Source of the DNA: Ancylobacter sp. TS-1
GTDB taxonomy: Bacteria > Pseudomonadota > Alphaproteobacteria > Rhizobiales > Xanthobacteraceae
Direction: 5' to 3'
NCBI RefSeq assembly: GCF_009223885.1
Contig: NZ_CP045144.1
Span: 3,522,001-3,586,000, forward strand
DNA: 64,000 bases
Part shown: in pieces, positions 1 to 64,000 of the stretch
Layout: each line of letters starts with the position of its first letter
Position numbering within the stretch: position 1 is the stretch's first letter
Made by a program: the position numbers and the translations under genes
The notes under the pieces: model-generated
What the model saw: only the letters and a program-made list of their open reading frames with translations
The model's database searches: none
What the model was told of the DNA's origin: nothing

Positions 1-69
1 CTTTCCCTGCATGTCGGGCCGTCCCGGGCGCATTCCCGGAATGGGGGAAGCCGTCTTCACGTCACTCAT
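1..69 (-). CDS. N-terminus of an unidentified protein, cut by window edge
   Basis: An ATG at 69-67 on the minus strand opens 23 uninterrupted codons to the window edge, beginning MSDVKTASPIPGMRPGRPDM. It lies 39 bases past the gpmA stop in the same direction, as expected for the next gene of the gpmA unit. The ribosome binding site is weak (AGCGGAC about 6 bases upstream). No domain can be recognised in so short a piece. In related genomes various genes follow gpmA, so I propose no function. Confidence 0.45.
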   Translation of the reverse strand, partial: MSDVKTASPIPGMRPGRPDMQGK

Positions 70-108
70 ATGGGTCCGCTTTCGGCACCGGCAAGCCGGC
101 CGGCGTGC

Positions 109-732
109 TCAGCCGGCCAGATCGACCACGCTCTCCACGGTGGAATCGGCCTTCAGCCGGTAGATCACCGGCGCCCCGGTGGCGAGTTCGCGATGGGTGA
201 TGGTCTCGGGCGTGTGCTTCTCCAGCACCATGATCAGCGCCCGCAGCGAATTGCCATGGGCGGTGACCAGCACCCGGTTGCCCTGCAGCACCTTGGGCAG
301 AATTTCGGTGACGTAATAGGGCAGGGTGCGGGCCACCGTGTCCTTCAGGCTCTCGCCGCCGGGCGGCGGGACGTCATAGGAACGGCGCCAGAGATGCACC
401 TGCTCCTCGCCCCATTTGACGCGGGCATCGTCCTTGTTGAGGCCGGAGAGGTCGCCATAGTCGCGCTCGTTCAGGGCGATGTCGCGGGTGATCGGCAGGC
501 CGGTCTGGCCAAGCTCGACGAGCGCGAGGTCGAGCGTCTTCTGCGCGCGGGACAGGTTGGAGGTGAAGGCGAGGTCGAACTGGTAGCCCTCCGCCTTCAG
601 CCGCGCGCCGGCCTTCTTGGCTTCCTCGACGCCAAGCGGCGTCAGATCCGGGTCGCGCCAGCCGGTGAACAGGTTCTTGAGGTTCCACTCGCTCTGGCCG
701 TGGCGGACGAGCACGAGAAGGCGTTCGGTCAT
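109..732 (-). CDS. gpmA: 2,3-bisphosphoglycerate-dependent phosphoglycerate mutase
   Basis: Interconverts 3- and 2-phosphoglycerate in cytosolic glycolysis and gluconeogenesis. The 207-residue protein has the histidine phosphatase signature RHG at residues 10-12 (H11 accepts the phosphate), the acidic partner E89 in LNERDYG, and the second catalytic histidine H159 in TAHGNS. It is shorter than the roughly 250-residue enterobacterial enzyme, as is usual in alphaproteobacteria, where the C-terminal tail is reduced. It follows dapB by 19 bases on the same strand, so the two are probably cotranscribed. The fold also occurs in phosphatases, but the LFTGWRD and LNERDYGDL blocks are specific to the mutase. 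Confidence 0.95.
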
Positions 733-751
733 CAGGGCGTTCTCCGTTCGG

Positions 752-1567
752 TCAGAAGTCGTTGAGGCCGAGCACGTCGGTCATCGAATACAGGCCCGGC
801 TTGCGTCCGCGCGCCCAGCGGGCGGCGGCCAGCGCGCCACGCGCGAAGATGCCGCGATCCTCGGCGCGGTGGCCGAGCTCGATGCGCTCGCCGGCGCCGG
901 CGAAGATCACGTTGTGCTCGCCTACCACGGTGCCGCCGCGCAGCGTGGCGAAGCCGATGTCGCCGGCCTTGCGCGGCCCGGTGACGCCGTGGCGCGAGAA
1001 CACGCCGTTCTCCTCCAGCGTCACGCCGCGCCCCTGCGCCGCCGCCTCGCCCAGCAGCAAAGCGGTGCCCGAGGGGGCGTCGATCTTGCGGTTGTGGTGC
1101 ATCTCCAGCACCTCGATGTCGAAACCCTCGTCCAGCGTGCGCGCCACCCGCCGCACCACGGCTGCCAGCACGTTCACGCCGAGGCTCATATTGCCCGACT
1201 TGACGATGGCGGCGTGGCGCGCGGCGGCGGCGACCCTGGCCTCATCCTCCGGCGAGAAGCCGGTGGTGCCGATCACATGCACGATCCGCGCCTGCGCGGC
1301 GAAGGTGGCATAGGCGACGGTGGCGGCGGGGATGGTGAAGTCGATCACGCCGTCGGCGGCGGCGAACTGGGTGAGGGCGTCGTCGGACACCTTGATGCCG
1401 AGCGGCGGCAGCCCGGCGAGTTCGCCGGCGTCGCGGCCAAGATACTCGCTGCCGGGCTGGTCGATGGCGCCGACCAGCAGGAGATCGGAAGCCTCGGCGA
1501 TGGTGCGGATCAGCACGCGACCCATGCGCCCCGATGCCCCGACGACGACAAGCCGCATCTGCGTCAT
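752..1567 (-). CDS. dapB: 4-hydroxy-tetrahydrodipicolinate reductase
   Basis: Catalyses the NAD(P)H-dependent reduction step of the diaminopimelate/lysine pathway. The 271-residue protein opens with the Rossmann loop GASGRMG (residues 10-16), carries [10 protein letters not shown] (123-132) and the catalytic block [15 protein letters not shown], with H157/H158 and K161 in the positions of the family's catalytic His and Lys. The frame is open 46 codons further upstream. The chosen ATG at 1567 has a good TGAGGAG ribosome site 10 bases before it and gives the normal length. It is divergent from the ilv leader region and probably forms a unit with gpmA. Confidence 0.95.
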
Positions 1568-1668
1568 GGAAGGTGTGCTCCTCAAGCTTCCGCGCGGTAT
1601 AGCGGCCTTCCACTGCCACGAAAAGTGCGCGATCGTCTTACATTCTTCACGTGAGGCAGGCCTCACGC

Positions 1669-1697
1669 TTGACGCATGCGGCGCGTGGCTGTACAGG
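1669..1697 (+). promoter_or_regulatory. Putative sigma-70 promoter of the ilv leader
   Basis: TTGACG at 1669-1674 and TACAGG at 1692-1697 are separated by 17 bases, placing the start of transcription about 25 bases before the leader-peptide ATG. The -10 match is imperfect. The call rests on spacing and position. Confidence 0.45.
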
Positions 1698-1728
1698 TCG
1701 CGCAACTTTACGAAGGAAGGGCGCGAAG

Positions 1729-1785
1729 ATGCGCAAGAAAATTATCCTTATCGTAGGCCGGCGCGTCGCCGCGGAGCTTGCCTGA
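1729..1785 (+). CDS. ilv operon leader peptide (attenuator peptide)
   Basis: An 18-codon reading frame encodes [18 protein letters not shown] and stops at TGA 1783-1785. Codons 5-9 read Ile-Ile-Leu-Ile-Val, the three amino acids whose synthesis the downstream genes serve. AAGGAAGGG lies about 10 bases before the ATG. GCGGAGC (1771-1777), inside the last codons, can pair with GCTCCGC (1791-1797), giving a pause-type hairpin. A classic terminator follows at 1820. This is the layout of ribosome-mediated transcription attenuation, in which shortage of charged branched-chain tRNAs stalls the ribosome and allows read-through into ilvI. Such leaders are known before ilv genes in alphaproteobacteria. 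The exact antiterminator pairing was not resolved. Confidence 0.82.
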
Positions 1786-1815
1786 CGGCTGCTCCGCCTA
1801 ACGGTGACGCGCGGA

Positions 1816-1845
1816 AAATGGCCCCTGACGGGGCCTTTTGATTTT
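1816..1845 (+). terminator. Attenuator terminator before ilvI
   Basis: GGCCCC (1820-1825), loop TGAC, GGGGCC (1830-1835), then TTTTGATTTT. AAA at 1816-1818 can extend the stem against the first Ts. It lies 34 bases after the leader-peptide stop and 55 bases before ilvI, so it must be a conditional rather than an operon-end terminator. Confidence 0.8.
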
Positions 1846-1900
1846 CTGGACCTTTCCCTTCCGACCGCAGCGAATGACGAGCGTAAAAGGAACGAGACCC

Positions 1901-3661
1901 ATGTTGCGCGAGATGACCGGCGCCGAAATGGTGATGCAGGCCCTGATCGACCAGGGCGTCGAGCACATGTTCGGCTATCCCGGCGGCGCGGTGCTGCCGA
2001 TCTATGATGCGATGTTCCACCAGAACCAGGTGAAGCACATCCTCGTGCGCCACGAGCAGGGTGCTGTGCACATGGCGGAGGGCTATGCCCGCTCGTCCGG
2101 CAAGGTTGGCGTCGTGCTCGTGACTTCGGGTCCGGGCGCCACCAACGCGGTCACCGGCCTCACCGACGCGCTGCTGGATTCGATCCCGCTGGTCTGCATC
2201 ACCGGGCAGGTTCCGACCCACCTCATCGGCACGGACGCCTTCCAGGAGTGCGACACGGTCGGCATCACCCGTCCCTGCACGAAGCACAACTATCTCGTCC
2301 GCGACATCAACGACCTCGCCCGCGTCATGCACGAGGCGTTCTACGTCGCCCAGAACGGCCGTCCCGGTCCCGTCGTCGTCGACATCCCCAAGGACGTGCA
2401 GTTCGCCCGGGGCGTCTATGTCGGCCCGGAGAACATCCAGCACCGCACCTATCAGCCGCGCCTGAAGGGCGACCCGGACAAGATCCGCACGGCGGTTGAG
2501 ATGCTGGCCAAGGCCAAGCGCCCGATCCTCTACACCGGCGGCGGCGTGATCAATTCCGGCCCGGAGGCGAGCCGTCTGCTGCGCGAGTTCGCCCGCCTGT
2601 CCGGCTATCCCGTCACCTCGACCCTGATGGGCCTCGGCGCCTTTCCGGCCTCCGACAAGCAGTGGCTGGGCATGCTGGGCATGCACGGCACCTACGAGGC
2701 CAACATGGCGATGCATGACTGCGACGTCATGCTGTGCGTCGGCGCGCGCTTCGACGACCGCATCACCGGCCGCGTCGACGCCTTCTCGCCGAACTCGAAG
2801 AAGATCCACATCGACATCGACCCGTCCTCGATCAACAAGAACATCAAGGTCGACCTGCCGATCATCGGCGATGTGAAGCACGTTCTGGAGGACATCCTCA
2901 CCGTCTGGCGCGGCATGAAGGCCGAGCCGGACCGGCAGGCGGTCGCCTCCTGGTGGGGCCAGATCGACCGCTGGCGCGCGCGCAAGTCGCTCGCCTTCCA
3001 GGCCTCCGACCGCATCATCAAGCCGCAGCAGGCCATCAAGGCGCTGTACGATCAGGTGAAGGACAAGGACGTCTACATCACCACCGAGGTCGGCCAGCAT
3101 CAGATGTGGGCGGCGCAGCACTTCCACTTCGAGGAACCGAACCGCTGGATGACCTCCGGCGGCCTCGGCACCATGGGCTACGGCCTGCCCGCCGCCATCG
3201 GCGCGCAGGTGGCCCATCCCGACAGCCTCGTCATCGACATCGCCGGCGAGGCCTCGATCCAGATGTGCCTGCAGGAGCTCTCGACCGCTCTGCAGTTCAA
3301 CCTGCCGGTCAAGGTCTTCGTGCTGAACAACGAGTATATGGGCATGGTGCGCCAGTGGCAGGACCTGCTGCATGGCGGGCGCTACTCGCACTCCTACTCG
3401 GAATCGCTGCCGGACTTCGTGAAGCTGGCCGAGGCCTATGGCGGCGTCGGCATCCGCTGCTCGAACCCGGCCGATCTCGACGGTGCCATCCACGAGATGA
3501 TCAGCGTCAACCGGCCGGTGCTGTTCGACTGCCTGGTCGACAAGATGGAGAACTGCCTGCCGATGATCCCGTCGGGCAAGCCCCATAACGAGATGATCCT
3601 GCCCGACCATCCCGAGGCGCTCGACGAGGCCATCGACGAGGAAGGCAAGATGCTGGTGTGA
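1901..3661 (+). CDS. ilvI: Acetolactate synthase, large catalytic subunit
   Basis: Thiamine-diphosphate and FAD dependent enzyme that condenses two pyruvates to acetolactate, or pyruvate with 2-oxobutyrate, at the head of valine, leucine and isoleucine synthesis. The 586-residue protein shows the N-terminal pyrimidine domain with catalytic Glu in RHEQGAVHMAEGYAR (E52), a central FAD domain, and a C-terminal thiamine-diphosphate domain with the IAGEASIQM variant found in alphaproteobacterial enzymes in place of the usual GDGSF. The ATG at 1901 follows AAAAGGAA with a normal gap. Two upstream in-frame starts (1838, 1874) lie against or in the attenuator and are unlikely. The small subunit follows 156 bases downstream. 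Expression is probably controlled by the leader-peptide attenuator. Confidence 0.95.
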   Translation: MLREMTGAEMVMQALIDQGVEHMFGYPGGAVLPIYDAMFHQNQVKHILVRHEQGAVHMAEGYARSSGKVGVVLVTSGPGATNAVTGLTDALLDSIPLVCITGQVPTHLIGTDAFQECDTVGITRPCTKHNYLVRDINDLARVMHEAFYVAQNGRPGPVVVDIPKDVQFARGVYVGPENIQHRTYQPRLKGDPDKIRTAVEMLAKAKRPILYTGGGVINSGPEASRLLREFARLSGYPVTSTLMGLGAFPASDKQWLGMLGMHGTYEANMAMHDCDVMLCVGARFDDRITGRVDAFSPNSKKIHIDIDPSSINKNIKVDLPIIGDVKHVLEDILTVWRGMKAEPDRQAVASWWGQIDRWRARKSLAFQASDRIIKPQQAIKALYDQVKDKDVYITTEVGQHQMWAAQHFHFEEPNRWMTSGGLGTMGYGLPAAIGAQVAHPDSLVIDIAGEASIQMCLQELSTALQFNLPVKVFVLNNEYMGMVRQWQDLLHGGRYSHSYSESLPDFVKLAEAYGGVGIRCSNPADLDGAIHEMISVNRPVLFDCLVDKMENCLPMIPSGKPHNEMILPDHPEALDEAIDEEGKMLV

Positions 3662-3690
3662 CGGGGCTTCGCCGCCGTCGCCTCCTTCCC

Positions 3691-3768
3691 TCATCCCCGG
3701 GCTTGACCCGGGGACCCAGCGTCTCGGTGCGGCCGACGTCTGGGTGGCCGGGTCAAGCCCGGCCATGA
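3691..3768. repeat. Composite palindromic (REP-like) element, family A
   Basis: Two hairpins, CCCCGGG-CTTGA-CCCGGGG (3695-3713) and GGCCGGG-TCAAG-CCCGGCC (3746-3764), stand in opposite orientation and are themselves flanked by GACCCAG/CTGGGTGG and TCAT/ATGA, making a 78-base palindrome between ilvI and ilvH. The same CCGGG-CTTGA-CCCGG core recurs near 17,669, 22,388 and 25,610. It could attenuate or stabilise the ilvI-ilvH message. No function is shown. Confidence 0.8.
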
Positions 3769-3817
3769 GGAATGGTGGTTGTTCCGCTTTTCAGCAGCCC
3801 GCTTTTCAGAGTTCCCC

Positions 3818-4333
3818 ATGTCCCCTGTGATCGAACCCGCCGAACGCCACACCCTCTCCATGCTGGTCGACAACGAGCCGGGCGTGCTCGCCCGCATCGT
3901 CGGCCTGTTTTCCGGGCGCGGCTACAACATTGACAGCCTGACCGTCTCCGAGGTCAGCCACGCCTCGCATTTGTCGCGCATCACCGTGGTGACGACCGGC
4001 GCGCCGCCGATCATTGAGCAGATCAAGAGCCAGCTTGACCGCCTCGTGCCGGTGCACCGCGTCGTCGACCTCACCGTGGTCGGCAAGGCGGTGGAGCGCG
4101 AGCTCGCGCTCATCAAGGTGCGCGGCAAGGGCGAGATCCGGCAGGAGGCGCTGCTGATCGCCGACAGCTTCCGTGCCCGCACCGTCGACACGACGCTGGA
4201 GAGCTTCGTGTTCGAGATCACCGGCAAGCCGGAGAAGATCGACCAGTTCGTCTCGCTGCTGGAGCCGCTCGGCCTCGTCGAGGTCTCGCGCACGGGCGTC
4301 GCCGCTATCGGGCGCGGCCCGGAAGGCATGTGA
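3818..4333 (+). CDS. ilvH: Acetolactate synthase, small regulatory subunit
   Basis: Regulatory partner of the large subunit: it activates the enzyme and carries valine feedback inhibition. The 171-residue protein has an N-terminal ACT domain (HTLSMLVDNEPGVLARIVGLFSGRGYNIDSL, about residues 8-40) and the C-terminal ALS small-subunit domain with RTVDTTLESFVFEITG. The ATG at 3818 gives the standard N-terminus before ERHTLS. Its ribosome site is weak. An earlier in-frame start at 3779 would add 13 residues of low similarity. It is separated from ilvI by a palindromic repeat, yet both are on the same strand and surely function together. Confidence 0.94.
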   Translation: MSPVIEPAERHTLSMLVDNEPGVLARIVGLFSGRGYNIDSLTVSEVSHASHLSRITVVTTGAPPIIEQIKSQLDRLVPVHRVVDLTVVGKAVERELALIKVRGKGEIRQEALLIADSFRARTVDTTLESFVFEITGKPEKIDQFVSLLEPLGLVEVSRTGVAAIGRGPEGM

Positions 4334-4381
4334 GGCCGCCGGCCTGACGACGGCGCGGCGGCGGGGTGTCGCCGCGCGCCT

Positions 4382-4930
4382 TCAGCCGGCGAAGCCGCCG
4401 GCGGCAAGGAAGGCGTGTTCCTCGTCCGAGCTGTCGCGCCCCAGCACCGGGTTGCGGTGCGGGAAGCGGCCGAAATCGCGGATGATGTCGCGATGGACGA
4501 CGGCGTGATGCACGCCTTCCGGATCGTCCGCCGCCTCGCACAGAGCAAGGCAGCGCTCCTGATCCGCCAGTTCCTCCGAATGCATGAACGGCATGTAGAG
4601 GAAGCGCCGCTCCGGCAGGTCGAAGGCGCGGTCGAAGCCGCGCGCGACCGCTCTATCGGCGACGTTGCGCGCCGCTGCGTCGGTCGCGAAGGCGCGCGGC
4701 GAACCCCGGAACAGGTTGCGCGGAAACTGGTCGAGCAGCAGGATCAGCGCGTAGCTGCCTTCCGCCGTTTCCTCCCAGCCGTCGAGTTCCCCGGCGGCGG
4801 CGGCCTCATAGGCGTCGAGGAAGCGGGCGCGGATCGCCGCGTCGAAGGCATCGTCCTTCTCGAACCACCTTTCCGGTCCGGCCGCGCGCCAGAAATCCAG
4901 TATGTCTACAGGGCGGGGCAGTCGGCTCAT
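4382..4930 (-). CDS. DUF924 family protein
   Basis: A 182-residue cytosolic protein with the DUF924 pattern: an N-terminal ILDFWR...WFEKDDAFDAAIRARF segment, then LILLLDQFPRNLFRGSPRAFATDAAARNVADRA and RRFLYMPFMHSEELADQERC. The family is all-helical, resembles TPR folds and has no firmly established biochemical role. It is divergent from the TetR gene and convergent with ilvH. Its start is only 155 bases from the TetR start, so the two may share a control region. Confidence 0.85.
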   Translation of the reverse strand: MSRLPRPVDILDFWRAAGPERWFEKDDAFDAAIRARFLDAYEAAAAGELDGWEETAEGSYALILLLDQFPRNLFRGSPRAFATDAAARNVADRAVARGFDRAFDLPERRFLYMPFMHSEELADQERCLALCEAADDPEGVHHAVVHRDIIRDFGRFPHRNPVLGRDSSDEEHAFLAAGGFAG

Positions 4931-5022
4931 CGCTCGTCTCCGTCAGCGGGATGTCGGCAGGACGAAAGCGAGATAGCCCGCCGGGCGAAAATGTCGAGCC
5001 TCAGCCCGCCGGCCGACTCCGC

Positions 5023-5068
5023 TTGCATGGCCATGCGCGCTCCTATACAGGGAACCGTAACGTACGGT
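5023..5068 (+). promoter_or_regulatory. Putative promoter with palindromic TetR operator
   Basis: TTGCAT (5023-5028) and TATACA (5044-5049) form a plausible but slightly short-spaced promoter. It is followed directly by the inverted repeat ACCGTA-ACG-TACGGT (5054-5068), which would cover the transcription start. The palindrome ends 17 bases before the TetR ATG, the position expected for an autoregulatory operator. TACGG is repeated once more at 5068-5072. Confidence 0.55.
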
Positions 5069-5085
5069 ACGGATGTTTTCGATCG

Positions 5086-6778
<1,693 letters not shown>

Positions 6779-6900
6779 GGTCAAGCGGGAAGCCGCTTTC
6801 CACAGGTCCTCCACAGAGAATACCCAGGGTTATCGACAATTCGGCCACACGCTTTTCGGGTCTCCGCTATCTTGACCATCAACGGTTTGCGGAGGCCCGC

Positions 6901-7194
6901 ATGGGCGAGACGGACGATTTCGAGTGGGACGACGACAAGGATGCGGCAAACCGTGCCAAGCACGGTTTGCCACTTCTCGTCAGCGAATTCGTCTTTGACG
7001 GGCGCCCGCGCTTCGAGCGCTCCTCACCGAAGTTCGTGGCCGGCGAACCGCGCGTCGAAGCGATGGCCGAGGTCGCGGGGCGTGTTATATTGTGCGTCTT
7101 CGTCTGGAGAGGGCGCAAACGGCGCCTTATATCCGTGAGACGGGCACATCGGAGCGAGAGACGTGTCTTCGCACAAGCCGTCGAAGGAAGCTGA
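6901..7194 (+). CDS. brnT: BrnT-like (DUF497) ribonuclease toxin
   Basis: A 97-residue basic protein matching the BrnT family of RelE-like ribonuclease toxins: it starts FEWDDDKDAANRAKHG, has the central strand RVILCVFVWRGRKRRLISVRRA, and ends with the basic RRAHRSERRVFAQ helix typical of the active site. GGAGG lies 6 bases before the ATG. The antitoxin gene overlaps its end by 32 bases, as in brnTA operons. BrnT toxins cleave mRNA and are neutralised by BrnA. The core looks intact, though activity cannot be judged from sequence alone. Confidence 0.85.
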   Translation: MGETDDFEWDDDKDAANRAKHGLPLLVSEFVFDGRPRFERSSPKFVAGEPRVEAMAEVAGRVILCVFVWRGRKRRLISVRRAHRSERRVFAQAVEGS

Positions 7195-7387
7195 ACGTCT
7201 GCTGCGCGACTTCGACTGGTCGAAGGTCGATGCGCTGACGGATGAGCAGATCATCGAGGCAGCGAAGGCCGATCCCGACAGTTCCCTGCCCACCGAGGCC
7301 GAACTTGCCGAATTCGATCTGGTTCTGCCCGCCAAGGCACGGCGGGAGATGAAGCAAGGCAAGCCGCCGAAGGAAGCCGCCGAATAG
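7163..7387 (+). CDS. Putative antitoxin partner of BrnT, atypical C-terminus
   Basis: A 74-residue acidic protein starting at GTG with GGAG 8 bases upstream, overlapping the toxin gene by 32 bases. The N-terminal part (DWSKVDALTDEQIIEAAKADPDSSLPTEAELAEF) resembles the start of BrnA antitoxins. The C-terminal ribbon-helix-helix that normally binds the brnTA promoter is absent: after residue 50 only a short basic tail, PAKARREMKQGKPPKEAAE, remains. It may neutralise the toxin without autoregulation, or be a shortened relict. The call rests mainly on position and the N-terminal motif. Confidence 0.7.
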   Translation: MSSHKPSKEAERLLRDFDWSKVDALTDEQIIEAAKADPDSSLPTEAELAEFDLVLPAKARREMKQGKPPKEAAE

Positions 7388-7397
7388 GTGCCAACGC

Positions 7398-7424
7398 AAA
7401 AGGGCGACCCTCGGGTCGCCCTTT
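7398..7424. terminator. Bidirectional terminator between toxin-antitoxin and macro genes
   Basis: AAAGGGCGACC-CTCG-GGTCGCCCTTT is a near-perfect hairpin with A and T flanks that can end transcription from both sides. It lies between the antitoxin stop and the convergent macro-domain gene. Confidence 0.75.
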
Positions 7425-7448
7425 CCGTATCCGTCGGTCGATGCCGTT

Positions 7449-7970
7449 TCACACGGCGGCGGTGAGGCCGGGTTCCCGGGCCTTCTGGCCCTTGTGATAG
7501 ACCACATAGACGTAGACCGGGATGCCGAGCGCGCCGAGATGGCGCTCGATCAGCGGCTTGACGTCCGCCCAGTCGAGGCCGCCGACACCGGTGGCGAGGC
7601 GCGGCAGGGCGAGGCTGGCAATGCCTTCCTCCTCGACGAAACGGGCCAGCGCCTTCAGCGCGTGGCCGACATTCTCGGTCGTCGCCTTGCCCGGGCGGCC
7701 GGTGGCGTTCTCGGCCGGCTCCTGCGTCAGCAGGTTGAGGATGCGCACCGCCTCGCCGTTTTCCGCCACGCCGCCCCATGCCCAGATCGTGCCGGCCTTG
7801 GGATGGTCGATCCGGCCATAATGGCGGAAGTCCTTGGCCAGAGAGGGCCAGCGCTCGCGCAGCGCCAGCGCGAGGCCGGTGTCGAAATGATCGCCGGGCG
7901 CCACGCCATGGGCGATCGCGTCGGCGCCGCTGAGGAGAATGTCGCCTTCCACTTCGTGGATCTTCGCCAT
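7449..7970 (-). CDS. Macro domain protein
   Basis: A stand-alone macro domain of 173 residues, a fold that binds ADP-ribose and often removes it from proteins, nucleic acids or small molecules. Visible motifs are VEGDILLSGADAIAHGV (residues 7-23, adenosine-binding Asp in GDI), GRPGKATTENVGHAL (about 92-106) and the phosphate-binding loop LPRLATGVGGLDW. AGGAAGGA precedes the ATG. It is convergent with the BrnT-like pair, and no ADP-ribosyltransferase partner such as DarT lies beside it, so it is probably a free ADP-ribose-processing enzyme. Confidence 0.85.
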   Translation of the reverse strand: MAKIHEVEGDILLSGADAIAHGVAPGDHFDTGLALALRERWPSLAKDFRHYGRIDHPKAGTIWAWGGVAENGEAVRILNLLTQEPAENATGRPGKATTENVGHALKALARFVEEEGIASLALPRLATGVGGLDWADVKPLIERHLGALGIPVYVYVVYHKGQKAREPGLTAAV

Positions 7971-8196
7971 CGTGTTGTCCTTCCTTCTCGGGGGCTTTCG
8001 TTGCGCCCTGTGTCGGGGAAGGCGCGCCCGGTGTCGTTGAGGAAACGCAACGCCGATGCGTTGTCGGCCTTGCGCAGCGGCCCGGCGGCCACGGACTTGA
8101 CTCGCCCGGTTGGATGACTTCTTTCATGGCCGCAGGCGGTACCGGCGCTTCGCCCGGCGCCATGCCGCTCCGGGGCTCCTCTCACCTCACGATGCG

Positions 8197-8586
8197 ATGA
8201 CGACGCGAATTGGAAGTATCGGGCGCGACGCAACCCGCTTCGGCATCGCCGGCATCGTCAACACGGCCCTTTCCCTAGGCGTCTACCAGCTCGCCCTGTT
8301 CGTCGTGTCGCCCTCGCTGGCCTATGCGCTGGCGTGGCTGGCCGGCATTGCGTTCCTGATCGTGGTCTATCCCAGCCGGGTGTTCGTCGGCGGGCGCAGC
8401 GGCTGGCGCGACCGGGTGCTGCTCGCCTCCAGCTACATCGTCGTCTTCCTCCTCGGTCTCGTCTTCCTCAGGGGCTTCATCGCCGTTTTCGGTGCCGAGC
8501 GGCTCGCCATCATCGCGACCATCGGCTTCACGACCATCCTCAATTTCCTGGCGTCGCGCCTCGTCCTGCGCAGAAGGATCACATGA
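8197..8586 (+). CDS. GtrA-like small membrane protein (putative flippase)
   Basis: A 129-residue protein with four predicted membrane helices and the GtrA-family start FGIAGIVNTALSLGVYQLAL, ending in a basic LASRLVLRRRIT tail. GtrA proteins are thought to flip undecaprenyl-phosphate-linked sugars across the inner membrane for LPS or wall decoration. The ATG at 8197 sets the usual family N-terminus. The stop overlaps the next start (ATGA at 8583). Together with the glycosyltransferase operon facing it, it suggests a surface-glycan modification locus. Confidence 0.8.
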   Translation: MTTRIGSIGRDATRFGIAGIVNTALSLGVYQLALFVVSPSLAYALAWLAGIAFLIVVYPSRVFVGGRSGWRDRVLLASSYIVVFLLGLVFLRGFIAVFGAERLAIIATIGFTTILNFLASRLVLRRRIT

Positions 8587-10460
8587 GCCCGAGGTTCTCC
8601 GCCTTCCGTCCCAGCGCCGATCAGCTTGAGCGTGTGGTCGTCTTCCTGCTCGTCGCGGTGCCGCTGCTCAGTCTCGGTCTCAACGCGTGGGGATGGCTGG
8701 CCTACGGGCTCGATCTGCCGGTGGCCGACGACTGGCGGACCTATCATGGCGCCGATCCCGGACGTCTCACCATCGCCAAGCTGTTCGAACCGGCGAACGA
8801 CACGATCTATGCGGTGGGGCGGCTGTTCGACTTCCTCGCCCTCAAGCTGCTTTCCGGCAACTCGGTCGCCTATCAGCTCGTCTCCATGCTCACCGTGCTG
8901 GGCTTGCTGCTGTGGCTGCAATGGCGGCTGCTGAAGCTTGTCCTCACCAGCACGGCCGCCATCGCCCTCAGCTTCGGGCTGACGGTTCTCATGCTGCAGC
9001 CCGACACCTACTGGGGGCTGCAGAACATCGCCTATCATCAGGCGGTGCCGCTGGTGTGCGTGCTGGCCATCCTGCTCATCACGCTGGAGCACGAGGCCCG
9101 CCGCGCCTGGGATCTGGCCGCCATCTTCCTTCTCGGCGTCGTTGCCGGCCTCGTCTACATCTCCGGCGCCTTCGCCATGCTCATGCAGTGGGCGGTATTC
9201 ATCGCACTGGCCCTGCTGGCCAATACCGAGCTGCGGCCGGCGCTGCGGCGGGCGGCGCTGGCGCTGACGCTGCCGGCGCTGGGCACGACGGCCTGCCAGC
9301 TCTGGGTCATACTGGTGGCGCAGGGCGGTCAGACGCACCGGCCGGACGCGCCATGGGCGCTGCCCACCTCGCCGGATTTCTGGCTGTTCCTGCTCGGCAA
9401 GGTCGGGCGCTCGATCATGCTGTCGCGAAGCCAGGCGCTGATATCCCTCAGCGTCACCCTGGCGCTCGTCGCGCTGATCGTCTTCCTCTTCGTCCGCTAC
9501 ACCGCCCGCTACGTCGGCGCGAAGCGGGAGCCGGTTCCCCCGCCGGTGGCCCGGTTCACCGTGATCTTCGTCACGCTCTGCGCGGTGATCGCCTCCTATC
9601 TCGCCCTGGTGAGCGCGGGCCGGGCGCATCTGGCGGAAGGCGATGTCAGCGGGCTCGGCTATTTCTCGCTGGGTTTCCCGCGCTTCCACTTCTTCTGGGT
9701 CACGCTGATCTGGCCGTGGGTGGTCGCCGGCCTCCTGCTCGCCGAGGAGCGCGGGGAACTCGGCGCGCGCTGGGCATTGGCCACGCGGTGGGGCGCGCTG
9801 ATCGTGTTCGTCTTCGCCATCGCCGGCGGCGCGCTCAACCATGCCAGCCAGTACCGCAAGCATCTCGACAATCGCCTGCAGTCCGAGGTTCCCTGTCTTC
9901 GCGACCAGCTGGCCCGCGGCGGCCCGGTCCTGTGCGAGAGCGTCTATCCCGGCGACATGACGGACATCTATGTGAACGCCTGGAATCTCGGCGTGTCCTT
10001 CACCCGCTATTTCGGTCTGGCCACGGTGCCGGCCCCCGGCATTCCGGCCCTGTGGACGCTTTCGGAAGCGACCTATCCTGGCATCGACGTGCGGAAGGCC
10101 GAGCGCGCCACCCTGCGCGAGGGCGGGCTCGACCTCGTCGCTCCGGCCGGTGCGTCGCTGAGCTTCGACGTCGGCTCACCGGAGGCGCTGCGCAACTGCG
10201 CCGCCGTCACCGTCGCCGGGACGCTGGATCTGGCGAAGCGCGAGGTGCTGCGTGTCGACTATGTGGCCTTCGACGCGCAGGGCCAGCCGCAGCAGCGCAC
10301 GGCCCGTCGCCCCATGCGTCCGGGCCGGGACGCGCGTTTCGCGATCGAGTTTGCGAACATTCACGGCTTCGGCAGCGCCTTCACCTTCGTCCCGGGCGGG
10401 GCGCCGGCGGCAGCGCGGATCGAGCGGCTGGAAGTGTACTGCGTCCTGCGGGCGCGATAG
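8583..10460 (+). CDS. Large polytopic membrane protein, possible GT-C sugar transferase
   Basis: A 625-residue integral membrane protein starting at the ATGA overlap with the GtrA-like gene. About ten hydrophobic segments fill residues 18-440. A long soluble, presumably periplasmic, C-terminal region follows, with one cluster near 500 (CLRDQLARGGPVLCESVYPGDM). An acidic loop after the first helix (LDLPVADDWRTYHG) sits where GT-C glycosyltransferases keep their catalytic Asp. By position it could be the strain-specific transferase (the GtrC slot) that moves a lipid-linked sugar to the surface polymer. No family can be named with certainty. Confidence 0.6.
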   Translation: MSPRFSAFRPSADQLERVVVFLLVAVPLLSLGLNAWGWLAYGLDLPVADDWRTYHGADPGRLTIAKLFEPANDTIYAVGRLFDFLALKLLSGNSVAYQLVSMLTVLGLLLWLQWRLLKLVLTSTAAIALSFGLTVLMLQPDTYWGLQNIAYHQAVPLVCVLAILLITLEHEARRAWDLAAIFLLGVVAGLVYISGAFAMLMQWAVFIALALLANTELRPALRRAALALTLPALGTTACQLWVILVAQGGQTHRPDAPWALPTSPDFWLFLLGKVGRSIMLSRSQALISLSVTLALVALIVFLFVRYTARYVGAKREPVPPPVARFTVIFVTLCAVIASYLALVSAGRAHLAEGDVSGLGYFSLGFPRFHFFWVTLIWPWVVAGLLLAEERGELGARWALATRWGALIVFVFAIAGGALNHASQYRKHLDNRLQSEVPCLRDQLARGGPVLCESVYPGDMTDIYVNAWNLGVSFTRYFGLATVPAPGIPALWTLSEATYPGIDVRKAERATLREGGLDLVAPAGASLSFDVGSPEALRNCAAVTVAGTLDLAKREVLRVDYVAFDAQGQPQQRTARRPMRPGRDARFAIEFANIHGFGSAFTFVPGGAPAAARIERLEVYCVLRAR

Positions 10461-10497
10461 GCCGGGCGCCGTCTGCGCCCGCCTGCGCCGGCTCTTC

Positions 10498-11475
10498 TCA
10501 GGCGGAGGCGCCGCCGACCAGCGCGAGGAAGGCCTCGTATTCGCGGATATAGTCCGCCGCGTCATAGGCGTGCGAGGCATAGACCTGAAGCGCGGTGTCG
10601 GGCTGGAACTTGTACTGGATGCCCCAGACCATGGGCGACAGGTAAAGGCCGACCGTCGGGTCGTCGAGCACGACCTCGCGCCGGCGTGTGCCGTCGTCGA
10701 TCACCACCGACAGGCTGCCATGGACGGCGATGAGGAACTGCTCGCATTTCCTGTGGGCATGCTCGCCGCGCACCAGGCCGCTCGGCACGGAATGGACAAG
10801 AAAGCTGCGCCGGGGAAGGAAGGGCAGGTCGCGATCGAATTCGAGCGGCGCGAGGCTGCCGCGCATGTCGGTGAAGCCCGGCAGGCGGTGCAGCGCGCAG
10901 CGCCCGACATCGAGGGCCAGACGGCTTCCAGCCTTGCGCTCCAGCGCCGGCGTCGCGGCGGGCAGGTCCCCGCCCTCCTGCACCGGCTTCGGCGTCTGGT
11001 AGCCCTTGATGACGGCGGGGTTGCCGACCACCACGGCGTAAGGGGGCACGTCCTTGGTAATGACGGCCCCGGCGCCGACCATGGCGAGCCGCCCGATCCT
11101 CACGCCGGGAAGGATGGTCGCGTTGGCGCCGATCGAGGCGCCGTCCTCGACCACGGTGACGCGGAAGCTCTCCGGATACTGCTTGGAGCGTGGGAACATG
11201 TCGTTGGTGAAGGTGGCGTTCGGCCCGACGAACACGCCGTGGCCGAGGCGCACGCCGTCCCAGAGCTGGACGCCGCACTTGATGGTGACGTCGTCGCCGA
11301 CCACCACGTCGTTCTCGATGAAGACATGGTCGCAGATGTTGCAGTTGCGGCCGATCCGGGCCTCCGGCAGCACATGGGCGAACGCCCAGATGCGCGTTCC
11401 CTCGCCGACCGTCCCGCTTTCGCAGAGGCCCTTCTCGTGGATAAAGACGCCGGCCGGAGCCTTGAGAGCGGACAC
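10498..11475 (-). CDS. WxcM-type bifunctional acetyltransferase / sugar 3,4-ketoisomerase
   Basis: A 325-residue fusion. Residues about 1-170 form a left-handed beta-helix acetyltransferase (hexapeptides such as VGEGTRIWAFAHVLPEARIG, IGANATILPGVRIG, VGAGAVITKDVPPYAVVVGNPA). Residues about 190-320 form a cupin of the FdtA/QdtA ketoisomerase type with the diagnostic RGEHAHRKCEQFL. WxcM-like fusions make the 3-acetamido-3,6-dideoxyhexoses Fuc3NAc or Qui3NAc on dTDP, using a DegT aminotransferase between the two steps, and that aminotransferase is two genes upstream. GTG is the start, with AGGGAG 6 bases before it and only 2 bases after the glycosyltransferase stop. Confidence 0.85.
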   Translation of the reverse strand: MSALKAPAGVFIHEKGLCESGTVGEGTRIWAFAHVLPEARIGRNCNICDHVFIENDVVVGDDVTIKCGVQLWDGVRLGHGVFVGPNATFTNDMFPRSKQYPESFRVTVVEDGASIGANATILPGVRIGRLAMVGAGAVITKDVPPYAVVVGNPAVIKGYQTPKPVQEGGDLPAATPALERKAGSRLALDVGRCALHRLPGFTDMRGSLAPLEFDRDLPFLPRRSFLVHSVPSGLVRGEHAHRKCEQFLIAVHGSLSVVIDDGTRRREVVLDDPTVGLYLSPMVWGIQYKFQPDTALQVYASHAYDAADYIREYEAFLALVGGASA

Positions 11476-11477
11476 GC

Positions 11478-12482
11478 CTATCTCCCTTCCTTTTCGACGA
11501 CGCGGCTGATGAGCCGCAGCGGCCGCCTCTTGGTGTTCTCGAAGGCGCGCCAGAGATAGCAGCCGAGAATGCCCTGCACGGCGAGGCTCGACGAGCCGAA
11601 GAACAGGATCAGCAGGATGATCGCGGTATAGCCGGACACGGTGATGAGGCCGGCGAGCTTGGCCACCAGAGTGACGACCCCCAGCACGAGGCTGAGCAGG
11701 CAGCCGAAGGCGCCGATCCACAGCACGAGCATGATGGGCGCATCGGAGAAGGAGAAGATGCTGTCCATCATGTAGCGCAGCCGGCGGCTGAAGTTCCACG
11801 CGCTGGTGCCGTGGCGGCGCTCGCGGCGGGCATAGGGCACGAAGGCGCGGCGGTAGCCGACCCAGAAGAGCTGGGCGACCAGCGAGCTGTTCGGCTCGGC
11901 AATGTCGAGCACCGCGTCCCGTACGGCGCGGTTGCAGGCGAACACATCCACCCCGCCCGGCGGAATGTCCGGCACCACCAGCCGGCGGTAGAGCGCCCAG
12001 AAGGTGTTGGAGGCCAGCGTGCGCAGGAACGGGTCGTTGCGCTCGGCGCGCTGGCCGAACACCACGTCGGCGCCGTCGCGCGCCAGCAGGTCGAAGAACG
12101 CCAGCACCACCTCCGGCGGCTCCTGAAGGTCGGCGGCCATCACGGCGAAGTAGCGGCCGGACGCCAGTTCGAGCCCGGTGCGGATCGCGGTGAACGAACC
12201 GAAATTGCGGCTGTGGAAGGCGATCTTGGAGCGGAACGGAAAGTCCTTCTGCCGCTCCAGCAGCATCGGGCCGGAGGCATCGGGCGAGCCGTCGACGACG
12301 AGGACCACCTCGAAGGAAGGGCCGATGCGGGTGGCAAGCTCGCCGAGCGCCTCGACCAGTTCCGCCACGTTCTCCGCATTCCGGTAGACGGGAATGATCA
12401 GCGAATGGGTGACCTCGGCTGAGGCCTCTCCGCCTTCGCGGCCCTCGGGCGCGGCGTCCTCGGCGCGGGAGATCGTGGTCAT
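11478..12482 (-). CDS. GtrB-like family 2 glycosyltransferase
   Basis: A 334-residue inner-membrane enzyme that probably loads a sugar onto undecaprenyl phosphate. The cytosolic GT2 domain has HSLIIPVYRNAENVAELVEAL, VLVVDGSPDASG, the nucleotide-sugar/metal motif AADLQEPPE and a GTSAWNFSRR segment typical of the DPM1/GtrB/ArnC group. Two C-terminal membrane helices follow (about 245-275 and 280-305). Its ATG overlaps the stop of the aminotransferase gene (ATGA), and the WxcM gene follows after 2 bases, so all three are translationally coupled. Confidence 0.85.
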   Translation of the reverse strand: MTTISRAEDAAPEGREGGEASAEVTHSLIIPVYRNAENVAELVEALGELATRIGPSFEVVLVVDGSPDASGPMLLERQKDFPFRSKIAFHSRNFGSFTAIRTGLELASGRYFAVMAADLQEPPEVVLAFFDLLARDGADVVFGQRAERNDPFLRTLASNTFWALYRRLVVPDIPPGGVDVFACNRAVRDAVLDIAEPNSSLVAQLFWVGYRRAFVPYARRERRHGTSAWNFSRRLRYMMDSIFSFSDAPIMLVLWIGAFGCLLSLVLGVVTLVAKLAGLITVSGYTAIILLILFFGSSSLAVQGILGCYLWRAFENTKRRPLRLISRVVEKEGR

Positions 12483-13597
12483 GCGGTGTAATCCCGGAGG
12501 CTCGCGCAGATGCGTTCGACCTCGCCGTCCTCAAGGAAGGCGAAGCAGGGCAGCGTCACGATACGCGCCACCGAGCGGCGCGCCACCTCTACCCCGCTTG
12601 GGGTCAGGCGGGGGGTAGGCCAGGCGGGCTGGTCGCAGTCGAGTATCGGGTAGTGGACGTCGCTCGCGATGCCGCGCGCATCCAGAAAGGCGCGGAAGCG
12701 GTCGGGCGCCTCGACCATGGCGATAGCCAGATGCGCCACCGTCTGCGGCGCCCGCACCAGCGCGACGTCCGCCGACGCCGCCCCGACATAGGCGTCGAGA
12801 ATGGCCACGCGACGCGCATTCATCGCGTCGAGATGAGGAAGCAGCGTGGAGAGAATGCCCGCCTGCAACTCGTCCATGCGCGAATTGCGTCCGCCGGCGA
12901 GGCCGATGCGGTATTTGGCGGTCCAGCCATACTGGTGCAGCCGCGTCACCGTCTCGGCCAGCGCGGCGTCGGCGGTGACGATGGCGCCCGCATCGCCCAT
13001 CGCGCCGAGATTCTTGGTCGGGTAGAAGCTGAAAGTGGCAATGTCGCCGGCCGCGCCGGCCAGGACCTGTCCGCAGCGGACCCCGTGCGCCTGCGCGCAA
13101 TCTTCCAGTATCGGCACATGGGCGAAGCCCCGCGCATTCATGGCGGCGCGTAGTGCCCCGACATCGACGGCACCGCCATACAGATGCGTCGCGACGACGA
13201 GCGCGGTATCGGCGCCCAGCGCCGCGACGGCGCTGGCAATGTCGATGAGCAGCGTCGCGGGATCGACATCGGCGAAGACGGGGACGAGGCCGACATGCTG
13301 CGCGGCGGTCGCGCTATAGCCGCCGGCATTGGCGACCGTCACCACCTCGCGGCGCTCAATCCCGCGCACCTGAAGCAGGGCGCGCATGGCGATCTCCAGC
13401 GCGTCGGTGCCGTTGGCGACCGGAATGCAGTGCGGCACGCCGACATAGGCGGCGAATTCCTGCGCGAAGCGGCGGGTGTGGGGGCCGTTCAGCCAGTAGC
13501 CCGACGCCGCGATCTCGCCCATCACGCGGCCGATTTCGTCGGCATGGCGGGCAAAGAGCCGGGCGGTGTCGTTCAGCGGAATGCGCGCGGTCGTCAT
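12479..13597 (-). CDS. DegT/DnrJ/EryC1/StrS family sugar aminotransferase
   Basis: PLP enzyme of 372 residues that transaminates a dTDP-keto-sugar, here probably the 3-keto-6-deoxyhexose made by the WxcM-like cupin. It shows the family start IPLNDTARLFARHADEIG, the PLP-contact segment GTDALEIAMRAL, EDCAQAHG and the Schiff-base lysine in FSFYPTKNLGAMGDAG. The ATG at 13597 removes 19 non-homologous residues possible upstream. First gene of a coupled minus-strand trio, with its stop overlapping the glycosyltransferase start. Most like FdtB/QdtB by context. Exact sugar specificity is not visible. Confidence 0.87.
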   Translation of the reverse strand: MTTARIPLNDTARLFARHADEIGRVMGEIAASGYWLNGPHTRRFAQEFAAYVGVPHCIPVANGTDALEIAMRALLQVRGIERREVVTVANAGGYSATAAQHVGLVPVFADVDPATLLIDIASAVAALGADTALVVATHLYGGAVDVGALRAAMNARGFAHVPILEDCAQAHGVRCGQVLAGAAGDIATFSFYPTKNLGAMGDAGAIVTADAALAETVTRLHQYGWTAKYRIGLAGGRNSRMDELQAGILSTLLPHLDAMNARRVAILDAYVGAASADVALVRAPQTVAHLAIAMVEAPDRFRAFLDARGIASDVHYPILDCDQPAWPTPRLTPSGVEVARRSVARIVTLPCFAFLEDGEVERICASLRDYTA

Positions 13598-13688
13598 GCA
13601 AGCGGCTCTTTGTATCTGTCGGTGCCGATAGCAGCTTTTGGCCCCGCACGGCAATCGGCATCGCCCCCGGCTGCCCCGGCGGGCGCGC

Positions 13689-14210
13689 TCAATAGCCGAG
13701 CGCCTTCATCGCCGCCGCGCCCGGGGTGAGGAGGAGGAGGGCCCAGAGCATGGCGGAGGCGATGTTGGCCATCTGGAACCGCCCGTGCGGCATGGCGAAC
13801 ATGCCGGCGATGAGCGGGATCACCGCCCGCATCGGGCCGAAGAAGCGGCCGATGAACACGCTCCAGGTGCCGAAGCGGAAGAAGAAGCGTTCGCCGCGCG
13901 CCATCAGATCCGGGTAGAGGCGCAGCGGCCAGGCGTGGCGGGCGCGGTCCTTGAAGTGCAGGCCGACCCAGTACGACACCGCATCGCCCAGCGAGGCGCC
14001 CACCGCCGCCGCCGTCCAGACCGGAAGGAAGGGGGCGCCGCCGGCCTCGATCAGCGCGCCGAGGCCGACCATGACGAAGGTGGCGGGAAAGAACAGCGAC
14101 ACCACGGCGAGGGATTCGCCGAAGGCGAGGATGAAGGCGATCCACGGCGCCCAATGGGCGTGGATCCTGACGAAATCCAGCACCTGCCCGGCATAGGCTT
14201 CCAGTCCCAT
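13689..14210 (-). CDS. DedA family membrane protein
   Basis: A 173-residue inner-membrane protein of the DedA/SNARE-associated (VTT) family with about five hydrophobic segments, the acidic FAFGESLAVVSLFFPA motif near residue 30 and the conserved basic FIGRFFGPMRAVIPLIAG (about 118-135). DedA proteins are proposed to recycle undecaprenyl phosphate or other lipids and to support envelope homeostasis, which fits the neighbouring lipid-linked sugar genes. It ends 91 bases before the aminotransferase start and may belong to the same transcript. Confidence 0.85.
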   Translation of the reverse strand: MGLEAYAGQVLDFVRIHAHWAPWIAFILAFGESLAVVSLFFPATFVMVGLGALIEAGGAPFLPVWTAAAVGASLGDAVSYWVGLHFKDRARHAWPLRLYPDLMARGERFFFRFGTWSVFIGRFFGPMRAVIPLIAGMFAMPHGRFQMANIASAMLWALLLLTPGAAAMKALGY

Positions 14211-14223
14211 CGGTCGCCCGCCC

Positions 14224-15504
14224 TCACAGCCGGTCGCGCAGGGCGTAATAGCTCATGCCGGCCACCAGCAGCGGCCAGCGCATCAGCGGCCCGCCGGGGA
14301 AGGCGGGCACCGGCAGGCGGGCCAGCAGGTCGAACTCGCCGAGCTGGCCCTTCACCGCCTGCGCCAGCAGCCGGCCGAAATAGGGTGCCAGCATCACGCC
14401 CTGCCCGGAATAGCCGGCGGCCGCGAGCACGCGCGGCGAGAGCTTCCGCACGAAGGGCATGCGGCTCATGGTGATGCCGAGAATGCCGCCCCAGCCATAG
14501 TCGATGCGCACATCCGCCAGCTGGGGGAAGATCTTCAGCATGTAGGGCCGCACGAAGGCGCCCGGATTCGGCCGCAGCCCGCGCCGGTAGCTCTCGCCGC
14601 CGCCGAACAGCAGCCGGCCGTCGCCGGAGATGCGGTAGTAATTGACCACGAAGCGGCTGTCGGCCACCGCCGCGTCGTTGGAGATGATCTCCCGCGCCCG
14701 CGCGCCGAGCGGCTCGGTGGCGGCTATGTAGTTGGCGATCGGCATCACATGGGTGTCGACCCGCCGGTCCAGCCCGTCCTGCAGCCCGTCGCCGCATTCG
14801 AGCACGAAATCGGCCTCCACCGCGCCCGAGGCGGTGACGACGCGCACCTTCGCGCCCTCCTCGACGCGCAGCGCGCGCGAATGCTCGAACAGCCGGGCGC
14901 CGGCGCCATGGGCAGCGGCGGCAAGGCCCAGCGCGAGGTTGAGCGGGTGCAGATGGCCGCCGCCATGGTCGATCATGCCGCCGTGATAGGCGTCCGAGCC
15001 GACCATCTCCCGCAGTTCCTCGCGCGAGAGCGGGGCGGCGAGCGGGTAGTCGTAGACCTCGTTCAGCTTGCGGGCATAGGCGTGGGAATGCGCGACATAG
15101 CCCGGCTTGTGGTCGGCGACGACGAGCCCCGGCCGGACGTCGCAGTCGATGGCATGGCGGGCGATGAGGGCGTGCAGCAGCGCCTTGGCTTCTTCCGCCA
15201 GCCGCCACAGCGCCTTGGCGTCGTCGAGCCCGACATGGGCTTCCAGCCAGTCCTGGTCGCGGCGCTGGCCGGTGTGGATCTGCCCGCCATTGCGGCCCGA
15301 TGCGCCGGAGCCGACGCGGCCGGCTTCCAGCAGCACCACGTCGAGCCCCGCCTCGGCCAGATGCAGCGCGGCGGACAGGCCGGTATAGCCGCCGCCGATG
15401 ACGCAGACATCGGCGCGCACCGTGCCGGCAAGCGGGGGGAAGGCGGGGAGGGGGTGCGCGGTTGCCGCGTACCAGCTCGTGGGATGGTCGGTTTCAACAG
15501 ACAT
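14224..15504 (-). CDS. FAD-dependent oxidase, gamma-glutamylputrescine oxidase (PuuB-like)
   Basis: A 426-residue FAD oxidoreductase of the DAO family. It has the dinucleotide loop VCVIGGGYTGLSAALHLAEAG (about 33-53), the flavin segment GRVGSGASGRNGGQ (about 61-74, typical of PuuB/OrdL proteins) and the C-terminal GYSGQGVMLAPYFGRLLAQAV. PuuB oxidises gamma-glutamylputrescine to the aldehyde and H2O2. The assignment over other DAO amine oxidases rests on the GASGRNGGQ block and on the PotGHI-like transporter and PuuA-like ligase within 7 kb. It lies 23 bases after the mutL stop on the same strand. Confidence 0.78.
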   Translation of the reverse strand: MSVETDHPTSWYAATAHPLPAFPPLAGTVRADVCVIGGGYTGLSAALHLAEAGLDVVLLEAGRVGSGASGRNGGQIHTGQRRDQDWLEAHVGLDDAKALWRLAEEAKALLHALIARHAIDCDVRPGLVVADHKPGYVAHSHAYARKLNEVYDYPLAAPLSREELREMVGSDAYHGGMIDHGGGHLHPLNLALGLAAAAHGAGARLFEHSRALRVEEGAKVRVVTASGAVEADFVLECGDGLQDGLDRRVDTHVMPIANYIAATEPLGARAREIISNDAAVADSRFVVNYYRISGDGRLLFGGGESYRRGLRPNPGAFVRPYMLKIFPQLADVRIDYGWGGILGITMSRMPFVRKLSPRVLAAAGYSGQGVMLAPYFGRLLAQAVKGQLGEFDLLARLPVPAFPGGPLMRWPLLVAGMSYYALRDRL

Positions 15505-15527
15505 GCGCGGCTATCCTAGCCGATCCC

Positions 15528-17471
15528 TCAGCGCCGCGCGAAGAGGCGTTCGATGTCGGCCAGCGCCAAAGTGACGAAGGTCGGCCGGCCGTGATTGCAC
15601 TGGGCGGCGTTCGGCGTCGCCTCCATCTCGCGCAGCAGCGCGTTCATCTCCTCCACCCGCAGCCGGCGGCCGGCGCGGACGGAGCCGTGGCAGGCCATCG
15701 TCGCGGCGATGTGGAGCAGGCGGCGCTCCAGCGGCAGCGCGTCGTCCCATTCGGCGGCGTGCTCGGCAAGCTCGCGCAGCAGGGCGGAAATGTCGGCCTC
15801 GCCGAGCAGGGCGGGCACCTCGCGCACCAGCAGGGCGCCGGGGCCGAAGGGCTCGATGACGAGGCCGAGCGTCTCCAGCGCTGGCGCGCGCTCGGCCAGC
15901 CGGCCGGCCTCGGAAGGGTCCAGCTCGACCACCAGCGGCACCAGCAGCATCTGCCGGGCGAGGCCGTCGCGCGCCATGGCGGCCTTGAGCTTCTCGTAGA
16001 CGATGCGCTCATGGGCGGCGTGCTGGTCGATCACCACCACGCCGTCGCGGGTCTGGGCGATGATGTAGGTCTCGTGCAGCTGCGCGCGGGCGGCGCCGAG
16101 CGGGCGCTCCATCAGCTCCGGCGCGGCCGGGGCGGCATTGGCGCGGGCATCCGCGCCGGGGACCAGGGCGAGAGCGAGGCCCATCTCGGGGCCGAGACCC
16201 GGGGCTGCGCGGGTGTTGCTGCCGAAATCGAAGTCAAAGCTCTGGGGGCGTTCGGAAAATCCCGAAAATCCGGCGTCCGGTGCCTCACCGGGGCGGTGTT
16301 GGCTGTCAGCGACAGAGAGGTGAGACATGCCGGCCGAGTCGTCCGCCGCCGGTGGCGCGGCCCAGGAGCGGGTCCAGTCATAGTTGCCCGGTCGGGACTC
16401 CGGCCGGAATCCGCCGCCGAAATCGGGACGGGCGAACTGCGCCAGCCGCTCCGCCGCCGTCGAGGCGGTGCGCGGCACGGCGAGCGCCAGCGCGTCGGAA
16501 AGCGTGCGCACGATCAGCGCGCGCACATTGCCGGCGTCGCGGAAGCGCACCTCGGTCTTGGCCGGGTGGACGTTCACGTCCACCTCGCGCGGGTCGAGGT
16601 CGAGGAACAGCGCCGTCACCGGGTGGCGGTCGGAGGGCAGCAGGTCGGCATAGGCCGCGCGGATGGCGCCGATCAGCACCTTGTCGCGCACCGGCCGGCC
16701 GTTGACGAACAGGTATTGCGACAGCGAATTGGCCTTGGCGTAGGTCGGCAGCCCGGCGAGGCCGGACAGGCGGGCGCCCTCGCGCCGGCCGTCAATGTCG
16801 AGTGCGTTGGCGCCGACCTCGTGGCCGAGCACATCGGCGATGCGCGCGCGCCGTCCCGCCGCGTCGGCCGTGCGCGCCGGCCAGGTGAGGGGCGCGCGCT
16901 CGTCGGTGACGAGGGTGAAGCCGACTTCCGGCCGGGCCAGCGCGAGGCGCTTGACCGCATCCACCGCCGCCGCCGTCTCGGCGCGCTCGGATTTCAGGAA
17001 TTTCAGCCGGGCCGGGGTGGCGAAGAACAGGTCGCGCACCTCGACGCGGGTGCCGAAGCCGAGCGCGGCCGGGCGCACCGGGGATTTCACCCCGCCCTCG
17101 ACGCGGATCTCGTGCGCGCTCTCCGCCCCCTTCGGCCGGCTGGCGATGGAAAGCCGGGCCACCGCGCCGATGGAGGGCAGCGCCTCGCCGCGAAAGCCGA
17201 GCGTGTGGATGGCGAGCAGGTCCTCGCCGTCGAGCTTGGAGGTGGCGTGGCGCTCGACCGCGAGGAAGAGGTCCTCGGCGCTCATGCCGCAGCCATCGTC
17301 GGTGACGCGCATGAGGCGGCGCCCGCCGCCATCGATGACGATCTCGACGCGGCTGGCCCCGGCGTCGAGCGCGTTCTCGACGATCTCCTTCAGCGCCGCC
17401 GCCGGGCGCTCGACCACCTCGCCCGCGGCGATGCGGTCGACGAGGAGCGAGGGAAGCAGGCGCAGCGGCAT
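15528..17471 (-). CDS. mutL: DNA mismatch repair protein MutL
   Basis: Matchmaker of mismatch repair, linking MutS to strand removal. The 647-residue protein has the GHKL ATPase motifs (EIVENALDAGAS, DDGCGM, HTLGFRGEAL) at the N-terminus, a linker of low complexity (about 330-450) and a C-terminal dimer domain. That domain carries the endonuclease metal motif DQHAAHERIVYE (from residue 482, matching DQHA-x2-E-x4-E) and CNHGRP near the end. It should therefore nick DNA itself, as in species without MutH. It sits inside the putrescine gene set without an obvious functional link. Confidence 0.95.
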   Translation of the reverse strand: MPLRLLPSLLVDRIAAGEVVERPAAALKEIVENALDAGASRVEIVIDGGGRRLMRVTDDGCGMSAEDLFLAVERHATSKLDGEDLLAIHTLGFRGEALPSIGAVARLSIASRPKGAESAHEIRVEGGVKSPVRPAALGFGTRVEVRDLFFATPARLKFLKSERAETAAAVDAVKRLALARPEVGFTLVTDERAPLTWPARTADAAGRRARIADVLGHEVGANALDIDGRREGARLSGLAGLPTYAKANSLSQYLFVNGRPVRDKVLIGAIRAAYADLLPSDRHPVTALFLDLDPREVDVNVHPAKTEVRFRDAGNVRALIVRTLSDALALAVPRTASTAAERLAQFARPDFGGGFRPESRPGNYDWTRSWAAPPAADDSAGMSHLSVADSQHRPGEAPDAGFSGFSERPQSFDFDFGSNTRAAPGLGPEMGLALALVPGADARANAAPAAPELMERPLGAARAQLHETYIIAQTRDGVVVIDQHAAHERIVYEKLKAAMARDGLARQMLLVPLVVELDPSEAGRLAERAPALETLGLVIEPFGPGALLVREVPALLGEADISALLRELAEHAAEWDDALPLERRLLHIAATMACHGSVRAGRRLRVEEMNALLREMEATPNAAQCNHGRPTFVTLALADIERLFARR

Positions 17472-17538
17472 GGAGAGTGCGGTCCGATGGAGATTCGGGG
17501 GTTATCGGCCGCAGTATAGCAGCCCGCGCAGGGTTGGC

Positions 17539-17692
17539 GTCATCCCGGACGGCCGCAGGCCGATCCGGGATCGTGCGCGGAAAGAGCGCCCTTTTCGGCG
17601 GACGGTCCCGGCTCTGCGCTTCGCTCCGGCCGGGATGACGTGACGCGTCACGGAGCCAAGACGTGGATGGCCGGGTCAGGCCCGGCCATGAC
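17539..17692. repeat. Two palindromic repeats, families A and B
   Basis: A family B element (GTCATCCCGGACGGCCGCAG through CCGGCCGGGATGACG, 17539-17640) is followed by a family A hairpin GGCCGGG-TCAGG-CCCGGCC (17669-17687). Together they fill most of the 250-base gap between mutL and the transporter genes. Family B is recognised by its GTCATCCCGG / CCGGGATGAC ends and recurs at 22,258. Confidence 0.75.
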
Positions 17693-17721
17693 GTGTCTTC
17701 CTGCCACGCGCAGTCGATCCC

Positions 17722-18543
17722 CTACGCTTCCGCCGCCGCCATGCGCTCGGCCTTCTGGCGCTCCATCTCCTGCCGCTTGGTCAGGATCGAGGCGAAGATC
17801 ACCACCACGGTGACGATGGCGATGAGGATGGTGCAGGCGGCGTTGATTTCCGGCGTCACGCCGAGGCGCACCTGGCTGTAGATCCGCATCGGCAGGGTGG
17901 TGGCGCCGGGGCCGGTAGTGAAGCTGGCGATGACGAGATCGTCCAGCGACAGGGTGAAGGCCAGCATCCAGCCCGAGATCACCGCCGGCAGGATGATCGG
18001 CAACGTGACGACGAAGAAGGTCTTGAACGGGGTGCAGCCGAGGTCGAGCGCGGCTTCTTCCAGCGAGCGGTCGAAGGTCACGAGGCGCGACTGCACCACC
18101 ACCGAGACGAAGCACAAGGTGAAGGTGATGTGCGCTAGCGTGATGGTCCAGAAGCCGCGGTCGAGGCCGATGGCGACGAAGAGCAGCAGCAGCGACAGGC
18201 CGGTGATCACCTCCGGCATGACTAGCGGGGCGTAGACCATGCCGGAGAACAGCGTGCGGCCGAGGAAACGGCCGTAGCGGGTCAGGGTGATCGCCGCCAG
18301 CGTGCCGAGCACGGTGGCGACGGTGGCGGTGATGAAGGCGACGCGCAGCGTCACCCAGGCGGCGTCGAGCAGCTGCTCGTTCTGGAACAGCTGCCAGTAC
18401 CAGTGGGTGGAGAAGCCCGCCCACACCGTCACCAGCCGCGAGGCGTTGAAGGAGTAGATCACCAGCAGGATGATGGGGATGTAGAGGAAGGCGAACCCCA
18501 GCGCGATCGAGGTGACGTTGAACCAGGAAAGCCCCTTGCGCAT
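17722..18543 (-). CDS. potI: Polyamine ABC transporter permease, PotI-like
   Basis: A 273-residue inner-membrane permease with six hydrophobic segments and the ABC-coupling EAA loop EEAALDLGCTPFKTFFVVTLPIILP. It resembles the second permease of putrescine or spermidine importers (PotI/PotC), with the family's ATLPMRIYSQVRLGVTPEINA segment near the end. Its ATG shares one base with the stop of the preceding permease gene (TGATG at 18543), indicating translational coupling. With potH and potG it forms an importer. A C-terminal KRQEMERQKAERM tail is cytosolic. Confidence 0.87.
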   Translation of the reverse strand: MRKGLSWFNVTSIALGFAFLYIPIILLVIYSFNASRLVTVWAGFSTHWYWQLFQNEQLLDAAWVTLRVAFITATVATVLGTLAAITLTRYGRFLGRTLFSGMVYAPLVMPEVITGLSLLLLFVAIGLDRGFWTITLAHITFTLCFVSVVVQSRLVTFDRSLEEAALDLGCTPFKTFFVVTLPIILPAVISGWMLAFTLSLDDLVIASFTTGPGATTLPMRIYSQVRLGVTPEINAACTILIAIVTVVVIFASILTKRQEMERQKAERMAAAEA

Positions 18544-19454
18544 CAACGTCCCTCCACTTCGCGGGCTTGCAGGTTCTGGTAGAAGACGATCGGGATCACC
18601 AGCACCATCAGCAGCAGCACCGCCACCGCCGAGGAGACGGTCCAGGAGCGGTTCACCGAGAACTCGGTCCACAGCACCTTGCCGATCATCAGCGTGTCCG
18701 AGCCGCCGAGCAGGTCGGGGATGACGAACTCGCCCACCGCCGGGATGAAGCAGAGCAGGCAGCCGGCGAACACGCCCGGCAGCGAGAGCGGCCAAGTGAT
18801 CTTCCAGAACGCCGCGAAGGGCGGGCAGCCCAGATCCGCCGCGGCTTCCAGCAGCGTCTCGTCCATCTTCTCCAGCGCCGAGTAGAGCGGCAGGATCATG
18901 AAGGGCAGGTAGGAATAGACGATGCCGATATAGACCGCCGTGTCGGTGGCGAGGATCTGCAGCGGCGCGTCGGGGCTGATGATGCCGAGCGCGATCAGGA
19001 GCTGGTTCAGCAGCCCTTCCGGCGAGAGGATGCCGATCCAGGCGTAGACGCGGATCAGGAACGAGGTCCAGAACGGCAGGATGACCAGCATCAGCAGCGT
19101 CGGGCGGATGGATTTGGGCGCCCGCGCCATGGCGTAGGCGATGGGATAGCCCACCATCAGCAGGAGCAGGGTCGAGATGCCGGCGATCCAGACGCTGGAG
19201 CCGTAGGCCTCGATGAACTCGTTGTCCCAGCTCAGCACATAGCCGTAATTGTCGAAGGAGAGCTCGGCGAAAGCCTCCTTGAACGCCGTCCAGCCCTCCG
19301 ACAGGTCGAAGGTCGGCAAATAGGGCGGCTGGGCGATGGCGTCCTGCGACAGGCTGATCTTGAAGACGATCAGGAACGGCACCAGGAACAGCGCCAGCAG
19401 CCAGAAATACGGGACGGCAAGAACCAGCCAGCGCCCGCGCGATTTCACCGCCAT
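18543..19454 (-). CDS. potH: Polyamine ABC transporter permease, PotH-like
   Basis: First permease of the importer, 303 residues, with six membrane segments, a long periplasmic loop after the first one (about residues 30-90, containing the SWDNEFIEAYGSS stretch) and the coupling helix LEAAADLGCPPFAAFWKITWPLSLPG. The ending EFVIPDLLGGSDTLMIGKVLW is characteristic of PotB/PotH proteins. It starts 10 bases after the ATPase gene and overlaps the PotI-like gene by one base, so the three are one transcript. Confidence 0.87.
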   Translation of the reverse strand: MAVKSRGRWLVLAVPYFWLLALFLVPFLIVFKISLSQDAIAQPPYLPTFDLSEGWTAFKEAFAELSFDNYGYVLSWDNEFIEAYGSSVWIAGISTLLLLMVGYPIAYAMARAPKSIRPTLLMLVILPFWTSFLIRVYAWIGILSPEGLLNQLLIALGIISPDAPLQILATDTAVYIGIVYSYLPFMILPLYSALEKMDETLLEAAADLGCPPFAAFWKITWPLSLPGVFAGCLLCFIPAVGEFVIPDLLGGSDTLMIGKVLWTEFSVNRSWTVSSAVAVLLLMVLVIPIVFYQNLQAREVEGR

Positions 19455-19464
19455 GGACGCCTCC

Positions 19465-20640
19465 CTACCGGGTCAGGATCACGCCGGCATCCGGCGTGAA
19501 GGAGACATAGACCTTGTCTTCCCAGGTGATGGGGCGCTCGACCATGCGGGTGAGATTGGGTTTGGCGGCCTTGACCCGCGAGCCGTTGGGCAGCTCGACA
19601 TGGTAGATCGACAGGTCGCCGAGATAGCCGATGTCCCAGATCGTGCCGGCGAGGCAGTTCACGCTCGGGTCGGCCGGCGGGTCGAGTTCCACCCGCAGCT
19701 TCTCCGGCCGCAGCGCCAGCGCCACACTCTCGCCGACCTTGGCCTCGCATTCCTGCGTCGCGGTCAGCCTCATGCCCGGCGCCGCCTCGGCTTCCAGCGT
19801 CACCAGACCCGGGGTGAGGGCGACCACCTTGGCGTCGAGGATGTTCACGTCGCCCACGAAGTCGGCGACGTAGCGCGAGTTCGGCTGCTCGTAGATCACC
19901 GCCGGCGGGGCGACCTGCACCAGCTTGCCGTGGTTCATCACCGCGATGCGGTCGGCGACCGTCATCGCTTCCTCCTGATCGTGGGTCACGATCAGGAAGG
20001 TCATGCCGAGCTCCATCTGGATGTCCATGAGCTCGAACTGGGTCTCCTCGCGCAGCTTCTTGTCGAGCGCGCCGAGCGGCTCGTCCAGCAGCAGCACCTT
20101 GGGCCGCTTGGCCAGCGAGCGGGCGAGCGCCACGCGCTGGCGCTGGCCGCCGGAAAGCTGGTGCGGCTTGCGCTTGGCGAACTTCTCCAGCTTGACGAGC
20201 TTGAGCATCTCCTCGACGCGGGCGGCGACGGCGCCCTTCTCCATGCGGTCCTGCCGCAGGCCGAAGGCGATGTTGTCCCACACGCTCATATGCGGGAACA
20301 GCGCGTAGGACTGGAACATCATGTTGGTCTGCCGCTTGTAGGGCGGCGTGCCGACGAGATCCTGCCCGGCAAGGGTGATCTGGCCCTCGGTCGGGTCCTC
20401 GAAGCCGGCCAGCATGCGCATCAGCGTGGTCTTGCCGCAGCCGGACGGCCCGAGCAGGGCGAAGAACTCGCGCTCATAGATGTCGAGGGAGAGATTATCG
20501 ACGGCGACGAACTCGCCGAATCTCTTGGTCACGTTCTGGTAGCGGATCAGCGGGACGGCCTGCGGGTCGTTCCAGGGAGCGAATGTGCGGCGGATGCCGC
20601 CGACGGTCTTCTGCGTCTTATCGGCGACGCCGGTGCTCAT
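19465..20640 (-). CDS. potG: Polyamine ABC transporter ATP-binding protein, PotG-like
   Basis: A 391-residue ATPase energising the importer. Walker A is GPSGCGKTT (64-72), the signature is LSGGQRQRVALARSL, Walker B is VLLLDEPLGALD and the switch is VTHDQEEAM. A C-terminal TOBE-type regulatory domain starts at about residue 290. It is the first gene of the minus-strand transporter operon. The matching periplasmic binding protein (PotF) is not in the window. The gene is divergent from the PuuA-like gene, leaving a 196-base shared control region. Confidence 0.9.
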   Translation of the reverse strand: MSTGVADKTQKTVGGIRRTFAPWNDPQAVPLIRYQNVTKRFGEFVAVDNLSLDIYEREFFALLGPSGCGKTTLMRMLAGFEDPTEGQITLAGQDLVGTPPYKRQTNMMFQSYALFPHMSVWDNIAFGLRQDRMEKGAVAARVEEMLKLVKLEKFAKRKPHQLSGGQRQRVALARSLAKRPKVLLLDEPLGALDKKLREETQFELMDIQMELGMTFLIVTHDQEEAMTVADRIAVMNHGKLVQVAPPAVIYEQPNSRYVADFVGDVNILDAKVVALTPGLVTLEAEAAPGMRLTATQECEAKVGESVALALRPEKLRVELDPPADPSVNCLAGTIWDIGYLGDLSIYHVELPNGSRVKAAKPNLTRMVERPITWEDKVYVSFTPDAGVILTR

Positions 20641-20836
20641 GCTGACTGGTTCCCGTTGCCCACCGGTTCGAAGCCGGCCCTTCCGCTGACGCTAACCGGC
20701 TTCGCGTGACGGCTCAACGGCACAATGCGAACATTTTTACCATGCCCGGAAAGGTGGCGTCGTCCGCCCGCCTTGACGGCCATGAGCGGGCCGTGATTGC
20801 CTCAGGCGGCGCAGAAGGCGCATCAGGAAGGCAATC

Positions 20837-22237
20837 ATGGCCAAGAAGAAGCGTTCCGATAAGGACGCGGTCGACAATCCCCGCGGTGTGGCGTCCCTTG
20901 CCGAGGCGAAGGCCTGGATGGCCGCGCGCGGCATCACCGAGATCGAATGCGCGGTTCCGGACCTCGCAGGCGTCGGGCGCGGCAAGATCATGCCGGTGTC
21001 CAAGTTCCTGTCCGGCCCGACGATGAACCTGCCGCTCAGCGTGTTCTTCCAGACCATCTCCGGCGACTATCCGCCCTATGACAATCTCGTCGATTCCGTC
21101 GTGGTCGACAGCGATCTGGTGATGGAGCCGGATTTCTCCACCCTCGCCATCGTGCCCTGGGCGCAGGACCCGACCGCGCAGATCATCCACGACGCCTATC
21201 ACCGCGACGGCCGGCCGGTGGAGCTGGCCCCGCGCCAGGTGCTCAAGAACGTCGTCGACCTCTACGCCAAGAAGGGCTGGAAGGCCGTGGTGGCGCCGGA
21301 GATCGAGTTCTATCTGGTCGAGCCCAACACCGATGCCGACTACCCGCTCAAGCCGCCGATCGGGCGCTCGGGCCGGCCGGAGATCGGCCGCCAGTCCTAT
21401 TCGATCCAGGCGGTGAACGAGTTCGACGCCCTGTTCGAGGACATGTACGATTATTCCGAGGCGCAGGGCCTGGAGATCGACACGCTGATCCATGAGGACG
21501 GCGCGGCGCAGATGGAGATCAACCTTCTGCACGGCGACCCCATCGTGCTCGCCGATCAGGTGTACCTGTTCAAGCGCACGATCCGCGAGGCGGCGCTGCA
21601 GCACAAGATCTACGCCACCTTCATGGCCAAGCCGATCGCCGACGAGCCGGGCTCGGCGATGCACATCCACCAGTCCATCGTGGACGCGGAGACGGGCAGG
21701 AACATCTTCTCCGACAGCGACGGCGACCCGACGCCGGAGTTCTTCTCCTTCATCGCCGGCCAGCAGCGCTATCTGCCGGCGGTGATGTCGATCCTCGCCC
21801 CTTACGTGAATTCCTACCGCCGGCTGACGCGCGATTCGATGGCGCCGATCAACGTGCAGTGGGGCTACGACAACCGCACGGCGGGGCTGCGGGTGCCGCC
21901 GTCCTCGCCGGCGGCGCGGCGGGTCGAGAACCGGGTGCCGTCCTCCGACGCCAACCCCTATCTCGTCATCGCCGCCTCGCTCGCCTGCGGCTATCTCGGC
22001 CTCGTGGAAGGGCTGCGCCCGACCGAGCCGCTGGAAGCCGACGCCAAGGGCCTCGATTTCGAGCTGCCGCGCGGTCTGCTCGAAGCGGTGGCGGCGATGC
22101 AGTACTCGGAGGAAATCTCCAACGTGCTCGGCCCGAGCTTCGTGAAGACCTATACGGCGGTGAAGCAGCAGGAGTTCGACACCTTCATGCGCGTCATCTC
22201 GCCCTGGGAGCGCGAATATCTGCTGCTGAACGTGTGA
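20837..22237 (+). CDS. puuA: Glutamine synthetase family protein, gamma-glutamylputrescine synthetase (PuuA-like)
   Basis: A 466-residue member of the glutamine synthetase superfamily that ligates glutamate to an amine using ATP. The beta-grasp N-terminus (GITEIECAVPDLAGVGRGKIMP), metal-binding APEIEFYLVEP, GDPIVLADQVYLFKR, GSAMHIHQS and NRVPSSDANPYLVIAASLACG are visible. The typical GlnA adenylylation tyrosine region and its pentapeptides are not seen, and the length matches PuuA-type enzymes. The divergent PotGHI-like genes and the nearby PuuB-like oxidase support putrescine as substrate. GGAAGG precedes the ATG. Confidence 0.82.
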   Translation: MAKKKRSDKDAVDNPRGVASLAEAKAWMAARGITEIECAVPDLAGVGRGKIMPVSKFLSGPTMNLPLSVFFQTISGDYPPYDNLVDSVVVDSDLVMEPDFSTLAIVPWAQDPTAQIIHDAYHRDGRPVELAPRQVLKNVVDLYAKKGWKAVVAPEIEFYLVEPNTDADYPLKPPIGRSGRPEIGRQSYSIQAVNEFDALFEDMYDYSEAQGLEIDTLIHEDGAAQMEINLLHGDPIVLADQVYLFKRTIREAALQHKIYATFMAKPIADEPGSAMHIHQSIVDAETGRNIFSDSDGDPTPEFFSFIAGQQRYLPAVMSILAPYVNSYRRLTRDSMAPINVQWGYDNRTAGLRVPPSSPAARRVENRVPSSDANPYLVIAASLACGYLGLVEGLRPTEPLEADAKGLDFELPRGLLEAVAAMQYSEEISNVLGPSFVKTYTAVKQQEFDTFMRVISPWEREYLLLNV

Positions 22238-22257
22238 GGGTGCCCTCCGTGGGAGCC

Positions 22258-22482
22258 GTCATCCCGGCCGAAGGCGTCAGCCGGAGAGCCGGGATCGCTT
22301 TCGGAGATGGCTTCGCACGACCGACGCGATCCCGGATACGGCCTGCGGCCGTTCCGGGATGACGGGCTCTAATGTAACGGCGTCATCGCCGGGCTTGACC
22401 CGGCCATCCACGTTTTACGTGGGAACACGTCCTTGCCGCCCAAGCAAGTCGTTGATCCCCGGGCCGGGCCCGGGGATGACGT
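22258..22482. repeat. Cluster of palindromic repeats (families B and A)
   Basis: A family B element (GTCATCCCGGCCGAAGGCGT to GCGGCCGTTCCGGGATGACG, 22258-22364) is followed by family A cores GCCGGG-CTTGA-CCCGGC (22388-22404) and ATCCCCGGGCCGGGCCCGGGGATGAC (22455-22480). They occupy nearly the whole gap between the PuuA-like gene and the convergent LLM oxidoreductase gene, where they could act as a bidirectional transcript end. Confidence 0.8.
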
Positions 22483-22497
22483 TCTTCCTGGCGGGGC

Positions 22498-23595
22498 TTA
22501 CGCCCCGACCGTCTCTTCCGCCAGAATCTCCCGCACGCGCGGGATGACCTTCGTGCCGTAAAGCTCGATGGCGCGCATCATCTTGTCGTGCGGCAGCGTG
22601 CCGGCGCTGTACTTCATGTCGAAGCGCGCGGCGCCCAGCGCCTTCACCGTCTTGGCGATCTTGCGCGCCACCGTCTCCGGCGCGCCGAGATAGAGCGAGC
22701 CGTGGGTGATCTCGCGCTCGAAGGCGTCGCGGCCATAGGCCGGCCAGCCGCGCTCGGCGCCGATGCGGTCATGCATGCGCTTGTAGTCGGCATAGACCTC
22801 CTCGCGCGCGGCCTCGTCGGTCTCGGCGATATAGCCGTGCGAGTGCACGCCGACCGGCTGCGGCGTGCCGCCGAGCTGGGCGGTCGCCTTGTGGTAAAGC
22901 TCGACATAGGGGGCGAAGCGGGCCGGATTGCCGCCGATGATGGCGAGCATCAGCGGCAGGCCGTAGCGCGCCGCGCGCACCACCGATTCCGGGCTGCCGC
23001 CGACGCCGATCCAGGTCTTCAGTGTGCCCGTCTCGATCGGCGGGAAGACATGCTGGCCCTTCAGCGGCGGGCGTCCCTTGCCCTGCCAGCTGACGCCGCC
23101 GGGCGCGTTGTTGTCGCGCAGCAGGGCCGCGAACAGGTCAAGCTTCTCGGTGAACAGCGTCTCGTAATCCTTCAGGTCGAAGCCGAACAGCGGGAAGGAT
23201 TCGGTGAAGGAGCCGCGCCCGAGAATGACCTCGGCGCGCCCGTTCGACAGCGCGTCGACGGTCGAGAAACGCTGAAAGACGCGGATCGGGTCGTCGGAGG
23301 AGAGCACGGTGACGGCGGAGCCGAGGCGGATGCGGCTTGTGCGCGTGGCGATGCCGGCCAGCACCGTTTCGGGGGCGGAGACCGCGAAATCGTCGCGGTG
23401 ATGCTCGCCGACGCCGAAGAAGTCGACGCCGACCTCGTCGGCCAGCACCGCCTCGTCGACAAGGTTGCGGATGACCTGCGCGTGGGAGAGCAGCGCCCCG
23501 TCCGCGCCGGCGGTGACGTCGCCGAAGGTGTCGAGGCCGAGCTCGACCTGCGTATCCACCCGCGTTTCCACCGTCTCGGCCCGATCATGTGCCAT
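22498..23595 (-). CDS. LLM class flavin-dependent oxidoreductase
   Basis: A 365-residue TIM-barrel protein of the luciferase-like monooxygenase family, which uses reduced FMN or F420. It has VELGLDTFGDV at the start, EHHRDDFAVSAPETVLAGIATRTSRIRLGSAV (the second strand/helix of the barrel), SNGRAEVILGRGSFTESFPLFG and LKTWIGVGGSPESVVRAARYGLPLMLAIIGG. It resembles the AtzA-like or YhbW-type subgroup. The substrate cannot be read from sequence. The ATG at 23595 was chosen over an upstream start that adds 15 non-homologous residues. Confidence 0.87.
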   Translation of the reverse strand: MAHDRAETVETRVDTQVELGLDTFGDVTAGADGALLSHAQVIRNLVDEAVLADEVGVDFFGVGEHHRDDFAVSAPETVLAGIATRTSRIRLGSAVTVLSSDDPIRVFQRFSTVDALSNGRAEVILGRGSFTESFPLFGFDLKDYETLFTEKLDLFAALLRDNNAPGGVSWQGKGRPPLKGQHVFPPIETGTLKTWIGVGGSPESVVRAARYGLPLMLAIIGGNPARFAPYVELYHKATAQLGGTPQPVGVHSHGYIAETDEAAREEVYADYKRMHDRIGAERGWPAYGRDAFEREITHGSLYLGAPETVARKIAKTVKALGAARFDMKYSAGTLPHDKMMRAIELYGTKVIPRVREILAEETVGA

Positions 23596-23743
23596 GGGAA
23601 TGCCCCCGTTTCGCGCCGGCACCGCGCCGGCTGTCCCCATATGGACCGGGCTGGCGCCGCGCGCATCTGTGCCCCTGCAAGGACGGTCTTTCGTTCCTGC
23701 AAAGCGCGGCGGGGCGCCAAGAAAGGCGTCAAGAAAAGCACCA

Positions 23744-23777
23744 AGAAAAAAAGCCCGCTGGACGAACCAGCGGGCTT
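23744..23777 (-). terminator. Rho-independent terminator of the DUF1127 gene
   Basis: AAGCCCGCTGG (23751-23761), loop ACGAA, CCAGCGGGCTT (23767-23777). On the minus strand the stem is followed by a run of Ts (AAGAAAAAAA on plus). It lies 74 bases past the stop of the DUF1127 gene. Confidence 0.85.
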
Positions 23778-23850
23778 CAAGTCGGCGACACGAGGGGGTC
23801 GATGTCGCCGTAAGGTCGGTCGCGGCATGGCATGGGCGGGCCTGCCATTA

Positions 23851-24222
23851 TCAGCCGCAGGACATGAGATCGTTGCGGCGCGGCGTGCTGCCGGCAGCGC
23901 CCGGCTCCTGCCGGGCGGCGTCGCGCAGGGCGTCCCGCGCGGTGAGCCGGCGGGCGGCGCGGCGCTCGACCGAGCGCACCACGAGCACGGCGGTCGGGTC
24001 CTGCCAGAGCGGGCCGGACGAGGCGTCGCGCAGGTCCGCGCGGGTGAGGCCGATGTCGCGCAGCATGCGGTCGTCGAACTCGCCGAGCTGGGAGAGATGA
24101 CGCCGGCGCGCCATCGCCGTGATGAACTGAAGGGTGCCCGAGACGGCGGCGATCAGCACGCCGCTGGCGGCGGCACCGAACGAGTGGAACGCGGTTCTGC
24201 GAACTTCACCAAGATACGACAT
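23851..24222 (-). CDS. DUF1127 domain protein
   Basis: A 123-residue basic protein with one hydrophobic segment (SGVLIAAVSGTLQFITA, about 17-33) followed by the DUF1127 motif RRHLSQLGEFDDRMLRDIGLTRADLRDA (about 40-66). Small DUF1127 proteins in other alphaproteobacteria bind RNA and influence phosphate, carbon and stress physiology. This one is longer than the usual 45-70 residues, with an arginine-rich C-terminal tail of unknown role. The ATG at 24222 has GGAGGAATCG directly before it, so it is preferred to starts at 24234 and 24309. Divergent from a LysR gene that may control it. Confidence 0.85.
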   Translation of the reverse strand: MSYLGEVRRTAFHSFGAAASGVLIAAVSGTLQFITAMARRRHLSQLGEFDDRMLRDIGLTRADLRDASSGPLWQDPTAVLVVRSVERRAARRLTARDALRDAARQEPGAAGSTPRRNDLMSCG

Positions 24223-24377
24223 CGATTCCTCCATGTGTCGGCCGCGCGGCGATGACATGGGGCTTTCTGATCGCGCGGCGGCTCGCCAGCCACCCGAAAT
24301 CGACGTCACCCGTTCGCGACGGGATCGTTATGCCGCGCGAGGACTGATCACACTAGCGAATGTTTATGATCCGAGAT

Positions 24378-24392
24378 ATCATTGCAATTGAT
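24378..24392. promoter_or_regulatory. Candidate LysR binding palindrome
   Basis: ATCATTGCAATTGAT contains the perfect palindrome ATTGCAAT (24381-24388) within an A/T-rich stretch unusual for this region. It stands between the divergent DUF1127 and LysR genes, 25 bases before the LysR ATG, and has the T-N11-A spacing associated with LysR sites. Function is inferred from position only. Confidence 0.4.
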
Positions 24393-24416
24393 GATAAGCC
24401 CATGGGAGGCGGCTCC

Positions 24417-25301
24417 ATGACCGTGCTGCTCGACATTGATCAATTAAGAACATTCATCACGATTGCCGAAACGGGCAGTTTCACCAAGGCGGCCGATGTG
24501 GTTCACAAGACCCAGTCTGCCGTCTCGATGCAGATGAAGCGGCTGGAGGAGCGGGTCGGAAAGCCGATCTTCGCGCGCGACGGGCGTGCCTCGCGCCTCA
24601 CCGACGAGGGCGACCGGCTGCTCGACTATGCCCGGCGCATCGTCAAGCTGAACATGGAGGCGGTCGCCAGCCTCGCCTCGGCCGAGCTGTCCGGCCGGGT
24701 GCGCCTGGGCGTGCCGGACGACTATGCCGACCGCTATCTCCCCGAGATCATGGCGCGCTTCTCGGCGACCCATCCCAATGTCGAGCTGACCGTCGTCTGC
24801 GATCCCTCGACCGACCTGATCGACCGCATCGACACCGGCGACCTCGACCTCGCCATCATCACCGATTGCGAGATGGTCAACCGCGAGACCGAGATCATCC
24901 GGCGCGAGCAACTGCTCTGGGTCGGCTCCTCGCGCCATCCGGTGCATCTGGAGGACCCGGTGCCGCTGGCGCTGGGGCGGCAGACCTGCAACTGGCGGCA
25001 GGAGGCCATCTCCATGCTGCAGGCGGCCGGGCGGCCGTTCCGCATCCTCTACACCTCGTCGAACTCGACGGCGGTCTCGGCGGCGGTGCTCTCGGGCCTC
25101 GCCATCTCGGTGCTGCCGGAATCGGGGCTGCGCCCCGGCATGCGGGTGCTCGGCCCCTCGGACGGCTTCCCGGCGCTGGCGCCGTGCCGCATCGGCCTGC
25201 TGCGCAACCGGCACGAGGCGTCCCCGCTCGCCGACGCGCTGGCCATCCATATCGTGCAGGGCCTCGACAACATCTCCGAGACCGCCATCGCGGCGGAATA
25301 G
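24417..25301 (+). CDS. LysR family transcriptional regulator
   Basis: A 294-residue regulator with the N-terminal winged helix-turn-helix (LRTFITIAETGSFTKAADVVHKTQSAVSMQMKRLEERVGKPIF, about residues 9-51) and a periplasmic-binding-protein-like effector domain. GGGAGG lies 8 bases before the ATG at 24417, chosen over in-frame starts at 24360 and 24402. Its divergent neighbour is the DUF1127 gene, a likely target by the usual LysR arrangement. The effector domain has no diagnostic ligand motif that I can read. Confidence 0.9.
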   Translation: MTVLLDIDQLRTFITIAETGSFTKAADVVHKTQSAVSMQMKRLEERVGKPIFARDGRASRLTDEGDRLLDYARRIVKLNMEAVASLASAELSGRVRLGVPDDYADRYLPEIMARFSATHPNVELTVVCDPSTDLIDRIDTGDLDLAIITDCEMVNRETEIIRREQLLWVGSSRHPVHLEDPVPLALGRQTCNWRQEAISMLQAAGRPFRILYTSSNSTAVSAAVLSGLAISVLPESGLRPGMRVLGPSDGFPALAPCRIGLLRNRHEASPLADALAIHIVQGLDNISETAIAAE

Positions 25302-25660
25302 CCTGCGGGCTACGTCACCCGGCTCGCGCTGCGCTTGGCCGGGATGACGCTCGGGGCGAGTGAAAAAGGAACGGCGGGCTTTCGCCCGCCGTCCGGTCGG
25401 AACCGGCCCACCCGCCGGTCCCTGGCGCCGGCGAGCGAGGCTCGGCCGAGCGCGTTGCGATGTCGTCGCTGTCGGAACCAGTCTAGGAAACGGAGGCGGG
25501 GCCGGCTTGATCTCGATCAAGCGCGCGCATGACGCCGCGCCATGCTGGCCTGCGGCGGACGCAATGCTGCCAATGCCGGGCGCGTGGAGGGCTTTGTGCG
25601 GCTTCCTGGTCAAGCCCGGCCATGGCGAACTTGCCGGCGAAGCCTGACCTCAGCCGCCCC
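25302..25660. other. Gap with degenerate repeats and a gshA-side terminator
   Basis: This 359-base gap holds a degenerate family B repeat (GTCACCCGG...GCCGGGATGACG, 25313-25350) and, near 25608, half of a family A core (CTGGTCAAGCCCGGCCATGG). It also carries a strong hairpin ACGGCGGGC-TTTC-GCCCGCCGT (25371-25392) whose minus-strand side is followed by TCCTTTTTC. I see no coding potential with a ribosome site. Confidence 0.55.
25365..25392 (-). terminator. Probable terminator downstream of gshA
   Basis: Nine-base-pair GC stem (25371-25379 with 25384-25392) with a TTTC loop. Read on the minus strand it is followed by TCCTTTTTC. It lies about 270 bases past the gshA stop. Confidence 0.6.
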
Positions 25661-27031
25661 TCAATAGGCGCACTGCTCGAAGAGCGGTTCCACCGAGCGG
25701 TTCCACTCGGTCTCAAAGCGCGTGAGCAGGATCTCGGCCGGGGTGAGGCCGGAATCGAGGCTCTCGTCCAGCGGCTTGAGGAAGCGGGTCTCGTCGCGGC
25801 CCTGGCTGTCGCGCTTGTCGCGGCGGGCAAGACCCGCGCGGGCAATGGCCACCACCTCGCGGGCGACCTCGATCAGCGGCCGGCCGGCGATCTCCGCCTT
25901 GAGGCCGAGCCTCGGCACGTCGTCGCGCAGCTTCTGGCGCTCCGGCGCGGTCCAGTTCTTGGCGAGGTCCCAGGCGGCGTCGAGGCTGGCGGTGTCGTAA
26001 TAGAGGCCGGTCCACAGGGCGGGCAGGGCGCACAGATTGGCCCACGGCCCGCCATCGGCGCCGCGCATCTCGAGGTAACGCTTCAGCCGCACCTCGGGGA
26101 AGATGGTGGAGAGGTGGTTGGCCCAGTCCGAGACGGTGGCCGTCTCGCCCGGCACCGCCGGGTGCCTTCCGGCCAGCAGGTCGCGGAAGGAGGTGCCGGC
26201 GACGTCGATGTAATGGTCGCCGCGCTTGATGAAGTACATCGGCACGTCGAGTGCGTAGTCGACATAGCGCTCAAAGCCCATGCCGTCCTCGAAGGCGAAG
26301 GGCAGCATGCCGGCGCGGTTGTTGTCGGTGTCGCGCCAGATCTCCGAGCGGAACGACAGGAAGCCGTTGGGCTTGCCCTCGGTGAAGGGCGAGTTGGCGA
26401 ACAGCGCGGTGGCCACCGGCTGGAGGGCGAGGCCGACGCGCAGCTTCTTCACCATGTCCGCCTCGGAGGCGAAGTCGAGATTCACCTGCACGGTGCAGGT
26501 GCGGAACATCATGTCGAGGCCGTGCGTGCCGACCTTCGGCATGTAGTCGGCCATGATCTTGTAACGCCCCTTGGGCATGACCGGCGTTTGCGCGAGCGTC
26601 CATTTCGGGCTCATGCCGAGGCCGAGGAAGCCGAAGCCGAGCGGGGTCGCCACCTGCCGCACCTGCTCCAGATGCGAGTTCACCTCGGCGCAGGTCTCGT
26701 GAAGGGTGACGAGCGGCGCGCCGGAAAGCTCGAACTGCCCGCCCGGCTCCAGCGAGATCGCCCCGCCGCCGACATTGTCGGCGAGGCCGATGATGGTCTC
26801 GCCCTCCATGATCGGTTCCCAGCAGTTCAGCGCCTGCATGCCTTCCAGCAGCGCCCGTATGCCGGTCTCGCCCTCATAGGGCACGGGCTCGTGGCCCTTG
26901 AGCGTGAAGGGGAATTTCTCGTGCTCGGTGCCGATTCGGAATTTCGACGGCGCCTTGTTGCCCGCTTCGAACCAGGCGACGAGTTCGTCGCGGCTTTCGA
27001 TGGGCTGCGTGTCGATCTGGTCTCGCGCCAT
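25661..27031 (-). CDS. gshA: Glutamate-cysteine ligase, plant/alphaproteobacterial type
   Basis: First enzyme of glutathione synthesis, joining glutamate and cysteine with ATP. The 456-residue protein belongs to the GCS2 class shared by alphaproteobacteria and plants. Motifs include FRIGTEHEKFPFTLKGHEPVPY (about 31-52), ADNVGGGAISLEPGGQFELSGAP (about 84-106), the TCTVQVNLDFASEADMV segment and LEMRGADGGPW. The ATG at 27031 gives the standard N-terminus, and an upstream start would add 20 residues of low similarity. A second GCS2-family gene follows upstream on the same strand. Confidence 0.93.
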   Translation of the reverse strand: MARDQIDTQPIESRDELVAWFEAGNKAPSKFRIGTEHEKFPFTLKGHEPVPYEGETGIRALLEGMQALNCWEPIMEGETIIGLADNVGGGAISLEPGGQFELSGAPLVTLHETCAEVNSHLEQVRQVATPLGFGFLGLGMSPKWTLAQTPVMPKGRYKIMADYMPKVGTHGLDMMFRTCTVQVNLDFASEADMVKKLRVGLALQPVATALFANSPFTEGKPNGFLSFRSEIWRDTDNNRAGMLPFAFEDGMGFERYVDYALDVPMYFIKRGDHYIDVAGTSFRDLLAGRHPAVPGETATVSDWANHLSTIFPEVRLKRYLEMRGADGGPWANLCALPALWTGLYYDTASLDAAWDLAKNWTAPERQKLRDDVPRLGLKAEIAGRPLIEVAREVVAIARAGLARRDKRDSQGRDETRFLKPLDESLDSGLTPAEILLTRFETEWNRSVEPLFEQCAY

Positions 27032-27157
27032 GGAAGACTCCGGCCGGCGTGCTGGGGCGCGAGACCATACACAGGCCGGCGGGCGACGCAAATCGCCGTA
27101 ACTACCGATGGAAAATGGGGAATGGGCGCCCCCGGCGCCCTCCCCAGCGTCAGCGCG

Positions 27158-28282
27158 CTACTGCGCCGAGGCGTGGGTGAGCCAGGTCTTCACCGCATTG
27201 AGCGCCTCGGTGCGGTTGCCGGTGCGGTGCGCGGCCTCCTGATAGACCGCGATCTGGATGTCGGCGCTGGTGCCGCCACGGATGATGGTGCGCAGGTGGG
27301 TAAGCTCGTCCAGCCCGCCGAGCGCCTGCGCGTCGTCGTGCAGCTGGTCGATCAGCGTCTCCACCGCCTGCGCCACCGGCACCGCCTCGCGCGCGGCGCG
27401 GTCGACGAAGCTGCCATGGATGCCGTAGCGCTGGGCCCGCCACTTGTTCTCCACCGCGATGGCGCGGTCCACCGCGTCGATGCCGGCATTGAGCTTCGGA
27501 TTGCGCACAAGATGGCGCACCAGCGCGCGGTAGAGCGCGGCGATGGCGACCGAATCCTCCACCCGCGTGCAGCTGTCGGGGGCACGCAGCTCCAGCGTCG
27601 GGTGCTTCTCCGAGGGGCGGATGGTCCACCAGACATAGCTCGAATCGCGGATCGCCCGCGCCGCAACCAGCGCGTCGATGTAGTCGCGATAGTCCTTGGC
27701 GGTCTCGAACAGCTCCGGCAGGCCGGTGCGGGGCAGTTCGTCATAGGCGGCGAGGCGGTAGCCCATCAGCCCGGTGCGCTTGGACTCCCAGAACGGCGAG
27801 GAGGTCGACAGCGCCACGAAGACCGGGAGATAGGGCAGGATGCGCCGCATCACGTCGATGCGCTGGTCGGCGTCGGGCAGTTCCACATGCACATGCATGC
27901 CGCACAGCATGTTGCGCTCGCCGAGCATCTGCAGGTCGTGCATCAGCCCGTCATAGCGCTGGGTGGGGGTGCGCTTGCCGGTCTGCCAGCTCGCGGTCGG
28001 GTGGGTGCCGGCGGCGAGGAAGGCAAGGTCGAAGCCGGCGGCCACCTCGGAAAGGCTGCGGCGCAGCCCGTGAAGCTGGCGGCGGGCGTCGCCGGCGCTG
28101 GTGTGCGGGCGGGTCATCACCTCGATCTGCGACTGGAGCATCTCGCCGCTCACCGCGTCGCCGAGGGCGTCCCTCACCTTGCCCATGAAGGCGGTGGGCA
28201 TGCGCCGGACCGCGCTCTTGGTCTCGCCTTCGATGATGAAATATTCTTCCTCGATGCCGATGCGGTAATCTTCCGTCGTCAT
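27158..28282 (-). CDS. Carboxylate-amine ligase, YbdK/GCS2 family
   Basis: A 374-residue ligase of the YbdK group, weakly related to glutamate-cysteine ligase. The N-terminus [20 protein letters not shown] carries the metal/ATP-binding Glu cluster. [43 protein letters not shown] and [33 protein letters not shown] are typical of the family. E. coli YbdK has weak glutamate-cysteine ligase activity, and the true substrate is unknown. The ATG at 28282 is the family start. It stands 126 bases before gshA on the same strand, so the two may be coexpressed. Confidence 0.87.
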
Positions 28283-28556
28283 GGCGTGGTTCCCCGCATT
28301 AGTCGACCAGAGAATCGGCAGGCCATGCTTAGCCGACGCAGAATCGGCCTGCTCTCGATTCGACTGCGTGATGATGGAAAAGTAAGACCGGAGTGTGACC
28401 TGACCGCAAACTGTTCGCGACCGGGCGCGTTTCGTATTTTTATTATAATTATTGGAATACAGGCGTGGCACTACCTACGGCTGCGCATGTTTCACTCCGG
28501 AGCGGGGCCAGTGCGGCCATCGGGCGGGCGGCCGGTCCATGGGCGGTCAGTGCCAG
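28283..28556. other. A/T-rich gap upstream of the ybdK-like gene
   Basis: This 274-base gap contains a strikingly A/T-rich patch (about 28435-28460, TATTTTTATTATAATTATTGG) in otherwise GC-rich DNA, on the upstream side of the minus-strand ybdK-like gene and probably part of its promoter. TATAAT is present on the plus strand (28444-28449), but no plus-strand gene follows. I see no open frame or stable RNA structure. Confidence 0.35.
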
Positions 28557-29369
28557 CTAACGCGCCGGGCCGTCGCCGGTTCCCGCCATGGCGAGCGCTC
28601 CCTGCCGGGCCGCCTCGACGAGGGCAAGCGCGGCGACGGCGGCGGTGTCGGCGCGCAGGATGCGCGGGCCGAGCGACAGGACGAGGGTTCCCGGCCGGGC
28701 CGTCAGCAGGCGGCGCTCGGCATCGTCGAAGCCGCCTTCCGGGCCGATGAGCACGGCGAGCGGGCCGAGGGCCGCTTCCCGGAGCGGGGCGAGCGGGTCG
28801 GCCAGCGGCGCCGCCTCGTCGCAGAACACCACGCGGCGGGTGGGCTCCAGCGCGTCGAGCCAGCGCGCCAGTGTCACCGGCTCCAGCACCGCCGGCAGGT
28901 TGAGGATGCCGCACTGCTCGGCGGCCTCGACGGCGTTGGCGCGCATGCGCTCGGTGTTCACCCGGCTCGCCTGCGTGCGGCGGGTCATGACAGGCACCAG
29001 CCGGCCGGCGCCCATCTCGACGGCCTTCTGCACCATATAGTCGAGCCGGGCATGCTTGAGCGGGGCGAACACATAGTCGAGATCGGGTGGCGGGGCCTGC
29101 CGGCGCAGCCGCACCTCGATCCGCAGCAGCGCCTCGCGCCGCCCGCCCGCCTCGCGCCGGGCGCGCCATTCGCCGTCGCGCCCGTTGAACAGGTGGATGT
29201 GCCCGCCGACCTCCAGCCGGATCACATCGGCGACATAATGGGCGCGCTCGCGGTCGAGCGCGACCAGCGCGCCCTCGGCCAGATCCTCCTCGACGAAGAG
29301 CCGCTGGGCGCGGAAGTCGTAGGATTGATCGGGCGAATCGTCTTGAGCGCGGGCCATGATGCGGGCCAT
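28557..29369 (-). CDS. rsmE: 16S rRNA m3U1498 methyltransferase RsmE
   Basis: SPOUT-class methyltransferase that modifies U1498 in the decoding region of 16S rRNA. The protein of about 270 residues has an N-terminal PUA-like domain (AQRLFVEEDL...DVIRLEVGGHIHLFNGRDGEW) and the knotted C-terminal domain with KAVEMGAGRLVPVMTRRTQ, the cofactor loop AVLIGPEGGFDDAE and the closing LGPRILRADTAAVAAL. The start is uncertain: the ATG at 29369 has GAGAAA before it, an ATG at 29357 would also fit homologues, and a TTG at 29417 extends the frame. Confidence 0.92.
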   Translation of the reverse strand: MARIMARAQDDSPDQSYDFRAQRLFVEEDLAEGALVALDRERAHYVADVIRLEVGGHIHLFNGRDGEWRARREAGGRREALLRIEVRLRRQAPPPDLDYVFAPLKHARLDYMVQKAVEMGAGRLVPVMTRRTQASRVNTERMRANAVEAAEQCGILNLPAVLEPVTLARWLDALEPTRRVVFCDEAAPLADPLAPLREAALGPLAVLIGPEGGFDDAERRLLTARPGTLVLSLGPRILRADTAAVAALALVEAARQGALAMAGTGDGPAR

Positions 29370-29489
29370 TTTCTCGTTTAGTGCCGGTTTCGTGCCGGGC
29401 GTCGTGATGTTGCCCAATCTTTAATGCCTCTGTATCACGCTTGGTCAACAAGACGGCGCCAGCCGACGGCTTGAAGGAGAGGTTCGACC

Positions 29490-30218
29490 TTGGAAGCCCG
29501 CCAGATGTGCTCGTTCCCCCGTTCCCGCGCGATCGTGTTCGCCGGGGTCATGCTCGCCGGAACGCTGGCGGCATTGCCGGCCGGCGCGCAGTGGATCGGC
29601 ACGCCGGGCGGCTCGGGCGACACCTCGTCGGGCAGCGCGGGCGCTGCCGCCGTGACCGTCGCGCCGGCCCCCTCGGCGGGGGCCGTGCAGCCCGGCGGCA
29701 TTCAGCCCGGTTTCGCGCCCGGTTTCGGCGGCGTAGGCGGTGCCCCGGCCATGGGGCCCTCGCCCTCGCTCGGCACGGCCCCGCAGGGCGGGGCCAACGT
29801 GGCTGACTGTCAGGCCCAGGTCGAGAAGCTGCGAACGGCGCTCGAGGGAAGCGGCGGCAATCTGGAGAAGGCGGTCAAGAAGAAGCGCCCGCCCTCCGAA
29901 CTCTGCCCGCTGTTCCGCACCTTCGCCTCCGCCCAGCAGAGCTTCTACAGCTACCTCAACACCAACAAGGCCAAGTGCGGCGTGCCTGACGACGTGCTGA
30001 AGAAGGTCAAGGCCAATTCCGACTCCGTCTCCTCGACGCGCAACCGCGTCTGCGAGGTGGCGAAGGCGCAGGAGAGCGGCGGCGGTGGCGGTGCTGCCGA
30101 GGGGCCGCCGACGCAGGGCTCCGTCTCCGCCGGTCTCGGCCTGCCGAGCGGCCTGCCGTCCATGGGCGCTCCTCCCGGCGGCGTGTTCGACACGCTCGGC
30201 GGCGACGCGCTGCGCTGA
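29490..30218 (+). CDS. Secreted protein of unknown function
   Basis: A 242-residue protein with a signal peptide (basic SFPRSRA, then AIVFAGVMLAGTLAALPAGA; cleavage predicted at AGA-QW near residue 34). A Gly/Pro/Ala-rich, probably disordered stretch follows (35-100), then a small helical domain with four cysteines (about 107-190: CQAQVEKL, ELCPLFRTFASAQQSFYSYL, CGVPDDVLKKVKAN, RVCEVAKAQ) and a glycine-rich tail. The cysteine pattern suggests two periplasmic disulfides. AGGAGA lies 10 bases before the TTG at 29490, so TTG is preferred to the ATG at 29505. I do not recognise the family. It precedes ubiA by 8 bases. Confidence 0.75.
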   Translation: MEARQMCSFPRSRAIVFAGVMLAGTLAALPAGAQWIGTPGGSGDTSSGSAGAAAVTVAPAPSAGAVQPGGIQPGFAPGFGGVGGAPAMGPSPSLGTAPQGGANVADCQAQVEKLRTALEGSGGNLEKAVKKKRPPSELCPLFRTFASAQQSFYSYLNTNKAKCGVPDDVLKKVKANSDSVSSTRNRVCEVAKAQESGGGGGAAEGPPTQGSVSAGLGLPSGLPSMGAPPGGVFDTLGGDALR

Positions 30219-30226
30219 GCCCGGCC

Positions 30227-31168
30227 ATGATGCACGCCGCGCCGGCGCCGGCCGATTCCGCCGGCAACTGGGTCGACCGGCACGCGCCTTCCTTTCTGCG
30301 CCCCTTCCTGCGCCTCGCCCGCGCCGACCGGCCGATCGGCAGCTGGCTGCTGCTGATCCCGTGCTGGTGGTCGGTGGCGCTGGCGCTGGACATGCAGACG
30401 CGGGCGGGCGCGCCCGCCTATCTGCCCGCGCTCGCCTATGCCGGGCTGTTCGCCATCGGCGCGGTCGCCATGCGCGGCGCCGGCTGCACCTGGAACGACA
30501 TTCTGGACCGCGACATCGACGGACGCGTCGAGCGCACCCGCTCGCGGCCGCTGCCGGCCGGGCAGGTGACGCTGTTCGGCGCCTTCGTCTTCCTCGCCGT
30601 CCAGTGCTTCGCCGGGCTTGCCGTGCTTATCTGCCTGCCGCCCTTCGCCATCGGCGTCGCGCTGTCCTCGCTCGGCCTCGTGGCGGTCTATCCGCTGATG
30701 AAGCGGATCATCTGGATTCCCCAGCTCGTGCTGGGCCTCGCCTTCTCCTGGGGGGCGCTGATGGGGTTCGCCGCGCTGCTCGGCGCGCTGCCGCCGTCCG
30801 CCTTCCTGCTCTATGCCGGTTCCGTGCTGTGGGTGGTGGGCTACGACACCATCTATGCCCATCAGGACCGCGAGGACGACGAGGAAGTCGGCGTCAAATC
30901 CTCCGCCCGCCTGTTCGCCGGCGCCACGCGCGTCTGGCTGGTGGGCCTGTATGGCGGCACGCTGGTGCTGATCGGCCTCGCCCTCGCGGCGGCCGGGGGC
31001 GGGGTCTTCGCCTGGGTCGGCCTTGCGGGCTTCGCCGCGCATCTCGGCTGGCAGGTGTGGCGGGTCGACATCGACGACCGCGACAACTGCCTGAAGGTGT
31101 TCCGCTCCAACCGCGATGCCGGGCTGATCCTGCTCGCCGGCCTGATCGCGCAGGCGCTGGCCGGCTGA
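30227..31168 (+). CDS. ubiA: 4-hydroxybenzoate polyprenyltransferase
   Basis: Inner-membrane prenyltransferase of ubiquinone synthesis that attaches the polyprenyl chain to 4-hydroxybenzoate. The 313-residue protein has eight to nine membrane helices and both Asp-rich Mg-diphosphate motifs: NDILDRDIDGRVERTRSRPLP (first) and YAHQDREDDEEVGVKSSARLF (second). Many alphaproteobacteria have this length with a short hydrophilic N-terminus. It starts 8 bases after the secreted-protein gene. Confidence 0.93.
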   Translation: MMHAAPAPADSAGNWVDRHAPSFLRPFLRLARADRPIGSWLLLIPCWWSVALALDMQTRAGAPAYLPALAYAGLFAIGAVAMRGAGCTWNDILDRDIDGRVERTRSRPLPAGQVTLFGAFVFLAVQCFAGLAVLICLPPFAIGVALSSLGLVAVYPLMKRIIWIPQLVLGLAFSWGALMGFAALLGALPPSAFLLYAGSVLWVVGYDTIYAHQDREDDEEVGVKSSARLFAGATRVWLVGLYGGTLVLIGLALAAAGGGVFAWVGLAGFAAHLGWQVWRVDIDDRDNCLKVFRSNRDAGLILLAGLIAQALAG

Positions 31169-31214
31169 CGCCATGTTGCCGGGGCGGCCCCGGCGGTGCT
31201 AAGGAGCCGCAACC

Positions 31215-31865
31215 TTGGAAAGTACCGCCCTCATGAGCATCCGCCTGCATCGCGGCGACCTGGTCGACCTCTCCCGCTACACGCCCGAGAACGCCCCCTT
31301 CGTCGCCATCGACACCGAGACGCTGGGTCTCAACCCGCACCGCGACCGGCTGTGCGTCGTGCAGCTCTCGCCGGGCGACGGCACCGCCGACGTGGTGCAG
31401 ATCCCCGCCGGCGCCGGGCCGGGCAGCGCGCCCAATCTCGAAAAGCTGCTGACCGATCCGCGCAGCGTCAAGCTGTTCCACTTCGCCCGCTTCGACGTTG
31501 CGGTGCTGGGCAAGACCTTCGGGCTGACGGTCTCGCCGGTGTGGTGCACCAAGATCGCCTCACGCCTGACCCGCACCTATACCGACCGCCACGGGCTGAA
31601 GGAGCTGGTGCGCGAACTGCTCGGCATCGACCTGTCCAAGCAGCAGCAGAGTTCGGACTGGGCGGCCGAGGAGCTGAGCGACGCCCAGCTCCAGTACGCC
31701 GCGTCCGACGTGCTGCATCTGCACGCGTTGCAGGCCCGGCTGGAGGCGATGCTGGCGCGCGAGGGGCGCACGGATCTGGCGCAGTCCTGCTTCGAATTCC
31801 TGCCGACGCGGGCACGGCTCGATCTCGCCGGCTGGCCGGACGAGGACATTTTCGCGCATACCTGA
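31215..31865 (+). CDS. Ribonuclease D-like 3'-5' exonuclease (short form)
   Basis: A 216-residue DEDDy-family exonuclease domain alone. The acidic residues are in FVAIDTETLGL, the middle motif in LFHFARFDVAVLG and the final Tyr/Asp in LQYAASDVLHLHALQ. It lacks the C-terminal HRDC domains of full RNase D (about 370 residues), like the short RNase D paralogues widespread in Hyphomicrobiales. It probably trims RNA 3' ends. AAGGAG lies 9 bases before the TTG at 31215. An ATG at 31233 is in frame but has no ribosome site. Confidence 0.88.
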   Translation: MESTALMSIRLHRGDLVDLSRYTPENAPFVAIDTETLGLNPHRDRLCVVQLSPGDGTADVVQIPAGAGPGSAPNLEKLLTDPRSVKLFHFARFDVAVLGKTFGLTVSPVWCTKIASRLTRTYTDRHGLKELVRELLGIDLSKQQQSSDWAAEELSDAQLQYAASDVLHLHALQARLEAMLAREGRTDLAQSCFEFLPTRARLDLAGWPDEDIFAHT

Positions 31866-31997
31866 CGGCGGGCAGACAGTCGGCCGCCGCCTCCGGCGGT
31901 AGCGGGCACCTGCTTGCGCACGGGCGCGGAAGCCGCCATCTTAACCAATGGGTCATTGTGTGGGGATCGGTCGCAAGTCGGGGATACGCCGTCACGC

Positions 31998-32795
31998 ATG
32001 AATAAGCACGTCGAACCTCCCGAGCGCAGCGATACGCGAGCGGCGGCGCCTTTGCGGCAGCGCGGCGGCCTGTCCGCGCGGCGTAGCGCGGAACGCTTCA
32101 AGGCTGCCCATCGCCATAGCCGGCGCGTGCGCTTCTTTCGCCGCGCCCTGCCGCTCGCCGTCCTGCTGGCGCTCGGCGGCACCCTGGCGGTCAATTATCT
32201 CGACCCGTTCAACATCGCGGTGGACCTGCCCTTCGATCTCGGCCGCGTCTCGCTGTCGGGAACGCAGGTGAAGATGGAGTTCCCGCGCCTGCACGGCTTC
32301 ACGTCCGACAATCGCGGCTATTCGGTCTCGGCGGAATCGGCCTCGCAGGACCTGACCTCGCCCGACAGCATCGAATTGCAGAAGATCGTCGCCAAGCTGG
32401 AGATGGCCGACAAGGGATGGGCGGACCTGACCGCCAGCACCGGCCAATACGACACCAAGACCGAGCAGCTCGAACTTGGCGGCGGCGTGCGCTTCCAGAC
32501 CTCTTCCGGCTATGGCGGCGACTTCGAGGACGCGCAGATCGAGATCAAGACCGGTAAGCTGACCTCCGACAAGCCGGTCAAGCTGACCTATCTCGACGGC
32601 CAGATCACCGCCGACCGGATCGAGGTGTCGCAGAAGGATTCGCGCGCCCTGCTGACCGGCAATGTGCAGCTCGACTTCAAGATGCCGCCCTCCGGCGACG
32701 ACGCGGCCGGCACGGCGCCCGAACTGCGCGGCGGCACGCCGCCCGATGCCTCCGCCCGCCCGGCGCCCGGCCCGAAGGTCGGGGCGGCTCCCTGA
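31998..32795 (+). CDS. lptC: LPS export ABC transporter periplasmic protein LptC
   Basis: Bitopic inner-membrane protein that takes lipopolysaccharide from the LptB2FG extractor and passes it to LptA. The 265-residue protein has a basic cytosolic N-terminus (about 1-55), one membrane helix (RALPLAVLLALGGTLAVNYL) and a periplasmic beta-jellyroll with repeated short strands (GYSVSAESASQDLTSPDSIELQKI, LELGGGVRFQTSSGYGG). A Pro/Ala tail ends the protein. The ATG at 31998 is the last before the basic segment. lptA and lptB follow. Confidence 0.88.
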   Translation: MNKHVEPPERSDTRAAAPLRQRGGLSARRSAERFKAAHRHSRRVRFFRRALPLAVLLALGGTLAVNYLDPFNIAVDLPFDLGRVSLSGTQVKMEFPRLHGFTSDNRGYSVSAESASQDLTSPDSIELQKIVAKLEMADKGWADLTASTGQYDTKTEQLELGGGVRFQTSSGYGGDFEDAQIEIKTGKLTSDKPVKLTYLDGQITADRIEVSQKDSRALLTGNVQLDFKMPPSGDDAAGTAPELRGGTPPDASARPAPGPKVGAAP

Positions 32796-32840
32796 GATGC
32801 GGCGTTGAATACCCGCGCCGGCCCCGCTAGACATGCTGAC

Positions 32841-33521
32841 ATGATCACGCTTGCCCGCTTCGCCGGTTCCGGCTTCCTCCTCCTCGCGCTCGCCGCCGGC
32901 CCGGCCGCGCCGGCGCTCGCGCAGCAGGCCCGCAACGTGCCGAACGCGTTGCAGGGCTTTTCCACCAATCGCGACCAGCCGATCCGCATCAACGCCAACA
33001 GCCTCGAGGTCCGCGACCAGGAGAAGCAGGCGGTGTTCTCCGGCAATGTCGTGGTGCAGCAGGGCGACACAACGCTGCGCTGCCGCGAGCTGATCGTCTA
33101 TTACGACGGCAAGAAGACCGGCGACGCCAAGGGCGGCACTGCCAAGGGCGGCGAGGCCGCGAGCGCCGAGGCGCTGGCCGCCGGCAGCCCGATCAGTTCC
33201 TCGGCCATCCGCCGGCTGGAGATCATCGGCTCTGTGGTCGTCACCACCAAGGAGCAGACCGCGACCGGCGACAAGGGCGTGTTCGAGACCGCCTCCAACA
33301 CCATCACGCTGGTCGGCAGCCCGGTGGTGCTGACCTCGGGCCCGAATGTGATCCGCGGCAAGCAGCTCACCGTCGACCTCGCCAGCGGCCTGTCGCGCTT
33401 CGACGGCGGGCGCATCGAGAGCCTGATCGTGCCCAACAGCATGAAGCAGCTGGAAGCGCCTAAGCCGGGCGAGGCCAAGCCGGGCGCCCCCGCCAGGCCG
33501 GCGCCCAAGCCCGCCCAGTAG
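32841..33521 (+). CDS. lptA: Lipopolysaccharide transport periplasmic protein LptA
   Basis: Periplasmic bridge protein of LPS transport. A signal peptide (residues 1-27, cleavage at ALA-QQ) precedes an OstA-like beta-jellyroll: QPIRINANSLEVRDQEKQAVFSGNVVVQQGDTTLRCRELIVYY, then IRRLEIIGSVVVTTKEQTATGDKGVFE and NVIRGKQLTVDLASGLSRFDGG. An inserted Lys/Gly/Ala-rich loop (about 93-120) and a Pro-rich tail are extra to E. coli LptA and occur in relatives. It lies 45 bases after lptC. Confidence 0.9.
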   Translation: MITLARFAGSGFLLLALAAGPAAPALAQQARNVPNALQGFSTNRDQPIRINANSLEVRDQEKQAVFSGNVVVQQGDTTLRCRELIVYYDGKKTGDAKGGTAKGGEAASAEALAAGSPISSSAIRRLEIIGSVVVTTKEQTATGDKGVFETASNTITLVGSPVVLTSGPNVIRGKQLTVDLASGLSRFDGGRIESLIVPNSMKQLEAPKPGEAKPGAPARPAPKPAQ

Positions 33522-33714
33522 GGGCGCCGCGCCGTTCGGCTTCCCCGATCCGCCGGACGGGCGCCGGCGTTCATCGTTTGCATACGTACAACGTGTGGGC
33601 CCGCCTGACGTCGCGGGACGGCGGATTCGGCCCGCTTTTTGCATCCGCCATTTGCCAGTCGCGTTCGGAGCGTTTATCACCTTCCGGGTGGTGTTTTCAC
33701 CACGGAGGGTGCGC

Positions 33715-34662
33715 GTGGGACTGTTCTCGTCGATCGTCGGTCGCGGCAAGTCGGTGCCGCAGGGGTCCCGCAGCGAGTCCGCGCGCCGGCGCGGTTTCGG
33801 CGGCGGACCGGGCGGGCAGGAGCAGGACGGTCTCGAAGCTGCCTTCCAGGCCGAGTTCGAGGCGGCGCTGGCCGCCGATTTCCGTCAGGCACCTTCTCCC
33901 GCTCCAGCCGCCTATAGCCCCGCTCCCGTGGCCCTGCCCCAGGGCAGCCTCGCCGCCTTCGGCCTCGCCAAGAGCTATGGCGGGCGCAAGGTGGTGCGCG
34001 ATGCCAGCCTGAACGTGCGGCGCGGCGAGGCGGTCGGCCTGCTGGGGCCGAACGGCGCCGGCAAGACCACGATCTTCTACATGATCACCGGCCTCGTGAA
34101 GGCCGATGCCGGCCGCATCGAACTCGACGGCCACGACGTCACCCACCTGCCCATGTACCGCCGCGCCCGCCTCGGCGTCGGCTATCTGCCGCAGGAAGCG
34201 TCGATCTTCCGTGGCCTGTCGGTGGAGAACAATATCCGCGCGGTGCTGGAGGTGGTGGAGCCCAACCGGCGCGAGCGCGAGCGCCAGCTCGACGAGCTGC
34301 TGGAGGAATTCCGCGTCACCCATGTGCGCAAGTCGCCCTCCATCGCACTGTCGGGCGGCGAGCGCCGGCGCGTCGAGATCGCCCGGGCGCTGGCCTCGCG
34401 GCCGACCTTCATGCTGCTCGACGAGCCTTTCGCCGGCATCGACCCGATCGCGGTCGGCGACATCCAGACGCTGGTGCGCCAGCTTACCGAGCGCGGCATC
34501 GGCGTGCTGATCACCGACCACAATGTGCGCGAGACGCTCGGCCTGATCGACCGCGCCTACATCATCCATTCCGGCACCGTGCTCATGGAGGGCTCGCCCG
34601 CGGAGATCGTGGCGAGCGAAGAGGTGCGCCGGCTCTATCTCGGCGAGGAGTTCCGTCTGTAG
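33715..34662 (+). CDS. lptB: LPS export ABC transporter ATPase LptB, with N-terminal extension
   Basis: Cytosolic ATPase of the LptB2FG complex that extracts LPS from the inner membrane. Walker A GPNGAGKTT, signature LSGGERRRVEIARAL, Walker B FMLLDEPFAGIDP and the switch His in LITDHNVRE are all present, followed by the LptB ending VRRLYLGEEFRL. Unlike the roughly 240-residue E. coli protein, this one is 315 residues, with about 75 extra N-terminal residues rich in Gly, Ala and Pro. GGAGGG 5 bases before the GTG at 33715 supports this start, so the extension is probably real. rpoN follows. Confidence 0.9.
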   Translation: MGLFSSIVGRGKSVPQGSRSESARRRGFGGGPGGQEQDGLEAAFQAEFEAALAADFRQAPSPAPAAYSPAPVALPQGSLAAFGLAKSYGGRKVVRDASLNVRRGEAVGLLGPNGAGKTTIFYMITGLVKADAGRIELDGHDVTHLPMYRRARLGVGYLPQEASIFRGLSVENNIRAVLEVVEPNRRERERQLDELLEEFRVTHVRKSPSIALSGGERRRVEIARALASRPTFMLLDEPFAGIDPIAVGDIQTLVRQLTERGIGVLITDHNVRETLGLIDRAYIIHSGTVLMEGSPAEIVASEEVRRLYLGEEFRL

Positions 34663-34755
34663 CATGGACCCCCTGCCGCACCTCCGACCGCCTGTCCGAC
34701 TGCCTGCCCGGCGGCCCGCCGTCGCCCTGTCCGTCGTCGTTGGAGAGCACGCGCC

Positions 34756-36348
34756 ATGTCGCTGAGCCCGCGCCTCGAATTCCGCCAGACCCAGTCGCTG
34801 GTGATGACGCCGCAGCTGATGCAGGCGATCAAGCTGCTGCAGCTCTCCAATCTCGATCTGGTCGCCTATGTCGAGGCCGAGCTGGAGCGCAACCCGCTGC
34901 TGGAGCGCCAGGCCGAGCCCGAGGGCGAGCGCCCCGCCGAGGGCGAGCGCACCAATGACGGCGACGGCGACGCCCATCCCGGCGCCGGCTTCGAGGCGGC
35001 CGAGGCGGCCGATGCCGCCGACATGGACGGCGGGCACGAGGAGCGTGCCGACTGGATGCAGGAGCGGCTGGAATCCAGCCGCGCCATCGAGGACCGGCTC
35101 GACACCAATCTCGAAAACGTGTTTCCGGACGATTCCGGCCGCGAGCCGGCCGTGCCCCAGCCGAGCGGCGAGGCACCGGCCTTCTCGGAGTGGTCCGGCT
35201 CCGGCTCCGGCGGCCGCGACGACGACGGCTACAATCTGGAAGCCTTCGTCTCCGCCGAGACCACGCTCGGCGACCATCTGGAGGGCCAGCTTGCCCTTGC
35301 CGTCTCCGATCCGGTCGAGCGGCTGATCGGCCATCACCTCATCGACCTGATCGACGAGGCGGGGTACCTCACGGCCGACCTCGCCGGCATCGCCGAGCGC
35401 CTCGGTGCGCCGCTGGCCAGCGTCGAGCGGGTGCTCGCCCTCGTGCAGGCTTTCGACCCGCCGGGCATCGGCGCGCGCTCGCTGTCCGAATGCCTCGCCA
35501 TCCAGCTGCGCGAGCGTAACCGCTACGACCCCTGCATGGCGGCGCTGCTCGCCCATCTCGAACTGCTCGCCCGGCGCGAATTCGCCACGCTGAAGCGGGT
35601 GTGCGGCGTCGACGACGAGGATCTGGCGGAAATGGTCGGCGAGATCCGCCGGCTCAACCCGAAGCCGGGCCTCGCCTTCGGCTCCGGCGTGATCCAGCCC
35701 ATCGTGCCGGATGTGTTCGTGCGCGGGTCCATCGACAACTGGCTGGTGGAGCTGAACGCCGACACGCTGCCGCGCGTGCTGGTCAACCAGTCCTATTACA
35801 GCCGGGTGCAGAAGACGACGCGCAACGAGCGCGAGAAGGCGTTCCTGTCCGACTGCATGCAGACCGCGACCTGGCTCACCCGCTCGCTCGACCAGCGCGC
35901 CCGCACCATCCTCAAGGTGGCAACCGAGATCGTGCGCCAGCAGGACGCCTTCCTCACGCTCGGCGTGCAGCATCTGCGGCCGTTGAACCTGCGCATGGTG
36001 GCGGACGCCATCGGCATGCACGAATCCACCGTCTCGCGCGTCACGTCCAACAAATACATGGCGACGCCGCGCGGAATCTTCGAGATGAAGTATTTCTTCT
36101 CGTCCTCCATTTCCTCGTCCGACGGCGGCGAGGCGCATTCGGCGGAATCGGTGCGCTTCCGCATCAAGCAGATGATCGACGCGGAGAGTCCGGACGACGT
36201 GCTTTCCGACGACACGCTGGTGCATCGCCTGCGCGAGGCGGGAATCGACATCGCCCGCCGCACGGTCGCCAAATACCGCGAGGCGATGCGCATTCCTTCA
36301 TCCGTGCAGCGCCGGCGCGAGAAGCAGGCGGCCCTCTCGGCCGGCTGA
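34756..36348 (+). CDS. rpoN: RNA polymerase sigma-54 factor
   Basis: Sigma factor for -24/-12 promoters that need an AAA+ activator, controlling nitrogen and other regulons. The 530-residue protein has the glutamine- and leucine-rich region I (LEFRQTQSLVMTPQLMQAIKLLQLSN), an acidic region II (about 55-140), the core-binding region, and the C-terminal DNA-binding domain. That domain carries the helix-turn-helix ADAIGMHESTVSRVTSNKYM and the RpoN box ARRTVAKYREAM. The order lptB-rpoN-hpf-ptsN is the conserved proteobacterial arrangement. Confidence 0.96.
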   Translation: MSLSPRLEFRQTQSLVMTPQLMQAIKLLQLSNLDLVAYVEAELERNPLLERQAEPEGERPAEGERTNDGDGDAHPGAGFEAAEAADAADMDGGHEERADWMQERLESSRAIEDRLDTNLENVFPDDSGREPAVPQPSGEAPAFSEWSGSGSGGRDDDGYNLEAFVSAETTLGDHLEGQLALAVSDPVERLIGHHLIDLIDEAGYLTADLAGIAERLGAPLASVERVLALVQAFDPPGIGARSLSECLAIQLRERNRYDPCMAALLAHLELLARREFATLKRVCGVDDEDLAEMVGEIRRLNPKPGLAFGSGVIQPIVPDVFVRGSIDNWLVELNADTLPRVLVNQSYYSRVQKTTRNEREKAFLSDCMQTATWLTRSLDQRARTILKVATEIVRQQDAFLTLGVQHLRPLNLRMVADAIGMHESTVSRVTSNKYMATPRGIFEMKYFFSSSISSSDGGEAHSAESVRFRIKQMIDAESPDDVLSDDTLVHRLREAGIDIARRTVAKYREAMRIPSSVQRRREKQAALSAG

Positions 36349-36393
36349 ACGCCTGCCGGCGCGGAACTCCGCCAAGCTATCCACTGCCCCTCG

Positions 36394-36422
36394 TTGACAC
36401 ATTCCCTCGCGGCTCCTACCTC
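36394..36422 (+). promoter_or_regulatory. Possible sigma-70 promoter of hpf
   Basis: A perfect TTGACA (36394-36399) is followed after 17 bases by TACCTC, a poor -10 match. It lies about 100 bases before hpf, so hpf and ptsN might be transcribed independently of rpoN. Confidence 0.3.
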
Positions 36423-36519
36423 TTAAGGGCACCGGCCGGGCATGTAGGGGGTTCGGGCAGGGCAGGGGTGGACACGATCGACCGCCCCAGGCCACGCCCC
36501 AGCAGAGGGACTAGTCACG

Positions 36520-37119
36520 ATGCCGCTGCGGGTTTCAGGAAAAAATCTCGACGTGGGCGAGGCGCTGAGGCAACGGGTCTCCGACCGTGTTGCCGGCGCC
36601 ATGGGCAAGTATTTCGACGGCGGCTGGTCCGGCCACGTCACCGTGGCCCGCGAGGGCTCCGGCTATCGCTCGGACTGCGCGCTGCATCTCGACAGCGGGA
36701 CGGTGCTGCAGGCCCATGCGGACGCGCAGGACCCTTACGCCAGCGCCGATGCCGCCGTGGAGCGGATCGAGACGCGGCTGCGCCGCTACAAGAGCCGGAT
36801 CAAGCGCCGCACCGCCAATGGCGAGGCCGACGGCGCCCCGCTGGCCGAGACGGTGCCGCTCACCGTCTTCTCCGCGCCCGAGCATGACGAGTTCGAGCTG
36901 ATCGAAGGCTGGAGCCCGACCGTGGTCGCCGAGGCGATGGCCAGCCTGCCGCGGCTCTCGGTGAGCGACGCGGTGCTCGAACTGGACTTCACCGGGGCTT
37001 CCGCCCTCGTCTTCCGCCACGCCGGCCATGGACGCATCAACGTCGTGTACCGGCGCGGGGACGGGCATGTCGGCTGGGTCGACCCGCCGGCCGCCGCCCT
37101 CTCGGAAGACGTGCATTGA
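36520..37119 (+). CDS. hpf: Ribosome hibernation promoting factor, long form
   Basis: Binds the small ribosomal subunit in starvation and dimerises ribosomes. At 199 residues it is the long form: an N-terminal HPF/YfiA domain (LRVSGKNLDVGEALRQRVSDRVAGAMGKYF...VTVAREGSGYRSDC...ASADAAVERIETRLRRYKSRIK), a linker, and the C-terminal dimerisation domain (SPTVVAEAMASLPRLSVSDAVLELDFTGASALVFRHAGHGRINVVYRRGDGHVGWVDP). It stands in the usual place between rpoN and ptsN. Confidence 0.94.
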   Translation: MPLRVSGKNLDVGEALRQRVSDRVAGAMGKYFDGGWSGHVTVAREGSGYRSDCALHLDSGTVLQAHADAQDPYASADAAVERIETRLRRYKSRIKRRTANGEADGAPLAETVPLTVFSAPEHDEFELIEGWSPTVVAEAMASLPRLSVSDAVLELDFTGASALVFRHAGHGRINVVYRRGDGHVGWVDPPAAALSEDVH

Positions 37120-37222
37120 CCGCTCATCGTTCCGGCAAGCGCGCGGCGGCGAAGACCGTCCGCGCGCTTCCACTCGCCAAGCCCTTCACCACTGCCCGCC
37201 TCGCTACGCTGCGGATCCCGTC

Positions 37223-37687
37223 ATGGCCCTGAACGACATTCTGGCGTTGTCCGCGGTCTTCCCGACCCTGCGGGTCGGCAGCAAGAAGCAGGCGCTGCAG
37301 GAGCTGGCCGCCCACGCGGCCGAACAGCTCAAGCGCGACGAGCGGGAAATCTTCGAGACGCTGAACCAGCGCGAGCGGCTCGGCTCCACCGGGGTCGGCA
37401 ACGGCATCGCCATTCCGCACGGCAAGCTCGCCAAGATGGACAAGCTGTTCGGCATGTTCGCGCGGCTCGACAAGCCGATCGACTTCGAGGCGCTGGACGG
37501 CGAGCCGGTCGATCTCATCTTCCTGCTGCTGGCGCCGGAGGCGGCCGGTGCCGACCATCTCAAGGCGCTGGCCCGCGTGGCGCGCCTGCTGCGCGACCCC
37601 GAGGTGGCCCGCAAGCTTCGCACCTCGCGCGACGCCGCCTCGATCCACGCCATTCTGACCGGAACGCCGGCGACCGACGCCGCCTGA
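37223..37687 (+). CDS. ptsN: Nitrogen-regulatory phosphotransferase protein EIIA-Ntr
   Basis: Phosphoacceptor at the end of the PTS-Ntr relay, which adjusts potassium transport, nitrogen and stress responses by its phosphorylation state. The 154-residue PTS EIIA type-2 domain has the phosphorylated histidine in GNGIAIPHGKL (residue about 66) and FARLDKPIDFEALDGEPVDLIFLLLAPE. The ATG at 37223 gives the standard start MALNDIL. Two more genes of the relay (ptsP, ptsO) are not in the window. Confidence 0.93.
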   Translation: MALNDILALSAVFPTLRVGSKKQALQELAAHAAEQLKRDEREIFETLNQRERLGSTGVGNGIAIPHGKLAKMDKLFGMFARLDKPIDFEALDGEPVDLIFLLLAPEAAGADHLKALARVARLLRDPEVARKLRTSRDAASIHAILTGTPATDAA

Positions 37688-37795
37688 GGCGGGCCGGGCG
37701 GGCAATCGCGCTTCGACACGTCGTCGCCGGTGCTGACAGCACGGCGGCGGCGCCCTATGTGAAACGGGTCCGTCGCCGCGTCAGGAGAGCCGTCC

Positions 37796-38122
37796 ATGGC
37801 CGAAACCGCTTTTCCCGCCAATCTCGCCGTCAGCCCCGAACAGGTCCGCGCCGCCCGCGCCGTGCTCAACTGGAGCCCGCAGGAGCTTGCCGAGCGGGCG
37901 CGGGTGACGCCGGACTGGCTGCACGAATTCGAGCAGGGCCGCGAGCCGGGCGACGATCTCGACCCGGGCGAGGCTGAGCGCCTGCGCCGCGTGCTGGAGG
38001 AAGCCGGCATCGACTTCCTCGACGCCGGCGAGGCCAGCAGCGGCGGCGGGCCGGGCCTGCGCCTCAAGCAGAAGGGCGGCTACATCGCCGCCGAGAATCT
38101 CAGCTCGGCCAACGACGTGTGA
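37796..38122 (+). CDS. Small XRE-type helix-turn-helix protein
   Basis: A 108-residue protein with one lambda-repressor-like helix-turn-helix (VSPEQVRAARAVLNWSPQELAERARVTPDWLHEFEQGRE, about 12-50) and an acidic C-terminal part with no recognised domain. Such short XRE proteins are common and usually regulate nearby or phage-type promoters. No toxin or phage gene adjoins it, and a palindromic repeat follows. The target is unknown. Confidence 0.78.
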   Translation: MAETAFPANLAVSPEQVRAARAVLNWSPQELAERARVTPDWLHEFEQGREPGDDLDPGEAERLRRVLEEAGIDFLDAGEASSGGGPGLRLKQKGGYIAAENLSSANDV

Positions 38123-38129
38123 GGGTCAG

Positions 38130-38250
38130 TCGGACGAAAGTCCGTTCGACCTCTCCCCGAGGGGGAGAGGTCGCCGCGCAGCGGCGGGTGAGGGGGCGGG
38201 ACGCCGAGCCAAGCCCCTCACCCTACCCCTCTCCCCGACGGGGAGAGGGA
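38130..38250. repeat. Long interrupted palindrome, family C
   Basis: A small hairpin CGGAC-GAAA-GTCCG (38131-38144) is followed by CTCTCCCCGAGGGGGAGAG (38151-38169), CGCCGCGCAGCGGCG (38172-38186), GGGTGAGGGG (38186-38195) pairing with CCCCTCACCC (38215-38224), and CTCTCCCCGACGGGGAGAG (38230-38248). The whole folds into a cruciform-like structure resembling RIME-type elements of Hyphomicrobiales. It separates two convergent genes, so it could serve as a transcript end. Confidence 0.8.
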
Positions 38251-38300
38251 GAGCGCGCGCTGGCACCGGCGAGGACGCCGCAAGCGTAGGACGACACCCC

Positions 38301-39374
38301 TTACGGCGTGATCGCCACCTTCAGCACGCCGTCCCGCTGGTGCGAGAACAGGTCGTAGGCGGCCTCGATGTCGTCGAGCTTGAAGCGGTGGGTGACGAGG
38401 GGCTTCAGGTCGACCCGGCCGGAGGCGATGACGTCGATCAGCCGGCGCATGCGCTCCTTGCCGCCGGGGCAGAGCGTGGTGACGATCTTGTTGTCGCCGA
38501 GGCCGGCGGAGAAGGCGCCGAGCGGGATCTTCAGGTCGGTGGAGTAGACGCCGAGCGAGGACAGCGTGCCGCCCGGGCGCAGCACCTTCAGCGCGCTTTC
38601 GAAGGTGCCCTGCGTGCCCAGCGCCTCGATGGAGACGTCGACGCCGCGCCCGTCGGTCAGCGCCATGATCTGCTCGACCACATCGCCCTTGGTGAAATCG
38701 ACCACATGGCTGCACCCGAGCCGCGCGGCGATGGCGAGGCGCTCGGGCACGGTGTCGACGCCGATGATGCGGGTGGCGCCTTTCAGCTTGGCGCCGGCCA
38801 CCGCGCACAAGCCGATCGGGCCGAGCGCGAACACCGCCACCGTGTCGCCGATCTGCACCGCGCCGCTTTCGGCGCCGGAGAAGCCGGTGGACATGATGTC
38901 CGGGCACATCAGCACTTCCTCGTCGGAAAGGTCGTCCGGCACCGGGGCGAGGTTGGCGAGCGCGTCCGGCACCAGCACATATTCGGCCTGCGTGCCGTCG
39001 ATAGTGTTGCCGAACTTCCAGCCGCCCATCGGCTTGAAGCCGTGCTTCATGCCGGGCCCGTCCTGCGAGCCGCAGCCGCACAGGCAGGCGTAGGAATAGC
39101 CGCTCGGGGTGATGGCGCCGGCGATGACGCGCTGGCCCTCGCGATAGCCCGTCACCTGCGAGCCGAGCTTCTCGATGATGCCGACCGGCTCATGGCCGAT
39201 GGTCAGGCCGCGGGCGACCGGATACTCGCCCTTGAGGATGTGCACATCGGTGCCGCAGATCGTCGTGGTGGTGATGCGGACCAGCGCGTCGAGCGGCCCG
39301 ACGTCGGGAATCGGCTTCTCGTCGAGGACGATGCGACCGGGTTCGACGAAGATCGCCGCTTTCATCTTGGCCAT
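38301..39374 (-). CDS. Zinc-dependent alcohol dehydrogenase, secondary-alcohol type
   Basis: A 357-residue medium-chain dehydrogenase resembling the Thermoanaerobacter secondary alcohol dehydrogenase. The catalytic zinc ligands are C40 (CGTD), H61 (GHEPVG) and D159 (MCPDIMSTGF, in place of Cys), which is the diagnostic feature of that group. The cofactor loop ALGPIGLCAVAGAKLKGATRIIGVD ends in an Asp, suggesting NAD rather than NADP. AGGAGA lies 6 bases before the ATG at 39374. Substrates of such enzymes are short secondary alcohols and ketones. The in vivo role is unknown. Confidence 0.88.
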   Translation of the reverse strand: MAKMKAAIFVEPGRIVLDEKPIPDVGPLDALVRITTTTICGTDVHILKGEYPVARGLTIGHEPVGIIEKLGSQVTGYREGQRVIAGAITPSGYSYACLCGCGSQDGPGMKHGFKPMGGWKFGNTIDGTQAEYVLVPDALANLAPVPDDLSDEEVLMCPDIMSTGFSGAESGAVQIGDTVAVFALGPIGLCAVAGAKLKGATRIIGVDTVPERLAIAARLGCSHVVDFTKGDVVEQIMALTDGRGVDVSIEALGTQGTFESALKVLRPGGTLSSLGVYSTDLKIPLGAFSAGLGDNKIVTTLCPGGKERMRRLIDVIASGRVDLKPLVTHRFKLDDIEAAYDLFSHQRDGVLKVAITP

Positions 39375-39481
39375 GGAATGTCTCCTGCGGTGGGTTCGGC
39401 AGGAGAATGACCATCCGGCGCGCCGGCGCCATGACACGCGTCAACAGCCGACCAAGGGACGCGCCGGAGCCCGGCGCGCGC

Positions 39482-40186
39482 TCAGACCGCGATGCCGCGC
39501 TCGCCCATCAGCCGCACGACGGCCGCGCGCAGCTCGGCGATGCCGTCGCCCTCGCGGCTGGAGGTCGGGAACACGAGCGGGAAGGCCGCCGGCCGGCGCG
39601 TCAGCGCCGCCTGGGTGGCGGCGATGCGCTCGGCGCGCTCGGGCGCCTTGAGCTGGTCGGCCTTGGTGAGCACGACGGCATAGGAGACCGCCGCCTTGTC
39701 GAGCCCGTCCAGCACCTCGAGGTCGATCGGCTTCAGCCCGTGCCGAGAATCGATGAGCACGAAGACGCGCGCCAGATTCGCCCGCCCGCGCAGATAGGCG
39801 TGAACGGTGGCGGTCCAAGCGTCCACCTTGTCCTTGGGCGCCTTGGCGAAGCCGTAGCCGGGCATGTCGACGAGGGTGAGGTCGGGGCCGAGCCCGAAGA
39901 AGATCAGTTCCTGCGTGCGCCCCGGCGTGACCGAGGTGCGGGCCAGAGCCTTGCGGCCGGTCAGCGCGTTGACCAGGCTGGACTTGCCCACATTCGAGCG
40001 GCCCGCCAGCGCGATCTCGATGCCGCGCATCGGCGGCAGTGTGGCGATGGTCGGCGCCGCCGACAGGAAGGTCCACTCGCCGGCGAACAGCCGTCGCCCG
40101 GCTTCGATCTCGCCGGGGGAAAAAGCGGTCGCGGCGGCACCCTGCTGTGCCGCCGCGTTGTCGTTCTGATGTCCGGAATCGCCCAC
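39482..40186 (-). CDS. engB: Ribosome biogenesis GTP-binding protein EngB/YsxC
   Basis: Small essential GTPase needed for large-subunit ribosome assembly and cell division. The 234-residue protein has the P-loop [15 protein letters not shown], the switch segment [26 protein letters not shown] and the guanine-specificity motif LTKADQL. The N-terminal 50 residues are an extension rich in Ala and Gly. It starts 4 bases after the yidC stop and is the last gene of the rpmH-rnpA-yidC-engB operon. Confidence 0.93.
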
Positions 40187-40190
40187 GTCG

Positions 40191-42008
40191 TCAGCCGGCC
40201 TTGGGCTTTTTCTTGCGCACGAACATGCTCTTCAGATTGTCCCACAATTCGATCTTCACGCCGTTCTTGCGCATGATGATCGACTGCTGGAGCACCGACA
40301 GGGTGTTGTTCCACGCCCAGTAGATGACGAGGCCCGAGGCGAAGGACGACAGCATGAAGGTGAAGATCAGCGGCATCCAGTCGAAGATCATCTTCTGCGT
40401 CGGGTCCGGCGGGGCCGGGTTGAGCTTCATCTGCGCCCACATGGTGCAGCCCATGATGATCGGCCACACGCCGAGCATCAGGAAGTGGCCGATCACCGGC
40501 ACGGTGGCGGGATCCCACGGGATGATGCCGAACAGGTTGAAGATCGTCGTCGGGTCGGGCGCCGAGAGGTCGTGGATCCAGCCGAAGAACGGCGCGTGCC
40601 GCATCTCGATGGTGACGAACAGCACCTTGTAGAGGGCGAAGAAGACGGGGATCTGGATCAGGATCGGAAGGCAGCCCGCGACCGGGTTGATCTTCTCCTT
40701 CTTGTAAATCTCCATCATCGCCTGCTGGAGCTTCACGCGGTCGTCGCCATAGCGCTCGCGCAGCGCGGTGATCTCCGGCTGCACCGCCTTCATCTTCGCC
40801 ATGGAGGCGTAGCTCTTGTTGGCGAGCGGGAAGAACACGGCCTTCAGCATGACCGTGACGACCAGGATCGCCACGCCGAAATTGCCGACGAAGCGGTAGA
40901 TCCAGTCGATCACCAGGAACAGCGGCTTGGTGATGAAATAGAACCAGCCCCAGTCGATCAGCCGGTCGAAGCGGTCGATATTGTACTGCTGCTGGTAGCC
41001 GTCGACGAGCTGCACCACCTTGGCGCCGGCGAACAGGCGGCCATCCGTCGAGGCTTTGGCGCCCGGCGCCACGCTGACGGCGTCGCCCAGAAAGTCGGTC
41101 TGGTAGGTGTGGTCGGTGCCGGTCTGCGCGGCGGAGAAGCGCACCTGCACCTTCTCTTCGGCGCCGGGAATGACGGTGGCCGCCCAGTACTTGTCGGTGA
41201 TGCCGAGCCAGCCGCCGACCGAGGGGAAGGTCTCGGACTGGCGCTCGGCGATGGCGCTGTACTTGACCTCGTGGAGGCCACCCTCCGAGGTCACGCCGAT
41301 CAGGCCTTCATGCAGGATGTAGTAGCCGAGCGTGTGCGGCGTGCCGTGGCGCGAGATCAGCGCGTAGGGATGCAGCGCGACCGGCGCGGCGGTGGTGTTC
41401 TCCACCTCGTCGACCACGTGGAACATGTAGTTAGGGTCGATGGTGACGGTGCGGCGGAAGGTGAGGCCGGCGCCGTTGTCCCAGGTCAGCACCAGCGGCG
41501 CGTCGGGCGTCAGCCTGGCGCCTTCGGGCGCGGTCCACAGCGTATCGGCACCCGGCACCGCGACGGTGGCGCCGGCGCCCGGCACCCAGCCGAACTCGGC
41601 GTAGAAAGGATTCGGCCCGCCGGAGGGCGAGAGCAGCACGATGATCGGGCTGCTCCGGTCGACGGTCTCGTGGTAGCCCTTGAGCGACAGGTCGTCGATG
41701 CGTCCGCCCTTGAGGGCGATGGAGCCGACGACGCTCGGCGTGTCGATGGCAACGCGCGGCGAGCGGGCGAGGGCCTCGGCGCGGGTGAGCGCCCGGGGGG
41801 CGCCCGTCGCGGTGGTGGGGGCGGCGGTGCCGGGGGCGGGCGCCTCGGTGCCGGCGGCCGGTGCCGTGCCCGGCGCCGGCTGCTGGGCGGCCTGCTGCTG
41901 CTGGCGCTGCTGCTCCATCTGCGGGACGCCGGAGAAATACTGCCAGGCGATCAGCACCGCCATCGACAGGACGATGGCGGCGATCATATTGCGATTTTCA
42001 CTGGTCAT
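40191..42008 (-). CDS. yidC: Membrane protein insertase YidC
   Basis: Inserts proteins into the inner membrane, alone or with Sec. The 605-residue protein has an N-terminal membrane anchor ([20 protein letters not shown]), a Gln/Ala/Pro-rich linker (about 30-75), the large periplasmic beta-supersandwich and the conserved C-terminal 60KD_IMP domain with five helices ([38 protein letters not shown] ... [12 protein letters not shown]), ending in a basic tail. The start overlaps the end of rnpA by 11 bases. Confidence 0.95.
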
Positions 42009-42405
42009 GCAGCGTCTCTCCGTCGGCGTGCGCCGGACCCCGCGCGGTTTGTTCGCGCGCGGGCCTTGGCGGACGTCGGCTTCCTGAATGGAGGCGGGCG
42101 ATGCCTCGCTCGATGTCTTTTACGAGGTCGGCGAAAGGCGTGCCGAGCGCGGCGCGCCGGGCTACGATCACATAGTCGAAACCGTCCTTGCCCGCGCGCG
42201 GCAGGGCGTCGCGGACGGCGGCGCGCAGACGGCGGCGGATGCGATTCCGCTCCACCGCGTTGCCGTGCTTCTTGGTGACGGTGAGCCCGATCCGGGGCGC
42301 GGTCTCGTCGGCGCGGTCACGGCCCTGAAGCAGCAGCGGACCCGAATTGGCGCGCAGCCCTGAGGCTGCGGCCAGGAAGTCCTTGCGCTTGACGATCCGG
42401 TGCAT
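41998..42405 (-). CDS. rnpA: Ribonuclease P protein component
   Basis: Protein subunit of RNase P, which matures tRNA 5' ends. The 135-residue basic protein opens [10 protein letters not shown] and has the family signature [30 protein letters not shown] (residues about 42-71). The ATG at 42405 gives the standard length. The open frame upstream is not homologous. It lies 65 bases after rpmH and overlaps yidC. No yidD gene is between them. Confidence 0.94.
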
Positions 42406-42470
42406 GGCTGGGCGCCGATCCTCAGGCGGCAGCGCGGCGCGCCCCAGCCATATGGGGCCGAAAGGCGGGA

Positions 42471-42605
42471 TCAGGCCGACAGACGCTTGCGGCCATGGGC
42501 CCGGCGGGCATTGATGATCTTGCGGCCGTTGCGGGTCGCCATGCGCGCACGGAAGCCGTGCCGGCGGGCGCGCACGAGCTTGCTGGGTTGATAAGTGCGC
42601 TTCAC
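42471..42605 (-). CDS. rpmH: 50S ribosomal protein L34
   Basis: The 44-residue L34 is recognised by its complete sequence pattern [20 protein letters not shown] and the ending [18 protein letters not shown]. The start is GTG at 42605, giving the exact family length. It heads the rpmH-rnpA-yidC-engB operon, with a sigma-70 promoter about 140 bases upstream. Confidence 0.96.
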
Positions 42606-42742
42606 GGGTCTTTCTCCGCTTGTTCGATATACTGCCCGGACCGGAATGCTCCCCGCTTCCGGCAGACCGCGAAACCAGTCGCGGTAACAAGCGCGCATAC
42701 GAGGGGCAACCCGACCGCGTAGGCAGCCGTGGTTGGAGCCGG

Positions 42743-42771
42743 CTTATAGGGGGGGCGCCTGCCCGAGTCAA
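42743..42771 (-). promoter_or_regulatory. Sigma-70 promoter of rpmH-rnpA-yidC-engB
   Basis: On the minus strand TTGACT (42771-42766) and TATAAG (42748-42743) are separated by exactly 17 bases. The predicted start is about 130 bases before rpmH, leaving an untranslated leader with no evident riboswitch. The rest of the 409-base gap to the divergent kinase gene (42606-43014) shows no further gene or structure that I can support. Confidence 0.75.
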
Positions 42772-43014
42772 CGTGTCGGCGCCCAACTTGTGCACGCCAT
42801 CGCGCCGGGGGCGTCCCGCTTCCGTCGCGAGCGTGCGCGATCACACTCTGGCGATCGCGCGCGGGCGCCATACATGATGGGATGGGACAGATCCGTCCGG
42901 CCCGCGCCTGCGTAGGAATGACGTTGCGTCGTCTCCATGCCGCATTCGTTGGCTCGGATGGGAATCCGCCGGGCGCCGCGCAATGCGCAGGCTTCCGGCG
43001 CGGGCAGGGGTTCG

Positions 43015-44613
43015 ATGAAGCAGGATTCGGAATCGGGAACGCGCGCCGTCGCCCTGTCCGCCGTCGCGGCGGGCAGCGGCTCCGCGCGCCCGGCCGAGGC
43101 GGTGCCTGCGGTGCCCGAGCGCCCCGGCGCCCGCCCCGGCGCCGGGGCGCCGGCCGCGCGCGTGCCGCGTCATCTCGGCCTTTCCGGCAAGCTGCTGGCC
43201 TTCACCCTCGTCTTCGTGCTGCTGGCCGAGGTGCTGATTCTCGTGCCGGCGGTCGCCGCCTTCCGCCTCAACTGGCTGTCCGACCGGCTCGCCGCCGCGC
43301 GTACCGCCGCGCTGGTGCTGGACGCCGCGCCGGACGGGATGATTCCGCCCCAGCTGACCCAGGAACTGCTGCGCAGCGTCGGCGCCATCACCGTGGCGCT
43401 GAAGCGCGACGACACAAGGCGCCTGCTCGCCTCCTCCGACATGCCCCCCGACGTCGACCACCACGCCGACGTGCGCGATGTCGGCCCGTGGCAGGCGGTG
43501 ACGGAGGCGGCCGACACGCTGCTGGCGCGCGACGGGCGCATCATCCGCGCCGTCGGCACGCCCCCGCGCGGCGACGGCTTCGTCGAGATCGTGTTCAACG
43601 AGACGCCGCTGCGCAAGGCGATGCTGCGCTTCACCGGCAACCTGCTGCTGGTCTCGCTGGTGATCGCCGCGCTGACCGGGGCGCTGGTCTATCTCGGCCT
43701 CGCCTGGATGTTCGTGCGGCCGATGCGCCGGCTGACCCTGCGCATGATCGCCTTCCGCGACAATCCCGCCCTGCCGGTGCCGGAGGTCGGTCCCGGCACC
43801 CGTATGGACGAGATCGGCCAGGCCGAGCGCGAACTGACCGCCATGCAGCGCCAGATCGCCGAGACGCTGCAGCAGAAGAGCCATCTCGCCGCGCTGGGTC
43901 TCGCGGTGTCGAAGATCAACCACGACCTGCGCAACCTGCTCGCCTCGGTACAGCTCATCTCCGACCGCCTCGCCGACATTCAGGACCCGGCGGTGCAGCG
44001 TTTCGCGCCCAAGCTGGAAGCCGCGCTCGACCGCGCCATCGCCTATTGCCAGCACACGCTCGCCTATGGCCGCGCGCAGGAGCCCCCGCCCGAGCGGCGC
44101 ATGGTGGCGCTCGGCCCGCTGGTGGCCGAGGTGCGCGACACGCTCGGCCTCGGCGGCGGCGAGGACGGGACCGGGATCGGCTTCGTCGAATCGATCGATC
44201 GCGGGCTGGAGGTCGACGCCGACCCCGACCAGCTGTTCCGCGTGCTGCTCAATTTGTGCCGCAATGCCGTCGAGGCGCTCTCGGCGCGGGCGCCCAACGA
44301 TCTCTCCCGCGACCAGATCCGCATCACCGGCCGGCGCGAGGGCGCCATCGTGGTGATCGAGGTGGCCGATACCGGCCCCGGCGTGCCCGAGCGCGCCCGC
44401 GCCCATCTGTTCGAGGCGTTCCAGGGCTCGGCCCGGCGCGGCGGCACCGGTCTCGGCCTCGCCATCGCCGCCGAGCTGATGCAGGCGCATGGCGGCGACA
44501 TCCAGCTGGTGCCCGGCACCATCGGCGCCACCTTCCAGCTGCGCGTGCCCGACCGTCCGGTCGATCTCGACGCCCATCGCGACGCCCAGCGGGCGCTGCG
44601 CTCGCATGGCTGA
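43015..44613 (+). CDS. Membrane-bound sensor histidine kinase
   Basis: A 532-residue two-component sensor. A disordered Pro/Ala N-terminus (1-55) leads to membrane helix 1 (59-83), a periplasmic sensor of about 120 residues, helix 2 (208-232), a HAMP-like linker (WMFVRPMRRLTLRMIAFRDNP), and the dimerisation helix with the phosphoacceptor H303 in VSKINHDLRNLLASVQLISDRL. The ATPase domain has the N box NLCRNAVEAL, G1 DTGPGV and G2 GGTGLGLAI. The ATG at 43015 follows AGGGG. No response regulator adjoins it. The stop lies inside the start of the next gene, an overlap of 8 bases. Confidence 0.88.
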   Translation: MKQDSESGTRAVALSAVAAGSGSARPAEAVPAVPERPGARPGAGAPAARVPRHLGLSGKLLAFTLVFVLLAEVLILVPAVAAFRLNWLSDRLAAARTAALVLDAAPDGMIPPQLTQELLRSVGAITVALKRDDTRRLLASSDMPPDVDHHADVRDVGPWQAVTEAADTLLARDGRIIRAVGTPPRGDGFVEIVFNETPLRKAMLRFTGNLLLVSLVIAALTGALVYLGLAWMFVRPMRRLTLRMIAFRDNPALPVPEVGPGTRMDEIGQAERELTAMQRQIAETLQQKSHLAALGLAVSKINHDLRNLLASVQLISDRLADIQDPAVQRFAPKLEAALDRAIAYCQHTLAYGRAQEPPPERRMVALGPLVAEVRDTLGLGGGEDGTGIGFVESIDRGLEVDADPDQLFRVLLNLCRNAVEALSARAPNDLSRDQIRITGRREGAIVVIEVADTGPGVPERARAHLFEAFQGSARRGGTGLGLAIAAELMQAHGGDIQLVPGTIGATFQLRVPDRPVDLDAHRDAQRALRSHG

Positions 44614-45862
44614 GCGCCCGCGCCGCGCCGGATGGCTTGCCGCCGCGCCGCTCCTTCTCGCCGCGCTGCCCTCGCTTGCCGCCGAGGTCACGGTGTCCGG
44701 CCGCGACATCCGCGTCGACGGGCGGCCCTTCGCCGTGCGCGGCGTGGCCGGCAACGGCCCGCTGGCGCCGCTGCCGGGCCTCGGCGTCACCACGGTGCGC
44801 AGCTATGGCGAGGACCCCGGCCCGCTGCTCGACGCAGCGCAGGGGCTCGGCCTGAAGGTGATCGCCGGGCTGTGGGTCGGCCAGCCGCGCCAGGGCGCCG
44901 ACTATGCCGACCCCGCCTTCCGCGCCCGCCAACTGGCGGAGCTGGAGGCGCTCGTTACCCGCTACAGGGATCATCCCGCTTTGCTGATGTGGGGCATCGG
45001 CAATGAGGTGGAGGTCGACCTCGCCGACGATTCGCCGGTCTGGCCGGAGATCGAGGCGGTGGCGGCCATGGTGCGCCGGGTCGATCTGGCGCATCCGACG
45101 CTGGCGGTGCTGGCCGAGACCGGCAGCGACAAGGTGGCCAAGCTGATCGCGCAGGCGCCGAGCATCCAGGCGCTCGGCCTCAACTCCTATGGCGATGCGC
45201 TCTATTCCGCCCCTGCCCGCGCCCGGGAGCAGGGCTGGCAGGGGCCGATCGTCATCACCGAACTGGGTGCGCTCGGCCAGTGGCAGGCGGCGCGCGCGCC
45301 CTGGGGCGCCCCCTTCGAGCCGACATCGACGCAGAAGGCGATCCAGCTTCGCCGCTATCTCAAGGCGCTGGGCGAGGCGCAGGCCGGCGCCATCGTCTTC
45401 CTGTGGGGCCAGAAGCAGGAGGTGACGCCGAGCTGGCACAGCCTGCTGCTGGCCGATGGCCGCACGCTGGAGGCCGCCGAGGCCATGGCCGAGGCATGGG
45501 GCGGCGCGCTGCCCGGCGCCAACCACGCCCCGCGCATCGTCTCCCTGCGGGTGGCGGGGGAGCCGAGCGCGCCCTTCGCCTCCTGGCCCGCGGATGGGGA
45601 GGGCACCTTCACGCTCGACGCGGTGGAGCCGGACGGGGAGCCGCTGGACGTGCGCTGGTATGTGATGGGCGAGAGCGCGGCGCGCTCGGTGGGCGGCGAC
45701 GCCGAGGCCGTGCCGCCGCTGTTTCCCGATGCGGTGCGCCATGCCGGGCCGACCGGGGCGCGGGTCTCCGGCCTGCCGGCGGGGCGCTACCGCCTCTTCG
45801 TCGAGCTGCGCGACGGGCGCGGGGCGGCGGCGACCGCCAACATGCCCTTCGAGGTGCGCTAG
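44606..45862 (+). CDS. Secreted glycoside hydrolase-like TIM-barrel protein
   Basis: A 418-residue exported protein. A signal peptide (1-26: RRAGWLAAAPLLLAALPSLAA) is followed by a barrel domain with clan GH-A features: the probable acid/base Glu in LMWGIGNEVEVD (E134) and the nucleophile Glu at the end of PIVITELGALG (E219). A beta-sandwich segment (about 310-418, PRIVSLRVAGEPSAPFAS...YRLFVELRDGRG) follows. It is broadly like GH2/GH72-type proteins, but I cannot assign a substrate. It overlaps the sensor kinase gene by 8 bases, so kinase and hydrolase are translated together. Confidence 0.72.
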   Translation: MAERPRRAGWLAAAPLLLAALPSLAAEVTVSGRDIRVDGRPFAVRGVAGNGPLAPLPGLGVTTVRSYGEDPGPLLDAAQGLGLKVIAGLWVGQPRQGADYADPAFRARQLAELEALVTRYRDHPALLMWGIGNEVEVDLADDSPVWPEIEAVAAMVRRVDLAHPTLAVLAETGSDKVAKLIAQAPSIQALGLNSYGDALYSAPARAREQGWQGPIVITELGALGQWQAARAPWGAPFEPTSTQKAIQLRRYLKALGEAQAGAIVFLWGQKQEVTPSWHSLLLADGRTLEAAEAMAEAWGGALPGANHAPRIVSLRVAGEPSAPFASWPADGEGTFTLDAVEPDGEPLDVRWYVMGESAARSVGGDAEAVPPLFPDAVRHAGPTGARVSGLPAGRYRLFVELRDGRGAAATANMPFEVR

Positions 45863-45988
45863 GCCTGTGGAAAGCTCCGCTCGTCATCGCGACGTCTTGC
45901 AATGTCCGCCGAAACGGGGTAGCTGACGGGCCCTCGCGGTAGCCATTCCTGCCGCGACACAGGCCGCTCCCGCCAGGGAGACGGCCGG

Positions 45989-46065
45989 GCGCCCGTAGCT
46001 CAGCTGGATAGAGCACCAGACTACGAATCTGGGGGTCAGGAGTTCGAATCTCTTCGGGCGCGCCA
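45989..46065 (+). tRNA. tRNA-Arg (anticodon ACG)
   Basis: The acceptor stem GCGCCCG (45989-45995) pairs with CGGGCGC (46055-46061), followed by discriminator G and encoded CCA (46063-46065). The D arm is GCTCAGCTGGATAGAGC, the anticodon loop CTACGAA contains ACG, and the T arm GGAG-TTCGAAT-CTCT is standard. A possible promoter TTGCAA-N17-TAGCTG lies at 45897-45925. Conjugative-element genes begin 235 bases downstream, so the 3' end of this tRNA is a likely integration site. Confidence 0.95.
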
Positions 46066-46116
46066 TTTTATCTCATTGAAAAGACAGCTATTTTAGCCCC
46101 TTCGGGGTTCGGTCAG

Positions 46117-46148
46117 CCGGCTTAAACTGTCGGATTAAGCCGGTTTTT
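46117..46148 (+). terminator. Rho-independent terminator after tRNA-Arg
   Basis: CCGGCTTAA (46117-46125) pairs with TTAAGCCGG (46135-46143) and is followed by TTTTT. A second GCCCC-TTC-GGGGT stem lies just before it (46095-46108). Both may be inside the element if it integrated at the tRNA end. Confidence 0.75.
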
Positions 46149-46299
46149 CAGCCGGTTTTGGACGGACGGATACTGCTTCGCGCCCAGTCGCATCGCGGCG
46201 TGTCCGATGGGGATAACCCACTACGGAACCTAGGTTGACGAATTCGACCCTCACGGCGACGTTGGTATCATTGCGCTGACCTATGGCACCGGATCCCTG

Positions 46300-47217
46300 A
46301 TGTCCGCTAGGTTTCCCACCTCGATCGATCTGCGCCATCTGCGCTACTTCATTGCGGCGGCCGAGCACGGAAGCTTTCGTAAGGCAACGACGGCGCTGGA
46401 CGTCCAGGAATCGGCTATCAGTCGCAGCGTCGGGGATATGGAAGACGGGATCGGGGTGTCGCTGTTCATTCGGCACCCAAGCGGCGTCAACCTCACGCTC
46501 GCCGGACAGCGCTTCCTGAACCGGACACGACAGGCGCTCGATCAGATCCGCGAGGCGACTGTGGAGGCCGCCGCGCTCGGTAGGGCGGAGGAGGGACACC
46601 TGAAGAATGGCCTGTTCTCGAACTTGGCCTCAGGCTTTCTGGCCGAATCTGTTCCAGAGCTATGACAGGCGCTATGCGGGCGTTCACATCGAATTCGTCG
46701 AGGCGCCAGCGGAAAGCCATACTGCAGCGATACGGCGGTTCGATCTCGACGCCGCCTTCGTGCTGGGCCGGCAAAGCTGGCCGTATTGCGATGCGCTTGC
46801 CTTATGGAGCGAGCCGATCCTGTTGGCGAGACCGCGGCTTCATCCGATCGCGCAGACCGATGAACTGTCCTGGCGCGATCTCGTGAACGAGACCTTTCTG
46901 GTACGTACCGAAGGCTCGGGTGATGACGTGCGTGGTTTTCTCGAGCACAAGTTCCAACAGCTCGGCATCTCGCCGCGGATCAGTGCACAGCAGCTCGCAC
47001 GCCACAACCTGTTGGGCTTGGTCTCGATCGGGCGAGGCATTGTGCCGGTGCTCCAGTCCGAGTCGGTAATCGCTCTGCCGGAGGTGGTCTATCGGCCGCT
47101 GGTGGGAGAAGAGGTGCCGTTCTCGGTGATTTATCGCCCAAGAACGACAATCCGGCGTTGCGAACCCTACTCAGCCTGGTGCGGATGATGGCCCGGGAGA
47201 GGATGGCGACGGCCTAG
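46300..47217 (+). pseudogene. LysR family regulator of a Trb-type ICE, broken by two frameshifts
   Basis: Read across three segments this is one LysR protein: the HTH half (LRHLRYFIAAAEHGSFRKATTALDVQESAISRSVGDMEDGIG, 46300 to about 46645), then a shift of one base into RRYAGVHIEFVEAPAESHTAAIRRFDLDAAFVLG (to about 47138), then a shift back into KNDNPALRTLLSLVRMMARE ending TAG 47215-47217. A LysR gene beside DUF2274 and trbI is the usual layout of alphaproteobacterial trb elements. The two shifts compensate, so either the gene decayed or two base-call errors are present. Its end overlaps the convergent DUF2274 gene. Confidence 0.8.
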
Positions 47218-47455
47218 ACGCTGTCGGCAAGGCGCTTTCCGCCTCTCGCCGCGCCTTGGCAAACTCCCGATCGGTGGCGATGAAGCGCTCCAGCATCGGC
47301 ACGATGAGTTTGACTGGATCGCTGATCGGCTGGCCGGTCTCGCGGGCGAGGATGTCGGCATAGGCGAGAAGATCGCGGTGAAGTGCCCCCGGTAGCGACA
47401 GAGCCACCTTCACCGGTTTGTCGCTGGGGATGGGACCGAGCTTCAGCTTCGCCAT
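47171..47455 (-). CDS. DUF2274 protein of Trb-type conjugative elements
   Basis: A 94-residue protein with the DUF2274 pattern MAKLKLGPIPSDKPVKVALSLPGALHRDLLAYADILARETGQPISDPVKLIVPMLERFIATDREFAKAR. The alternation of strand and helices resembles a ribbon-helix-helix DNA-binding protein. It is consistently the last gene after trbI in such elements, function unproven. The ATG at 47455 is 2 bases after the trbI stop. The C-terminal SSPGPS tail runs over the 3' end of the LysR pseudogene. Confidence 0.87.
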   Translation of the reverse strand: MAKLKLGPIPSDKPVKVALSLPGALHRDLLAYADILARETGQPISDPVKLIVPMLERFIATDREFAKARREAESALPTASRPSPSSPGPSSAPG

Positions 47456-47457
47456 GG

Positions 47458-48639
47458 TCAATACCTGTAGGGCTCAACAACAAGATCGCGCGTGACCATG
47501 ACGCGCACCGGGAATCCCGGCCGGATGGTCAGCGTTGGGGCGACCTGCAATTGCCGGCGGATGATTTCCTGACCGGCATCGTTGATGGTGTCCTGCGCCC
47601 CGCTCTGCAGCGCCTGGATCAGTTCGTCCTCATCATCCATGGCGAGCTCGGCGCTGACGGAGAGCAGCGTCGAGAGCCCGACCGCCTTGGCGAGATCCCA
47701 CCAATGCATGTCGACGCCGTCTTCAAGGCCGGCATAGCCCTGCGCGTCCGTGCCGGGCTGACGCTCCAGCACGATGGAATGACCATTGGGAAAGATCAGC
47801 CGGTTCCAGACCAGCAGGATCCGGCGCTGACCGAAGCCGACGCCATTGTCGTATTGGCCCAGCAGCCGGGTCCCCTGCGGGATGATCAGGATGCGGCCGG
47901 TCGGGCTGTCATAGACGTTCTCGGTCACCTGCGCTGTGATCGGACCGGGCAGGTCGGAGCGAATGCCGGTGATGAGCGCGGCGGGGATGACAGCGCCGGC
48001 CTGCAGCACATAGGGCGACGCCGGCGCCATGACGCGATCGGTCGCGACGACGCGTCGATCGACAGCGGCATTGAGGAAGGCAAGCTGGCGATCCTGGGGT
48101 GAGGACGTGCCGCCCGTTCCTGCCGAGCCAGGGCCGCTGAAGCCGGAGGCACCCGTCACTGGCGACGCCGGCGCGCGGGCCTGCGCAGCCTGGAAGAATA
48201 CGCGACTGGTCCGCGCGGCTTCCTGTTCGGCGAGACGGCGCTGCTGCTCGGGATCGACCTGTGGCGCCGTCAGTGTCGGCGGCACGACGGGCTGGCCGCG
48301 GTTTTGGGCGTCGAGGATTGGCCGGCCGAGATCGCCCGGCAGCGGTGGGCCGAGGATCGGGCCGGTGTAATCACGCGGCAGGCCGGCAAGACCATCGGCG
48401 GTGGAGCGGTTCTGGGTGGAGTAGAGCTCCTCGCCGCCGGTGCCCTTGTCGCGACCCTGCAGCGCATAGATCAGGGCGCCGCCAATGCCGAGGCTGACGA
48501 CCAGCCCGGCCCCGGCCAGCACTTTCCGCGAAAGGCGCGTAACGCGCGGAGGTTCCGGACGCAGCCGCATGGCGGCGGCATGATCTGTGTCCGGGGCGGC
48601 AAGATCGGCCTCAATGTCATGACTGCTTGGATTACTCAT
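47458..48639 (-). CDS. trbI: Conjugal transfer protein TrbI (VirB10-like)
   Basis: Core-complex protein that spans the inner membrane and reaches the outer-membrane pore of the type IV secretion system. The 393-residue protein has a cytosolic N-terminus, one membrane helix (AGAGLVVSLGIGGALIYAL, about 42-60), a Pro/Gln-rich periplasmic linker and the C-terminal VirB10 beta-barrel domain (YVLQAGAVIPAALITGI, GRILIIPQGTRLLGQYDN, LDRQPGTDAQGYAGLEDGVDMHWW-type block). It overlaps trbG by 4 bases. Confidence 0.93.
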   Translation of the reverse strand: MSNPSSHDIEADLAAPDTDHAAAMRLRPEPPRVTRLSRKVLAGAGLVVSLGIGGALIYALQGRDKGTGGEELYSTQNRSTADGLAGLPRDYTGPILGPPLPGDLGRPILDAQNRGQPVVPPTLTAPQVDPEQQRRLAEQEAARTSRVFFQAAQARAPASPVTGASGFSGPGSAGTGGTSSPQDRQLAFLNAAVDRRVVATDRVMAPASPYVLQAGAVIPAALITGIRSDLPGPITAQVTENVYDSPTGRILIIPQGTRLLGQYDNGVGFGQRRILLVWNRLIFPNGHSIVLERQPGTDAQGYAGLEDGVDMHWWDLAKAVGLSTLLSVSAELAMDDEDELIQALQSGAQDTINDAGQEIIRRQLQVAPTLTIRPGFPVRVMVTRDLVVEPYRY

Positions 48640-49619
48640 GATGCCGGCCTCCCGTCCGTGCGCTCGATCCGCACCTTCTGCGGACGCTCCCCGCCGCCGA
48701 GGCGGAGCTCGGCCGCACCGAACAGCCGGTCGACGATCAGGAAGTTCTGGTAGATGCGACTATTGACGATCTGCGCTTCGCCATCCGCGCCGATGACGAA
48801 GAGCGGCGGCATCTCGCCCTGAATGACCCCGCGCGGGAACTCGACATAGACCTTGCGCCCGTCGTCATAGACGGCCATCGGCCGCCAGGGCGGTGTGTCG
48901 CCGGAGAGTGCGTAGCGATAGTTGCGGGCAGTGAAGCTCGGGATGACCGGCGTCGCGGGAACACTGGAGCGCTGCGCTCCCGGAACCTGCGGATAGGCCC
49001 AGGCGACGGCCGGCATATAGGGCGTCTCGCCAGCCCGTAGCTCGATCATGTAGCTGCGCCGGTCGGTGGTGATGACGAGGTTGGTCGAGATGTCCGCCCG
49101 CGTCGGCTTTACCAGCACATGCACGCGCCGCCTCGCGCCTTCGCCGCTCTCGGTGTCGCCGATGATCCAGCGCGCGGTGTCGCCCGCCGCGATCGGCCCG
49201 CTGCCGGTCAGGCTCTCGCCCGGCTCCAGCGCGATATTGGTGATCTGGCCGGGCGCGGCATAAACTTGATAGAGCGCGCCCTCGCTCCAGGGATAGATCT
49301 GGATGGCGTTGTAATAGCCCTCGCGGCGCGGCTCGACGCGGGCTGCCGCATTGGCGTTCTCGACGCGGGCAACAGGCGTTTTAGCGTCTGTGCCGCCCTT
49401 GGCTGGCGTCCAGGCGGGTGGCGTGTGGAGCGGGCGCGGACGCTCATCCGCAACCACGGTCGGCACCGTCGGCAGCGCCGGCACGTCACTGTCATAGCTG
49501 ATCTGCGGCGGCTTCGGAGCCGATGCGCAGCCGCCCAGCGCGCTTGCGGAGAGCAGGAGAACCGCAAAGGCGGATCGGCGGAAAGCCGGAGATGCGGGTT
49601 TACGGATAGACGTTTTCAC
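48636..49619 (-). CDS. trbG: Conjugal transfer protein TrbG (VirB9-like lipoprotein)
   Basis: Outer-membrane core component, 327 residues. The N-terminal signal ends with the lipobox ALGGC (acylated Cys at about 30), a longer Pro-rich region follows, and the VirB9 domain has YPWSEGALYQVYAAPGQITNIALEPGESL, RRVHVLVKPTRADISTNLVITTDRRSYMIEL and the C-terminal PLFVIGADGEAQIVNSRIYQNFLIVDRLF. It joins TrbI and the lipidated subunits in the outer-membrane ring. It overlaps trbF and trbI by 4 bases on either side. Confidence 0.93.
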   Translation of the reverse strand: MKTSIRKPASPAFRRSAFAVLLLSASALGGCASAPKPPQISYDSDVPALPTVPTVVADERPRPLHTPPAWTPAKGGTDAKTPVARVENANAAARVEPRREGYYNAIQIYPWSEGALYQVYAAPGQITNIALEPGESLTGSGPIAAGDTARWIIGDTESGEGARRRVHVLVKPTRADISTNLVITTDRRSYMIELRAGETPYMPAVAWAYPQVPGAQRSSVPATPVIPSFTARNYRYALSGDTPPWRPMAVYDDGRKVYVEFPRGVIQGEMPPLFVIGADGEAQIVNSRIYQNFLIVDRLFGAAELRLGGGERPQKVRIERTDGRPAS

Positions 49620-50305
49620 TGGCTCATCTCCCGCGACCAGCTGATGGCGTTGACATAGATGCCGAGGGGATTGGTGCGCAGGCGCTCGGCATCGCGCGGC
49701 GGCTGGATCACCAGGGTCAGGATTGCGCTCCAGCGCTCGGTGGCGGCGAGCTGGCCGTTCTCATAGCGCCGTTCGACCCAGGCGAGGCGGAAGGAATCCG
49801 GCGAGGCCCGGATCACGCTGGAGACCTCGACGGCGATCTGCTGCTTGCCGACCCGGGTAAAAGGATCATTGGCGCGGGCATAATCGTTCAGCGCGGCGGC
49901 GCCCCGATCAGTGGTGAACTCATAGGTCCGAAGCCAGTTCTGGCGCACGATGACGGGGTCGGCCGGCAGGCTGCGCACCTGCTCGATGAAGCGGGCGAGA
50001 TGCCAGGCGATCTGCGGATCGGTTGGGCGATAGTCTGCGGTGGCGGGTCCAACGGCCTGCGTCTGACCGAGGCGATCGACCTCGACCACCCAGGGCACAA
50101 CGGTGCCCTTCGTCGACTGCCAGATCAGCACTGATGCAAAGCCGGCCGAGAGGAACAGACTACTAAGCGCCATCAGCCGCCAGTTCTTGGCCTGCACACG
50201 GGCCGAGCCGATGCGCTCGTCCCAGACCTGTGCTGCCTTCTGATAGGGCGTGACCGGCTCGGGCGAGGTGCCGTAATGGGTTGCGGGTCGCTTGAAGAGG
50301 CTCAT
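49616..50305 (-). CDS. trbF: Conjugal transfer protein TrbF (VirB8-like)
   Basis: Bitopic inner-membrane assembly factor of the secretion system, 229 residues. One membrane helix (WRLMALSSLFLSAGFASVLIWQ, about 42-63) precedes a periplasmic NTF2-like VirB8 domain (VPWVVEVDRLGQTQAV, IAWHLARFIEQVRSLPADPVIVRQNWLRTYEF, WSAILTLVIQPPRDAERLRTNPLGIYVNAISWSRE). It overlaps trbL by 4 bases. Confidence 0.93.
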   Translation of the reverse strand: MSLFKRPATHYGTSPEPVTPYQKAAQVWDERIGSARVQAKNWRLMALSSLFLSAGFASVLIWQSTKGTVVPWVVEVDRLGQTQAVGPATADYRPTDPQIAWHLARFIEQVRSLPADPVIVRQNWLRTYEFTTDRGAAALNDYARANDPFTRVGKQQIAVEVSSVIRASPDSFRLAWVERRYENGQLAATERWSAILTLVIQPPRDAERLRTNPLGIYVNAISWSREMSQ

Positions 50306-51531
50306 GAGCGGTCGCTTTCAGACAGGGAGACGGAAGAGCCGCTGGCATGGCTGTCACCGGAGCGCACAGCATGGGCGGCGGCGGAAACGCCGTGGCGAAG
50401 CGACTGGCCGCGCTTCATGCGCTTGGCCCAATCGGGCACGTCACCGGCGGAGGAAGCCGAGGTCGTGCCGTTGATGGCGTTTGCCAGCGGTGACAAGGCG
50501 GTGGAGCCTGCGGCCCGCGCGACGCCACCCAGTCCCGAGGCGACACCCGCCATGCCGGACGGACTGGCGGAACCGAGGCTATAGGCCGTTGCGCCACCCC
50601 GCGCTGCGGCAGCCGTCGCTGAGAGGGCGGCCCCGCCGCCGCGGATTGCGAGGCCGGCAGCACCGCCCGCTGCCAGCAGCGCGCCACCGGCGGCGAGGCC
50701 CGTGCCAACGGCGGCCCCAGCGCCCAGCTGCGGGCCACCGGAGACAAGGCCGGCGGCAATGCCGGGACCGAAGATGCCGAGGCCGAGCAGGGAAAGGGCA
50801 GCCAGCACGATGGCCATGGCGTCGTCGATGGTGGGCGTCTGTCCCCCAAACCCCGCGGTGAACTGGCCAAACAGGGTGGAGCCGATGCCGATGATGACCG
50901 CGAGCACCATGACCTTGATGCCGGAGGACACGACATTACCCAGCACCCTTTCGGCCATGAAGGCGGTCTTGCCGAACAGGCCGAAGGGGATCAGCACGAA
51001 GCCGGCGAGCGTCGTCAGCTTGAACTCGATCAGGGTGACGAAGAGCTGGACGGCGAGGATGAAGAAGGACAGCAGCACCAGCGCCCAGGCAAACAGCAGG
51101 CAGGCGATCTGGATGAAGTTCTCGAAGAAGGCGACCCAGCCCATCAAATCGGAGATGGACTCGAGCAGGGGACGGCCCGCATCAAGCCCGGTCTGTGCCA
51201 CCTTGCCGGGACGCATGAGATCATCGACCGAGAAGCCGGTACCCGAGCCTTTGATACCCAGCCCTGCGAAGCTCTCGAAGACGATGCGGGCGAGCTTGTT
51301 CCAGTTGCCGATGACGTAGGCGAAGACGCCGACGAACAGGGTCTTCTTGATGAGCCGGGCGATGACGTCATCATCCGCGCCCCACGACCAGAACAGCGCC
51401 GCCAGCGTGACATCGATGACGATGAGGGTGGTGGCGATGAAGGCGACCTCGCCCCCAAGGAGGCCGAAGCCGCTGTCGATATAGGAGGTGAAGACCCCGA
51501 GGAAAGTGTCGATGACGCCGGTGCCGCCCAT
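50302..51531 (-). CDS. trbL: Conjugal transfer protein TrbL (VirB6-like)
   Basis: Polytopic inner-membrane channel component, 409 residues. Five to seven hydrophobic segments occupy residues about 20-260, with the TrbL block FNVLTTLVEFKL-type segment VTLIEFKLTTLAGFVLIPFGLFGKTAFMAERVLGNV. A long Gly/Ala/Ser-rich C-terminal tail (about 270-409) follows, typical of the family. Its ATG is one base after the trbK-alt stop. Confidence 0.92.
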   Translation of the reverse strand: MGGTGVIDTFLGVFTSYIDSGFGLLGGEVAFIATTLIVIDVTLAALFWSWGADDDVIARLIKKTLFVGVFAYVIGNWNKLARIVFESFAGLGIKGSGTGFSVDDLMRPGKVAQTGLDAGRPLLESISDLMGWVAFFENFIQIACLLFAWALVLLSFFILAVQLFVTLIEFKLTTLAGFVLIPFGLFGKTAFMAERVLGNVVSSGIKVMVLAVIIGIGSTLFGQFTAGFGGQTPTIDDAMAIVLAALSLLGLGIFGPGIAAGLVSGGPQLGAGAAVGTGLAAGGALLAAGGAAGLAIRGGGAALSATAAAARGGATAYSLGSASPSGMAGVASGLGGVARAAGSTALSPLANAINGTTSASSAGDVPDWAKRMKRGQSLRHGVSAAAHAVRSGDSHASGSSVSLSESDRS

Positions 51532-51532
51532 C

Positions 51533-51802
51533 TCAGCGGCCTTCGTTCGATGCGGGACGGCCGAGGAACCGGTCCCGCGTCTGCGCCCAGACCTTCAGGC
51601 ACGCGGCGTCCTGCGCAGCCGCCTCTCCCAACTTCTGACACTGCCGCTGCTCATCGCGCAGAGGATCGCGCGCGGCCTTGACCGTCCGACTGGGGGAAGG
51701 CTCCGGCGCGTTCTCCTCCCGGCTCATCTCAAGAACCGCCGCCGTGCCGGCGATGGCCACGAAGATCACCGCCCCTAACCGGGCCGGCAGGGCTCCGTCC
51801 AT
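51533..51802 (-). CDS. Putative entry exclusion protein TrbK-alt
   Basis: An 89-residue protein with one N-terminal membrane helix (LGAVIFVAIAGTAAVLEM) and a small periplasmic domain with two cysteines in the pattern RDEQRQCQKLGEAAAQDAACLKVWAQTRDRFL. This matches the alternative TrbK found between trbJ and trbL in alphaproteobacterial elements, thought to prevent redundant transfer between donor cells. Unlike classical TrbK it lacks a lipobox. It starts 11 bases after trbJ. Confidence 0.85.
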   Translation of the reverse strand: MDGALPARLGAVIFVAIAGTAAVLEMSREENAPEPSPSRTVKAARDPLRDEQRQCQKLGEAAAQDAACLKVWAQTRDRFLGRPASNEGR

Positions 51803-51813
51803 GTTCGCCTCCC

Positions 51814-52575
51814 TCAGTTGCTGAACATGCGGGCATTGCCGGGTTGATAGCCGGCGCCCGGAGTGAGGAAGCGCCGCCGCTGCTCGCGTCCCTGCTCGGC
51901 GGCGGTCGCGCGTTCCGCCTCAGAGAGCGCCGCGGCGCGTCCATTGGCGGACATCACCGCGATGAGGTCGGAGAGCTGCTGCGACTGCAAAGCGAGAAGC
52001 TGGTTGCCGGCTTGGGCAGCCTGAAGCGCACCGGTGGCACCCTGGCTCTGGCCGACGAGCGTTGCCATCTCGGCGTTATTGGCGTCGACATTGCCGACCA
52101 CGCCAGCCTGCACCCGCAGCGCATCCTGCAGACCGCCAACGGTCGTCTGCCAGCGCGAGCGTGCACCGGCGACAAGATCGGCATCGGACGCCGAGAGCGG
52201 AATGTTGCCGTAACGCTGCTGGAAGGCCTGATCGATCTGGCCGACATCGAAGGCGAGGCTCTGCGCCTGTCCGAGCAGTTGCTGGGTGCGCTGGACCGAC
52301 TGCTGGATCTGCTGGAGCGAGGAATGCGACAGGCTGGTTAGATCGCGCGCCTGGTTGATCAGCATCTGCGCTTCGTTCTGCAGTGAGGTGATCTGATTGT
52401 TGATCTGCTCCAGCGCCCGTGCCGCCTGAAGGACGTTCTGCCCATAGTTCGAGGGGTCATAGACAATGTCCCACGCCGAAGCGGGGTCGATCAGATGAGG
52501 CGTGACGACGACGCTCGCCATCAGTGCGATGGCGAAGCGCGCCGCGCGATGGGATCGTTTCGGACGAACGGTCAT
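51814..52575 (-). CDS. trbJ: Conjugal transfer protein TrbJ (VirB5-like)
   Basis: Secreted pilus-associated component, 253 residues. A signal peptide (about 1-34, RFAIALMASVVVTPHLIDPASA-W) is followed by the TrbJ block VYDPSNYGQNVLQAARALEQINNQITSLQNEAQMLINQARDL and long helices rich in Gln, consistent with the VirB5 fold that caps the pilus. It overlaps trbE by 4 bases. Confidence 0.92.
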   Translation of the reverse strand: MTVRPKRSHRAARFAIALMASVVVTPHLIDPASAWDIVYDPSNYGQNVLQAARALEQINNQITSLQNEAQMLINQARDLTSLSHSSLQQIQQSVQRTQQLLGQAQSLAFDVGQIDQAFQQRYGNIPLSASDADLVAGARSRWQTTVGGLQDALRVQAGVVGNVDANNAEMATLVGQSQGATGALQAAQAGNQLLALQSQQLSDLIAVMSANGRAAALSEAERATAAEQGREQRRRFLTPGAGYQPGNARMFSN

Positions 52576-55028
52576 GGACGGTTCCCTTCGACATTGGGGA
52601 TCAGATTGGAGAGGTTGGGGATCAGATCAGCGGCCCAGTTCAGGCCGCGATGGCGCAGCCAAGCCTCAACGAAGCTGTCGTGGCCATGCACGGCGAAGAT
52701 CTTGCCGATGGCCTGCTGATCGGTCTTGGAGGAGGCGGCGCATAGCGCCAGCGCGATGTCGGACAGGCCGAGTTCGAACAGCCGGTTGCCGCGCCGTGAC
52801 TGGCAGTAATAGTCGCGTTTCGGTGTGGCCCGAGCGAGGATCTCGATCTGCCGGTCATTGAGGCCGAAGCGGCGATAGATGGCCGTGATCTGCGGCTCGA
52901 TGGCCCGCTCATTAGGGAGCAGGAGACGGGACGGGCAGCTCTCGATGATGGCGGGGGCGATCGCCGAGCCATCGATGTCGGACAGCGACTGCGTGGCGAA
53001 GATGACGGAGGCGTTCTTCTTGCGCAGGGTCTTCAGCCATTCCCGCAGCTGGCCCGCGAAGCCCTCATCGTCCAGCGCTAGCCAGCCTTCATCGACGATG
53101 ATCAGGGTCGGCGATCCATCGAGCCGGTCCTCGATCCGATGGAACAGATAGGCGAGCACCGCCGGCGCGGCCTCCGTCCCGATCAGTCCTTCGGTCTCAA
53201 ACGCCTGGACGTTGGCCGAACCCAGATGCTCACTCTCCGCATCCAGCAGCCGGCCCCATGCGCCGCCGATGCAGTAGGGACGCAGCGCCTGTTTGAGGTC
53301 GTTGGATTGCAGGAGGACGCAGAGGCCCGTAAGCGTACGCTCCTCGACCGGCGCGGAGGCGAGCGAGGTCAGCGCCGTCCAGATGTGCTCCTTCACCTCC
53401 GGCGTGATGGAAACGCCTTCGCGGGTGAGAAGGCCCAGAATCCAATCCGCAGCCCAGGCGCGCTCGGTAGCTTCATCGATGCACGCAAGTGGCTGGAGCG
53501 AAACACTCTCTGCACTCCCTTCGCTGAGACTGCCGCCGAGATCGTGCCAGTCGCCGCCCATGCCGAGCGCGGCGGCGCGGATCGAGCCGCCGAAGTCGAA
53601 GGCAAACACCTGCGAACCAGGATAGCGCCGGAACTGCAGCGCCATCAGCGCCAGTAGGACCGACTTGCCCGCGCCGGTCGGGCCGACGACGAGGGTGTGG
53701 CCGACATCGCCGACATGGAGGCAGAACCGGAACGGGGTCGAGCCCTCAGTCTTGCCGAACAGCAGCGGTGGTGCATTGAAATGCACGTCCTTCGCCTCCC
53801 CTGCCCACACCGCTGAGAGCGGGATCATGTGGGCGAGGTTCAGCGTCGAGATCGGGGGCTGGCGGACATTGGCGTAAGTCTGGCCTGGCAGTGAGCCGAG
53901 CCAGGCGTCGACGGCATTGATGGTCTCCGACATCACCGTGAAATCGCGGCCCTGGATGACCTTCTCGACCCGCCGCAGCTTCTCATCCGCGGTGCGCGGG
54001 TCGGGATCCCATACCGTGACCGTCGCGGTGACATAGGCGATGCCGGCATGGTCGGCGCCGAGCTCCTGCAGCGCGAGGTCGGCATCGGCCGCCTTGTTCG
54101 CTGCATCCGAGTCCATGAGGACGGATTGCTCGTTGGTCATCACCTCCTTCAGGATCACGGCGATGGATTTGCGCTTGGCAAACCACTGACGGCGGATCTT
54201 GGTGAGCAGCCGGACGGCATCCGTCTTGTCGAGAAGGATCGCCCGGGTCGACCAGCGATAGGGAAAGGCCAGCCGGTTGAGCTCATCGAGCAGGCCCGGC
54301 GTCGTCACGGTGGGAAAACCGGTGATAGTCAGGATACGCAGATGCTGGTCGCCAAGGCGCGGCTCCAGCCCGCCGGTCAGCGGCTGATCGGCCAGTAGGG
54401 CATCGAGATAGATCGGCGTTTCCGGCACACGGACACGATGCCGGTGTGTCGAGATACAGCCATGCAGATAGCTCAGCGTCTCGCTGTCATCGAGCCAGCG
54501 GCATTCCGGCATGAAGGCGTCGATGAGGTTGAGGAGGCGATCGGTTCGGTCGGCAAAGCCGCGCAACGTCTCATGGGGATCAAGGCTCGCCTTGTCCCGC
54601 CCTTCATAGAGCCAGCCTTCGGTGCGCGCGGCATCCTCAGCCGGCGGCAGGAAAGTGAAGGTCAGGAAGTAGCTCGACTCGAAATGGCTACTGGCCTCTT
54701 CGAAATCCGCCCGCCGCTCGGCCTCGACCAGCGCGGAGGCGGCATCAGGGAAGTTGCTCGCCGGATAGGTCGCGGCGGCCTGGCGCCGTGCCTCGACAAA
54801 AATGGCCCAGCCCGAGCCGAGGCGGCGGAAGGCATTGTTCAGCCGCCCGGCGACCGCGACCAGTTCGGCCGGCACGGCACTGTCGAGGTCCGGCCCGCGA
54901 AACCGCGCCGTGCGCTGGAACGAGCCATCCTTGTTCAGCACGATGCCTGGGGCGACCAGTGCCGCCCAGGGCAGGAAATCGGCGAGGCGGCGGTTGCGGC
55001 TGCGATACTCCGAGAGGTTCATCATCAT
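52572..55028 (-). CDS. trbE: Conjugal transfer ATPase TrbE (VirB4-like)
   Basis: The largest motor of the secretion system, driving pilus assembly and transfer. The 818-residue protein has an N-terminal CagE/VirB4 domain (SRNRRLADFLPWAALVAPGIVLNKDGSF) and a C-terminal RecA-like ATPase domain with Walker A VVGPTGAGKSVL, Walker B TLIIVDEGWLAL and the Gln sensor in SVIFATQSLSDID. Three consecutive ATGs (55028, 55025, 55022) make the exact start uncertain. The first is 10 bases after the trbD stop. Confidence 0.94.
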   Translation of the reverse strand: MMMNLSEYRSRNRRLADFLPWAALVAPGIVLNKDGSFQRTARFRGPDLDSAVPAELVAVAGRLNNAFRRLGSGWAIFVEARRQAAATYPASNFPDAASALVEAERRADFEEASSHFESSYFLTFTFLPPAEDAARTEGWLYEGRDKASLDPHETLRGFADRTDRLLNLIDAFMPECRWLDDSETLSYLHGCISTHRHRVRVPETPIYLDALLADQPLTGGLEPRLGDQHLRILTITGFPTVTTPGLLDELNRLAFPYRWSTRAILLDKTDAVRLLTKIRRQWFAKRKSIAVILKEVMTNEQSVLMDSDAANKAADADLALQELGADHAGIAYVTATVTVWDPDPRTADEKLRRVEKVIQGRDFTVMSETINAVDAWLGSLPGQTYANVRQPPISTLNLAHMIPLSAVWAGEAKDVHFNAPPLLFGKTEGSTPFRFCLHVGDVGHTLVVGPTGAGKSVLLALMALQFRRYPGSQVFAFDFGGSIRAAALGMGGDWHDLGGSLSEGSAESVSLQPLACIDEATERAWAADWILGLLTREGVSITPEVKEHIWTALTSLASAPVEERTLTGLCVLLQSNDLKQALRPYCIGGAWGRLLDAESEHLGSANVQAFETEGLIGTEAAPAVLAYLFHRIEDRLDGSPTLIIVDEGWLALDDEGFAGQLREWLKTLRKKNASVIFATQSLSDIDGSAIAPAIIESCPSRLLLPNERAIEPQITAIYRRFGLNDRQIEILARATPKRDYYCQSRRGNRLFELGLSDIALALCAASSKTDQQAIGKIFAVHGHDSFVEAWLRHRGLNWAADLIPNLSNLIPNVEGNRP

Positions 55029-55038
55029 GGCATCTCGC

Positions 55039-55308
55039 TCAGAATGAGAGATGCGCGGGGATGCGCAGATGCCGGCGTACCACCTCGACAAAAAGCGGAT
55101 CGCGCTTCGCGGCCCACACCGCCGCGACATGGCCGATCATCCCGATGGCAAGGCCGACCAGCCACAGGCGCAGGCCGAGGCCGACGGCGCCGGCGAGCGT
55201 GCCGTTCAGGATGGCGATGGCACGGGGCGCGCCGCCGAGCAGAATGGGCTCGGTCAGTGCCCGGTGGACCGGCACGCTGAAGCCGGGCACCTCGATTGGC
55301 TCAGCCAT
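55039..55308 (-). CDS. trbD: Conjugal transfer protein TrbD (VirB3-like)
   Basis: A small inner-membrane protein of 89 residues that acts with TrbE. It has the characteristic start PIEVPGFSVPVHRALTEPILLGGAPR, two adjoining membrane helices (AIAILNGTLAGAVGLGL and WLVGLAIGMIGHVAAVWA) and the ending RDPLFVEVVRRHLRIPAHLSF. Its ATG overlaps the trbC stop by one base. Confidence 0.93.
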   Translation of the reverse strand: MAEPIEVPGFSVPVHRALTEPILLGGAPRAIAILNGTLAGAVGLGLRLWLVGLAIGMIGHVAAVWAAKRDPLFVEVVRRHLRIPAHLSF

Positions 55309-55640
55309 CAGATGAGCGCTCCGCCGCCGAAGGAGAAGAACGACAGGAAGAAGCTCGAGGCGGCGAAAGCGATCGACAGGCCGAACACGATCTGGATCAA
55401 CCGGCGGAAGCCGCCCGACGTATCGCCGAAGGCCAGAGCCAGCCCGGTCGAGATGATGACGATGACGGCGATGATCTTGGCGACGGGGCCTTCGATCGAT
55501 TGCAGGATCGACTCCAGCGGCGCCTCCCATGGCATGGAGGAACCTGCGGCATGCGCGCTGGCCGTGGCCAAAAGGCTGATGCAGGTGGCAGAAATGGCCA
55601 GCTGGGCCGCGCTGCGGGCGCGATTGAGCGATCGGATCAT
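55308..55640 (-). CDS. trbC: Conjugal transfer pilin TrbC (VirB2-like)
   Basis: The pilin subunit precursor of 110 residues. A long signal peptide ends near residue 31 (TASAHA-AG), followed by SSMPWEAPLESILQSIEGPVAKIIAVIVIISTGLALAFGD and a second hydrophobic helix LIQIVFGLSIAFAASSFFLSFF. In RP4 the mature pilin is cyclised by TraF. No traF is in the window. The ATG at 55640 overlaps the trbB stop (ATGA). Confidence 0.92.
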   Translation of the reverse strand: MIRSLNRARSAAQLAISATCISLLATASAHAAGSSMPWEAPLESILQSIEGPVAKIIAVIVIISTGLALAFGDTSGGFRRLIQIVFGLSIAFAASSFFLSFFSFGGGALI

Positions 55641-56608
55641 GTGAGATCTCCGGTGAGGACGGGGGTGACGCGGTAATCGCCATCGGGGCCAAGGCCCTCG
55701 ATAGATCCGAGTTCGGTGAGCCGGCGCGCCGCGCCGCGGCCCGAGAGCACCGCGATGACGTCGATGGTCTCGGCGATCAACGCGCGGGGCACGGTGACGA
55801 CGGCTTCCTGGATGAGCTGTTCCATCCGCCGCAGCGCGCCGATGGCGCTGCCGGCATGGATGGTGCCGATGCCGCCAGGATGGCCGGTGCCCCAGGCCTT
55901 CAGCAGGTCGAGAGCTTCCGCACCGCGCACCTCCCCGACCGGGATGCGGTCGGGACGCAGGCGCAGCGCCGAGCGAACGAGATCGGACAGCGTCGCCACG
56001 CCATCCTTGGTGTGCATGGCGACGAGATTCGGCGCGGCGCATTTCAGCTCGCGCGTATCCTCGATCAGGACGACGCGATCGGAGGTTTTTGCGACCTCAG
56101 CGAGCAGCGCATTGGTGAGCGTGGTTTTTCCGGTCGAGGTGCCGCCCGCGACAAGTATGTTGGCGCGGGACGCCACGGCCGAGCGCAAGGCTTCGGCCTG
56201 TCCGCCGGACATGATCCCGGCGCGGACATAGTCCTCCAGCGTGAACACCGCGACGGCGGGCTTGCGGATGGCGAATGTCGGTGCCGCGACCACCGGCGGT
56301 AGCAGGCCCTCGAACCGTTCTCCCGTCTCGGGCAGTTCGGCTGAAACGCGCGGGGCGCCCGCATGAACCTCGGCGCCGACGTGATGGGCGACCAGACGCA
56401 CGATGCGCTCGCCATCCGCTGCCGACAGCTGTTCACCCGTGTCGCACAACCCTTCCGAGAGCCGGTCGATCCACAGCCGCCCGTCCGGGTTCAGCATCAC
56501 CTCGACGACTTCAGGGTCTTCCAGATGCCGGGCGATCGCCGGACCCAGTGCCGTACGCAGCATCCGTGCGCCGCGGGCAAAACCCTGATGATGTTGTGCT
56601 GCCGCCAT
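55637..56608 (-). CDS. trbB: Conjugal transfer ATPase TrbB (VirB11-like)
   Basis: Hexameric traffic ATPase at the base of the secretion channel, 323 residues. The N-terminal domain has [18 protein letters not shown]. The RecA-like domain has Walker [16 protein letters not shown] (about 152-166), Asp box [10 protein letters not shown], Walker [32 protein letters not shown] and the His box TIHAGSA. It is the first gene of the trb operon. A pair of inverted repeats lies immediately upstream. Confidence 0.94.
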
Positions 56609-56613
56609 CCGAA

Positions 56614-56660
56614 CCCCGACAATGCCGGGGTCATGACGATCTCATCCCGGGTGGGGATGA
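56614..56660 (-). promoter_or_regulatory. Inverted repeats at the head of the trb operon
   Basis: Two hairpin-forming repeats stand just before the trbB ATG: CCCCG-N7-CGGGG (56614-56630), which covers the ribosome-binding position, and TCATCCC-N5-GGGATGA (56642-56660). GTCATGAC lies between them. They are suited to bind a ribbon-helix-helix or LysR-type regulator, or to mask trbB translation. No consensus promoter is evident. Confidence 0.5.
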
Positions 56661-56782
56661 TTAAAAGAGCCCGATATTAGGCCGGTTCAACAGGATTCGA
56701 TCCGCGTCGCAGCGTGGCGTGCAATGACAGGCGAACGGCGGAACTGCTGCAGTGATCGGAAGCGGCATAGGGAGCCTCCGCT

Positions 56783-57682
56783 TCACGGCTTGAAACAATG
56801 CTCTCTATGCCAGCGCAGGAAATGGGGATGGGGTCGCTCGATCAGTCTGCGGGGCGCGATGGCGCGGCCGTCTTTGTTGATGAAGGCGCGCACGCCTTCG
56901 GGATCGTTGGTCTGCCGGGAAATGAGGATGTCCAGATCATCCGAGAGGCTGATCAGTCCGCGATCGAACATCCAGTGTGCCGTGCCAGAAAGCGCCAACC
57001 CGTTGCTGACGATGTCGGGGCCACTCGCTTCGACAGGCCGGATATGCGCGGCTGCCACCTCGGCGCGCCCGCCGCCATTGATCAGCTTGAGCCCGCTGAT
57101 GGCACAGCGCTCGTCATAGGCGCGCAGCACGACGCGCCGGAAGATGCGGTCGCGGACGATACGAGAGGAGAAAACGTCGATGCGCTCGCGGGGCTGCTCG
57201 AACGCGAATGGCGCCTGTTCTTCTTCAAAGCCTGAGAGGGACGCACCCTCGTCGACGCGGGGCAGCAGCGGCTCGCTGTCATTCAGCCCGAGCGTGACGA
57301 TCCGGTTGAAATCCTCCGGCGAGAGCGGACGCACGGCGGCTTGCGCACGCCCCGAAATGCGCCCGTCAGCGTTCAGCACACCGCGCTCGACGACGCCATC
57401 CGCATCGGTGAACGGCACCGGGTTGGCAAAATCGAGATAGCTGCCCGGTTCGATGAGAGCGAGATACATGCCCGGAGCGGTGGGATCGGGAACGACGCGC
57501 TCGACCCTGGCGATCGCGAAATAGCCACGGGTCTCCGTCACTTTCCGGGGTTCGTAGTAGACGATCCAGTCGCCGACGCAGGCCTCGACGCGTCCCAGAT
57601 ATGGGCGCGGGAACTGATACCGCTCAGCCGGGCTGTCGTCATAGATCGAGTCCGAGCGGTGAATGAAAACGCCGAATCCCAT
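56783..57682 (-). CDS. HNH endonuclease with unusual N-terminal domain
   Basis: A 299-residue probable nuclease. The C-terminal third is an HNH_2-type domain: RRVVLRAYDERCAISGLKL with C193, the histidine of VAAAHIRPVEASG (H213), the asparagine of GPDIVSNGLALSGTAHWMFDRGLI (N227) and H236. Residues 1-120 form a separate domain (FGVFIHRSDSIYDDSPAERYQFPRPYLGRVEACVGDWIVYYEPRK...GYFAIARVERV) resembling EVE/PUA-like nucleotide-reading modules that pair with HNH or McrA-type nucleases. That suggests a modification-dependent restriction enzyme. It is ICE cargo, divergent from fic. Confidence 0.75.
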   Translation of the reverse strand: MGFGVFIHRSDSIYDDSPAERYQFPRPYLGRVEACVGDWIVYYEPRKVTETRGYFAIARVERVVPDPTAPGMYLALIEPGSYLDFANPVPFTDADGVVERGVLNADGRISGRAQAAVRPLSPEDFNRIVTLGLNDSEPLLPRVDEGASLSGFEEEQAPFAFEQPRERIDVFSSRIVRDRIFRRVVLRAYDERCAISGLKLINGGGRAEVAAAHIRPVEASGPDIVSNGLALSGTAHWMFDRGLISLSDDLDILISRQTNDPEGVRAFINKDGRAIAPRRLIERPHPHFLRWHREHCFKP

Positions 57683-57813
57683 GTGCCATCCCTGATCCCC
57701 ATTCGATCGTATCGCAGAATGGGCATCATTCGGCAGCAGGGGGCCATTCCCCCTGTCGCGCGCGTCACGTTATCGACCCAGCATCACGCTCTGAGTTCTC
57801 CTTCGACGGCCAT

Positions 57814-57885
57814 GAGCGATAGGACGGCTATCTATCAATCACGTGTCCGCTATTATGTGAGCGATAGAAGGAGACCCTATCGCTC
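57814..57885 (+). promoter_or_regulatory. Triple GAGCGATAG repeat with ribosome site in a hairpin loop
   Basis: GAGCGATAG occurs at 57814-57822 and 57859-57867 and inverted as CTATCGCTC at 57877-57885, directly before the fic ATG. The last two form a perfect 9-base-pair stem whose 9-base loop AAGGAGACC contains the Shine-Dalgarno sequence. The first copy forms its own GATAG-N5-CTATC palindrome (57818-57832). This can be a repressor operator, an RNA switch, or both. Confidence 0.8.
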
Positions 57886-58986
57886 ATGGTGTGGAACTGG
57901 ACGCAGCACGGCTGGCCGCATTTTGCCTATGATCCGGTCGCCCTCGAACCGCTGGAGCGGCGCTTCCTGCTGCTCACCGGCGAGGTGATCGGTGCGGTCC
58001 GGCATGTCAGCGAGGGCGAGCGGGACCTGCTGCGGATCGAACTCCTCAGCGACGAGGCGGTCAAGACCAGCGCGATCGAAGGGGAGACGCTGGATCGCCT
58101 CAGCGTGCAATCCTCCCTGCGCCGCCAGCTCGGCCTCGACACAGACAATCGCAACGTGAAGCCAAAGGAACGAGGCATCGCGGAGATGATGGTCGATCTC
58201 TACCGGAGCTGGGCGGATCCCCTCGACGCCGACACGCTGTTCCGCTGGCACCGCATGTTGATGGCGGACAGACGGCATCTGGAAACGATCGGCGGCTACC
58301 GTCTCCATGAAGACGCGATGCAGATCGTGTCCGGCCGCCAGGATCGGCCGACGGTGCATTTCGAGGCGCCGCCATCCTCTCGGGTTCCGGAAGAGATGGC
58401 TGCCTATCTAACTTGGTTCAATGGCTCGGCCCCGGACGGCGACAATCCCCTGCCGGCACTTACCCGGGCCGGTATCGGACATCTCTATTTCGAAAGCATC
58501 CATCCCTTCGAGGACGGCAACGGACGCATCGGGCGAACGCTCGCTGAAAAATCCCTCGCACAGAACATCGGCCAGCCGACGCTGATCGCGCTCGCCCATA
58601 CCATCGAGCAGCATCGCAAGGCCTATTACGATCAGCTCGAGATCCATCAGCGGACGCTCGATGTCACGGGTTGGCTGGTCTATTTCGCGGAAACGATCAT
58701 CGCGGCCCAGCAGACAACGCTCGGCCGCGTCGCCTTCCACATCGCCAAGGCGCATTTCTACGATCGCTTCCGCGACAAGTTGAACGAACGGCAGGAAAAG
58801 GTGATCGCCCGTCTCTTCCGTGAGGGCCCTAGCGGCTTCACGGGCGGCCTGAGCGCGGAGAACTACCTCGCGATCACCGGCACCTCACGCCCCACCGCCA
58901 CGCGCGACCTGCACGATCTGGTCGAGAAAGGCGCCCTGACGCGAATTGGCGAGCGCCGCTACACGCGCTACCACCTGAACCTGTGA
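57886..58986 (+). CDS. Fic family protein with DUF4172 and inhibitory helix
   Basis: A 366-residue Fic enzyme, probably transferring AMP to a target protein. Residues 1-85 match DUF4172 (WNWTQHGWPHFAYDP) and contain the inhibitory motif TSAIEG (T61...E65 G66), the class II [S/T]xxxE[G/N] pattern that blocks the ATP site. The catalytic loop HPFEDGNGRIGR (206-217, H206) is fully intact. A winged helix at the C-terminus (LSAENYLAITGTSRPTATRDLHDLVEKGALTRIGERRYTRYHL) suggests DNA binding and autoregulation through the upstream repeats. It acts as a self-inhibited enzyme rather than a toxin with separate antitoxin. It lies in the ICE cargo. Confidence 0.88.
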   Translation: MVWNWTQHGWPHFAYDPVALEPLERRFLLLTGEVIGAVRHVSEGERDLLRIELLSDEAVKTSAIEGETLDRLSVQSSLRRQLGLDTDNRNVKPKERGIAEMMVDLYRSWADPLDADTLFRWHRMLMADRRHLETIGGYRLHEDAMQIVSGRQDRPTVHFEAPPSSRVPEEMAAYLTWFNGSAPDGDNPLPALTRAGIGHLYFESIHPFEDGNGRIGRTLAEKSLAQNIGQPTLIALAHTIEQHRKAYYDQLEIHQRTLDVTGWLVYFAETIIAAQQTTLGRVAFHIAKAHFYDRFRDKLNERQEKVIARLFREGPSGFTGGLSAENYLAITGTSRPTATRDLHDLVEKGALTRIGERRYTRYHLNL

Positions 58987-59066
58987 CCTGATGCTCGTTA
59001 TCGCGGCATGGCACCTGAGTACGTCGAACTTCTCCCCCTCGGAGGAGCCGGTGCCGCTGACGGCCG

Positions 59067-60020
59067 TCAGCACGTTTTGACGAGCGGCTCGTAAGGTTCG
59101 AACTTTATTTTACTCGCCCTCAGGCCGGCGCCGTCATTGGGGCGGTCGAGCACGAGAAATAGCCTCGATAGAGGATGGCCAGGATCGAGCAGCCATCGAC
59201 AAAGGGAGCGCGTCTTTGGCGAGAGCCCTACAGGCTCCAGACTGATGACTCCCTTTACAGGGAAGCGGCCCTGGCGTGTTACTGCATTGAAGTATTCTGC
59301 GAATGCTCCTGCCGCCAAATCTGAAATGGCCGCGAGATCCTCAATGGCTAGACTGCCATCGTCGGATAGCGTCGTCGCGCATCGGAGATGGCCAAGGTCG
59401 TGCTTAAGGTAGTGCACTCCCACCGCCGCAACGATCTTGGTAAGCTGCGTTAATTGGCCGTCGTTCGCCGCAATCTGGTCCTGGTCGACGATCCAAAGAA
59501 CGTTCTGGTTCGGGGCTGAAAAGCCCGCGACGAGGTAACTGCCCAGATGAGCTACTCTCAGGACCTGTTCCTGAACGGACTTCTTCCAGACTCCGAGCAA
59601 CTCTCGAGCTTCGTCGTCGTCGGAACGCTCGAACAGACTGCCCGTATTCTTGTCGACAGCGACAACAATCAGAGCCCCTTCGATCTCATTGGCCGCATTT
59701 ATAAAAACAGGTAAAGCTGATCGGCGGAAACGGTCGTTCAATGCCTTAAACGATAAGCGACGGGACTTGAGAATTTCTTGACGAAACGCCCGTTGCGCCT
59801 GAAACCACCAGTCATTAGCGTCTAAATCGAGCAGCAGAAACGCGTAGGTATCGTAACGCGAGCCAGCGTGGGAACCGCTGAAATCGGCGACCGACACGAG
59901 TTTCTGTCCTCTTGTGCCGTTAGGAAACCCTGGCGCCGAACTGACGTATTTTTCAAATATCTCGGATAGGACCGAACCAAGTCCCTGGCTTGAGAAACGA
60001 TCCGAGACGACGTGGATCAT
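59067..60020 (-). CDS. Unrecognised 317-residue protein of the TcmP operon, possible RNase H-like fold
   Basis: The third gene of an A/T-richer operon with TcmP and the three-Cys protein, starting 7 bases after TcmP. No signal peptide or membrane helix. Spaced acidic residues on predicted strands and a late helix, D46 in LVSVADFSGS, D179/D181 in VLWIVDQDQI and D234 in IEDLAAISDLAAGAFAEYF, resemble the DUF3800 type of RNase H-like protein, where such residues bind metal. The similarity is my reading of the pattern and is weak. In that case it would be the nuclease effector of the operon. Otherwise its role is unknown. Confidence 0.6.
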   Translation of the reverse strand: MIHVVSDRFSSQGLGSVLSEIFEKYVSSAPGFPNGTRGQKLVSVADFSGSHAGSRYDTYAFLLLDLDANDWWFQAQRAFRQEILKSRRLSFKALNDRFRRSALPVFINAANEIEGALIVVAVDKNTGSLFERSDDDEARELLGVWKKSVQEQVLRVAHLGSYLVAGFSAPNQNVLWIVDQDQIAANDGQLTQLTKIVAAVGVHYLKHDLGHLRCATTLSDDGSLAIEDLAAISDLAAGAFAEYFNAVTRQGRFPVKGVISLEPVGLSPKTRSLCRWLLDPGHPLSRLFLVLDRPNDGAGLRASKIKFEPYEPLVKTC

Positions 60021-60027
60021 GACAGCC

Positions 60028-61296
60028 CTATCGGCCGAGCTTCCGGATGAACGACTTTTGGGGACGGTTACGCACCTGATCGGTCCAGCTTAGGGCCTTG
60101 GCGGCGGGCCTTGGGCGGCCGTCTTCCGTGAAAACATCAATTTCGCTGTAGGCGTCGCGCAGTTGGACGATCGCTTCGGAAACGAGATCAAAGGTCAGTG
60201 GCGTCTCATTGCAATGCGCGCGAAATAGATCGCCGATCGTGACAGGCGTCGCCGCATCTGGCGCGTCATCGCGCACTAAGCGCGGAAGCTGATCTATTGC
60301 CGCGGCGAGGGAGTCCTTACGGGCGTCGACGCCGAAATCAAATTCGAGCTTCGCCTGATCCAGATTGATGCTGGGATCGAAGCCAAGAGCGTTGAAGCCG
60401 GCATCACCGGGGTGAACGAAAACATTGCTCATCGACCAATGCAGCCTTGCCATCTCGTCTCGAGCGCGGGTGTGCTTGGACAGATGCAGCAACCAGTAGG
60501 ATCTACGGCTATCAGCCGAACGGATAAAGAATGGCGTGTAGTAGTCTGCTCCTGTGCTGCAGATGATGTGCTTGTAGAGCATGCCTTGAATCACCTGACG
60601 CTGCCCCTGTTCAGTCTTGAGCGCCCTAATCACGTCGCCCATGGCGGGGTCAAGTTCGATTGCCTGCCCGCCCATGGTTCTCGCTGTCGCATCCGAAAAG
60701 TAGTCAATTAGTGAGTCAACTGAGAAGGTGATCAAGACCTCGGGATTACGAAGATCGGCGAAAATCTCGCGGATTGTCGCGAATGAAACCGCACTCCATC
60801 CATACTGATCCAAGAAGAATAACGACCGGTGGCTAGGGCCGCGGGCTTTAATCGCTCGTATAATTTCTGTCGATTGCTCCTCAAACAAACCCGTCAATAT
60901 TGTAATTGAATTTCCAACATCTTTCCCGAATTCAGAATTCATCAGTTCATGAGAAAGGAACTCAGTATGTTCCCGGCGCTTGTCAATGAAGAAAAATTGC
61001 GCCCTCATGGCAAATTCATTCTGCCGCGTCATCGTAAGGCCGACTGCAGCAGCCTTTACAGCCCGAAGAACTCTTAATGGGGATCCTGCAACAATCGTAG
61101 ACCCGTTTTGATAGGCGCCGCCGCCGCAAAAGCCATCTACCACCGTCAGGTTCAGCTCCCGACGCCGGGGATTGGACGAAAGAATGTTGATGTACCGTTC
61201 GATATAGCTGGCGAACACATCGTGTTTAGCGATGCTGTGAGTGCCGATCTTCGGCAAAGGCTGTCCCAATTTCCAGTCGTAATGCTTGACGGCCAT
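60028..61296 (-). CDS. tcmP: Three-Cys-motif partner protein TcmP
   Basis: A 422-residue protein with TcmP features: LPKIGTHSIAKHDVFASYIERYINIL at the N-terminus, a methyltransferase-like glycine loop TVVDGFCGGGAYQNG (52-65), GSPLRVLRAV (71-80), FFIDKRREHTEF as the acidic strand after it, and LFFLDQYGWSAVSFATIREIFADL. The fold is probably a Rossmann-type methyltransferase with a helical C-terminal half. The family is named for occurring beside three-Cys proteins, as here, where the DUF5131 gene is 48 bases upstream. Biochemical function is unknown. The composition is visibly A/T-richer than the trb genes, suggesting separate acquisition. Confidence 0.85.
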   Translation of the reverse strand: MAVKHYDWKLGQPLPKIGTHSIAKHDVFASYIERYINILSSNPRRRELNLTVVDGFCGGGAYQNGSTIVAGSPLRVLRAVKAAAVGLTMTRQNEFAMRAQFFFIDKRREHTEFLSHELMNSEFGKDVGNSITILTGLFEEQSTEIIRAIKARGPSHRSLFFLDQYGWSAVSFATIREIFADLRNPEVLITFSVDSLIDYFSDATARTMGGQAIELDPAMGDVIRALKTEQGQRQVIQGMLYKHIICSTGADYYTPFFIRSADSRRSYWLLHLSKHTRARDEMARLHWSMSNVFVHPGDAGFNALGFDPSINLDQAKLEFDFGVDARKDSLAAAIDQLPRLVRDDAPDAATPVTIGDLFRAHCNETPLTFDLVSEAIVQLRDAYSEIDVFTEDGRPRPAAKALSWTDQVRNRPQKSFIRKLGR

Positions 61297-61344
61297 ATTT
61301 GCCGCGACCTTTCAAATCGACAGCCCTGCAGACTACATGACTGA

Positions 61345-62124
61345 TCAGATAATCTCAGGCGCCATAGGCATATCATTCCAGATTTGTCCACGGTACTCGC
61401 GGCCGTTGGCCTTTTTGGAACGCTTCTTGTTATCCTTGCCCCAAGTTCCCCACTGTTTAAAGAAAAAAGCTGTGCTGAAGGTCTCGCAGCGGGTGTAAAT
61501 TTCGTCGATCCAGTCCTCGCGAATTGGGCGAGCGTTCGTGCCGCTTTCGCCGCCAACGATCGCCCAGTGAATGTCGGTTAGGTCGACGGCGCCCACCGGC
61601 CCGATTAACGGCTCGAATGAGATGAACCGGATGGCGGCAGGAACCGCACGCAAATGATCTATCCGTTCGACAACGTCGGCGTTTTCGACGCTGGTACCAA
61701 GCCAGACATTGGGAAGCACGTCGGGGATAGCACGCGCCACGACTTCAGCCATGCGCTTGGGGCGCTTGGACAGTATCTGATAGTTATGATGCGGCGTCTC
61801 TCGCATGACCCGCCAAACGTCGAGAATAAAGTCCTCGCTAACGGCGTCGTGGAAGAGGTCGCTCATCGAATTGACGAAGATCTTTCTGGGCTTTCGCCAG
61901 CCATAGGGGATGTCCAGCGCGGCGCGATCTTCACGGACGACGCCATTCCATATCGCCCGTTTGCCGCTCTTTCGGGTCAGCCCCTCGTACTTGGGAACCC
62001 CCATCGCCTCGAGCCGGCGAGCCATCTGCATTGCATAGCAGTTGGTGCAGCCAGCGGTGACGATTGAGCAGCCCGCGACGGGATTCCAGGTGGCGTCTGT
62101 CCACTCGATCTGTGTTTCAGCCAT
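61345..62124 (-). CDS. Three-Cys-motif protein, DUF5131 / phage Gp37-Gp68 family
   Basis: A 259-residue protein opening IEWTDATWNPVAGC and carrying the cysteine cluster C19-x6-C26-x2-C29 in GCSIVTAGCTNCYA, where the spacing suggests an iron-sulfur cluster of the radical-SAM kind. Further family blocks are RKIFVNSMSDLFHDAVSEDFI, YQILSKRPKRM, LPNVWLGTSVEN, IRFISFEPLIGPV, WAIVGGESG and FFFKQWGTWG. Homologues occur in phages and defence-like neighbourhoods. The reaction is unknown. The ATG at 62124 was chosen as the family start, while an upstream ATG at 62142 adds six residues. First gene of the operon with TcmP. Confidence 0.85.
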   Translation of the reverse strand: MAETQIEWTDATWNPVAGCSIVTAGCTNCYAMQMARRLEAMGVPKYEGLTRKSGKRAIWNGVVREDRAALDIPYGWRKPRKIFVNSMSDLFHDAVSEDFILDVWRVMRETPHHNYQILSKRPKRMAEVVARAIPDVLPNVWLGTSVENADVVERIDHLRAVPAAIRFISFEPLIGPVGAVDLTDIHWAIVGGESGTNARPIREDWIDEIYTRCETFSTAFFFKQWGTWGKDNKKRSKKANGREYRGQIWNDMPMAPEII

Positions 62125-62388
62125 GGCATTAACCTCTTCCATCGCGCCCGGAAAGGCGGTTCATCGAGGGGGATAGTCAACTCGCATAAGAAAATATCGC
62201 GTTAACCATGACCGCTTCGATCGAGCTTCGTAGCGACGATATCAGGCAGGGGTGCGTCAGTTCCGTCGCACAGTTGTTCAACCTGAACTGGAAGCTGTCG
62301 ACGACCGGGGCGGGCTTTGCAATGGTCGTGATTGGTCCGCCGATACCGACCCTGCCCGAAAGCAGGCCTTCTCACAGTCCGAGCAGGA
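62125..62388. other. Gap between cargo operon and RHH-traG genes
   Basis: 264 bases containing the presumed minus-strand promoter of the cargo operon near an A/T-rich patch (about 62180-62205, CGCATAAGAAAATATCGCGTTAACC). I find no complete gene. In related elements the RHH gene is followed directly by trbB, so this gap contains one junction of the cargo insertion. I could not identify target-site repeats. Confidence 0.45.
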
Positions 62389-62835
62389 TCAACTCCGGCT
62401 GCTCCCGTCTTTCTCCGCTCCCCCAACATCCTCCCCGATCTCCTGCCGCAGCTGAGGCCCTTTCGCCAGGCGCCGACCGAGGGCGCGGGTGTAGGCTACG
62501 TAGCGCTCCGAGACCTTGGCCCGTGTGGCCTGGGCGGCCGGCTCGGGCAGCGCTGGCGTTGTAGCGAGCCAGAAGCGGATGAAAGTGGCGAAGGCCTCGG
62601 TAGAGATGCCGAGGTCGCGCTCCAGCCGCGCGAGGCGGCGATCGATCTGGCCGAGGCGCCGGGCAAGAGCGGCCTCCTGACGCTCGGCGCTGTCGGGGGA
62701 CAGGAAGGAGGCGATCGCGGCCTGGGCGATCAGGGACATGGGCTGGTCGCGCTGGGCGGCATAGTGCGCCAGCATGTCCATGATGTCGGGCTCGAGATAG
62801 ACGGATATCTGCGCTTTCTTCGGGCGACCTGCCAT
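62389..62835 (-). CDS. Ribbon-helix-helix (CopG-like) protein of the conjugative element
   Basis: A 148-residue protein with an N-terminal ribbon-helix-helix (GRPKKAQISVYLEPDIMDMLAHYAAQRDQPMSLIAQAAIASFL, about 3-45), a coiled-coil-like middle (ERQEAALARRLGQIDRRLARLERDLG) and a disordered tail. A CopG-like gene normally stands between traG and trbB and may regulate transfer genes or help the relaxosome. It starts 5 bases after traG. Here it is cut off from trbB by 5.8 kb of cargo. Confidence 0.87.
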   Translation of the reverse strand: MAGRPKKAQISVYLEPDIMDMLAHYAAQRDQPMSLIAQAAIASFLSPDSAERQEAALARRLGQIDRRLARLERDLGISTEAFATFIRFWLATTPALPEPAAQATRAKVSERYVAYTRALGRRLAKGPQLRQEIGEDVGGAEKDGSSRS

Positions 62836-62840
62836 GGCGA

Positions 62841-64000
62841 TCACAGCTCCATGCCGTCATTGGGATTGAGGCTGACCTGCCGCGCCACACCTTGCATCAG
62901 TCCGGTCATGCGGCGGTTCCGGGTGGCGACGTCCTCCATCTCGTCGTCGCGATCCCTGTCGAACTCGAACTCGTTCTCGATGAGCTGCATTTTCTCGACT
63001 GCCTTCACGCGGCTGAGCTCGGGCTGGTGCCGGTGCGCGGAGCCGGTCGGGTCTTCGTCTCGACCTTCGTCCGCGGTGCTCCCGCCAGTACCCTCATGGG
63101 GCCTGGGCACCGGCAGCGCGGTCCAGTCATCGGGCTGCACGGCTGCACCACTAGTGGGCGTTGGCGGCGGCAAAAGCCGGTCCCGAAACCGCGCGTCTTC
63201 GTAATAGCGGGCCTTCTTCGCCCGGATTGGCGGTGTACCCGCGACCATGACGATCTCGTCCGTGGGCGGCAGTTGCATGACCTCGCCGGGGGTGAGCAGC
63301 GGGCGGGCAGTTTCCGAGCGCGAGACCATGAGATGGCCCAGCCACGGCGAGAGCCGGTGGCCGGCATAGTTTTTCATCGCCTTCATCTCGGTGGCGGTGC
63401 CTAGCGCATCGGAGACGCGCTTGGCGGTGCGCTCGTCATTGGTCGCGAAGCTCACGCGGACATGGCAGTTGTCGAGGATCGAGTTGTTCGGCCCATAGGC
63501 CTTCTCGATCTGGTTCAGCGACTGGGCGATGAGGAAGGCTTTCAGGCCATAGCCGGCCATGAAGGCGAGCGCCGATTCAAAGAAGTCGAGCCGGCCGAGT
63601 GCGGGGAACTCGTCCAGCATGAGCAGCAGACGATGGCGTCCGGCCTTGGCCTGCAGGTCCTCGGTGAGGCGCCGGCCGATCTGGTTGAGCAGGAGGCGGA
63701 TCAGCGGCTTGGTGCGATTGATGTCGGAGGGCGGCACCACGAGGTAGAGGGTCGACGGTCGCTTGCCGCCGACGATATCTGCGATGCGCCAGTCGCAACG
63801 CCGCGTCACCTCGGCGATCACCGGATCGCGGTAGAGGCCGAGAAAGGACATGGCGGTGGAGAGCACGCCCGAGCGCTCATTGTCGGATTTGTTCAGCAGT
63901 TCGCGGGCAGCGCTGGCAATGACGGGATGAGGACCCGTATCGCCGAGATGCGCGGTCTTCATCATGGCGTCGAGCGTGGTCTCGATCGGCCGCTTCGGAT
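62841..64000 (-). CDS. traG: Conjugal transfer coupling protein TraG (VirD4-like), C-terminal part
   Basis: The type IV coupling ATPase that feeds the relaxase-DNA complex to the channel. The frame is open to the window edge (reading PKRPIETTLDAMMKTAHLGD across 64,000), so the start and Walker A are outside. Visible parts are LLNKSDNERSGVLSTAMSFLGLYRDPVI, STLYLVVPPSDINRTKPLIRLLLNQIGRRL, Walker B HRLLLMLDEFPALGRLDFFESALAFMAGYGLKAFLIAQSLNQI and FATNDERTAKRVSDALGTAT. A charged tail rich in Asp and Arg ends the protein. About 386 residues are in the window. Confidence 0.93.
   Translation of the reverse strand, partial: PKRPIETTLDAMMKTAHLGDTGPHPVIASAARELLNKSDNERSGVLSTAMSFLGLYRDPVIAEVTRRCDWRIADIVGGKRPSTLYLVVPPSDINRTKPLIRLLLNQIGRRLTEDLQAKAGRHRLLLMLDEFPALGRLDFFESALAFMAGYGLKAFLIAQSLNQIEKAYGPNNSILDNCHVRVSFATNDERTAKRVSDALGTATEMKAMKNYAGHRLSPWLGHLMVSRSETARPLLTPGEVMQLPPTDEIVMVAGTPPIRAKKARYYEDARFRDRLLPPPTPTSGAAVQPDDWTALPVPRPHEGTGGSTADEGRDEDPTGSAHRHQPELSRVKAVEKMQLIENEFEFDRDRDDEMEDVATRNRRMTGLMQGVARQVSLNPNDGMEL

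Follow-up and report, generated by a model that had tools for sequence, protein, structure and literature searches.

In the window, by which we mean the whole 64-kb stretch of DNA that was analysed (part of a 3.96-Mb single-contig genome), three closely spaced genes encode a DUF5131 protein, a TcmP protein and a 317-residue protein that we call P3. An earlier note, made from the sequence alone, had proposed these genes as a candidate new defence or conflict system, with the third gene as a possible fixed component. This raises the question of how far P3 belongs to the DUF5131-TcmP pair, and what the three proteins might do together.

A three-gene cassette among conjugation genes

The cassette and its neighbours have the following layout.

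55637..56608, minus strand: TrbB-like conjugation ATPase (PF00437 T2SSE, 7e-36); one edge of the cargo slot
56783..57682, minus strand: HNH protein, like modification-dependent restriction nucleases (PF13391, 33.9 bits)
57886..58986, plus strand: Fic protein (SoFic-like), convergent neighbour (PF02661 and PF13776; PADLOC SoFic, 4.7e-44)
59067..60020, minus strand: P3, 317 aa, undescribed family with a predicted RNase H fold; conserved acidic residues D46, E151, D179, D181, E227, D228 and D234
60028..61296, minus strand: TcmP, predicted class I SAM methyltransferase with a C-terminal wHTH-like region
61345..62124, minus strand: DUF5131, three-Cys, radical-SAM-like protein; an in-frame ATG at 62142 is an alternative start
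62389..62844, minus strand: ribbon-helix-helix-like ORF (RHH_4 matched only weakly, E 0.049) that takes the CopG position among the conjugation genes and bounds the cargo slot on its upstream side

Read along the minus strand, the genes follow each other in the order DUF5131, TcmP and P3, with gaps of 48 bases (DUF5131-TcmP) and 7 bases (TcmP-P3), and the open reading frames bear out the tight packing that had been described. The lowest-GC 3-kb stretches of the window fall on this operon (from 54.8%, compared to 67.4% overall), in agreement with the claim that it is richer in A/T than its surroundings. Conjugation genes flank the cassette, with the CopG-position ORF and TraG (PF02534) on one side and the TrbB-like ATPase on the other; the names 'CopG' and 'TrbB' are our readings from sequence, the former for a ribbon-helix-helix-like ORF, the latter for a T2SSE-family ATPase. 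The Fic and HNH genes, the two neighbours named in the earlier note, stand between the cassette and the ATPase. The Fic protein scored 51.3 bits against the NCBIfam SoFic model, under the cut-off of 550, while the HNH protein gave a weak EVE match (E 0.18) and 97.7 bits against NF045808, under the cut-off of 180. Both are probably cargo separate from the three-gene cassette. The CopG-position ORF has relatives at 89-94% in 10 stretches from genomes of the same genus; TrbB was absent downstream of it in all 10 of these stretches, and no empty site was seen there. Predictions yielded no promoter and two terminators, which is not above the level of shuffled sequences.

The DUF5131-TcmP pair and the predicted nuclease fold of P3

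DUF5131 is a member of PF07505 by score (334.5 bits against a gathering cut-off of 28.9; E 4.9e-100) and by its three-Cys motif. Counted from the start at 62124, the cysteines form the pattern C19-x6-C26-x2-C29 noted before, and each of the 10 sequences aligned, the window's among them, has all three. The cluster motif of radical SAM enzymes is C-x3-C-x2-C, so that the C-x6-C-x2-C spacing found here is non-canonical, and the match to TIGR04471 (rSAM_mob_pairA) reached 68 bits, below the cut-off of 355. Judged by its sequence, DUF5131 probably works like an iron-sulfur, radical-SAM-type enzyme, a wording that makes no claim of membership.

The identification of the second protein as TcmP, and its DGFCGGG loop, both stood: it scored 198.8 bits against TIGR04474 (cut-off 53), and the loop is in the sequence. 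The predicted model has a Rossmann-type fold with a glycine-rich motif I and an acidic motif IV, and suggests an RlmJ-like class I SAM methyltransferase, for which SAM binding and methyl transfer are predicted activities. RlmJ, a 23S rRNA m6A methyltransferase, shares about 14% identity with TcmP and differs from it in several respects; TcmP carries a wHTH-like tail, has DUF5131 as a partner, and its motif IV is mostly D-[QP]-x-G whereas that of RlmJ is D-P-P-[YF].

The co-occurrence of TcmP and DUF5131, which the earlier note took as known, is reflected in PADLOC. DUF5131 matches PDC-M41B (9.1e-99) and PDC-M30B, and TcmP matches PDC-M30A (1.4e-24) and PDC-M41A; adjacent A (TcmP) and B (DUF5131) components are thus present with a 48-base gap, a comparison made apart from PADLOC's own system rule. 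To the best of our knowledge, no reaction or target of the pair has been established. The pair is already catalogued as the phage-defence candidate PDC-M30/M41, which has no P3 model, and the proposal of a new system therefore holds for the three-part form with P3 but not for the pair itself. PADLOC's PDC systems are described as putative and predicted by guilt-by-embedding (PMC10855318). The same paper counts PDC-M30 in 32 of 100 strains of P. aeruginosa, and 68.8% of these carriers were phage-resistant; since 19 of 22 common validated systems also lean to resistant strains, this figure is an unspecific correlation (PMC10855318). A text search of the literature available to us found no account of DUF5131, PDC-M41, TIGR04471 or 'radical SAM mobile pair', and the passages on 'three-Cys-motif' proteins that were examined name TcmP only in a table.

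Searches with P3 itself (E<=1) came back empty from Pfam, NCBIfam and PDB; PADLOC gave a single irrelevant match (E 0.054). When 32 aligned family members (the window's included) were searched, none matched NCBIfam at E<=0.05; Pfam returned scattered unrelated matches (best E 0.0043) and PADLOC one member each for four unrelated models (best E 0.015), none of them credible. Sequence searches of the PDB at E<=1 were negative for DUF5131, for TcmP and for P3 as a single sequence, and a P3 profile found one unrelated match there (E 2). As far as its sequence goes, P3 is an undescribed protein family missed by present libraries.

P3 is predicted (pLDDT 87) to adopt an RNase H fold, with RNase HII as its nearest match in structure, and a phage DUF3800 model is among its viral matches; both agree with the earlier suggestion of an RNase H-like effector. 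In Foldseek comparisons with the PDB, the nine best matches had TM-scores over the query of 0.32-0.39; identities were 7-14%, with an rmsd of 4.1-5.8 to RNase HII and RNase HIII. The predicted likeness to RNase H is thus one of fold only. RNase HII carries a Glu next to its first Asp, a residue that P3 lacks. The spaced acidic residues to which attention had been drawn proved to be strongly conserved, with D46, D179, D181 and D234 unchanged in every one of the 32 sequences aligned, that of the window among them, and E151 and D228 kept in 31 of 32. Placed by secondary structure and not by superposition, they appear to stand where RNase H keeps its catalytic acids. Equating D46 with D10 of E. 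coli RNase HI requires an ungapped first strand (the aligned ranges pair 39 with 3 and 37 with 1). PDB titles mention D10, E48 and D134 of that enzyme as residues that were mutated or belong to the active site. Given its modelled fold, we regard P3 as a candidate RNase H-fold nuclease that may cut RNA or DNA.

We also considered whether P3 is a member of DUF3800 (PF12686). The phage DUF3800 model was one of two BFVD matches to P3 at E<=0.001, and both families share a D-x-x-G in strand one and, towards the C-terminus, a conserved Asp. While the folds agree, sequence rules this membership out: none of the 32 P3 members matched PF12686 (E<=10), a profile comparison with 8 DUF3800 proteins was not significant (probability 0.3%), and the Glu of the D-E found at the first strand in 8 of these 8 proteins has no counterpart in P3, where all 32 sequences have F or Y at position 47. 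The DUF3800 set comprised 8 of 13 matches, five having been dropped as fragments, for want of a clear ORF, or as less clean.

Distribution of P3 and its linkage to the pair

P3 relatives were found in 8 plasmid records, 23 genome contigs and one viral contig (L042, from a pattern scan); none of 50,697 phage records yielded a homologue (E<=0.1). The genome surveys, all of which count the window's own genome, placed P3 in 2 of 385 genomes of the class (single-protein query), in 5 of 200 relatives and, for the order, in 5 of 397; the latter two used alignment queries, and the order survey scored no more than five first-look candidates in each genome. Its hosts are Alpha- and Betaproteobacteria, Myxococcota, Planctomycetota, Verrucomicrobiota, Acidobacteriota and one Mycobacterium.

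The whole DUF5131-TcmP pair adjoins P3 in 12 of the 23 genome-contig loci (L019-L025, L033, L036, L037, L039 and L041), a proportion that leans towards triads because the genome scan used patterns from an alignment (A3) of four P3s, all from triads. One further locus (L031) has only a short TcmP piece beside P3, and 10 of the 23 have neither pair gene in the stretch examined. Linkage was scored with profiles built from the loci themselves, and L028 and L034 were covered only in part on one side. Less biased samples gave P3 next to the pair in 2 of the 5 P3 genomes of the order survey (the window's included) and, among plasmids, in the two close groups (S. meliloti and A. tumefaciens pAt) but not in the four distant records examined. 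The triad is also found in S. meliloti pSymA (L003), in A. tumefaciens pAt (L004) and in another genome (G789, L043).

Wherever the triad occurs in our tree of P3 proteins (15 loci), a whole TcmP stands together with DUF5131 and P3 is their immediate neighbour, and in three co-directional triads the gap to P3 is 7-8 bases. When the ORFs within 4.5 kb of P3 were clustered over 35 loci, 16 loci shared TcmP and 15 shared DUF5131; every other cluster either consisted of antisense readings of the three genes or covered just 2 or 3 loci. The neighbours of solo P3 genes revealed no common partner among seven genes scanned with Pfam. A tree was made of 36 P3 proteins, and in it the clade that holds the window's P3 (n=10, support 100/99) has the pair in 10 of 10 loci. 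The label 'with pair' changes 6 times on this tree, compared to 11.8 times in shuffles (none of 500 was as low), and at least 4 of the 6 changes are forced by well-supported branches. The association of P3 with the pair therefore appears to be stable in one clade and, outside it, to have arisen or disappeared on several occasions.

The triad, which reaches as far as Mycobacterium, comes in five gene orders. DUF5131, TcmP and P3 stand in a row in the window, L021, L024, L039 and L041; P3 is divergent from DUF5131-TcmP in L003, L020, L025 and L033, and also in L004, L022 and L023. The other three orders were each seen at a single locus: P3-DUF5131-TcmP (L036), P3 facing TcmP-DUF5131 (L037), and DUF5131 divergent from TcmP-P3 (L019). 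Sequence identities to the window are uneven as well, with values for DUF5131, TcmP and P3 of 74, 59 and 45% in Qipengyuania (L021), 76, 25 and 41% in Hyphomicrobium (L025), 45, 48 and 29% in Xanthobacter (L037), and 87, 26 and 28% in Brevundimonas (L041). This indicates that the three genes have partly separate histories yet are found together, like the parts of modular conflict systems; positive rank correlations of the pairwise identities (0.41 to 0.48) point to a history that is in part shared. That TcmP can be divergent where DUF5131 is well kept would suit TcmP as the target-choosing part.

Viewed from the side of TcmP, the linkage is rare. TcmP exceeded its cut-off in 48 of the 397 genomes of the order, and P3 was adjacent in 2 of them (the window's genome and G789); in G579, TcmP and P3 lie about 212 kb apart. 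Thirteen plasmid TcmP loci, hand-picked for variety from 61 records with known P3 holders left out, all had DUF5131 and none had P3. These counts rule out P3 as a universal partner of TcmP. The proposal of a fixed third component does not hold in that form; P3 is a recurrent partner of the pair (12 of 23 loci, and throughout the window's clade) but not a general one.

Possible modes of action

What our computations put together is a TcmP with a methyltransferase fold, a three-Cys DUF5131 and a P3 with an RNase H fold and acidic layout, joined across lineages. We tentatively favour, with somewhat less than even confidence, a modular three-gene conflict cassette on a conjugative element that acts as a putative modification-gated nuclease in defence. 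DUF5131 and TcmP would chemically mark nucleic acid, with TcmP as a SAM methyltransferase whose variable body and wHTH-like tail may choose the site. P3 would then cut nucleic acid according to the mark; this would destroy the nucleic acid of phages or plasmids as they enter, or the RNA of the host once it is infected, and the unthreatened host would be spared.

The neighbourhoods of triads elsewhere bear on this reading. A DarT-DarG pair (244.6 and 424.6 bits; cut-offs 150 and 250) runs directly into DUF5131-TcmP-P3 in Qipengyuania, and homologous ORFs in the same order are found in L024. In S. meliloti pSymA, where P3 is divergent, P3, DUF5131, TcmP and a short TcmP lie beside an 845-aa helicase-like ORF that we take to be hna, the record being without annotation. 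Both hna and a TcmP (SMa2243) are reported to be up about twofold in a nolR+ S. meliloti strain, and hna by itself is enough to make strains that lack pSymA fully phage-resistant again (PMC12445080). Since hna suffices, the triad is not needed for this resistance.

The main rival is a version of the same marking logic that acts on RNA, in which DUF5131 and TcmP modify tRNA or rRNA and P3 is an RNase for unmodified or phage-altered RNA, resulting in abortive infection or plasmid addiction. RlmJ, Trm1 and radical-SAM RNA enzymes modify tRNA or rRNA, and RlmJ, Trm1 and RNase HII are the nearest folds of our proteins. Fold likeness does not give the substrate, however; the D-[QP]-x-G motif of TcmP departs from that of RlmJ, the wHTH-like tail would suit DNA, and DarTG, the neighbour in two loci, acts on DNA. 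We consider this version possible but rather unlikely.

A little less probable still is that P3 is an independent, self-sufficient defence nuclease that was merely co-mobilised with the pair in defence islands. The 10 solo loci of P3 and the many pairs examined without it are in line with such independence, and defence-type genes occur near DUF5131-TcmP pairs generally. Because most of the pairs examined lack P3 and 10 of 23 P3 loci lack the pair in the stretch examined, neither strictly needs the other, and solo P3 counts against the cassette itself: if P3 were a toxic nuclease against which the pair protects its host, it should not occur without the pair. Independence accounts less well for the immediate adjacency of P3 in 15 of 15 triad loci, the 7-8-base gaps, the presence of the pair throughout the window's clade, and the finding that no other family is widely recurrent beside P3. 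It is quite improbable that the cassette serves the conjugative element, by marking its own nucleic acid against host restriction or by making hosts dependent, rather than acting against phages: it does lie inside the conjugation cluster between the CopG-position ORF and TrbB, the Qipengyuania triad also directly precedes a TrbB-like gene, and 29 of the 61 TcmP plasmid records are typed conjugative, but none of the 13 annotated features in the A. tumefaciens stretch (L004) is a conjugation gene and the named neighbours (DarTG, Hna) are of the anti-phage type.

The modification-gated cassette that we favour can be extended to a bolder form, which we regard as doubtful. P3 would found a nuclease family that forms the executing arm of a three-part immune system; DUF5131-type iron-sulfur and RlmJ-like enzymes would jointly install a hypermodification on nucleic acid, P3 would read this mark to tell self from foreign, and TcmP alleles would be exchanged as specificity modules.

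A known candidate pair is here extended by P3, a new family with a predicted RNase H fold. Through P3, the pair is linked to a protein of nuclease fold whose active site can be predicted; this provides a handle that makes the function of the pair testable, and point mutants of P3 could probe whether the pair belongs to a modification-restriction logic. The spread of TcmP, in 48 of 397 genomes of the order and 61 plasmid records, makes such a handle on the pair matter.

A candidate cargo slot flanked by the CopG-position ORF and TrbB

The stretch of the window that separates the CopG-position ORF from the gene for the TrbB-like ATPase looks like a cargo slot, and it carries, besides the triad, a gene for an HNH protein.

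Window 56609-62388: candidate cargo slot, between the CopG-position ORF and TrbB
Window 56783-57682: HNH protein with similarity to restriction nucleases of phosphorothioate DNA

This interval spans 5.8 kb in the window, and about 14.3, 20.9 and 26.5 kb in three genomes of the same genus (G395, G398 and G386, respectively); the triad was present in 0 of the 10 stretches fetched from same-genus genomes. Scored against the model for phosphorothioate-DNA restriction nucleases, the HNH protein reached 97.7 bits, below the cut-off of 180, and its EVE match was very weak (E 0.18). Judged from its sequence, it is possibly a modification-dependent restriction enzyme.

Triads preceded by DarT and DarG

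DarT and DarG constitute an ADP-ribosylation toxin-antitoxin system. At two loci, L021 (Qipengyuania) and L024, their genes lead into DUF5131-TcmP-P3, forming an apparent five-gene unit.

L021 4068-8936: DarT, DarG and DUF5131-TcmP-P3; DarT and DarG by profile
L024 4019-8918: the same five genes, by homologous ORFs

In Qipengyuania, a TrbB-like gene directly follows this arrangement.

Variation among the component genes

Eight triad loci (L003, L004, L019, L020, L022, L023, L037 and L041) have an additional TcmP gene; at six of them (L003, L004, L020, L022, L023 and L037), it matches the short S. meliloti type. Short or divided reading frames were found as well.

L031 (Hydrogenophaga) 5737-6396, strand opposite to P3: short TcmP-matching ORF adjoining P3
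L055 (P. aeruginosa plasmid) 4190-4965: DUF5131 as two adjacent ORFs, adjoining TcmP

The Hydrogenophaga locus, where DUF5131 is absent beside P3 and the short ORF, is perhaps a decayed triad. DUF5131 reads as split in L055; intact copies were found elsewhere. Annotated radical SAM protein genes lie near the DUF5131-TcmP pairs of two plasmids (L049 and L054), in L049 next to a dTMP kinase gene.

Since DUF5131 (window 61345-62124) is 87% identical between the window and Brevundimonas L041, while TcmP and P3 are each only 26-28% identical to their counterparts there, the sequence comparison suggests that one gene of the cassette has been exchanged.
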